A stretch of DNA of 35,746 nt from Candidatus Wildermuthbacteria bacterium RIFCSPHIGHO2_01_FULL_48_25 (GTDB taxonomy: Bacteria > Patescibacteriota > Minisyncoccia > Minisyncoccales > UBA10102), in contig MHTR01000013.1 in NCBI GenBank assembly GCA_001823155.1, positions 1 through 35,746 of the forward strand. Direction: 5' to 3'. Below, piece by piece: positions 1 to 35,746 of this stretch. The notes beneath the pieces are model-generated. The model saw only the letters and a program-made list of their open reading frames with translations, ran no database searches and was not told where the DNA came from. The first letter of the stretch is position 1. Every line of letters starts with the position of its first letter. The position numbers were made by a program, and so were the translations under genes.

Positions 1-576
1 TCTCAATATTGTTCGTTTTTTTCCCGTAAGGTCAACGACTTTTGAGGATTTTGAAAATGGAAGTGTTCCCGCGTCGAGCACAATATCTGGCTTATGCTTT
101 CTTTTTGCAAACTGCGAAACTACCTCCTCAATACTCCTCGCGGGTTCCTTTCCCACGATATTCGCGGAAGTTCCGGTCAAGGGCCTAGGAAACGCCTTGA
201 GAAGGTTTAGGGTAAATGGGTGCTTGGGAATCCTCCAGCCAATGGTTCCCCGCCTATCGGCGGGCAGACCTGTAGTTCTGCTTTCAAGTATTGCAGTAAC
301 TTTGCCTGGCCATACTTTTTTTAAAAAGCGCTCCTGCAAAGGAGTAATCTTTGCAAGTTTTCTCGCCATGGCTATGTCTCTTACAAACAAGGGCAAGGGG
401 TTGTTCGGACTTCTCTGTTTTATTTGAAAGACTTTACGCACTGCCCTTTTATTGGTTGCGTCTGCGAGCAAGCCATACACCGTATCGGTTGGACAGACCA
501 GCACCTTTCCTTTTTTGAGAGCTGAAACCGCTTTTCTCACGAAATGTTCCCCACGTTCAAGCTTCCAAATCTGCAT
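1..576 (-). CDS. tsaC: Threonylcarbamoyl-AMP synthase (Sua5/YciO/YrdC family), 3' end cut by window edge
   Basis: Hand translation of the minus strand from ATG at 576: MQIWKLERGEHFVRKAVSALKKGKVLVCPTDTVYGLLADATNKRAVRKVFQIKQRSPNNPLPLFV...TGTSANIVGKEPARS; PTDTVYGL and TSAN motifs typical of the family. Not in the ORF track because it has no stop in the window. Confidence 0.9.
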   Translation of the reverse strand, partial: MQIWKLERGEHFVRKAVSALKKGKVLVCPTDTVYGLLADATNKRAVRKVFQIKQRSPNNPLPLFVRDIAMARKLAKITPLQERFLKKVWPGKVTAILESRTTGLPADRRGTIGWRIPKHPFTLNLLKAFPRPLTGTSANIVGKEPARSIEEVVSQFAKRKHKPDIVLDAGTLPFSKSSKVVDLTGKKRTILR

Positions 577-589
577 GTTCCTATTCTAC

Positions 590-1270
590 CTATTTTTCTC
601 TTTTTTTCAAAACCCTTGCTGCGGCTTCCAGGCTTACAGGGTTTGAAAGAGGAATCCAGTTTTTTGTCACAAAAAAGAATAGGGCGTTCTTCTTCACAAA
701 CTGCTCCACGTAATCAGTGAACTCGTACTCCCCTCTCTTTGACTTTTCTATCCTCCCCTTAAACACAGACAGGGGAAGATGATAGAGGCCTGTGTTCACG
801 AGGCTGCCTTTGGGATTCTTGGGTTTTTCTGCAATGCTTTTTACCCGTTTCCCCTGGGTTGCAACCACTCCAAACTGAGAGGGGTCCTTGACCTTGCCCA
901 GCAGCATCGCAGGACATGTTCCCAAGACCTTTTGAATATCGTTTCGCTCATATAAATCGTCTCCGTGGAGGAGCAAAAAATCTCCCTCCAAATACGCGAG
1001 CGCTTCTTTCGCGGCATGCGCGGTTCCCAGTTGGCTCTTTTGCCACACATAACGAAGCCTCATCTGCTTATAAGAAGAACCAAAGTAGTCCTTGATCATT
1101 TTCCCTTTGTAGCCCACCACCAAAATGACCTCATCAACAAGGCCTGCAAGCTGATCTAAGGTTCGCTTTAAAACTGGCTTGCCAGCTACGTTCAGCAAGG
1201 GCTTGGGTTTGCGCAGGGTAAGAGGGCGCATGCGCTTCCCAATGCCAGCTGCAATGATAACTGCCTGCAT
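590..1270 (-). CDS. Sugar-phosphate nucleotidyltransferase (GlmU-N/RmlA-like)
   Basis: MQAVIIAAGIGKRMRPLTLRKPKPLLNVAGKPVL signature. Confidence 0.88.
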   Translation of the reverse strand: MQAVIIAAGIGKRMRPLTLRKPKPLLNVAGKPVLKRTLDQLAGLVDEVILVVGYKGKMIKDYFGSSYKQMRLRYVWQKSQLGTAHAAKEALAYLEGDFLLLHGDDLYERNDIQKVLGTCPAMLLGKVKDPSQFGVVATQGKRVKSIAEKPKNPKGSLVNTGLYHLPLSVFKGRIEKSKRGEYEFTDYVEQFVKKNALFFFVTKNWIPLSNPVSLEAAARVLKKREK

Positions 1271-1273
1271 AGG

Positions 1274-2710
1274 TTATTGTTTTGAAAAGTATTGAAAAGC
1301 CCCCGCGGGCCGAGAATAAACGTAGAGCTTCTGAACCCCAAGACTCTGTGCAATAGACATGGCTGCCTCGATTACCTGCACTGCTACTGATGAGTTTGCG
1401 TTGGGATGTATTGCGCTTTTTGCGTCACGAAGCGGATACGACATAAGCATGTTGTACCCCAAAGCAAAAGGGTCTTCGGGGCGGCCTTCGGGAATGAGAG
1501 AAACGAGTTCTGCGCCCAGCATGCCACCTTTTGGTTTTTTGTGGAAATTGTACGTCAGGTCCTTTCCTGATTCCAGGTATTCCTGCATTTCCTTTTGAGT
1601 AGGAGCACTCGTGTCCCCTTTTTGGGGTATTTGTGAAGGCGGAACATAGGCAGCAGAACAAACGGATACACATACGATTGTATCCCCTTCTGTTTCGTTG
1701 TTCTTAAGTGTGAAATTGTCAGTCAGTTTCCTATACGTGCTCGTTTTCAACTCCTCTTCTCCTTTTGAGATTCGCAAAAAAGTAATGAGTCCTTCAACCT
1801 TCCTGTCTTTGCCGAGAGCTGCCATAACAACGCCGTTTTGCGCCTGCTCCAAGAACGTTTTTTCGTCGAGCACCAAGGGTTGCCAGCAACGGTTGTAGAG
1901 TTCAAGCGCTTCTTTCAGCAAGGGCCTATCTTCTTGGGTTAGGCGCAAAAACTCATGCGTTTCGTTTTTCGCGAACAGAGATGTTTTTGTAAACTCGCTC
2001 TGCAGAATCGTTGCTTTGATAACCGAGCGCTGCACCTTTCCCGTGGACGTCATGGGAAGCTCTTCTGCCTTAATGCTCTTAATGTATTTGGGCACCTCAA
2101 AGGGAACCAGAGACTCAAGAGGGTTTGTCAGCTGGTATTTCAGCTTGAGCTCGTTCTCTTCCTCATTTCCCTGTTTCCAGCACACAAGGGCACCGACCTC
2201 TTCTCCGTACCGCTCGTCTTTGAGGCCAATAACATACACCTGGTCAATGTCCTCGTTCATCTCTTTCAACTTACTCTCAATCGCAACAGGAGAAAGGTTC
2301 ACTCCTCCTTTAATGATGATCTCTTTGCTTCTCCCTTTAAGAAAGAAGTGCCGAACGGTATCTACTACTTTGTAGTACCCGATGTCTCCAGTTAAAAAGT
2401 ATCCGTTCTTGAAAGCACTGTCGGTTGCTTCCTCATTTTGCATGTACCCTGCCATCACGGCTTTGCCTTTTACCGCAAGTTCGCCCTCCTGTTCCTCCTT
2501 CAAGATGTTTCCTTCTGCATCCATGATCTCAACCTCTGCCCAATTCATGGGTTTTCCAATGCTGTTTTCGCGCAATAGCTTTGCATACAACTCTCTTTCA
2601 ATATCCAATGGCACGCCGGTCACGCGCAAAGCAGTTTCAGTTTGGCCATAACCCTGATACAAAGGAATGCCAAACTGCTCCACGAACTTCTGCGAATCAT
2701 GGGGGACCAC
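1274..2710 (-). CDS. C-terminal part of AMP-dependent acyl-CoA synthetase/ligase plus a C-terminal GNAT-like region; out of frame with 2755-3516
   Basis: YQGYGQTETA, YFLTGDIGYY, GRSKEIIIKGGVNLSP, STGKVQR motifs. The last ~200 aa (FALGYNMLMSYPL...VIEAAMSIAQSLGVQKLYVYSRP) resemble an acyltransferase fold. Confidence 0.75.
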   Translation of the reverse strand: MVPHDSQKFVEQFGIPLYQGYGQTETALRVTGVPLDIERELYAKLLRENSIGKPMNWAEVEIMDAEGNILKEEQEGELAVKGKAVMAGYMQNEEATDSAFKNGYFLTGDIGYYKVVDTVRHFFLKGRSKEIIIKGGVNLSPVAIESKLKEMNEDIDQVYVIGLKDERYGEEVGALVCWKQGNEEENELKLKYQLTNPLESLVPFEVPKYIKSIKAEELPMTSTGKVQRSVIKATILQSEFTKTSLFAKNETHEFLRLTQEDRPLLKEALELYNRCWQPLVLDEKTFLEQAQNGVVMAALGKDRKVEGLITFLRISKGEEELKTSTYRKLTDNFTLKNNETEGDTIVCVSVCSAAYVPPSQIPQKGDTSAPTQKEMQEYLESGKDLTYNFHKKPKGGMLGAELVSLIPEGRPEDPFALGYNMLMSYPLRDAKSAIHPNANSSVAVQVIEAAMSIAQSLGVQKLYVYSRPAGAFQYFSKQ

Positions 2711-2754
2711 AGGGGCTGACCCTATCTGGATTCTTGTTACTTTGAGTTTGGATT

Positions 2755-3516
2755 CTATAGCTTCAAACTCCTCTCTTCTTGAAAGCTGGTCATAGCAAAT
2801 GGTTGAACAATGGAAGTAAAGGTAGCCTGTGTATTCGCGAGCTGCTGCCAGAACTTGGAATTGGAATATCCCGGAACCGTGGCAATGCTTGCTCCCGCGA
2901 CAAGAGAAGCTAAAGAAAACGTGGTGGAGTTGATATGGTACAAAGGCAAGAGCACAAGAAACCTATCCTGTTCTGTGATTTGGAACCACTCTTTAATGCC
3001 CTGGGCATTAACCAGCAAGTTCTCAAGACTCAACTCAACTCCTTTTGGTTTCGCAGTAGTGCCTGAAGTAAACAGCACGAGAGCTGGGTGCGAAATGCCA
3101 TCTTGCCAGATAATTTCTTTCTCCGGGGCTTTGAATTGAGCCAATGCTTTCAGCTCCTCTTTGGATATAACCTGCTTAGCTCCCGTAAGTTTGAGTTTGT
3201 ACTCATAATCTTTTGGGGTGTCGCGCTTCATATCTAAGGGCACAGTTATAATGCCAAGCGCCCACGCGCTCCAACTCAAAAGGATCAGTTCAATGGAATT
3301 CGGGAGCGCCAATCCTAGTGCGTCACCCTTTCGCAAGCCAAGCGAGTGCTGCAGCCAGCTTGCCGTTCTTACGATCTCGTCTTTAAGCTCCGCATAGGTA
3401 TAGCTTCTCTCTGTTTCCCCAGTTTCCTTGCATGCCAAAAGCGCAGCTTCTTGGGGCCGCGTTTCCGCAAGTCGAAATATGTGGTCTTTTAAATTTTTCA
3501 CTAAACCCTCACTCAT
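2755..3516 (-). CDS. N-terminal part of AMP-dependent acyl-CoA synthetase/ligase
   Basis: LFTSGTTAKPKGVELS (A3 motif); ends at an apparent frameshift. Confidence 0.8.
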   Translation of the reverse strand: MSEGLVKNLKDHIFRLAETRPQEAALLACKETGETERSYTYAELKDEIVRTASWLQHSLGLRKGDALGLALPNSIELILLSWSAWALGIITVPLDMKRDTPKDYEYKLKLTGAKQVISKEELKALAQFKAPEKEIIWQDGISHPALVLFTSGTTAKPKGVELSLENLLVNAQGIKEWFQITEQDRFLVLLPLYHINSTTFSLASLVAGASIATVPGYSNSKFWQQLANTQATFTSIVQPFAMTSFQEERSLKL

Positions 3517-3561
3517 AAGAGCGAGAATACCACAAACCTTTGTTTTTACAAAGATAAAAAG

Positions 3562-3592
3562 AGCCCTGTGCTGCGTAACGCCGCACAGGGCT
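3562..3592 (-). terminator. Rho-independent terminator downstream of 3638-4186
   Basis: AGCCCTGTGC / GCACAGGGCT stem, minus strand followed by CTTTTTATC. Confidence 0.8.
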
Positions 3593-3637
3593 AAGCTGGG
3601 GTAGCTGAATTCTCAAGTCACCAGAGGCAAGCTACCC

Positions 3638-4186
3638 TTAACCAAGAACTGCAACGGGAAGGTTATCCTGAACTAGGAAGTCAAGGGGGATGAACTCTGA
3701 ATACCAGCGCTCACCATCCCAGAAGAGATTTCGCACCTCGCGCCTGCCACCTGCGTTACGATAGACGGTTCCGTAGAAGCAGACGAATTTACCTTTCCAC
3801 TCCTGTGGAATGAGCGCAGGATGAGCAAGTAGAAAATCCAGAACGCATACGTTCAGAACTGGGACTACTTGAAGGTCCTCGCGGAGTTGATGGCCCGTGA
3901 CTGCTCGTTTCGGAGACACATAGAGGATAATCCTGTGTGGATTCCAGACGTAGCGCCCACCTTTGACATGCCGCACAACAGTCCAACCGTCGAGCTCGAC
4001 CGGATCCGCATCGCAGTCGATAACGTACTCATTGAGCTTAATCTCGGCGTAACCACGAAGAACCCGCCTGACATTGGACAACAAGCCAGAGCTTCGCAGG
4101 TTTGCCACATCCGTAGGGGTGAAATCCGCCAGTTCAAGTGCATCCCCGAGTTGATTCATCTGGCCGACAGAGTATAGCGTAGACAT
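3638..4186 (-). CDS. Orphan hypothetical protein (182 aa)
   Basis: ORF with AAAGAGGTAGACG-ATG ribosome site, own promoter and terminator; N-terminal motif TPTDVANLRSSGLLSNVR shared with 5372-5884. Confidence 0.8.
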   Translation of the reverse strand: MSTLYSVGQMNQLGDALELADFTPTDVANLRSSGLLSNVRRVLRGYAEIKLNEYVIDCDADPVELDGWTVVRHVKGGRYVWNPHRIILYVSPKRAVTGHQLREDLQVVPVLNVCVLDFLLAHPALIPQEWKGKFVCFYGTVYRNAGGRREVRNLFWDGERWYSEFIPLDFLVQDNLPVAVLG

Positions 4187-4257
4187 CGTCTACCTCTTTC
4201 TTTTTGGACCCGTTCCCTTGCGAGAACCCGTCCGAATGTGCGCGCGCGGCACGATTA

Positions 4258-4300
4258 CCGCGTTCAAAAAAAACTATACCACGCCATATTAAAATGTCAA
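4258..4300 (-). promoter_or_regulatory. Promoter and start of leader for 3638-4186
   Basis: Minus strand TTGACA (4295-4300), 16 nt, TATAGT (4273-4278), then GTTTTTTTTGAACGCGG. Confidence 0.7.
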
Positions 4301-4331
4301 AATTTGGCTAAGCCAAGTTTTTATGTCTTAT

Positions 4332-5279
4332 CTACACCAAAGAGAATAACACTTTTGCGAGTTTATCTGAATCGTGGCGGATGAAACCACCTCTGCGCAA
4401 AAGATCGGTTTCAAGAACGTCTTTTACTCTTTTCTGAAGCAATCCTCTATTGTACCGCACAAACTCTGCCTTCTCTTTCTCGTACTTCTTCACCCTTGCT
4501 TTCAAGGGCTTTGTTTTGTTGACCACAAGACAATCAACAACGTTTTTGCCAAGATACTTTTCTAATACATTGAGAAAATCTTCCGCGGAAAATCCGGTTG
4601 TTTCTCCGAATTTTGTCATAATATTGCACACGAACACAACCTTGGCTTTGCTTTTCTTGACCGCGCTCGGCATGCCTTCAACTAAAAGGTTGGGAATAAT
4701 GCTTGAAAACAGATCTCCTGGGCCCAACACAATAAGGTCTGCTTCTTTAACTGCCAAAAGCGCTTTGGGATTTGCTTTTGCTTTTGGAGAAAGCCATATT
4801 TTTTGTATTTTTAACCTGCCGTCATGCTTTGGAACATCTATCTCTGTTTCGCCTTCAATAAGCTTGCCATTTTCAAGTTTTGCCACAAGGCGGATATGCT
4901 GAAGGGTTGAAGGAATAACTTCTCCCTGGATATTCAAAAGCCGCCCTGCTTCGCCAAGTGCTTTTTCAAAGTTACCGAACTGCTCGGTTAAGGCGGTAAT
5001 AAAAAGGTTGCCAAAGTTGTGGCCTTTGAATGTACCTTTGGCAAACCTGAAGTTGAATATTTCAGACAGGGCTTCAGGAGCGTTCGAAAGCGCGACCAGC
5101 GCCGGCCGCACCGAACCCGGGGGCAATATTCCAAACTCCTCTCGCAATATCCTGGTAGACCCTCCATCATCTGCCATAGAAACAATAGCAGTAAGATTTA
5201 CGGGGTACTCCTTCAACCCCGAAAGTACCGTATACGTCCCCGTCCCTCCCCCAATCACAACCACATTCTTTCGTTTCAT
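4332..5279 (-). CDS. yvcK: YvcK/CofD-like gluconeogenesis factor family protein
   Basis: VVVIGGGTGTYTVLSGLK, SMADDGGSTRILREEFGILPPGSVRPALVALS, GHNFGNLFITALTE. Confidence 0.9.
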   Translation of the reverse strand: MKRKNVVVIGGGTGTYTVLSGLKEYPVNLTAIVSMADDGGSTRILREEFGILPPGSVRPALVALSNAPEALSEIFNFRFAKGTFKGHNFGNLFITALTEQFGNFEKALGEAGRLLNIQGEVIPSTLQHIRLVAKLENGKLIEGETEIDVPKHDGRLKIQKIWLSPKAKANPKALLAVKEADLIVLGPGDLFSSIIPNLLVEGMPSAVKKSKAKVVFVCNIMTKFGETTGFSAEDFLNVLEKYLGKNVVDCLVVNKTKPLKARVKKYEKEKAEFVRYNRGLLQKRVKDVLETDLLRRGGFIRHDSDKLAKVLFSLV

Positions 5280-5330
5280 AGCTCCTATCTTGCCTTAAAA
5301 ACCCCCATTTTGCAATCCTTAAAAGAAAAC

Positions 5331-5364
5331 GCCCTCGACCTGCGATTGTTCGCAAGCCGAGGGC
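5331..5364 (-). terminator. Terminator downstream of 5372-5884
   Basis: GCCCTCG / CGAGGGC stem followed on minus strand by GTTTTCTTTT. Confidence 0.7.
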
Positions 5365-5371
5365 CAAGAAA

Positions 5372-5884
5372 TCAGATTACTCGAGGTCGAAGTCGTAGGC
5401 GCTCTTGGATTACTTGGTAAAGGATCACATCACCATGAGCATCCGGGATAAGAACGGTCCACCCTCCACTAGATAGGGGTGACATCCGGGAGTCCTTCAA
5501 GACGTACACAAGACCATCTTCGAGTTTCACGCGCACCATGCCAAAGTTCAGATCTACGGAAATGGTCGCGTGTTCGGTTCGTGAATGGCCTTCGAGATCA
5601 AGCACAAGGCTAGGTCCAGAATAACCGGAAACCACCCTATCTACCTTTGCCTTGTCGAGTGAGGAGATAGTGCCGCGATACGTAATCAAGTCTATCCCCA
5701 CAAGTTGCTGTGGGATAGGTGCCCAACGAATAAGTCGCCTAAATTCCCCCCTGTCAATACCTAGCGCGTTCGTGTCGCGGAGGTCTGTCAAAAAGCCAGA
5801 CTCCAAAAGCCACTGAATTTGTTCGCGAGGTGTGCCCTCGAAAAGCTCCAGCAACTTTTTTGATTGATCGAAGGTTGCGTCCAT
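5372..5884 (-). CDS. Orphan hypothetical protein (170 aa)
   Basis: ORF with AAAAGAAAGAAG leader before ATG; N-terminal motif TPREQIQWLLESGFLTDLRD. Confidence 0.8.
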   Translation of the reverse strand: MDATFDQSKKLLELFEGTPREQIQWLLESGFLTDLRDTNALGIDRGEFRRLIRWAPIPQQLVGIDLITYRGTISSLDKAKVDRVVSGYSGPSLVLDLEGHSRTEHATISVDLNFGMVRVKLEDGLVYVLKDSRMSPLSSGGWTVLIPDAHGDVILYQVIQERLRLRPRVI

Positions 5885-5956
5885 CGCAAGTCTTCTTTCT
5901 TTTGGGCGTCGCTCATAGCGGGCCCTTCCTAAAGAACTCCACGGCGAACAGTTTCG

Positions 5957-6000
5957 CCGCGTTCAAGAAACTACATACCACAAAGCCCCAACCCCATCAA
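5957..6000 (-). promoter_or_regulatory. Promoter and leader start for 5372-5884
   Basis: Minus strand TTGATG (5995-6000), 17 nt, TATGTA (5972-5977), then GTTTCTTGAACGCGG. Confidence 0.6.
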
Positions 6001-6015
6001 CCCTCGAACTATTCA

Positions 6016-6035
6016 TGCTATAGCAGTTATTTTTC
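6016..6035. repeat. 20-bp direct repeat copy 1 (TGCTATAGCAGTTATTTTTC)
   Basis: Identical to 6629-6648; contains palindrome TGCTATAGCA. Confidence 0.95.
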
Positions 6036-6584
6036 CACGCTGAAAAACTCTTTGAGAAAGTTATCATCTTCTAATTTTTGCACCTCTAAAACCCTTAAAT
6101 GTTTGGGGCTTAAAGCGAAAAATTCTCGCAATAAATGAACTTGCGCCTCGCACGGAAACGCGTGCGCCCATATGCTTTTCTGCAGCCGATAAAATCCGAG
6201 TTCTTTAAGTTTTCCGCGAAAGGCCTCGCGTTTTACTTTTAGCTTCTCGGGAATGTCAAAAATGATTAATCTCCACTTTCCGTCCCACTTCTTGGGTCGG
6301 TCAACTTTTAGTTTATTAATCTGAAACTTTCCCGCCTCTTTCTCGCCCTCTTCTGTAAGGCGCAGGTATATCTGCTTGTTATGCGTCTCGATATAAATAA
6401 GTTTTTTCTTGCGGAGATACTTAAAAGCGTCGCGCACCTGTGACGAACGAAACCCTCTGCCATTGAACATGTTTTTGTAGAAGTTCAGCCAAAAATACGG
6501 AGATTGAGCCGCCAAAACAAAAGCGCCTCCAATAAGAAGATTATGTAAAATTTCTTGGGATACCGTACCTTTGAGTCGCGGCAT
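6027..6584 (-). CDS. PaaX-like/Cas2-fold transcriptional regulator-like protein
   Basis: N-terminal winged-helix-like region; WDGKWRLIIFDIPEKLKVKREAFRGKLKELGFYRLQKSIWAHAFPCE resembles the PaaX C-terminal/Cas2-like fold. Confidence 0.75.
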   Translation of the reverse strand: MPRLKGTVSQEILHNLLIGGAFVLAAQSPYFWLNFYKNMFNGRGFRSSQVRDAFKYLRKKKLIYIETHNKQIYLRLTEEGEKEAGKFQINKLKVDRPKKWDGKWRLIIFDIPEKLKVKREAFRGKLKELGFYRLQKSIWAHAFPCEAQVHLLREFFALSPKHLRVLEVQKLEDDNFLKEFFSVEK

Positions 6585-6628
6585 ATACCTTTATCTTAGC
6601 AGAAAAACCAAAAGGGTGGGAATATTAT

Positions 6629-6648
6629 TGCTATAGCAGTTATTTTTC
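6629..6648. repeat. 20-bp direct repeat copy 2 (TGCTATAGCAGTTATTTTTC)
   Basis: Identical to 6016-6035; lies 45 bp upstream of the regulator start codon. Confidence 0.95.
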
Positions 6649-6686
6649 GAGGCTTGCGTGAATCGTGAATAGAATAAATTGAACTG

Positions 6687-8510
6687 CTATTCTACGGTGA
6701 CACTCTTTGCGAGGTTGCGGGGTTTGTCGACGTCGTAGCCGCGCAAGACGCCCATGTAATAGGCAAATAATTGCAAAGGAATAACGGAAAGAAGGGGCGT
6801 GAGCATTTCCAGGGTTTTGGGAATGTAGAAGACATCGTCTGCAATACTTTTAATACCTTCGTCTCCTTCAGTAGCTATGGCAATCACTTTCCCGTTTCGC
6901 GCTTTGATTTCTTGAATATTCGAAATCATCTTCTCGTATACAGAATCAGAAGGACAAATGGCAATGGTTGGGAAGTTTTCATCAATCAACGCAATGGGGC
7001 CATGCTTCATTTCCCCTGCCCCGTATCCCTCCGCGTGCACGTACGATATCTCCTTGAGCTTCAGGGCTCCTTCCAGGGCAACAGGATAGTTATATTTCCT
7101 TCCTATATATAGGAAGTTCTCAAAGCCTTTGTATTTTTGCGCGAGCGCCTCAACAGAACTTGCTTTTGAAAGGATCTGCGAGACCAGTTCGGGAACTCTC
7201 GCAATTTCTTTCGCGATCCTCTGGCCCATAACAAGAGACAACTGCCTTTGCCTTCCCAGAAGCAACGTAAGAAGGGAAAGCACAGCAAGCTGCGAAGTAA
7301 ACGCCTTGGTGGAAGCCACTCCAATTTCTGGGCCCGCGTGGTTGTAGACTCCCGCATCAGTTTCTCTTGTAATAGAAGAACCCACTGCATTCACGATTCC
7401 CAAAGCCAACCCTCCTTTTTCCTTCACTTCTTTGAGCGAGGCAAGAGTATCCGCGGTTTCCCCAGATTGGGAAATAAAAAGGGAGGCAGTATCTTTATCG
7501 ATAATTGGTTTGCGGTAGCGGAATTCAGAAGCAAAATCCACATCCACGGGAATCCCCGCGTATTCTTCCAGCATATACTCTCCCACCAAGCCCGCGTTCA
7601 AAGAAGTGCCGCACGCAATAATATTCAATCCTTGAACTTCTCTCAGAGATTTCTCCACTTCTGCCAAACCTCCTAATCTTGCTCTTCCTTCCTCTGCAAG
7701 AATCCTCCCTCGTATGCTGTTCTCAATACTTTCCGGCTGCTCCATGATTTCTTTGAGCATAAAATGCTCATACCCTCCTTTTTGTGCCTCCTCCAAAGTC
7801 CACTCAAGTTCCGTGACTTCTTTTTTCTTGAGGTTTCTCTGCAAGTCGAACACCTCGAACGTGCTTTCCTTGATTACCGCTATCTCTCCGTCATCCAAAA
7901 ACACCATTTTATTGGAATGGCTAATCAAAGCCGAAGGGTCTGAAGCAACGAATCCTCCGCTTCCGTTCACTGAGAAAACCAAGGGGCTTGATACTCTCGC
8001 TGCAACTATCTTGCCCGGGTCTTCTTTCGCAATAACCGCAATACCATAACTCCCTCTTACATACTGCAGAGCTTTCCTCACTGCCTCCTCTAAGTTTCCC
8101 TGGAAGAAATGCTCTACTAAATGGGGCAAAACTTCTGTGTCTGTCTCCGAAAGAAAGGTATGGCCTTTTGCTTTAAGTTTTTCTTTGAGTACTTGATAGT
8201 TCTCAATAATACCGTTGTGCACCAGAAAGATATTTTGTTTGCAATCCGCGTGCGGGTGGGCATTTGCCTCTGTCACCCCTCCGTGCGTTGCCCAGCGTGA
8301 GTGGCCAAGCCCTATGGTGCCTTTGGGATAGATATCCGTTACCTTTTGCTCCAAACTCTCCAGCTTTCCCACTGCTTTGACGCACACGGGCTCTAAACCG
8401 AACACAACAACGCCTGAGGAATCATACCCCCGGTAGCTTTCCCTCCTCAACCCTTCCATTAATAGAGGGAGGGCCTGTTCTTTTCCAATATACCCGATAA
8501 TTCCACACAT
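6687..8510 (-). CDS. glmS: Glutamine--fructose-6-phosphate aminotransferase
   Basis: MCGIIGYIG N-terminus, HSRWATHG, two SIS domains, C-terminal DKPRNLAKSVTVE. Confidence 0.97.
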   Translation of the reverse strand: MCGIIGYIGKEQALPLLMEGLRRESYRGYDSSGVVVFGLEPVCVKAVGKLESLEQKVTDIYPKGTIGLGHSRWATHGGVTEANAHPHADCKQNIFLVHNGIIENYQVLKEKLKAKGHTFLSETDTEVLPHLVEHFFQGNLEEAVRKALQYVRGSYGIAVIAKEDPGKIVAARVSSPLVFSVNGSGGFVASDPSALISHSNKMVFLDDGEIAVIKESTFEVFDLQRNLKKKEVTELEWTLEEAQKGGYEHFMLKEIMEQPESIENSIRGRILAEEGRARLGGLAEVEKSLREVQGLNIIACGTSLNAGLVGEYMLEEYAGIPVDVDFASEFRYRKPIIDKDTASLFISQSGETADTLASLKEVKEKGGLALGIVNAVGSSITRETDAGVYNHAGPEIGVASTKAFTSQLAVLSLLTLLLGRQRQLSLVMGQRIAKEIARVPELVSQILSKASSVEALAQKYKGFENFLYIGRKYNYPVALEGALKLKEISYVHAEGYGAGEMKHGPIALIDENFPTIAICPSDSVYEKMISNIQEIKARNGKVIAIATEGDEGIKSIADDVFYIPKTLEMLTPLLSVIPLQLFAYYMGVLRGYDVDKPRNLAKSVTVE

Positions 8511-8519
8511 AGAACATTC

Positions 8520-11351
8520 CTATACCACAATATTCACTAACCTTCCAGGAACGAACACCACGCGCTTTACCTTGCTGTTTCCCACCCACTTTCGAATGTT
8601 CCTGCTTTTCAAAGCAAAATCCGTTGCTTGTTTCTCGCTCGTGTCTGCCGCCAACTCCATAACATCGCGCACTTTGCCGTTCACCTGAATGATAAAGCGA
8701 ATACGCTCTGCTTTCACCTGCTTCACGTCGTACTTTGGCCACGGTTGATTGTGCACGCTGTCTTTATGACCAAGTTTACTCCAAAGCTCTTCTGTCATGT
8801 ATGGGGCAAAAGGGGCTAAAAGGATGAGAAGCGTTTCAATGTCTTTCTTTCCTCCATCCTTCATTTCATTCGAGTATTCCATCAGAGAAGCAATGGCGGT
8901 ATTGTATCTTAGATTTTCAAGGTCTTCGGTGACTTTTTTGATCGTTTTATTTCTCAAACTAACCAGATCGTTTTTTGCTTCAGTCTTTGCTGTCACAAGC
9001 TCAAATGCTCGACTCAAGAACCGGCATATCCCAACTATCCCTTTGTCACTCCAATCTCCGCCTTCTGCAAAGGGCCCGAGAAACATCAAGTACATGCGAA
9101 CAGTGTCTGCTCCATACTTCACAAAGTATTCGTCCGGATTCACCACGTTCCCTTTGGATTTCGACATCTTGGCGCCCTCTTTGGTGATTAATCCATGCGC
9201 GCGAAACTTTTTGAAGGGCTCATCAAAAGCAATGTGCCCCATGTCTTTCAAAGCCATGGTGATGAACCTGGTGTATAACAAGTGCAGCACCGCGTGCTCC
9301 TGGCCTCCAATGTACATGCTTACCGGAAGCCATTTTTTGACCCTTGCCTTATCAAAGGGTTTGTTCTTGAACTCTGTGCAAGGATAGCGGAAGAAATACC
9401 AGGCTGAATCTAGGAATGTATCTGAAACATCAGTCTCGCGTTCTGCCTTACCTTTGCACTTTGGGCACTTGGTGTTCATAAAGCTCGCAACAGAAGCCAA
9501 AGGTGATTTCCCTGTTCCTGTAGGTCTAAAGTCCTTCACTTCAGGAAGTTTTACAGGCAGGTCTTTTTCAGGAACCGGCACTGTGCCACACTTCTTGCAG
9601 TAGATAATAGGAATGGGCGGGCCCCAGTAGCGCTGGCGCGAGATAAGCCAGTCTCGCAAATGGTAATTTACTTTCTTTTGCCCCTTTGCGAACTTCACGA
9701 TTTCACCCATGGCAAGTTTCGAGTTCATGCCATTGAACTTGCCTGAGTTGATAAGCACACCCTCTCCTAGGTATGACCCAGACTTCCCTTCCCATCTTGA
9801 AAGCCATATTCCAGTTTCCGTATGGGTCATGTTTTGAGGAGTGATCTGGGACTTTTCAAGCCACAGAGCTTCGTGCCGCTCTTTTTCTTCTTCTGAAACC
9901 TCAACCCTGTCTTCTCCCGCGAGGTCAAACAAAACCGCGGTAGTGTACGAAACGCGGTTTTCGTCTTTATGGGCCGCGAAATATTCCGCGCAAACCTGGC
10001 CTCCCAGCACGCGCACGAGTTTCAAGTTGGTATACCCTGTTTCTTCTTCTACTTCCCTGCGGGCTGCTTTCACGATATCTTCGTTTTCTTCAACCCCTCC
10101 CATGGGAAACGTGAGCCAGTTGAACTTCTTCCATTTGAGGCACAGGATTTTGCCGTCTTTTGGATTTCTTACTATGGCGTGCACGTTTCTCCTTTCAACC
10201 TTTTTCTTTCCCGCAACAGGCGGGTTGCGCTTATCTATCAGCCAAGGAATTACGACTTCTGTAATTGGAAGTTTATATTTTGTCGCAAACTCAAGGTCGC
10301 GTTCGTCATGCGCCGGTACCGCCATAATCGCTCCCGTGCCGTACGAGGCTAAAACATAATCCGCGATAAAAACAGGGATATTCTCTTTGGTTGCGGGGTT
10401 TACTGCTCTTACTCCTTTTAACTCAACCCCAGTCTTTTCTTTTGTGAGTTCTGTACGCTCAAGTTCGCTCTTTTGCTTTGCCTCTTCCAGGTATTTTTGA
10501 ACTTCTCCCCAGTTTTTGATTTGGGATTTAAGTTTCTCAACAAGTTCGTGCTCCGGAGCAAAAACCATGTACGTTGCTCCGAACAAAGTATCGGGTCGTG
10601 TGGTGAATGCATTAATTTTGAGACTTGAGTTTTGAATTTTAAATTCGATCTGAGCGCCCTCAGATCGCCCGATCCAGTTTCGCTGCGCGATTTTGGTTCG
10701 TTCTGACCAATCAATCTTTTCTAGGTTTTTGAGTAGCTTGTCTGCGTATTTTGTAATACGGAAAAACCACTGCTCCAACTCCTTTTGCATAACTTGGCTG
10801 CTGCACCGTTCACACTTCCCGTCTATAACCTGCTCGTTTGCAAGAACTGTTTTGCAAGAAGGACACCAATCAACAGGAGCTTTTGCTTTGTACGCCAGGC
10901 CTGCTTTATAGAGCTGCAAAAACAGCCACTGTGTCCATTTGTAATATTCTGGCTCGCTTGTGGTTACTGCCCTGCTCCAATCAAACAAAGCTCCCAGTTG
11001 CTTTAATTGCTCGGTAAAATGCTTGATGTTCTTCGCGGTTTGGGCTTTAGGATGCGTTCCCATCTTAATGGCAAAGTTTTCTGAATGAATGCCAAAAGAA
11101 TCAAACCCCATGGGCTCGAATACATCATTCCCTCTCATTCGCTCAAAGCGGCCGTGGATGTCTGAACCAGTGAAAGCATAGACGTTCCCCACATGTAAAC
11201 CCTCTGCAGAGGGGTATGGAAACATCATTAAGTTGTAGTAGGGCTTCCGCCCTTTGGCGGATACCTTCTTCAGATCAACCTGCCACGCCTTCTTTCTTTC
11301 CCAAGCCTTCGCCCACTTTGCTTCGATTTGCTGTGGATTATAGTTCGCCAT
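8520..11351 (-). CDS. leuS: Leucyl-tRNA synthetase with inserted Nudix domain
   Basis: MANYNPQQIEAKWAKAW; YPSAEGLHVGN (HIGH-like), KMSKSKGNVV; in-frame Nudix box GGVEENEDIVKAARREVEEETGY. ORF extends to 11372 with an alternative start. Confidence 0.95.
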   Translation of the reverse strand: MANYNPQQIEAKWAKAWERKKAWQVDLKKVSAKGRKPYYNLMMFPYPSAEGLHVGNVYAFTGSDIHGRFERMRGNDVFEPMGFDSFGIHSENFAIKMGTHPKAQTAKNIKHFTEQLKQLGALFDWSRAVTTSEPEYYKWTQWLFLQLYKAGLAYKAKAPVDWCPSCKTVLANEQVIDGKCERCSSQVMQKELEQWFFRITKYADKLLKNLEKIDWSERTKIAQRNWIGRSEGAQIEFKIQNSSLKINAFTTRPDTLFGATYMVFAPEHELVEKLKSQIKNWGEVQKYLEEAKQKSELERTELTKEKTGVELKGVRAVNPATKENIPVFIADYVLASYGTGAIMAVPAHDERDLEFATKYKLPITEVVIPWLIDKRNPPVAGKKKVERRNVHAIVRNPKDGKILCLKWKKFNWLTFPMGGVEENEDIVKAARREVEEETGYTNLKLVRVLGGQVCAEYFAAHKDENRVSYTTAVLFDLAGEDRVEVSEEEKERHEALWLEKSQITPQNMTHTETGIWLSRWEGKSGSYLGEGVLINSGKFNGMNSKLAMGEIVKFAKGQKKVNYHLRDWLISRQRYWGPPIPIIYCKKCGTVPVPEKDLPVKLPEVKDFRPTGTGKSPLASVASFMNTKCPKCKGKAERETDVSDTFLDSAWYFFRYPCTEFKNKPFDKARVKKWLPVSMYIGGQEHAVLHLLYTRFITMALKDMGHIAFDEPFKKFRAHGLITKEGAKMSKSKGNVVNPDEYFVKYGADTVRMYLMFLGPFAEGGDWSDKGIVGICRFLSRAFELVTAKTEAKNDLVSLRNKTIKKVTEDLENLRYNTAIASLMEYSNEMKDGGKKDIETLLILLAPFAPYMTEELWSKLGHKDSVHNQPWPKYDVKQVKAERIRFIIQVNGKVRDVMELAADTSEKQATDFALKSRNIRKWVGNSKVKRVVFVPGRLVNIVV

Positions 11352-11399
11352 ACAATGCCCCATAATAGTCAATCTGGTTCTTTTTGTCTATTCTAGAGT

Positions 11400-12305
11400 A
11401 TGACCATTCTGGCGTTTCAACGCACTATTCTTTCTTGGTACAAAACTAATCGGCGGGATTTGCCGTGGAGGAATACGAAAGACCCGTACAAGATTTTGGT
11501 TTCTGAAGTAATGCTCCAGCAAACGCAGGTGACAAGGGTTATTCCAAAATACAAAGATTTCCTCAAGGCATTTCCCACTTTGGAATCCCTTTCCAAAACT
11601 TCAGACAAAAAACTCCTCAAAACATGGGCAGGGCTTGGATACTGGAGACGCGCCTTAGCTTTGAAAGAAACCGCAAGAATCTTAGTGAATGCGCAGGCGG
11701 CAAAATTTCTTACGAGCTCTCGGAGGCGATTTAGCACGGTCGCGAAGCGTAAATCGCCGAGAGCGCAGAACCCAAAATCTCGCAGGGATTTTGAGGTTCG
11801 GTCGTTAGAAATTTTGTCACCGCGCGAACTCGAAACTCTTCCCGGCATTGGCCCATACACCGCGCGCGCAGTTTCGTGTTTTGCGTTTGGGAACACCGAG
11901 GCATTCTTAGACACCAACATTAGAAGAGTATACTTGCACTTCTTTTTCAAAAACAAAAAGGACGTGCCAGACAGAGAAATTGTGAGGATCGCGCAGAAGG
12001 CTCTACGGAAGAAGGATCCCCGCGAGTGGCATTACGCACTGTTTGACTATGGGGCAACTGTGCTCAAAAACAGTGGGGCTAATCGCAGAAGCAGGCACTA
12101 CGCAAAACAAAGCAAGTTTGAAGGTTCGTTCCGCTCATTCAGAACAAAAGTAGTGAACTTCCTTCTCTCTCAAAAACAAAACAGAGCTCCACAAAAAACC
12201 ATTGAAGCTCTGCTCAAGGAATCCCCATATCCAAAAGAGAAAGTAATCGCTTCCCTCCTCAAAGATCGCCTCATCAAACAATCCTCAACGCATTACTCCT
12301 TGTAA
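11400..12305 (+). CDS. mutY: A/G-specific adenine glycosylase (MutY family), FeS-cluster cysteines absent
   Basis: PWRNTKDPYKILVSEVMLQQTQVTRV, LPGIGPYTARAV (HhH), FLDTNIRRV. Confidence 0.88.
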   Translation: MTILAFQRTILSWYKTNRRDLPWRNTKDPYKILVSEVMLQQTQVTRVIPKYKDFLKAFPTLESLSKTSDKKLLKTWAGLGYWRRALALKETARILVNAQAAKFLTSSRRRFSTVAKRKSPRAQNPKSRRDFEVRSLEILSPRELETLPGIGPYTARAVSCFAFGNTEAFLDTNIRRVYLHFFFKNKKDVPDREIVRIAQKALRKKDPREWHYALFDYGATVLKNSGANRRSRHYAKQSKFEGSFRSFRTKVVNFLLSQKQNRAPQKTIEALLKESPYPKEKVIASLLKDRLIKQSSTHYSL

Positions 12306-12322
12306 CTAGGCCTCGCCTAGTT
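12304..12322. repeat. 19-nt palindrome AACTAGG-CCTCG-CCTAGTT
   Basis: Perfect 7-bp arms; spans the convergent mutY/tatD stop codons. Confidence 0.9.
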
Positions 12323-13169
12323 TGAAAAGAGCTTGAGCGTTGGCGGTGGTGGCAGAAGCTACTTCGTCAACTGAAATGCCTTTGATGCGGGCGATTTCTT
12401 CTGCTACATACTTCACAAATAGAGGCTCGTTCCTCTCTGTTTTTGCTTCTGGGGGAACAAGGTAAGGAGAATCTGTTTCCAAAACGATTCTTTCTAAGGG
12501 GATATTTTTAATGATCTCCTCGGGGGCTGGAAGCGCGGGAACTTTCTTGAAAATCAAACCGTTGAAACCAAAGTATAAACCCATCGCATAGAACTTCTCT
12601 GCCTGGGCCAAGGTACCGGTATAGCAGTGCACGACTCCTCGAACTTTTCCCTGAGAAAGAAACTCAATCAACTCGTCATGCGCCTTTCTGCAGTGGAAAA
12701 TAACCGGCAAACCAAGTTCTTCCGCAAGCTTCACCTGCAAGGCCAGCGTGGTTTTTTGCTTTAACCTGAATGCTTCTCTCTTTTCCTTTCCTTTGGGCTC
12801 ATAGTAATAATCCAGGCCACACTCGCCTACTGCAACCACTTTTTTTGATTGCCCTAATGCTTTGTACTTTTCGTAATCAAACTCCTCTGCTCTTGTTTCA
12901 AAAGTCATCCAGGCTTCTTTCTTCACGCTTTCTGACTGAACCTCCAAAACATCAACTTCCCTCTCTTCCAGGTGAATGGGGTGCAACCCAATCGCGGCAT
13001 GCACTTCCTTTCCATACTTCTCCGCCATTTCCACCGCTCTTTGCGAAGTTGAAAACTGCGTTCCTGGCATAATAACCCAAGTATTGTTTTCCAATGCGCG
13101 CTTCAACACAGCGTCACCGTCTTCTTTGAAAGCGTTGAAACTTACGTGGCCATGGGTGTCTATAAGCAT
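12306..13169 (-). CDS. tatD: TatD family hydrolase
   Basis: MLIDTHGHVSF, GECGLDYYY, FHCRKAHDE, ETDSPYLVP. Confidence 0.93.
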   Translation of the reverse strand: MLIDTHGHVSFNAFKEDGDAVLKRALENNTWVIMPGTQFSTSQRAVEMAEKYGKEVHAAIGLHPIHLEEREVDVLEVQSESVKKEAWMTFETRAEEFDYEKYKALGQSKKVVAVGECGLDYYYEPKGKEKREAFRLKQKTTLALQVKLAEELGLPVIFHCRKAHDELIEFLSQGKVRGVVHCYTGTLAQAEKFYAMGLYFGFNGLIFKKVPALPAPEEIIKNIPLERIVLETDSPYLVPPEAKTERNEPLFVKYVAEEIARIKGISVDEVASATTANAQALFKLGEA

Positions 13170-13200
13170 TGGCTTATTGTAGCAAAGGTTTAAGAAATAA

Positions 13201-13229
13201 AAGAGGGCTTCCTAAAGAGGAAACCCTTA
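13201..13229 (-). terminator. Terminator downstream of 13252-13455
   Basis: Minus strand AGGGTTTCC-TCTTTA-GGAAGCCCT followed by CTTTTATTTC. Confidence 0.65.
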
Positions 13230-13251
13230 ACTAGAAAATACTCCTATCCCT

Positions 13252-13455
13252 TTAGTGGGGGGAGACCTGGAGTTCATGCACAGTCCTGGGGATGACCGTT
13301 GCTTCCAGGTGCGAAAGTCGCTGGCGGCATCGTTCCTTCTTTTCTGGAGGAACCGCCGAACTCGCTAGTTTTTTCTGTAGTGCCTTTTTTTCTGCCACGT
13401 AGTTTGCGAGACGGACATCTAGACCAGAAATTCTTCCTCCAAGATTAGGCTCCAT
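13252..13455 (-). CDS. Small orphan hypothetical protein (67 aa)
   Basis: ORF preceded by AGAAGGGGGA ribosome site, followed by terminator. Confidence 0.6.
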   Translation of the reverse strand: MEPNLGGRISGLDVRLANYVAEKKALQKKLASSAVPPEKKERCRQRLSHLEATVIPRTVHELQVSPH

Positions 13456-13504
13456 TGCCCGATTCCCCCTTCTGGGAACTAGAGAACTGATTAATCTGCC
13501 TCGC

Positions 13505-13550
13505 TTGAGCGCAGCTGGATCCGCTGATTGGCGGATTCAGCTATGCTCAA
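13505..13550. repeat. Long near-perfect hairpin
   Basis: TTGAGC-gc-AGCTG-G-ATCCGC-TGATTG-GCGGAT-T-CAGCT-at-GCTCAA. Confidence 0.85.
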
Positions 13551-13552
13551 AC

Positions 13553-13584
13553 GAAAAGACCTCCTTGTTCCGGGAGGTCTTTTC
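13553..13584 (-). terminator. Terminator-like hairpin in leader of 13252-13455
   Basis: Perfect 12-bp stem GAAAAGACCTCC / GGAGGTCTTTTC, 8-nt loop. Confidence 0.7.
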
Positions 13585-13604
13585 AAGTTCCTACAAGTTT
13601 ACAC

Positions 13605-13730
13605 CTAGTTGAACGTACGAAAAGACCTCTCCGCCCGCAAGGCAATCAATTTGGAAACCAAAACAATTTGCTTTGCCGTTAAAGCAGACTGTTTTGAGCC
13701 CAACCTAAATTGGCGGAGACCTCTTAACAT
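13605..13730 (-). CDS. Putative 41-aa leader ORF (or structured leader RNA)
   Basis: ATG...TAG on minus: MLRGLRQFRLGSKQSALTAKQIVLVSKLIALRAERSFRTFN; starts within a few nt of the predicted transcription start. Confidence 0.35.
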   Translation of the reverse strand: MLRGLRQFRLGSKQSALTAKQIVLVSKLIALRAERSFRTFN

Positions 13731-13738
13731 ATTATTTG

Positions 13739-13767
13739 AGTATATTCGAGCCAAAGAGTTGTGTCAA
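13739..13767 (-). promoter_or_regulatory. Near-consensus sigma70 promoter
   Basis: Minus strand TTGACA (13762-13767), 17 nt, TATACT (13739-13744). Confidence 0.75.
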
Positions 13768-13784
13768 GGGAAGATAAAAAAAAG

Positions 13785-13825
13785 AGGGCAAGGAGAACCG
13801 CCTACTGGCGAATTCTCCCTGCCCT
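13785..13825 (-). terminator. Terminator of DAHP synthase gene
   Basis: Minus strand AGGGCAGGGAGAATTCGCC...GGCGGTTCTCCTTGCCCT followed by CTTTTTTTTATC. Confidence 0.85.
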
Positions 13826-13832
13826 TTCGTTC

Positions 13833-14909
13833 CTATACGCTTACAGGTTCCATGGCGCGAAGTCTGGAATGCGCCTCGAGGAGCAGTTCCTCGGTTCTCT
13901 CCCAACCTACGCATGCGTCGGTGATCGACACGCCGTACTTCAGCTTCGAAGGATCGCCGTTGTCGTGCTTCTGGTTGCCTTCATTCAGGTGACTCTCGAT
14001 CATCAGGGCGACCAGGTGCCGGTTGCCGGATACCCGCTGCTCGAGCACGTTGCGGAACACAACCTGTTGGTTGCGGTAATCTTTGTTCGAGTTGCCATGT
14101 GAGCAATCGACCATGAGGTACGGCGGCAAGCCGGCCTTCTTGAGGCGCGCAACCGCGTCGGCAACATGCCCAGCATCGTAGTTCGTCCCTTGGACACCTC
14201 CACGAAGAACCACGTGCGCGTCTGGATTCCCAGTTGTCTTGATGACGCTGACCCGACCAGCGGTATCGACGCCAAGGAACGTGTGCGGCGCACGCGCGGC
14301 AACAATTGCGTCAACGGCGATCTGGATAGAATGACCAGTGCCGCCTGTTCCATTCTTGAAGCCGATTGGCGTGCTCAAGCCACTCGCCAACTGGCGATGG
14401 GTTTGGCTCTCTACCGTCCGGGCGCCAATTGCGCCCCATGACATCAAGTCTGCCAGGTACTGTGGCGTGACGGGGTCAAGCCACTCAATTCCTGCCGGCA
14501 GCCCTGTATCCAGGACATCCAACAGAAACTTCCGGGCACGGGTCAAACCGGTCGGCACGTCGAACGAACCATTTAGGTGAGGGTCATTGATGAATCCCTT
14601 CCAGCCGATTGTCGTTCGGGGCTTTTCGAAATAGACCCGCATCACGATCATGATGCGGTCTTCCACGCGCTTCTTGAGCTCGGCGAGTCGGCGGGCGTAC
14701 TCAAGGCCGGCCTTCTCATCATGGATCGAGCATGGACCGACCAGCACCAGCATACGGTCGTTCTCCCCATTGATGATACGCCGGATCTGCTCGCGACTGT
14801 CTGCGACGAGCTCGCTCATCGCATCGGTCATGGGAAACCTTAACAGGAACGCGTCCGGCGGTTCCAAGGGCGTCATGGACTCTACGTTTAGATTTGAAGT
14901 TTGCCTCAC
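13833..14909 (-). CDS. Class I 3-deoxy-7-phosphoheptulonate (DAHP) synthase, AroG/F/H type
   Basis: VLVGPCSIHDEKAGLEYA, MRVYFEKPRTTIGWKGFINDPHLNGSFD, GIEWLDPVTPQYLADLMSWGAIGARTVESQTHR, GFKNGTGG, MVDCSHGNSNKDYRNQ. GTG start with GGGAGG ribosome site. Confidence 0.95.
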   Translation of the reverse strand: MRQTSNLNVESMTPLEPPDAFLLRFPMTDAMSELVADSREQIRRIINGENDRMLVLVGPCSIHDEKAGLEYARRLAELKKRVEDRIMIVMRVYFEKPRTTIGWKGFINDPHLNGSFDVPTGLTRARKFLLDVLDTGLPAGIEWLDPVTPQYLADLMSWGAIGARTVESQTHRQLASGLSTPIGFKNGTGGTGHSIQIAVDAIVAARAPHTFLGVDTAGRVSVIKTTGNPDAHVVLRGGVQGTNYDAGHVADAVARLKKAGLPPYLMVDCSHGNSNKDYRNQQVVFRNVLEQRVSGNRHLVALMIESHLNEGNQKHDNGDPSKLKYGVSITDACVGWERTEELLLEAHSRLRAMEPVSV

Positions 14910-15059
14910 AGTGGTCCTCCCTTTCCTGTGCCCTTATTCACTTGTTAAACAGCTATCCCAGAGAATGTTCCCTGGCCTCCACACTCACCTCCGTAAGCGC
15001 AGAAGTCAGAGAATATCCGCATAAATCCGCCCAATCAGCATACATCCGCGTCCAAAAGA

Positions 15060-15091
15060 AACCAGCCCCTCGTTTGGCGAAGGGCTGGGTT
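15060..15091 (-). terminator. Terminator-like hairpin between leader ORF 15113-15184 and DAHP synthase
   Basis: Minus strand AACCCAGCCCTTCG-CCAAA-CGAGGGGCTGGTT followed by TCTTTT. Confidence 0.75.
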
Positions 15092-15112
15092 GAATGCTCG
15101 TTTATCTACTTT

Positions 15113-15184
15113 TTAACACGAACAACTACCTTGCTCTCCGCTAGGGCTGGTAAAAAAGAAGTAAAAGAAGTTTCGCGTATTCAT
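15113..15184 (-). CDS. Putative Phe/Tyr-rich attenuator leader peptide (23 aa) upstream of DAHP synthase
   Basis: ATG AAT ACG CGA AAC TTC TTT TAC TTC TTT TTT ACC AGC CCT AGC GGA GAG CAA GGT AGT TGT TCG TGT TAA = MNTRNFFYFFFTSPSGEQGSCSC; TTGACA (15221-15226) and TATACC (15200-15205) upstream, terminator downstream. Confidence 0.65.
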   Translation of the reverse strand: MNTRNFFYFFFTSPSGEQGSCSC

Positions 15185-15222
15185 GATTGTACTTCAAAGG
15201 GTATACGAGATAACAAATCCTG

Positions 15223-16320
15223 TCAAGTTTTCTGCGAAACTTGTATCACAAAGTCCTTGAAGACACTATAGAATCTTTCTAAGTCTTTCAGGTCAATCCA
15301 CTCATTTTCTCCGTGGTGGCCTCCGCCTTGAGGGCGAACCGATACCGCAGGAATTCCCCTCTGCACAAAAAATCTCGCATCAGAGGTTCCGTGGGATAGA
15401 TCCAAACCGGTTTTGATGCCATATTTGTTCTTTGCTATGCGGGAAAATAACTCTGCGAAAGAGAGCTTAAAGTCATTCCTGAAACTGGGGGTGGCGTGAA
15501 CGATGGCAACTTTAATAGAAGGAAATTTCTTTTCCAGGGCTCGGATCTTTTTTAAGAGTGCCTTTGTTTGCGACTCAGAAGGAATTCTGATCGAAAGCTG
15601 CGCCTTCGCGAAATCTGGAATCTGATTAGCCGCTTTCCCTCCTTCAATGACGCCAACGTTGCATGTTGCGTGCCAATGTATAGTGTCACCGCAAGGTTCT
15701 TGGGGAAAGAGCTTCTGAATTCTATCAAGAAACCCCATAAGCGAGGTAATCGCGTTTCCTCCAAGCCATGTTCTGGAACCATGTGCAGAGATCCCCTTAC
15801 TTACTACTTCAAGCTCCAGAACGCCCTTGGCCCCTTTTTCTATGTCCCAGTTTTGCCCGCCATCGGGAATGAAAACAACTTTTGACCGGTATCCTTTGGC
15901 AACAAGGTACTTCACCCCTTCTTCTCCTCCGATCTCCTCATCGCTTGTGAGCATTATGCCAAAGTCGTAACGAGGAAGTTTTTTGCTCAGATCTTCGAGA
16001 AGTTTAAGGTAGCACGCGACCGCAAATTTCATATCAAATGTCCCTCGTCCATAAAGACGACTTTCTTTTTGTTTTGGAACAAAAACCTGGGGAGAACCGG
16101 GAACAACGTCAACGTGGGCACCCAGCCAGAGGGTTGGCGTCTTTGTTTTTTGGGTCGTAATAAGAAGGGACGGGAAAGAAGCTTGATATATCAATTTCGT
16201 GAAGACTTTGTATTTTTTGCACTGTTTCTGAATCCAGCGCAAACATAACGCGTTTTGTTTTTGATCCGAGGTTACTGTTTTGAATCGTATAAGAGTTTTT
16301 AAAATCTGTTCCAATTTCAT
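15223..16320 (-). CDS. M20 family metallopeptidase (ArgE/DapE-like)
   Basis: LWLGAHVDVVPGS, YGRGTFDMKFAVACYLK, TSDEEIGGEEGVKYL, SHGTSDARFF. Confidence 0.9.
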   Translation of the reverse strand: MKLEQILKTLIRFKTVTSDQKQNALCLRWIQKQCKKYKVFTKLIYQASFPSLLITTQKTKTPTLWLGAHVDVVPGSPQVFVPKQKESRLYGRGTFDMKFAVACYLKLLEDLSKKLPRYDFGIMLTSDEEIGGEEGVKYLVAKGYRSKVVFIPDGGQNWDIEKGAKGVLELEVVSKGISAHGSRTWLGGNAITSLMGFLDRIQKLFPQEPCGDTIHWHATCNVGVIEGGKAANQIPDFAKAQLSIRIPSESQTKALLKKIRALEKKFPSIKVAIVHATPSFRNDFKLSFAELFSRIAKNKYGIKTGLDLSHGTSDARFFVQRGIPAVSVRPQGGGHHGENEWIDLKDLERFYSVFKDFVIQVSQKT

Positions 16321-16362
16321 ATGTGTACTAAAAATATCATCTATTATACCTGAAGAAAAGGA

Positions 16363-16397
16363 GGCTGGCAGAACAAGCTGATCTTACTCTGCCAACC
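16363..16397 (-). terminator. Terminator of 16408-17730
   Basis: GGCTGGCAGA / TCTGCCAACC stem; minus strand followed by CCTTTTCTTC. Confidence 0.7.
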
Positions 16398-16407
16398 CTT
16401 CAACACA

Positions 16408-17730
16408 TTACTCTGCGAGGATTGCAGCTCCCGCGACCGTATCAAGAGCACCATGGATGAGTACCTCGGGAGCTGGTCTTGCGTCCCAATTACCACCCAA
16501 GGCTATCCACTCCTTCCTTTTCGGACTGTATCCGAAAAAGATGCGGAAGATGTAGTTATAGGGCTTACCTTTGATGCGCATGCGCATGGGCGGGATGAAG
16601 GGTTGTATATACGCCCCCTCGGGAGACTGTATCCGAGCCAAGACTTGCCTTTTCTTGACTTCGGACTTCTCACCAGGCTTCCAGATGACAACACCCCGAG
16701 TCTTGCTCCCTTGAAACGGTTTTATGCAGAACCCCTCCTCCCATGGAAGCTGTTCTGGATTTCTTGCGACTTCCTGTGGAGCGAGCGCCTTCCACAAACC
16801 GAGAGCGCGACCATAGGATTTCAAGCCCTTGGTTGCAACCGTGCTGACGGAACGAGAAACGAGGGCATGAAACGACAGCTCATCTGGATCTGCCCTCACA
16901 AGGACAAGCCTGTTTCCCTTAAGAACTTCGCTGTGGGATATTTCGGGAATCCACAGATGGTCGTCTCCCCCGTGCTTGGCGCGCCGCGGCGACACCACCA
17001 CAAAAAACTCAGGCCATTCCTTTTGGAGCTCAGAAAGAAGCGTTCTGAATTGTTGATTCAGTGTCAGGGTTATTCCTACTCCGGCGGGGCGCTCTTCGAT
17101 CTCGTACACTCCGAGGCCCGTGCCTTTGCGCCAGACACAATCCAATCGCACCAGAAGACTTGGAACTCCAAATTTCTCCTGCGCGAATGTTCCTTCCCCT
17201 GGAAAAACCTTCTGCCACTCCGAAAGGAGACCAAGGCATTCCGCTGTTGCTTCCTTACTCACAGATACGGTGCGAGAAAGGGTCTGCACAACCCACGGCT
17301 GATGCCAGGGTTTGCCAAAAAGCATGGTCTTGAAAAACCCTCCGCCAGTTTCTGGTGCCCATTGATCGACAAGATCGCGGGGCATGACGAGCAGATCGAA
17401 AAGCGTAGGACAGTCCCCATCAACTGTGGGACAGGAAGTAATCATCCCTTTGCCCTTGCGGATCTCCCACGTAAACACCGAGGGGAAGCGCCGCTCGATC
17501 TCCTTCCAAAACTCGATATTCCGAGGCTGCTCTTTATTAGGCTTAAGTTGTTGAGGCAGATGGAGTAACCCTTCCTGGCATCCGCATTTTGCCAGCATCG
17601 CTTTGCTCCACTTGCCGGCGCTCTGAACCCCATCCCAGCCCCAGCTTCTGCGTAGCTCGTTCAGCTTCTCCAGCTTCTCGGACATGGCACGACCCTGCGC
17701 GCGATACTCTTCATATGCCGAAGCATACAT
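16408..17730 (-). CDS. Orphan hypothetical protein (440 aa), possibly ATP-grasp-like
   Basis: ORF with AAGGAGAA ribosome site; RLDCVWRKGTGLGVYEIEERPAGVGI and FCIKPFQGSKTRGVVIWKP...AYIQPFI...GGNWDARPAPEVLIHGA loosely resemble ATP-grasp ligase segments. Confidence 0.7.
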   Translation of the reverse strand: MYASAYEEYRAQGRAMSEKLEKLNELRRSWGWDGVQSAGKWSKAMLAKCGCQEGLLHLPQQLKPNKEQPRNIEFWKEIERRFPSVFTWEIRKGKGMITSCPTVDGDCPTLFDLLVMPRDLVDQWAPETGGGFFKTMLFGKPWHQPWVVQTLSRTVSVSKEATAECLGLLSEWQKVFPGEGTFAQEKFGVPSLLVRLDCVWRKGTGLGVYEIEERPAGVGITLTLNQQFRTLLSELQKEWPEFFVVVSPRRAKHGGDDHLWIPEISHSEVLKGNRLVLVRADPDELSFHALVSRSVSTVATKGLKSYGRALGLWKALAPQEVARNPEQLPWEEGFCIKPFQGSKTRGVVIWKPGEKSEVKKRQVLARIQSPEGAYIQPFIPPMRMRIKGKPYNYIFRIFFGYSPKRKEWIALGGNWDARPAPEVLIHGALDTVAGAAILAE

Positions 17731-17757
17731 GGAAACTTCTCCTTGTAATGTGCTTCA

Positions 17758-17815
17758 GGCCAGCTTTCAATTTTCTGGCCTGGAGTGCCGGGGGTACTAG
17801 TCTCCCCGGCGCTCC
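17758..17815 (-). promoter_or_regulatory. Two tandem leader hairpins upstream of 16408-17730
   Basis: GGCCAG-N11-CTGGCC (17758-17780) and GGAGTGCCGGGG...CCCCGGCGCTCC (17782-17815). Confidence 0.7.
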
Positions 17816-17842
17816 AAGCCACTAGTACTGCATTTAAAAACA

Positions 17843-17874
17843 AACAGCCGCCTCTTTTGGAGAGGCTGGCTGTT
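17843..17874 (-). terminator. Terminator (attenuator candidate) upstream of 16408-17730
   Basis: Minus strand AACAGCCAGCCTCTCCAAAAGAGGCGGCTGTT followed by TGTTTTT. Confidence 0.8.
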
Positions 17875-17903
17875 TTGAATCTATAGAAAATCCCTCTGAA
17901 AAT

Positions 17904-17987
17904 CTATACGAACAACATAACAACCAGCCTCTTGAGAGCGGCGCACCATGCGTGCATATACCTTCTTGTGCTGGTTATACTTGTCAT
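17904..17987 (-). CDS. Putative 27-aa leader ORF
   Basis: MTSITSTRRYMHAWCAALKRLVVMLFV; TTGACA (18020-18025), 16 nt, TAAAAT (17998-18003) directly upstream. Confidence 0.35.
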   Translation of the reverse strand: MTSITSTRRYMHAWCAALKRLVVMLFV

Positions 17988-18047
17988 ACCAGTGTCTATT
18001 TTACACACCCCCAAAACCTTGTCAATGGCTGGGCTCTTGTGGAACCA

Positions 18048-18070
18048 CTTTACACCCCCGGGGTGTAAAG
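18048..18070. repeat. 23-nt perfect palindrome CTTTACACCCCCGGGGTGTAAAG at metG 3' end
   Basis: 11+1+11 inverted repeat. Confidence 0.95.
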
Positions 18071-18079
18071 TCGGGTGTT

Positions 18080-19510
18080 TTATTTCCTTGGGAAAAGAGA
18101 CTCGCCCTTGCCTTCCTGGAGTTGTTTCAAAATCTTTTCTGAAGTCTCTGGCAGAAAGGGTTTGAGGAGGTTTGCTATTTCACCAAGCGCAAACAGCAAG
18201 TTGCCGATCACTTCTGGTTTTGGAGAAGCCCAGGGCTTTTCGTATTCGATATATTTATCACACCAAGAAATAGCGTACCAAATTGCTTCTAATGCCTCAC
18301 TGAAACGAAAATTATCTAGATAATCCTCAACAAAGTGATTTTTTCTTTCTCTAAAGAATTTAGTAAATTCTTGATCCGCACCCTTTAAGGAGTAAGGGGG
18401 TTTAAGGCTATTGTTCCTTTGAGCTAAAGATAAAACTCTTGACACTAAGTTTCCCAGTCCGTTTGCCAAATCAGAATTATATCGCTCTTTGAACTTTTCT
18501 TCGGTAAAATCCCCGTCTTCAAAGGGTGGGATTTCGCGCAGGAGGTAGTACCGCACCGCGTCGGTCCCATATTTCTCTACTAACGCGAACGGGTCTACCA
18601 CATTTCCGAGAGATTTAGACATCTTCTGCCCTTCCACGGTGATAAAACCATGGACGAAAATCGTCTTTGGTAAATCTATCTTTAGAGCGCGAAGAATCGC
18701 AGGCCAAATAACTGCGTGGAAACGCAGGATGTCTTTGCCGATGATATGGATATTTGCTGGCCAGTATTTCTTAAACTTCTGTCCGTCGGGGTATCCAAGA
18801 GCTGATATATAATTCACTAGAGCCTCTAACCAGACGTACACAACCTGTGTATCGTCCCCGGGAACCGGGATACCCCACTGAAGTTTTTCTTTGGGACGGG
18901 AAACGCTGATAAGTATCGGCTCACTCTCTATGAACTGAAGGACTTCTTTCTTTTTGGTTTCCGGTACGATTTGCAACTCACCCTTTTCTATCTTTTCCTT
19001 AAGCGGAAATGTATATTTATGCAGATGAAAGAACCAATTCTCTTCCGCAATTTTCTCAGGCTCCTTCTTATGGATAGAGCATTTGCCCTCAACTAACTCC
19101 TTTTCCGTAATAAATGCCTCGCATCCTGAACAGTATAGCCCCTCATATGCTTTCTTCTCCAAGTCCATATTCTCCTGAAGTTTCTTCCAAACCTCCCTTA
19201 CTGCAGGCCAGTGACGTTCTTGGTCTGTAGTACGGATAAAGTCATCGTTGGAAATCCGTAGGGCTCTCATGAGTTCCCGAAACCGACTCGAGATGTGATC
19301 GGTAAATTCCTGAGGGGGCACACCGGCCTCAGCTGCGGTTCTTGCCACCTTGATGCCATGTTCATCGGTCCCAGTCAAAAAGAAGACATCCTCGCCTTTC
19401 TGACGATGCCATCTCGCTATTACATCGGCCTGAACGATTTCTAACGCAAATCCTATATGGGGATTCGCATTAGTATAGGGTAGTGAGGAAGTAAGATAGT
19501 ACGTCTGCAT
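18080..19510 (-). CDS. metG: Methionyl-tRNA synthetase
   Basis: YYLTSSLPYTNANPHIGFA, TGTDEHGIK, KMSKSLGNVVDP. Confidence 0.97.
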   Translation of the reverse strand: MQTYYLTSSLPYTNANPHIGFALEIVQADVIARWHRQKGEDVFFLTGTDEHGIKVARTAAEAGVPPQEFTDHISSRFRELMRALRISNDDFIRTTDQERHWPAVREVWKKLQENMDLEKKAYEGLYCSGCEAFITEKELVEGKCSIHKKEPEKIAEENWFFHLHKYTFPLKEKIEKGELQIVPETKKKEVLQFIESEPILISVSRPKEKLQWGIPVPGDDTQVVYVWLEALVNYISALGYPDGQKFKKYWPANIHIIGKDILRFHAVIWPAILRALKIDLPKTIFVHGFITVEGQKMSKSLGNVVDPFALVEKYGTDAVRYYLLREIPPFEDGDFTEEKFKERYNSDLANGLGNLVSRVLSLAQRNNSLKPPYSLKGADQEFTKFFRERKNHFVEDYLDNFRFSEALEAIWYAISWCDKYIEYEKPWASPKPEVIGNLLFALGEIANLLKPFLPETSEKILKQLQEGKGESLFPRK

Positions 19511-19514
19511 AGCC

Positions 19515-20771
19515 CTACCTTAATCGCAAAGTCACATTCTGTAAAGCGGCGTTTAAGTCGTTTCTTCGTTTTTCATGTCGTAAAAACGGACCAAGCGCGT
19601 TCAGTAATTTATAGAGATCCTCTCTTGTGTTGACACTAACTCCCCAGAAGGTTCCATTATGCCTTACTCCTCTTTTATCAACGCCTGGTTTCGCTTCTAG
19701 AGAAAAAATGCTCGCAATACCCTGACGATGAAACTCTCGATGGATATCTTGCAAAATTCCGTAATCATATGACCTAATGCGAAACCTAGCACGCTTTGAA
19801 TAAATTCCAATATTGCCTTCTGCATCAGTATATCCGGCAAGGAATTGCAGGAAGAGCTTTCTACCCTTCTTAATCCATTGAGGAATTTTGTAATGTTTTG
19901 GTAAAAGAAACTTGAAAGAACGATTCAAGGCAAAGTTTATATGGAAACGTCCTTCCGCATCTTTTTTCGTAATCCACCCCGGGCCATAATCATTAAATAA
20001 CCTTCGTATAAGATCAAGCTGTACTGTCTTTGTGGTGCCACACCCTATATGAATAAGATTCCATTCTTTCCGAACGCCCAAATCCCCCAAACGAAACCCT
20101 ATGAGATATGCCTTTTCCTCTCTACTACCAGTAAAGTCTTTCTTTTTGTGTTTCGTACTTGTCTCAGATATTGTTCGGCGACTAATCCCATAATGTTCCA
20201 TCTTCCTTAAAATGGTGGCTGGCTGACAATCGTACAGTTGAGCAATTTTTGAAAGAGGATATCTTTTTTCTTTGTATAGTAAGGAAAGTTGAGTTTTACT
20301 GATTAAGACTACCTTCCTAGGACGCGTAGGGATACCATAAAGTTTCAGGTATTTATAAACAGTTTTGGGGTCGCAATGATATCTTGTGCCAATCTTATAT
20401 ATAGAAAGGTTGCTCTCGGAATAGAGAAGAGCAAGCATCTGTTTTGATAGTAAGACTCGTTTCTTTGGATGTCGTATAGAAATCCCATATTTCTTTAGGG
20501 TACGCAAAATAACAGTCTGATCACAATGATAAATTCGCCCAACTTTTTCTGCGGATAGTCCGCGTGTCAAATACAAATAAGATAGCGTATCCTTTTTTAT
20601 TCCAGCCCTCTTAGGGCCTGAAACCCTTCTCGGGATACCGTATTCTTTCATCCGGTTGACTATCGTCCCTGCGGTACAGTTGAAAAAATGAGCAATTTCA
20701 AAAGTTGTGTGCTTACTTTCCCAATAGAGCTTTCTAAGTTGTTTGGGGGAAATCAACAACCTTCTTCCCAT
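19515..20771 (-). CDS. Freestanding LAGLIDADG-type homing endonuclease-like protein with four tandem HTH-like modules
   Basis: YLIGFRLGDLG and FLAGYTDAEGNIGIY motifs; N-terminal repeats each ending (L/M)K.YGI..R. Confidence 0.85.
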   Translation of the reverse strand: MGRRLLISPKQLRKLYWESKHTTFEIAHFFNCTAGTIVNRMKEYGIPRRVSGPKRAGIKKDTLSYLYLTRGLSAEKVGRIYHCDQTVILRTLKKYGISIRHPKKRVLLSKQMLALLYSESNLSIYKIGTRYHCDPKTVYKYLKLYGIPTRPRKVVLISKTQLSLLYKEKRYPLSKIAQLYDCQPATILRKMEHYGISRRTISETSTKHKKKDFTGSREEKAYLIGFRLGDLGVRKEWNLIHIGCGTTKTVQLDLIRRLFNDYGPGWITKKDAEGRFHINFALNRSFKFLLPKHYKIPQWIKKGRKLFLQFLAGYTDAEGNIGIYSKRARFRIRSYDYGILQDIHREFHRQGIASIFSLEAKPGVDKRGVRHNGTFWGVSVNTREDLYKLLNALGPFLRHEKRRNDLNAALQNVTLRLR

Positions 20772-20826
20772 TCCTCCAGTATACCATATAATTCACTTAG
20801 GGAATAGCTGTTGCTATATAAACCCG

Positions 20827-21498
20827 TTACGGTCTTCCGACCACAACCACGAACTCTCCCTTTACCTTATCTTTCTGCAGCATTTCGAGCACCTGGTCAA
20901 TAGCACCGCGATACACGGTTTCAAACTTCTTGGTAAGTTCTCTCCCCACTACAGTTTGTAGTTGGTAGTTTATAGTTTTTAGTTCTTGGAGACTTTTTAA
21001 AATCCGGTACGGGGATTCATAAAAGATAACAGGGCGGGCAGATTGCGCCACTTCCTCGAAGAACTTCTTCCTTCCTTTTTTGTGCGGAGGGTACCCTAAG
21101 AACAGGAACTTATCCATGGGAAGGCCCGCTATGCTCGCGATCGCAGACACTGCTGACGCTCCTGGTATGGGAACAATGCTTAAAGAGGGCTTTCTTTCCA
21201 AAAGGTAATCAATGAGTTCGTTGCCTGGGTCTGACACGCCGGGAGTCCCCGCGTCTGTCACTAAAGCAAGACTTTTGCCTTGCGAGAGCAGCTCAAAGAC
21301 ATACTCTTTCGTTTTTTCGCTCGCGTGCTGGTGGTAGCTTATGGTGGGAACTTTAACTTCGTATCGCGAAAGCAGCTTTTGCGTTACTCTCGTGTCTTCG
21401 CAAAGAATAAAAGAAACTTCCTTGAGCGTTCTCAAGGCGCGCAGGGTGAGGTCTTCCAAGTTCCCAATGGGAGTGGCTACCACGAAAAGCGTAGCCAT
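20827..21498 (-). CDS. rsmI: 16S rRNA (cytidine-2'-O)-methyltransferase
   Basis: LFVVATPIGNLEDLTLRALRTL, CEDTRVTQKLL, VTDAGTPGVSDPG, FLGYPPHKKGRKK. Confidence 0.95.
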   Translation of the reverse strand: MATLFVVATPIGNLEDLTLRALRTLKEVSFILCEDTRVTQKLLSRYEVKVPTISYHQHASEKTKEYVFELLSQGKSLALVTDAGTPGVSDPGNELIDYLLERKPSLSIVPIPGASAVSAIASIAGLPMDKFLFLGYPPHKKGRKKFFEEVAQSARPVIFYESPYRILKSLQELKTINYQLQTVVGRELTKKFETVYRGAIDQVLEMLQKDKVKGEFVVVVGRP

Positions 21499-21499
21499 G

Positions 21500-22531
21500 T
21501 CACGTCACCACCACTTCTCCTTTTCTCTTCTTGAGAAAATCGCGCAAGAATTCAGAAAGAATGCCCGCAATGGGAATGGCGAACAGCGCGCCCAGCACTC
21601 CCCACAAGGTGCCACCTACCGCAACTGCCACCAAAACAAGTACCGGAGAAAGACCGATGAACTTCTTAGTCAAAAGCGGAGTTAAAATGTTCCCCTCAAT
21701 TTGCTGAATGAGAAACAGAGCTATTCCAACGAACAGGGCCTTGGGAAGCGACTCAAGAGCCAGCAAGAACACAACAATGGCACCTGAAAACAAGGGCCCG
21801 ATAATAGGCAAGAAATTGGTGACACCAGAAAGCAAACTCAACGAAAAGGGATACGGCGCGCCGAACAAGAACAAGGTAATATAGGTTGCGACTCCCACGA
21901 ACAACGAGCCCACTATTCTGGAAATAAACCAGGCAGACACCTTTTTTTGCGAGCGCGTCCACACGTCTAACGCCAGGACTTCCATGGAACGAGGAAACAA
22001 GAGCATAATGGCGCGCTCAATGCCTTTACGCTCCAAAGAAAGGAAAATGGCTATGGAAATGACGAACAGGGTAGACACAATGCCGCCAAAAATGGCAAAC
22101 AGGGCAGAAAAGAAGTTTGAGCCGAACTTTTCCACGCCTTTTACCGAAGCATCAACAAAGGCGTTGGGTTCTGAAAACGCTTCAAGGCCAAGGCCTCTTA
22201 AAGAGGGCGCCAGTGTTTCAAAATACTGGGGAATGAGCTGCGAAAACCGCTTTATCTCATTAATGAACAACGGAGCTGTTCCGTAGAGAATGAAGGCGAC
22301 AACACCAAACACCAAAAGATACATGCCTACGGTGGCAACCACTCTTGGAATGCGGAACTTTTCCAGAACGTCAATAACCGGGTCAAAAAGAATTGAAATA
22401 ATGACCCCGAACACGAACCAAACCAGAACGTCTTTCAATAGGAAGACGATATAAATCAAAAGGGTGGCCAGAGAAAGCTTCACAATGGTTCCCCAGGAAA
22501 TATCTAGCGTTCGTTCGTTGAGCGACGTCAT
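21500..22531 (-). CDS. AI-2E/PerM family transporter-like membrane protein
   Basis: Multiple hydrophobic helices; NFLPIIGPLFSGAIV, GLSPVLVLVAVAVGGTLWGVLGALFAIPIAGI. Confidence 0.88.
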   Translation of the reverse strand: MTSLNERTLDISWGTIVKLSLATLLIYIVFLLKDVLVWFVFGVIISILFDPVIDVLEKFRIPRVVATVGMYLLVFGVVAFILYGTAPLFINEIKRFSQLIPQYFETLAPSLRGLGLEAFSEPNAFVDASVKGVEKFGSNFFSALFAIFGGIVSTLFVISIAIFLSLERKGIERAIMLLFPRSMEVLALDVWTRSQKKVSAWFISRIVGSLFVGVATYITLFLFGAPYPFSLSLLSGVTNFLPIIGPLFSGAIVVFLLALESLPKALFVGIALFLIQQIEGNILTPLLTKKFIGLSPVLVLVAVAVGGTLWGVLGALFAIPIAGILSEFLRDFLKKRKGEVVVT

Positions 22532-23811
22532 GAATGATTGAGTATGTTTTCAAACTTCTTTTTTGCCTTTGCTGAGTAGGGGCCCAGCACCACGAGATTG
22601 AGATTCTTTCGCACGAACATCTCGGCTGCTGCCTTTTGCAGCATGGCAGGCGTTACTTTTTCTATCTTACCATGTATTTGTTCCAGGGTTAAAATCTCCT
22701 GCTCAAGCAGCTCCTGCATACCAAAGAACGAGGCCTTTGCTTCAGAAGCTTCTAAGCCTAAAGCCGAAGTCCCCTTGATATGATCTTTTGCCTTCTTGAG
22801 CTCTTTTGCAGAAACCCTTTTTGAGACGAGCTTCTTGTACTCACGCAGTATGGTTGCTATTGCCTGCTCTGTTCTTTCGTGCGGAACTCCGGCTGAAGTC
22901 ATTAAGTACCCCGCGTCTGGGTCACTATCACTATTGGTGTTGATGTCATAGGCAATGCCCAGCTTCTCTCGCACTTCAACGAATAAACGGGAAGAGAACA
23001 TTCCTCCCAGCAAAACCGCCATGACTTCCTGGGTATAGTGCAAAGGATGCGACAGGTTGTATCCCCGGGCTCCCAAGGCAACGCGGGTTTGGTCTGCAAT
23101 ACGGCGCTCAACCACTATGCCTGGCCGTGTCTGGCTTATTTTTACTTCCTTCTTTTTCCAGAACTCCCGCTCAGGTATCCCCGAAAAGAGCTTTTCTACC
23201 TTTTTAATGACAGCTTTTTCGTTAATGCGGCCTGCCACGCACACCACCGTGTTTTTCGCGACATACTGGCTTTCCATGTATTCCAAAAGATCTTTTCTCG
23301 AAAGCCCCAAAACCGTTTGGCGGGTTCCGGTAATTTCCCAGCCCGCGGGCGTATCTCCATAGAGAAGGCTCTGCCACAGGGTTTCGGCCCTTCTCATGGG
23401 GTTGTCGCGATAGATGTTCATTTCCTCAATGACCACGCCTTTTTCCTTTGCGATTTCTTTCACGGGCAGAATGGAGTTTAAAAAGATGTCTGACACGATA
23501 TCTAAAGCTAAATCCGCGTGCTCATACTCCACCTTTACGAAGTATCCCGTGTAATCGGTTCCGGTGAAGGCATTGAACATGCCTCCTACCTGGTCAATAG
23601 GTTCTGTCACCGCAATGGCGCTCGGCCGCTTTGCAGTTCCCTTGAAAAACATGTGCTCAAGGAAATGCGAGATGCCTTGGAGCCCTCGTATCTCATACTT
23701 TGAGCCGGTACCTACCAAAACAAAAACAGCGACAGCCCTGGTATCCTGATGAGGAGCAGTCACGATCCTCAAGCCGTTTTTGAGCGTGGTTTTATGGAAT
23801 GAGTTTTTCAT
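22528..23811 (-). CDS. M16 family zinc peptidase (insulinase-like)
   Basis: GISHFLEHMFFKGT (HxxEH); ORF extends to 23835 but MKNSFHKTTLKNGLRIV is the likely start. Confidence 0.93.
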   Translation of the reverse strand: MKNSFHKTTLKNGLRIVTAPHQDTRAVAVFVLVGTGSKYEIRGLQGISHFLEHMFFKGTAKRPSAIAVTEPIDQVGGMFNAFTGTDYTGYFVKVEYEHADLALDIVSDIFLNSILPVKEIAKEKGVVIEEMNIYRDNPMRRAETLWQSLLYGDTPAGWEITGTRQTVLGLSRKDLLEYMESQYVAKNTVVCVAGRINEKAVIKKVEKLFSGIPEREFWKKKEVKISQTRPGIVVERRIADQTRVALGARGYNLSHPLHYTQEVMAVLLGGMFSSRLFVEVREKLGIAYDINTNSDSDPDAGYLMTSAGVPHERTEQAIATILREYKKLVSKRVSAKELKKAKDHIKGTSALGLEASEAKASFFGMQELLEQEILTLEQIHGKIEKVTPAMLQKAAAEMFVRKNLNLVVLGPYSAKAKKKFENILNHS

Positions 23812-25117
23812 GGAGTTTCTGCACAAGGTCTTCAATCGCTATTCTATCTTGTTTCATGGTGTCGCGGTCACGAACAGTCACCATCTTGTCTTCAAGCGTT
23901 TCGAAGTCAACGGTCACGCACAGAGGCGTCCCTATTTCATCCTGCCTGCGATATCTTCTTCCAATTGCCCCTGTTCCATGATACTCACACATGAAGTGTT
24001 TTTTCAAAGTGTCATACACTTCTTGTGCTTTTTTCACAAGCTCTGGCTTATTCTTCACCAAAGGCAGCACCGCAACCTGGATAGGAGCAAGCGCGTTATG
24101 GAGCCGTAACACGGTTTCTGTTTCTTTCACGGCTTCTGTGGTCGTTGTTCTCCCTCCTTTTATCTCCTCATACCCCTGGCACAGCAAAGCAAGGAACAAG
24201 CGGTCAACTCCCAGGGTAGGTTCAATTACATAGGGAATATAGGGTTTCTTGGTTTCTTCGTCAAAGTAGCTCAAGTCTTTTCCTGAAGCGCTGGCGTGCT
24301 GTTTCAAATCATAATCGGTGCGATTCGCTACCCCAGCTATTTCTCCCCATCCAAAAGGAAACTTATACTCAATATCCACTGTTCTCTTTGAGTAGTGAGC
24401 AAGAGAATCTTTCTTGTGCTCATACAATCTCATGTTCTCTTCTTTCAACCCCAAATCAACCAAGAACTGCTTCCAGTCTTTCAACCATGAGTCAAACTGT
24501 TTCTCATCCTCTCCTGGTTTTACAAAATATTCTAGTTCCGCTATCTCAAACTCGCGGGCTCGAAAAATGAAGTTTCCTGTGGTGATTTCGTTGCGGAATG
24601 CCTTCCCTACCTGCGCGATTCCGAAAGGAACTTTCAATCCGTAGGTTTCCTGCACAAGCTTAAAATCTGTGAACATTGCTTGCGCAGTTTCTGGCCGAAG
24701 GTACGCAACATTCAAATTATCTTCCACTGGGCCCAGGAACGTTTTGAACATAAGGTTAAACTGCTTTGCTAAAGTAAACTCCTTCCCTTCGCACTGCGTG
24801 CACGCTTCCGGTTTCATATCTTCCCTGAACCTGGCGTGGCATTTTTTGCACTCAACCAAAGGATCAGAAAAGTTCTTCAAATGCCCCGAAGCTTCCCACA
24901 CCTTGGGATGCATGATTATAGAGGCATCAATAAGCGCGACGTCTAGTCGCTCCTGCACGAACCTCTTTATCCACGCCTTCTTGATATTATTCTTCATCAA
25001 CGCGCCCAGAGGACCGTAGTCCCACAGCGCCTCCACGCCTCCGTAGATTTCAGACGAGGGGAAGATAAACCCCCTTCTTTTCGCCAAAGAAACTATACTT
25101 TCCATTGAGTTTTCCAT
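23792..25117 (-). CDS. glyS: Glycyl-tRNA synthetase (single-chain type)
   Basis: RRGFIFPSSEIYGGVEALWDYGPLGALMKNNIK, RPETAQAMFTDFK, QVGKAFRNEITTGNFIFRAREFE. Confidence 0.95.
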   Translation of the reverse strand: MENSMESIVSLAKRRGFIFPSSEIYGGVEALWDYGPLGALMKNNIKKAWIKRFVQERLDVALIDASIIMHPKVWEASGHLKNFSDPLVECKKCHARFREDMKPEACTQCEGKEFTLAKQFNLMFKTFLGPVEDNLNVAYLRPETAQAMFTDFKLVQETYGLKVPFGIAQVGKAFRNEITTGNFIFRAREFEIAELEYFVKPGEDEKQFDSWLKDWKQFLVDLGLKEENMRLYEHKKDSLAHYSKRTVDIEYKFPFGWGEIAGVANRTDYDLKQHASASGKDLSYFDEETKKPYIPYVIEPTLGVDRLFLALLCQGYEEIKGGRTTTTEAVKETETVLRLHNALAPIQVAVLPLVKNKPELVKKAQEVYDTLKKHFMCEYHGTGAIGRRYRRQDEIGTPLCVTVDFETLEDKMVTVRDRDTMKQDRIAIEDLVQKLHEKLIP

Positions 25118-25156
25118 GATTTTCCCATTCTACGTGATTTCCCTAAAAAGAAAAAG

Positions 25157-25184
25157 CCCGTCTCCTAAGGTCTTGGGAAACGGG
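25157..25184 (-). terminator. Terminator of 25194-25817
   Basis: CCCGTCTCC / GGAAACGGG stem; minus strand followed by CTTTTTCTTTTT. Confidence 0.75.
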
Positions 25185-25193
25185 ACGGATTGG

Positions 25194-25817
25194 TTAAGCC
25201 GGATGTGGCGGAGCCACAAAGGGATTACGGATCGTCTCTGGCAGCGAGCTCACAGCAATCGCAAGCGCCAATGCGCCACCGAACACGAGCAAGGGTACGT
25301 ACACCGCTACCCAGACTCCGCCTTGGCTCCAGAGCCAAAAGCCATAGACCGACAGATAACTGTTCGCAACAGCCCAGCGCATGTCAGTGAGGCCCGTACT
25401 AACCTCTGCGGATGTTAGGGCGATATCAGGTTTTGCCAACGCATCCGCGCGAGCTGCCAATTCCCGGATGAGAGCACGCTTGTACGCCATGTCGTTGTGC
25501 TCTGCATACGCGTACCCTGTTGTATCGCCCTGGATCATACCGAACTCATCCAGGGAACGATCAAGTCGCCTGAGCGCATTTGCAAATTCCACTGGCGTTG
25601 TAGCTTGCAATGCCTGGGTGCGGTACGTATGCAGATTGGAGGTGAACTTTGCGTTCTGGTATATGGGGATGCCGAAGACTATTGCCACCAGACTGCCAAC
25701 CATAGCGAGGACAAGGATCGGGATGACTACGCTTTTCACCCACCCGAGAGAGATTTTTGCAGTTCTCCCAGGACCAATAGATTTCCTTCTGGTTACCATT
25801 TCCTTTTCCTTCCTCAC
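25194..25817 (-). CDS. Orphan hypothetical membrane protein
   Basis: Two hydrophobic segments (VVIPILVLAMVGSLVAIVFGIPIY; VWVAVYVPLLVFGGALALAIAV). Likely start ATG at 25799 after GGAAAAGGAA. Confidence 0.75.
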   Translation of the reverse strand: MRKEKEMVTRRKSIGPGRTAKISLGWVKSVVIPILVLAMVGSLVAIVFGIPIYQNAKFTSNLHTYRTQALQATTPVEFANALRRLDRSLDEFGMIQGDTTGYAYAEHNDMAYKRALIRELAARADALAKPDIALTSAEVSTGLTDMRWAVANSYLSVYGFWLWSQGGVWVAVYVPLLVFGGALALAIAVSSLPETIRNPFVAPPHPA

Positions 25818-25984
25818 GTGTCCAGTTGAGCGCGGTACTAAACTATCACCTACGTTTTTTTAGAGAAAAAGTCAAGAGTGCAATGCATAAAAAGAAGGGT
25901 AAGCGTCACATTGACAAAACTAATTATACGTGATATGAAAATAGTTAGCACGATCCCACAACTTGTAGAAAGGGAGATTACACG

Positions 25985-26584
25985 ATGCCTGACCAAGATA
26001 AGAAGGCCCTGGTCCCCCGAAAGCGAAGCGTTCCGGCAAAAGTTTCGAAAAGGATTCCGACTCCCGAAACGCTCGCTCTTGTGGCAAAAATTCGGAAACT
26101 CACTCCCGCATCAGCAAGGCAGTACTTCCGTGATCTACAAGGTAGTACCGTCGACCTGTCTGCCGCTCCCCTGCAAGGACTACTCTTGAGTGGCATACAA
26201 CTGCTGGGCGCCACCCTCGTCCAAACCGCATTTAATGATTCAGATCTCACGGGAGGCGATCTAAGAGGGAGCTTTGGCCCACAATTCGGTGGGGCTAACG
26301 GAAGATTCGTCGGCGTGAACTTCACGGGCATGGATCTACGCGAGGCGGTCTTTACTAATGCCGACCTCACGGGTGCCAAGTTCATCCAATGCAATCTCAT
26401 GAACACGATCTTCACGGGTGCAAACATCAGGAAGACGAACTTCGCGGGTGCAAATTTGACTGGAGCCTTCCTAACTGCAGTACGAAACTACCAAACGGCG
26501 ATCTTCGAGTACGCGACCATGACCGGCACCCTCTTTTCTCCAGGAGTTGAAGAAATCATCCTGGCGAAAACCATACCGCGCTAA
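25985..26584 (+). CDS. Pentapeptide-repeat protein
   Basis: DLTGGDLRG, NFTGMDLREAVFTNADLTGAKFIQCNLMNTIFTGANIRKTNFAGANLTGAF; GGGAG ribosome site; TTGACA-N17-TATGAA upstream. Confidence 0.9.
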   Translation: MPDQDKKALVPRKRSVPAKVSKRIPTPETLALVAKIRKLTPASARQYFRDLQGSTVDLSAAPLQGLLLSGIQLLGATLVQTAFNDSDLTGGDLRGSFGPQFGGANGRFVGVNFTGMDLREAVFTNADLTGAKFIQCNLMNTIFTGANIRKTNFAGANLTGAFLTAVRNYQTAIFEYATMTGTLFSPGVEEIILAKTIPR

Positions 26585-26595
26585 TCCTCAAGCAC

Positions 26596-26620
26596 AGAGC
26601 TACGAATCCCTCGTGGCTCT
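26596..26620 (+). terminator. Terminator of pentapeptide gene
   Basis: AGAGCTACGA-ATCCC-TCGTGGCTCT followed by TTTTATTTTC. Confidence 0.85.
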
Positions 26621-26641
26621 TTTTATTTTCGAAGCAAAAAA

Positions 26642-26662
26642 AAGGGCGAAGGAATCGCCCTT
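26642..26662 (-). terminator. Terminator at the 3' end of 26661-26987
   Basis: AAGGGCGA-AGGAA-TCGCCCTT; minus strand continues TTTTTT. Confidence 0.75.
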
Positions 26663-26987
26663 ACTCCCCTTCCAGTTCTTCCATTTCCCTTCGTTCAGAA
26701 GCCGACAGGGGTTCATGCTCCGTGTAGCGCAACATGGAACCAGCGTCGTCGCCGTATGCCCCTGGCCTATAGTACGGAGAAAGTCCATCTTGCTTCAACT
26801 TTTTTTCAAATGCTCGCACAGCAACCATAATAATGGCAAATCCTACTGCTGCGACAAGCAGGGCATACCCCCGTCCCTTGCCTTCATTGAGGAAAAAGAA
26901 TATGACACCTACCACAAGAGCAGGTACGCCCACTAACAGAACGGTGAAAAGAACGAAAATCCTTGCAGCAAGGATGGATTTACTCAT
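26661..26987 (-). CDS. Small membrane protein with two hydrophobic segments
   Basis: ORF to 27008; likely start MSKSILAARIFVLFTVLLVGVPALVVGVIFFF. Confidence 0.65.
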   Translation of the reverse strand: MSKSILAARIFVLFTVLLVGVPALVVGVIFFFLNEGKGRGYALLVAAVGFAIIMVAVRAFEKKLKQDGLSPYYRPGAYGDDAGSMLRYTEHEPLSASERREMEELEGE

Positions 26988-27036
26988 CAACTGCCCTCCA
27001 TTCCTCATCTATTGCGCCACCATACCATCCTAAAAG

Positions 27037-28701
27037 CTACTGCACAATGCCTTTGCCCTGGCTCGAAGAGTCATCGGGCAAGGTAGTGTCGAGCGAAAGG
27101 TCTGTGCCAAAAAGCGTTTGCACGGTCCAGATATCATCTCCGGTAATCTGCACCTGACCCATTAACTGGGCAATACCTCCAAACTGAACAGAGCTTGGGG
27201 TCAACGCGATCTGGAACGCGACTGATGCGGAAGGAGAAATGGTTCCGGTTCCCGCGTTCAAGTCTCCTGGCAGCCACACCACTTCTCGCGAAACCGAATC
27301 AAAGGTAAGCGAAGAGTTTTCGGGAAATACCTTTCCCGTAAGCTCGGCATTCGCGGGAAGGAACGCCTTTACCTTGGCTCCTTTCACGTCATTGAATAGG
27401 TTCTGCGCTTCCCAAACAACAGTGTACGTGGTTCGCTCTCCAACTCTTGGAGGAAGCGGCCCCTGGTTCCCAAATACCTCATCTTGGTAAAACGCTTTTT
27501 GGTTGACTGAAAGGCGGGAGTTCACCTTTACGTCAAACTCTTCACGTAAATCCGAAAGCACAACGCGCGTGCGAAGCAAGAGGTTTTTGTCTTCCAAAGA
27601 AAACTGCTCAATGGTTTTCTGGGCGTGAATCCAGAACTCCACTTTTCCCGTGTCTCCCCTGCCCAAGAACCGAAGCTTTGGAACATCCCGCGCTTCCCAC
27701 ACAATGGAGTTGTCTCCTGATTGGTACAGGCCAACGGGCGAGCGCAAACTGCCATAATCATACGCTTTGCCTTCAAGGTTCACTATCAAAAACAGGTTCT
27801 CAAGATTCCTGCCGCTCACGTTCTTGAACTGGATCTCATAATGCAACAGGTCTCCGGGTGACACTACCGAAGGGTCGTTGCCATTGATAAGCTGGGTTAT
27901 CTGGAGTTGGGGCTCGGCAATGGCAATCCCCTTGGTCACCTCTTTTAAGAGCGTAAATTCTCCTTCTTTCCAGCTTCCCAGGGTTGCTTTGAATACTTTT
28001 AGCTCCTCCAGCTTTCCCTGCAGGGTTCCGCGTATTGAAATCCTGCCCCCTTCCGCCTTATTCAAGACACCAACCTTCCATTCGTTTTCTCCCAAAGGCC
28101 GGGGGCTGGCGTCTTTGAACGCAAAACCACTAGGATACTCGATCTTAATGCGCAGGTTTGCCAAAGGGAACTCGGAGTTTGAGAAGTAGTTGAGCGCGAA
28201 CTGGAACTGCTGGTCGCTCTCGGTGCGAGAAGGAAGGTCGAGCTCAAAGTTCAAAGGAACGAATGTGATGACAGACGTGCCTTTGGTTTCGCTTTCAAAG
28301 CGAGCGCTCAGGTTCTTGGGGCTGTAGTTCAAGAAGGCCTTTGCTTCTTTTACCTCGCCCTCTTTCCCAAAAAGCCGGGCGTTGAACTGCCTGGTCTGCT
28401 CCTGCCCGGGATATATTTCGGTCAATGACTCGGTAATGCGCGTTTGCTCGCCGTCTGTAGGAAGCGAACCTTGCGGGTACTCAAACACGAGCGTTGGATT
28501 TTCCAAAGAAGTGTTTCCGTTGTTCTTCCAGCGCACGGTGTAGGTTATTTCCTCTCCCATCGTAACTTCAGAGGGAGCAATAACCTCCAAACGCAAAATT
28601 CCCTTGGAGTACCGGTTCTGCTGCCACGACCAAATGCCTGCTATCACCAAAAGCAGGGCCAAGAACATGAAAAAGAAGAAAAACCGTTTCATAACTCCCA
28701 A
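27037..28701 (-). CDS. Membrane-anchored surface protein with DUF11/CARDB-like repeats
   Basis: N-terminal TM segment; repeated TYTVRWKNNGNTSLENPTLVFEYP-type beta domains. Confidence 0.75.
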   Translation of the reverse strand: MGVMKRFFFFFMFLALLLVIAGIWSWQQNRYSKGILRLEVIAPSEVTMGEEITYTVRWKNNGNTSLENPTLVFEYPQGSLPTDGEQTRITESLTEIYPGQEQTRQFNARLFGKEGEVKEAKAFLNYSPKNLSARFESETKGTSVITFVPLNFELDLPSRTESDQQFQFALNYFSNSEFPLANLRIKIEYPSGFAFKDASPRPLGENEWKVGVLNKAEGGRISIRGTLQGKLEELKVFKATLGSWKEGEFTLLKEVTKGIAIAEPQLQITQLINGNDPSVVSPGDLLHYEIQFKNVSGRNLENLFLIVNLEGKAYDYGSLRSPVGLYQSGDNSIVWEARDVPKLRFLGRGDTGKVEFWIHAQKTIEQFSLEDKNLLLRTRVVLSDLREEFDVKVNSRLSVNQKAFYQDEVFGNQGPLPPRVGERTTYTVVWEAQNLFNDVKGAKVKAFLPANAELTGKVFPENSSLTFDSVSREVVWLPGDLNAGTGTISPSASVAFQIALTPSSVQFGGIAQLMGQVQITGDDIWTVQTLFGTDLSLDTTLPDDSSSQGKGIVQ

Positions 28702-28703
28702 TA

Positions 28704-29321
28704 CTATTGTATTCCTTTTGTGATTGCAAGGAAATGCGCTCTCGCGAAGCTGGCAAGCGAAGACTCTTGGGAAAAGGAACTGTGCGTCTCCATGAACTGC
28801 TTTAAGGGCTGTTCAAGCGCAGCAGAAACAACTGACGAAATCTCTTTTGGAATATTGCGGGGTTCGGGCTTGAACCCAAGCAGGGAAACAAGGTTCCAGA
28901 AGAAGTAATAGTACAGGGGTGACCAGGTTTGGGGCAAAACCGCGGGATCGTTCAGTGTGTCCAAGGTTTCCTTGAGTAGTTTCCACACCTTTTCATCCTG
29001 GGCCTGGCCTTTCAAAAAAGCATGGAGGGTTTCAGCTACGCGGAGCGCGGCGCGCATTCGCGCTAAATCTGTTTTGAGGAGCTGGTACCCATTCACCAGA
29101 GATGCTTCGATAACTGTGCTCCTCCTCCCTTCCACAAACTCAATTTCAGAAAGGCACAGTACTTCCAAACCCCCTCTCAACTTTGAGGTTATCTTTCGCT
29201 CTCCTGGCGCAGCCAAACTCACTTTCCCAAAATCCCTGGTAAAGCACGTGAAAATACGGTCTGCCTCTCCCACCTCCCGTTTTTTTAAAATGATGCCTTG
29301 GGTCCGGTAATGGATAGCCAT
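28704..29321 (-). CDS. recO: DNA repair protein RecO
   Basis: YRTQGIILKKREVGEADRIFTCFTRDFGKVSLAAPGERK. Confidence 0.88.
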   Translation of the reverse strand: MAIHYRTQGIILKKREVGEADRIFTCFTRDFGKVSLAAPGERKITSKLRGGLEVLCLSEIEFVEGRRSTVIEASLVNGYQLLKTDLARMRAALRVAETLHAFLKGQAQDEKVWKLLKETLDTLNDPAVLPQTWSPLYYYFFWNLVSLLGFKPEPRNIPKEISSVVSAALEQPLKQFMETHSSFSQESSLASFARAHFLAITKGIQ

Positions 29322-32143
29322 AGCAATTTCTCTTCAACAACCAGTTGTTTTTTGTTTTGACCTTCAGGAATCCCCTGTTCCATACTGGCGATGTTAAGCT
29401 GCTTTTGCAAAGCTGTTTTGTGCTTCAGCAAAAGGGTTGAGAGCTCTGGGTCTCCCTGATAACGAAGCATCGCTTTTTGGGAAGGCGTAAAACCCCCGTC
29501 TTTCCTCATTCCCTGCACAGCTCTCGTAATTTCGCGAAGCGTTCCTTCTTCTTTCAGTTCGGGGGTCAGGCGCGTATCAAGTTCAGCTTCTTGCCTGAGC
29601 TTTGCGTCAAACGTGATCTCTTTCACATTCACTTCATCCTTAACCAGGTTAAGGATTTCGTCTCTGAGTTTTTGCTTTTGCCTGCCTGCCCTCGAGGCAG
29701 GGGTTTTTACCTTTAATTCTTGCAGGGGTTGACGCACTTTAATTCCTACCTTTGCTCTTTCTGCCAAGGCTTTAGCAACAAGGACCCTTGCTTCTGCCAT
29801 TTCCTGCTCAAGCGCCACATTGCGTAAAGATTTTAAGGCTTTGGGCCAATTCTCGAGATGCACGCTTGCCTTTTCCCCGAGATTTTTGAAAATATGTTCG
29901 GAAAGAAATGGAATAAAGGGCGCGCTTAATTTGCAAACTTCAGAAAGCACAAAACGAAGAGTAGCAGATGCTTCTTTTGCTCTTTGGCGAGACCTGCGGA
30001 TATACCAAAGGGAAAGATCATTCACAACGAAATCTTGAAGCGCTCGCGCGGCTCCAGTTACGTCATATGCGTCGAGTTTCTTTGTTGTTTCTTCTGTTAC
30101 TCCGCAAAGCCTTGAGCGTATCCACTGATCCAGAATATTCCGTCCTAAACCTGGTCTGGGGCGGGCTTTGTACGTGTCGTAAAACACAAAGCAGTTCCAG
30201 AAGATGAGAAAAAAGTTCCGCGTTGTCTGCTGAATGTCTTTTTCGGCGAACAGCTTCGGGTCTCCTGGATTGTTTATGGTGTAAAAATACCAGCGCACCG
30301 CGTCAATCCCGTATTTCTGTATCATGTCCCAGGGGTTTACTACATTCCCTTTTGACTTTGACATTTTCTCTCCTTTTTCGTCCAACACGTGGTTGAAGGA
30401 AATGACGTTCTTGAAAGGAGCTTTGAATCCCAAAAGCGTGGAAACAGCGAGCAGTGTATAGAACCACCCGCGCGTTTGGTCTATTCCCTCAACAATGTAG
30501 TCTGCGGGAAACTCTTTTGGTTTTACTCCTCCCATCCAGTGGTTCTGCGCCAAAGGCATTGCGCCTGAGTCGAACCACACGTCTACCACATCTTTCACTC
30601 TCTGCATGACTCCTGTCTTACATTTTTTGCACGCAAATCGAAGGTCATCAACATATGGCCGGTGGAGATCAATTTCGTCTTTTTCATTGCGTGGCAACGC
30701 GTGAGCTCTTTCTTTCAGCTCCTGGACCGTACCCATAACCTCTGTATGGCCACACTTTTTGCATTCCCATATAGGTAAAGGAGTTCCCCAATATCTCTCA
30801 CGGGAAAACGCCCAATCCTTGAGCTCTTTTAACCATTCCCCCATTCTCCCCTTCTTCATATGCGAAGGAATCCAGTTAATGGAGTCATTGTTCTTGAGGA
30901 TCTCTTTCTTCACTTTCTGCATGTTCACGAACCAGCCCTCTTTTGCGTAATACAGCAAAGGAGTGTTGCACCTCCAGCAAAACGGATATTCGTGTTCATA
31001 GAGTTCTTCTTTGAAGAGCAATTCTTTTTGTTTGAGGTCTTCTATGATCAAAGAATCCGCGTCTTTTACGAACATTCCTTTCCATGGAACAACTTCTGTT
31101 TTGAACTTTCCCCGCTCATCTACCAAGTGGAGCATCGCGAGATTCTCTTTTTTGCCAAGCTCAAAGTCATCCTGTCCATAGGCAACCGCGGTGTGCACAA
31201 TACCTGTCCCTTCTTTCACTGAAACAAAATTCGCGAGTACAACCTCCCATACCCTCTTTCCTTTTTCCGGTTTCCCAAAGGAAAACAGGGGAACGTATGA
31301 AGTTCCAATTAATTCAGAACCAAGAAATGTTTTAATAACCTTATGCTCTCCCAGGATTTTTTCCGCAAGTTCTTTTGCAAGAATGTAATGTTCATTCTCT
31401 TTCTGTGCCAGAACGTATGTAATTTTAGGATGCACCGCTAACGCAACATTCCCTGGCAGCGTCCAAGGAGTAGTGGTCCACGCAAGGAACGAGGTACTCG
31501 CGGGAAGCTTAAATTTTGAATCCTTAACTTTGAACTTTACATACACAGAACGTTCTTTGACCGTCTTATACCCTTGCGCCATTTCATGGCTTGAGAGCGG
31601 AGTCCCACAGCGTGGGCAATAGGCAACTACTTTATAATCTTTGTACAAGAGCTTCTTTTCCCAGAACGTTTTTATAACCTGCCACAAGGTTTCTATGTAT
31701 GAGTTTTCATAGGTGATGTACGGGTTCTTCAGATCAAGCCAGAAACCCATGCGCTCGGTGAGGTTTTCCCAATCTTTTTTGTACTTCCATACAGACTCCT
31801 TGCACTTCTTATTGAAAGCAGCGATTCCGTATTGCTCAATTTCCTTCTTTGACTTCAACCCAAGCTCCCTTTCAACCTCAAGCTCCACAGGCAGGCCATG
31901 CGTATCCCACCCTCCCTTGCGGTTAACCAAAAAGCCTTGCATGGTTTTGTAGCGCAGAATAATGTCTTTGAACGAACGGCCCAATACGTGATGTATGCCG
32001 GGCCTTCCGTTCGCGGTGGGCGGCCCCTCAAAAAACACAAACTTTGGAGCCTTTTTTCTCCTTGCGAGAGACTTTTCAAAGGTTTTTTCCTTTTTCCAAA
32101 CCTCCAAAACCTCCTCCTCTAGTTTTGGAAAGTTGATTTCCAT
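29285..32143 (-). CDS. ileS: Isoleucyl-tRNA synthetase
   Basis: FFEGPPTANGRPGIHHVLGR, GWDTHGLPVE, KMSKSKGNVVNPWDM. ORF extends to 32179. Confidence 0.96.
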   Translation of the reverse strand: MEINFPKLEEEVLEVWKKEKTFEKSLARRKKAPKFVFFEGPPTANGRPGIHHVLGRSFKDIILRYKTMQGFLVNRKGGWDTHGLPVELEVERELGLKSKKEIEQYGIAAFNKKCKESVWKYKKDWENLTERMGFWLDLKNPYITYENSYIETLWQVIKTFWEKKLLYKDYKVVAYCPRCGTPLSSHEMAQGYKTVKERSVYVKFKVKDSKFKLPASTSFLAWTTTPWTLPGNVALAVHPKITYVLAQKENEHYILAKELAEKILGEHKVIKTFLGSELIGTSYVPLFSFGKPEKGKRVWEVVLANFVSVKEGTGIVHTAVAYGQDDFELGKKENLAMLHLVDERGKFKTEVVPWKGMFVKDADSLIIEDLKQKELLFKEELYEHEYPFCWRCNTPLLYYAKEGWFVNMQKVKKEILKNNDSINWIPSHMKKGRMGEWLKELKDWAFSRERYWGTPLPIWECKKCGHTEVMGTVQELKERAHALPRNEKDEIDLHRPYVDDLRFACKKCKTGVMQRVKDVVDVWFDSGAMPLAQNHWMGGVKPKEFPADYIVEGIDQTRGWFYTLLAVSTLLGFKAPFKNVISFNHVLDEKGEKMSKSKGNVVNPWDMIQKYGIDAVRWYFYTINNPGDPKLFAEKDIQQTTRNFFLIFWNCFVFYDTYKARPRPGLGRNILDQWIRSRLCGVTEETTKKLDAYDVTGAARALQDFVVNDLSLWYIRRSRQRAKEASATLRFVLSEVCKLSAPFIPFLSEHIFKNLGEKASVHLENWPKALKSLRNVALEQEMAEARVLVAKALAERAKVGIKVRQPLQELKVKTPASRAGRQKQKLRDEILNLVKDEVNVKEITFDAKLRQEAELDTRLTPELKEEGTLREITRAVQGMRKDGGFTPSQKAMLRYQGDPELSTLLLKHKTALQKQLNIASMEQGIPEGQNKKQLVVEEKLLWLSITGPKASF

Positions 32144-32192
32144 ATTCCCCAATGTATCACTCTTAACCCCCATTTTCAACCAAAAGAAAAAG

Positions 32193-32217
32193 GCGAGGGG
32201 AAGGTTTTCCCCCTCGC
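32193..32217 (-). terminator. Terminator of 32244-32675
   Basis: GCGAGGGG / CCCCTCGC stem; minus strand followed by CTTTTTCTTTT. Confidence 0.8.
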
Positions 32218-32243
32218 ACTGTTGCCCTGTTTGCTAAGGTACT

Positions 32244-32675
32244 CTACCAGGATACGAAGAATCCACCAAAGACGCGTATGCGACTCTTCACCCCAAACGT
32301 TTCTTCCGACAAGTCTTCACCGTTGCAGAAGTCGACGAACCCTCCTTGAGAGTCGATATGGTAGACCACCTTCTTGATGCGTGGCGGGCGAAGGTCTGCA
32401 AAATGATGATGATCACCGTGATGGGGCTCGTACTGCAGATCGCCAAGATTGATTTTCAGCACGAATCCGCTTTGGCCCCGCTCATGCCTCTCCGAGAGAA
32501 AGAGTTTCGTACCCCTCTTTGGATCAACGATCTCAAAGAAATTTATCCGGTATCGGCCTCCCACTCCCTCTCGCCGAGTGATGGTCGCGTGTGGTATGCA
32601 CTTCCTGAGAAGTTCAACGTCTAGATCCTCGCTCCCCGTCTTCGCAACAACCGAGCTAGGGGTTGTGGTTACCAT
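32244..32675 (-). CDS. Orphan hypothetical protein (143 aa)
   Basis: ORF with AAGGAGATGCGAA-ATG ribosome site, TTGACA upstream, terminator downstream. Confidence 0.75.
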   Translation of the reverse strand: MVTTTPSSVVAKTGSEDLDVELLRKCIPHATITRREGVGGRYRINFFEIVDPKRGTKLFLSERHERGQSGFVLKINLGDLQYEPHHGDHHHFADLRPPRIKKVVYHIDSQGGFVDFCNGEDLSEETFGVKSRIRVFGGFFVSW

Positions 32676-32750
32676 TTCGCATCTCCTTCATTTCTCTCTC
32701 GCGTTCTACCCCCTTTTTACTTTTATTCTGTATTTTGTCAATCTCCACCA

Positions 32751-32853
32751 AACTAGGCTAAGCCTAGTTGTATGACTAGGTCTCGCCTAGTCGTTCAGAC
32801 CCTGATGGGTCTTCAGACCCGAAGGGGTGTGGATAACTAAGTGAAGCTTAGTT
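32751..32853. repeat. Cluster of palindromes: 32751-32769, 32774-32792, 32797-32812, 32835-32853
   Basis: AACTAGGCTAAGCCTAGTT; GACTAGGTCTCGCCTAGTC; AGACCCTGATGGGTCT; AACTAAGTGAAGCTTAGTT. Confidence 0.9.
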
Positions 32854-32925
32854 TATATTGAAGGCGCCCTTGTGGGGGCGCTTTGTATAATCCACACACT
32901 AGGCAAGACCTAATCCCAGTTTGGA

Positions 32926-34617
32926 CTACATACGCTCCAGGGTTTCGATGCCCAAGAGATGCAGGCTGTTTTGGAGGAGTTGGGCGACGGATGAGGTGAG
33001 GGTGAGACGGAATTGTTTCTGTTCTTCTGTTTCTGCCTGGAGCACCGGAAGCTTGTTGTAAAAAGCGTTATATTTCTGCGCGAGCTCCACGGCAAACTGC
33101 GCAACAAGGTTTGGTGAAAAAAGCTTTGCCGCTTCTGCCACAATCTCTGGAAACCTATACATATACCTCAAAACATCCATCTCCTCCTTTTCAAACTTGG
33201 CCGGGCCAAGGTGTGAATAACTTGGCCGGGCCAAGTTTGACTTGCGGAGGATGCTTTTGGCCCGGGCGTAGGTGTATTGCAAATATGGCGCCGAGTTCCC
33301 TTTGAGGTTCAGCATCTTATCCCAGTCGAACACGATATCGCCGCTAGGGTTTTGTAGTAAGTCGTTAAACTTCACGGCCCCAATTCCCACTGCTTTTGCC
33401 ACTGTTTCCTTTTCTTCTGTGGGCAATCCCCGTGCTGTTTCTGATTGCTCAATAATCTCTCTCGCTCGGTTAATCGCGTCTTCCAGCACTTCTTCCAAAT
33501 GGACGGTCTGGCCTTTTCTGGTTGAGAACTTGCCTTCTTTGGTACGGTACAATCCATGCGCAACATGATGAAATCTTTCTCGCTTTGCCCACCCCAGCAG
33601 CTCCGCGGTCCAGAATAACTGCTTGAGGTACAAAGACTGCTCCGCGCCCACCTCGTAGAGAATAAGGTTGGGTTTCCACTTTTTTAAGCGGTACTGTATG
33701 GTTGCCAAGTCCCGGGTAAAATAATTGGTCGCTTCGTCGGACTTTAGAAGAATCGCGGGGGGAAGTTCCTCGTTCGGGAACTCAACGATCCAAGCTCCTC
33801 TGCTTTTCTTTGCCAACCCCTTTTTCTTCACCTCTTCGACAACGTTTTTCAGTATGGGTTCATAGAAACTTTCGCCCAGTGTATTATCTATTTTCACCTC
33901 CAAAAGTTTGTATATGTGTTCAAATTCCTTAAGGCTCGTATCTCTTGCCTTCTTCCAAATCTGGCGGGCTTCTGTATCTCCGTCTTCTAACTTCTTAAAC
34001 CACGCTCTTGCGCCTTCCTCCATGGTTTCGTCGTGCTCTGCTTCCTGGTGAAAGCGCACATAGAGTTCCTCAAGTTGTTGTATGGATAAATCTCCTTTTT
34101 CCAACCCTTCTTTTTTTATTTGATACAGCAACTTGCCAAACTGCGTTCCCCAATCTCCTATGTGGTTATCTCCAATGGTCTTGTATCCCAGAAACGCGTG
34201 AAGATTATATAAAACCTGGCCAATAATGGTGGATCTTAAATGTCCAACGCCAAAGGGCTTTGCGATGTTTGGACCGGAGTAGTCAATAACAACGGTTCCC
34301 TTCATTTTTCTTCGCCCGTATTTTTCCTTCTCCCTTAGAATGCTCGTGAGTTCATTGAAAAGGCACTCTCTACTCAGAAAGAAGTTGATGAACCCGGGGC
34401 CGGCTATCTCGACGCGATCGAAGAGTTTTGACTTTTCGCTTCTGATCTTCGACACAAGTTCTTCAGCGATCGCTCTCGGGTTTTTATCCAATTTCGTTGC
34501 CAATACCAAAGCAACGCTGGTTGAGTAATCACCATGTTCAGGATTTGCGGGATGCTCAAGCACCGCGCGTTCTCCTATCGCCTTTTCAATGGTTTTTTTC
34601 AGTTCTTCCTGTATCAT
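32926..34617 (-). CDS. argS: Arginyl-tRNA synthetase
   Basis: VVIDYSGPNIAKPFGVGHLRSTIIGQVLYNLHAFLGYKTIGDNHIGDWGTQFGKL; C-terminal LLGIETLERM. Confidence 0.97.
   Translation of the reverse strand: MIQEELKKTIEKAIGERAVLEHPANPEHGDYSTSVALVLATKLDKNPRAIAEELVSKIRSEKSKLFDRVEIAGPGFINFFLSRECLFNELTSILREKEKYGRRKMKGTVVIDYSGPNIAKPFGVGHLRSTIIGQVLYNLHAFLGYKTIGDNHIGDWGTQFGKLLYQIKKEGLEKGDLSIQQLEELYVRFHQEAEHDETMEEGARAWFKKLEDGDTEARQIWKKARDTSLKEFEHIYKLLEVKIDNTLGESFYEPILKNVVEEVKKKGLAKKSRGAWIVEFPNEELPPAILLKSDEATNYFTRDLATIQYRLKKWKPNLILYEVGAEQSLYLKQLFWTAELLGWAKRERFHHVAHGLYRTKEGKFSTRKGQTVHLEEVLEDAINRAREIIEQSETARGLPTEEKETVAKAVGIGAVKFNDLLQNPSGDIVFDWDKMLNLKGNSAPYLQYTYARAKSILRKSNLARPSYSHLGPAKFEKEEMDVLRYMYRFPEIVAEAAKLFSPNLVAQFAVELAQKYNAFYNKLPVLQAETEEQKQFRLTLTSSVAQLLQNSLHLLGIETLERM
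33194..33237. repeat. Two tandem 19-nt palindromes inside argS
   Basis: AACTTGGCCGGGCCAAGGT (33194-33212) and AACTTGGCCGGGCCAAGTT (33219-33237). Confidence 0.93.
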
Positions 34618-34657
34618 AGTTCTTCTATGCTATCGTATTTTAGCTTAGAATAAAAAC

Positions 34658-35104
34658 ATGGCGGTATTTGGGGAAAACCGAAAGGCGCGCTTTGACTTTG
34701 AGATCCTGGAAAAGTTCCAGGGCGGCTTGGTATTGCAAGGCTCTGAAGTAAAAAGCATACGCCTAGGCAGAATACAGCTCGCCGGCTCCTTTGTGGGGCT
34801 CAAAAAAGGAGAGCTGTGGCTTATTGGAAGCACCATTCCTCCTTATCAGCCCAACAACACCCCTTCGTTCTACAACCAGAAGCGCGACCGCAAGCTACTG
34901 GTACAAAAGCGCGAATTGGCTACCTTGATAGGAAAGATAAAGGAGCGGGGGTTGACGCTCGTGCCCTTATCGGTGTATAGTACTGCTGCTGGAAGAATGA
35001 AGCTGGAATTCGCAGTGGGACGCTCTAAGAAAAAGTGGGATAAGCGGGAAATGCTCAAAAAACGGGAAACTGACCGCGAGATACAGAGAGTTATGCGGGG
35101 GTGA
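34658..35104 (+). CDS. smpB: SsrA-binding protein
   Basis: NRKARFDFEILEKFQGGLVLQGSEVKSIRLGR, RKLLVQKREL, GLTLVPLSVY, KLEFAVGRSKKKWDKRE. Confidence 0.93.
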   Translation: MAVFGENRKARFDFEILEKFQGGLVLQGSEVKSIRLGRIQLAGSFVGLKKGELWLIGSTIPPYQPNNTPSFYNQKRDRKLLVQKRELATLIGKIKERGLTLVPLSVYSTAAGRMKLEFAVGRSKKKWDKREMLKKRETDREIQRVMRG

Positions 35105-35452
35105 ACGTTTTGACAGGACCGTGAAGGAACCATAGGCAAGCCGAGCTTCTCGGACGCTCGCAAAACAACCGAGGGCACCAAAAATGCCAACATATTCGCC
35201 CCTCAGCGGGCACCTGCTTACGCATAAAAGCGTTTAAGCCATCTGACTCAGGCAACTCTCGATAGCTGAGCCGGGTGTCAAACAATCGAGAATCGGGACA
35301 GTTTCTGAAAAAACCCAGGGAGCTGTCCGTCAAGAAAGGGTTTAAGAGAGAAGGTTTTGCCCAGTTTACACTTCTCTCACTACCAACTGGGATACGCTTG
35401 TAGAATATGTTTCTGGACTTTTCTGGACGGGAGTTCAATCTCCCCACCTCCA
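35097..35452 (+). ncRNA. ssrA: Transfer-messenger RNA
   Basis: GGGGGUG (35097-35103) pairs with CACCUCC (35445-35451); T-arm GGGAG-UUCAAU-CUCCC; tag ORF GCC AAC ATA TTC GCC CCT CAG CGG GCA CCT GCT TAC GCA TAA (35186-35227) = ANIFAPQRAPAYA with the stop in a hairpin loop; directly follows smpB. Confidence 0.92.
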
Positions 35453-35481
35453 CACTTCGCTTCGCTCAGTGCCTTCGGCAC

Positions 35482-35746
35482 ATAAATTTAAACAATCTGA
35501 ATAAGACGCTGGTAAACAATCAAATACGGTCTCCCGAGGTACGCCTCATTGACGAGACGGGGAAACAGGTGGGAGTCATAAAACTCGAAGCCGCGCTTTC
35601 TCTTGCGAAAGAAAAGGGGCTCGACCTCATCCAGGTGACAGAACGGGTTGAACCTCCGGTGTGCAAACTGGCAGAGTACGGAAAGTACCTCTACCAGCTT
35701 GGCAAAAAAGAACGGAAAGAAGGGAAGCAAAAAGGGGGTGACCTAA
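35482..35746 (+). CDS. infC: Translation initiation factor IF-3, N-terminal part, cut by window edge
   Basis: Plus-strand translation NNLNKTLVNNQIRSPEVRLIDETGKQVGVIKLEAALSLAKEKGLDLIQVTERVEPPVCKLAEYGKYLYQLGKKERKEGKQKGGDL. Start codon uncertain (ATA 35482 or ATG 35407 inside ssrA). Confidence 0.88.
   Translation, partial: MNLNNLNKTLVNNQIRSPEVRLIDETGKQVGVIKLEAALSLAKEKGLDLIQVTERVEPPVCKLAEYGKYLYQLGKKERKEGKQKGGDL

Follow-up and report, generated by a model that had tools for sequence, protein, structure and literature searches.

A probable Ile/Leu/Val-sensing attenuator and sister leaders at a tatD locus of small-genome Patescibacteria

Gene order and anatomy of the leader

The window (the whole 35,746-nucleotide stretch analysed here, contig C13) comes from a Candidatus Wildermuthbacteria genome of 515 kb and 82% completeness, in a family whose genomes are small (most lie between 0.4 and 0.9 Mb, and one reaches 1.1 Mb). 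On the minus strand, MetRS is followed by attenuator 1, a 440-aa ORF, an M20 peptidase, attenuator 2, a DAHP synthase, attenuator 3 (13456-13767), a 67-aa ORF, a terminator-like hairpin and tatD (Table 1). The initial annotation had called attenuator 3 the third leader of its kind, and two further units do lie upstream on the same strand (18025-17841 and 15226-15058). The promoter, 41-codon ORF, segments S1-S4 and nested hairpin that it described were each found on the minus strand at exactly the positions given.

Other features of the region and genome were recorded alongside. The leucyl-tRNA synthetase gene (8520-11372, minus strand) has a NUDIX-domain match at residues 394-513. At 13169-13204 (minus strand), as at the same gene in relatives, tatD has an apparent TACAAT box of its own a few bases ahead of its ATG; the family may have many leaderless mRNAs. 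Elsewhere in the source genome, contig C23 has a candidate small RNA (L148:852-1070), in which a strong promoter and a terminator flank a structured stretch that appears to be non-coding. At locus L117, a structured leader that includes a terminator-like hairpin lies behind a minus-strand promoter at 6984.

Table 1 Features of attenuator 3 and of neighbouring units, in window coordinates
Feature	Position	Strand	Details
Attenuator 1: leader MTSITSTRRYMHAWCAALKRLVVMLFV (17987-17904) and terminator	17841..18025	minus	ahead of 440-aa ORF
440-aa ORF behind attenuator 1	16408..17730	minus	no family match
Attenuator 2: Phe/Tyr leader MNTRNFFYFFFTSPSGEQGSCSC (15184-15113) and terminator	15058..15226	minus	switch modelled
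DAHP synthase (AroFGH type) behind Phe/Tyr leader	13833..14909	minus	PF00793 6e-84, TIGR00034
Promoter TTGACA-N17-TATACT	13739..13767	minus	TTGACA 13767-13762, TATACT 13744-13739; consensus scan 11/12
Leader-peptide ORF MLRGLRQFRLGSKQSALTAKQIVLVSKLIALRAERSFRTFN, predicted leaderless	ATG 13730 to TAG 13605 (13605..13730)	minus	41 codons and stop
S1 AAGAGGTCTCCGCC	13725-13712	minus	pairs with S2 in untranslated RNA
Nested hairpin	13696-13659	minus	first control codons within 3' arm
Control codons I V L V (13667-13656) and L I A L (13649-13638)	13638..13667	minus	codon table
S2 GGCGGAGAGGTCTTTTC (13635-13619), antiterminator 5' arm	13618..13635	minus	within final codons of leader ORF
Small hairpin inside antiterminator	13587..13614	minus	folding
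S3 GAAAAGACCTCC	13584-13573	minus	common to antiterminator and terminator
S4 GGAGGTCTTTTC, terminator 3' arm, then T-rich tail	13564-13553	minus	
Hairpin right behind terminator, in read-through RNA only	13504..13551	minus	stable structure also behind other units' terminators
Controlled gene, predicted 67-aa two-helix protein	13252..13455	minus	first ORF past terminator, purine-rich ribosome-binding site
Terminator-like hairpin ending the unit, ahead of tatD	13204..13227	minus	

The strong TTGACA promoter of attenuator 3 has counterparts in most homologous units. The leader ATG stands 8 nt downstream of the -10 hexamer, with homologues in the same spacing class, so that the transcription start that we infer at about 13732 would leave a 5' UTR of only about 2 nt. 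The predicted peptide carries the run I-V-L-V-S-K-L-I-A-L immediately ahead of S2, contains many basic and polar residues and has its end dictated by S2. Between this ORF and the 67-aa gene lies an intrinsic terminator (S3:S4, 12 bp, with its T-rich tail).

Alternative pairings and a modelled switch

Between 13733 and 13548, the RNA has a minimum free energy (MFE) of -71.5 kcal/mol, compared with -46.0 +/- 4.2 kcal/mol for 200 dinucleotide shuffles (z = -6.1). The pairings claimed for S2:S3 (11-12 bp) and S3:S4 (12 bp) were both recovered. The S2:S3 duplex reaches -20.1 kcal/mol compared with -10.1 kcal/mol with shuffled leaders (p = 0.005), and the leader prefers its own S3 to the S3 of 30 other units. 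The S1:S2 pairing held up in part: the segments do pair, but as an interrupted helix, because a 2x2 internal loop separates 8 bp from 4 bp, and alone it has p = 0.09. Of all 31 units, 22 have an S2:S3 pairing that outdoes those of shuffled leaders (p <= 0.05), and 10 have an S1:S2 pairing above chance. The proposed 'classic alternating design' was similarly borne out for the alternating pairings but not for the place of S1, which lies upstream of the control codons without overlapping them; in the textbook trp leader, S1 overlaps them. As a stalled ribosome leaves S1 unmasked, S1 might compete with S2:S3.

Covariation links S2 to S3. In 13 units, with S2/S3 cuts made by hand after the pattern had been seen, the 3' extension of S2 fits its own unit's S3 better than the S3 of other units (permutation p = 5e-5). 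Covariation is thus not confined to S3:S4, the outcome that the initial annotation had held would speak against an exchange of segments.

To model the switch, pairing probabilities were computed with the RNA masked as far as 13 nt beyond the A-site codon's first base. Antiterminator and terminator are mutually exclusive in this calculation, and ribosome position sets which one forms. Terminator probability is 0.96 in ribosome-free RNA and 0.94 with the ribosome at the stop codon, and the antiterminator reaches 0.99, 0.99, 0.99, 0.98, 0.39 and 0.98 with the ribosome on the six listed I/L/V codons, the fifth being a weak stall position. MFE folds give the antiterminator for exposure from 13655 to 13642 and the terminator again from 13638 on, suggesting that sensing in the model relies chiefly on the first cluster, I22-V25. 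None of 100 shuffled leaders switches. Across all units modelled, 20 of 26 switch (0.25 expected), and a ribosome at the stop gives the terminator in all 26; the six that fail to switch include the first unit of the window.

Recurrence of the leader plan in the family

A DNA similarity search of the family matched only the terminator of one relative. As there is almost no similarity at the DNA level, homologous units were located by synteny with tatD, upstream of which relatives carry the same layout in different sequence, with about 30 units across the family. Their common plan is a strong promoter, a start codon 3-16 nt past the -10 element, an ORF of about 23-36 codons and a terminator, followed by a stable hairpin, a ribosome-binding site and a gene. 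A detector chosen after the pattern was seen picked up 28 units in the family's tatD-region loci (0.30 Mb, both strands), 3 in loci of other bacteria (1.09 Mb) and 2 in the searched pieces of the source genome, both inside the window; it misses the window's Phe/Tyr unit owing to its -10 spacing, and that unit was added by hand. Units may sit side by side, as in genome G021 with five in 8 kb. Among 247 genomes of the order, the exact common-terminator pattern matched in four family genomes only, at tatD loci. Stable structure behind the terminator is general (mean z -3.4; z below -2 in 27 of 31 units). Two shapes of this hairpin recur among the units: GAGC-A-UAG...GCGCUC on the one hand, ...CAGGCC on the other.

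What relatives keep is the ORF, the I/L/V run, S2:S3 and the terminator, yet not the sequence of the rod into which the whole RNA folds. This bears on the suggestion that the RNA is a free-standing, rod-shaped small RNA of the 6S type, of about 185 nt and ending at 13548, with the ORF and S2:S3 incidental. The rod is indeed very stable and has its own promoter and terminator, but it exists solely as the form that the leader takes when untranslated and terminated. For 6S RNA itself, 25 family genomes were searched with the RF00013 profile and selected genome pieces by motif: the profile gave no match in the source genome at E <= 1, and the GGGAGCC and GGCACCCACCTG motifs of relatives' 6S-like RNAs are absent from this RNA; we consider a small RNA of this kind very unlikely. 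The 6S-like RNAs bearing both motifs, all below the RF00013 cut-off, are at L083:1501-1638, L084:1501-1636, L085:1501-1644 and L086:1501-1624 (minus).

Control codons and the genes behind them

Across the family, leader peptides are rich either in I/L/V or in F/Y/W. With residues drawn at background frequency in 8-codon windows, the best window of attenuator 3 has 6 of 8 I/L/V codons (p = 0.048 alone), and related leaders reach 8 of 8 I/L/V or 7 of 8 F/Y/W (p 0.00025 and below). Above-chance I/L/V runs occur in about ten leaders and Phe-type runs in about the same number; some leaders, such as L154 and L170:970, have no clear run. Outside the runs, leader sequences diverge widely.

Phe-rich leaders stand ahead of DAHP synthase in this window and at L156, ahead of prephenate dehydratase at L162, L163 and L171, and ahead of ORFs without assigned function at L158, L159 and L166. 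Other families of the order also have similar Phe leaders in the vicinity of pheA, and at L184 and L186 these clearly precede the gene. As read from sequence, leader specificity matches the downstream gene wherever that gene is recognisable.

A leader that senses a ligand or protein (a riboswitch or a protein-dependent terminator) through the same hairpins, with the ORF not sensed, would suit the alternative terminator and antiterminator pairing too, and also the position of S1 upstream of the control codons. However, it is the type of codon run that varies between units, in step with known downstream genes, and no conserved aptamer-like core is seen among them. The Rfam search proposed for the riboswitch-like and 6S options lent neither any support: at gathering score, Rfam 15 matched only tmRNA in the window and no riboswitch, T-box or leader family, and weaker matches were chance-like. 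We regard a sensing leader as even less probable than the small RNA. In a relaxed Rfam search, sub-threshold matches to mir-2056 and Phe_leader were read as chance or palindrome.

Some leader peptides function in trans, such as peTrpL (PMC7298713), and the short I/L/V- or F-rich leaders of this family could likewise be small hydrophobic products in their own right, the terminator merely ending their mRNAs. Against this, the sequence freedom outside the codon runs, the basic and polar composition of the attenuator 3 peptide with its S2-imposed end, the covariation of S2:S3 and the placement of sister Phe leaders before Phe-pathway genes all argue for a regulatory role, and a peptide product is the least probable of the readings considered.

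The 67-aa protein behind attenuator 3 has no Pfam or NCBIfam family. Its structure model is a two-helix hairpin (helices 7-31 and 37-64, pLDDT 84), with which a structure search returned nothing at E <= 0.001. Relatives have small helical ORFs at the equivalent place that are putative weak homologues, some clearly resembling one another and others close to shuffled-decoy level; I/L/V leaders stand ahead of small two-helix proteins without assigned function. A search of 25 family genomes, of which 18 are at least 90% complete, turned up neither chorismate synthase nor IlvD, and both were detected in 14 of 14 control genomes. The family therefore seems to be without the biosynthetic pathways that such switches usually control, and with IlvD in 0 of 25 genomes and a 67-aa ORF outside any family, attenuator 3 does not qualify as an ilv/leu biosynthesis attenuator. 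DAHP synthase and prephenate dehydratase each occur in 7 of the 25 genomes and, with chorismate synthase and IlvD not found, look like orphans.

The window's DAHP synthase aligns almost end to end with the Phe-regulated enzyme 1gg1/1kfl. It is 78% identical to a protein from a SAR202 Chloroflexi MAG, which suggests acquisition by transfer. Relatives of the enzyme are present in other phyla, with one similar leader candidate (at L015), and a comparable leader is absent at the relatives' DAHP synthase loci L003-L010.

Comparison with known attenuators

Enteric attenuators (pheL-pheA, trpL, ilvL and leuL) place a short control-codon ORF, four alternating segments and an intrinsic terminator ahead of a gene. 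Attenuator 3 has all of these elements, and the sister Phe/Tyr leader ahead of DAHP synthase is one that we take to resemble pheL in its Phe run. Unlike the enteric systems, attenuator 3 has a predicted leaderless ORF, an S2 inside the last codons of that ORF and an S1 upstream of the control codons; it precedes a 67-aa gene rather than ilv/leu, and an extra hairpin follows its terminator.

Leaderless leader peptides are known in Actinobacteria including Streptomyces, among them S. lividans leuL, ilvL and trpL (PMC8079986; related attenuators in PMC1262725). These share the missing 5' UTR, the control-codon runs and, in several cases, a Rho-independent terminator, and precede genes for biosynthesis, transport or tRNA ligases (PMC8079986, PMC1262725), whereas the units described here combine several specificities at one locus, ahead of orphan enzymes and small proteins. 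Rfam Phe_leader (RF01859) gave weak matches over the region (21.7 and 30.8 bits compared with a cut-off of 55), but the stronger lies on the opposite strand, reading the terminator palindrome, and the leader is I/L/V-rich rather than Phe-rich. A search of the open-access literature, with subscription papers mostly outside it, brought up no paper describing attenuation for Patescibacteria or the Candidate Phyla Radiation. The mechanism is classical; novelty lies in the lineage, in the way several specificities cluster at one locus and in targets that are orphan or unassigned.

Proposed mechanism and implications

Attenuator 3 is very probably a transcription attenuator that uses a ribosome to sense when charged Ile/Leu/Val-tRNA is scarce, one of the options raised by the initial annotation. 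Its anatomy, including the control-codon run and the predicted leaderless start, the alternative pairings with S2-S3 covariation, the energetics of a modelled three-state switch, conservation and the match of sister-unit codons to their genes all come from computation and agree with this reading. RNA polymerase would start about 2 nt ahead of the leader ATG, and a ribosome would begin leaderless translation. With ample Ile/Leu/Val, the ribosome would reach the stop codon and cover S2, S3 would pair with S4, and transcription would end at about 13548. With Ile/Leu/Val-tRNAs scarce, it would wait at I22-V25, leaving S2 free to form S2:S3 before S4 is synthesized; transcription would then proceed through the second hairpin into the 67-aa gene. 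With no translation, S1:S2 would hold S2 and the terminator would form.

More speculatively, and on balance improbably, the metG-tatD cluster could serve a host-dependent bacterium as an amino-acid-starvation island. In it, separate Ile/Leu/Val, Phe/Tyr and possibly Trp attenuators would turn on small proteins that change fast, together with single enzymes that control flux (DAHP synthase and prephenate dehydratase) in pathways missing from the cell, and these products would act on a host or on scavenged intermediates.

If attenuation operates as proposed, DAHP synthase and prephenate dehydratase, as orphans under Phe control, raise the question of their role in such cells. Bacteria without the pathways would still sense single amino acids through ribosome stalling, and the leaders would provide a codon-level label for the signal that each uncharacterised small gene answers.
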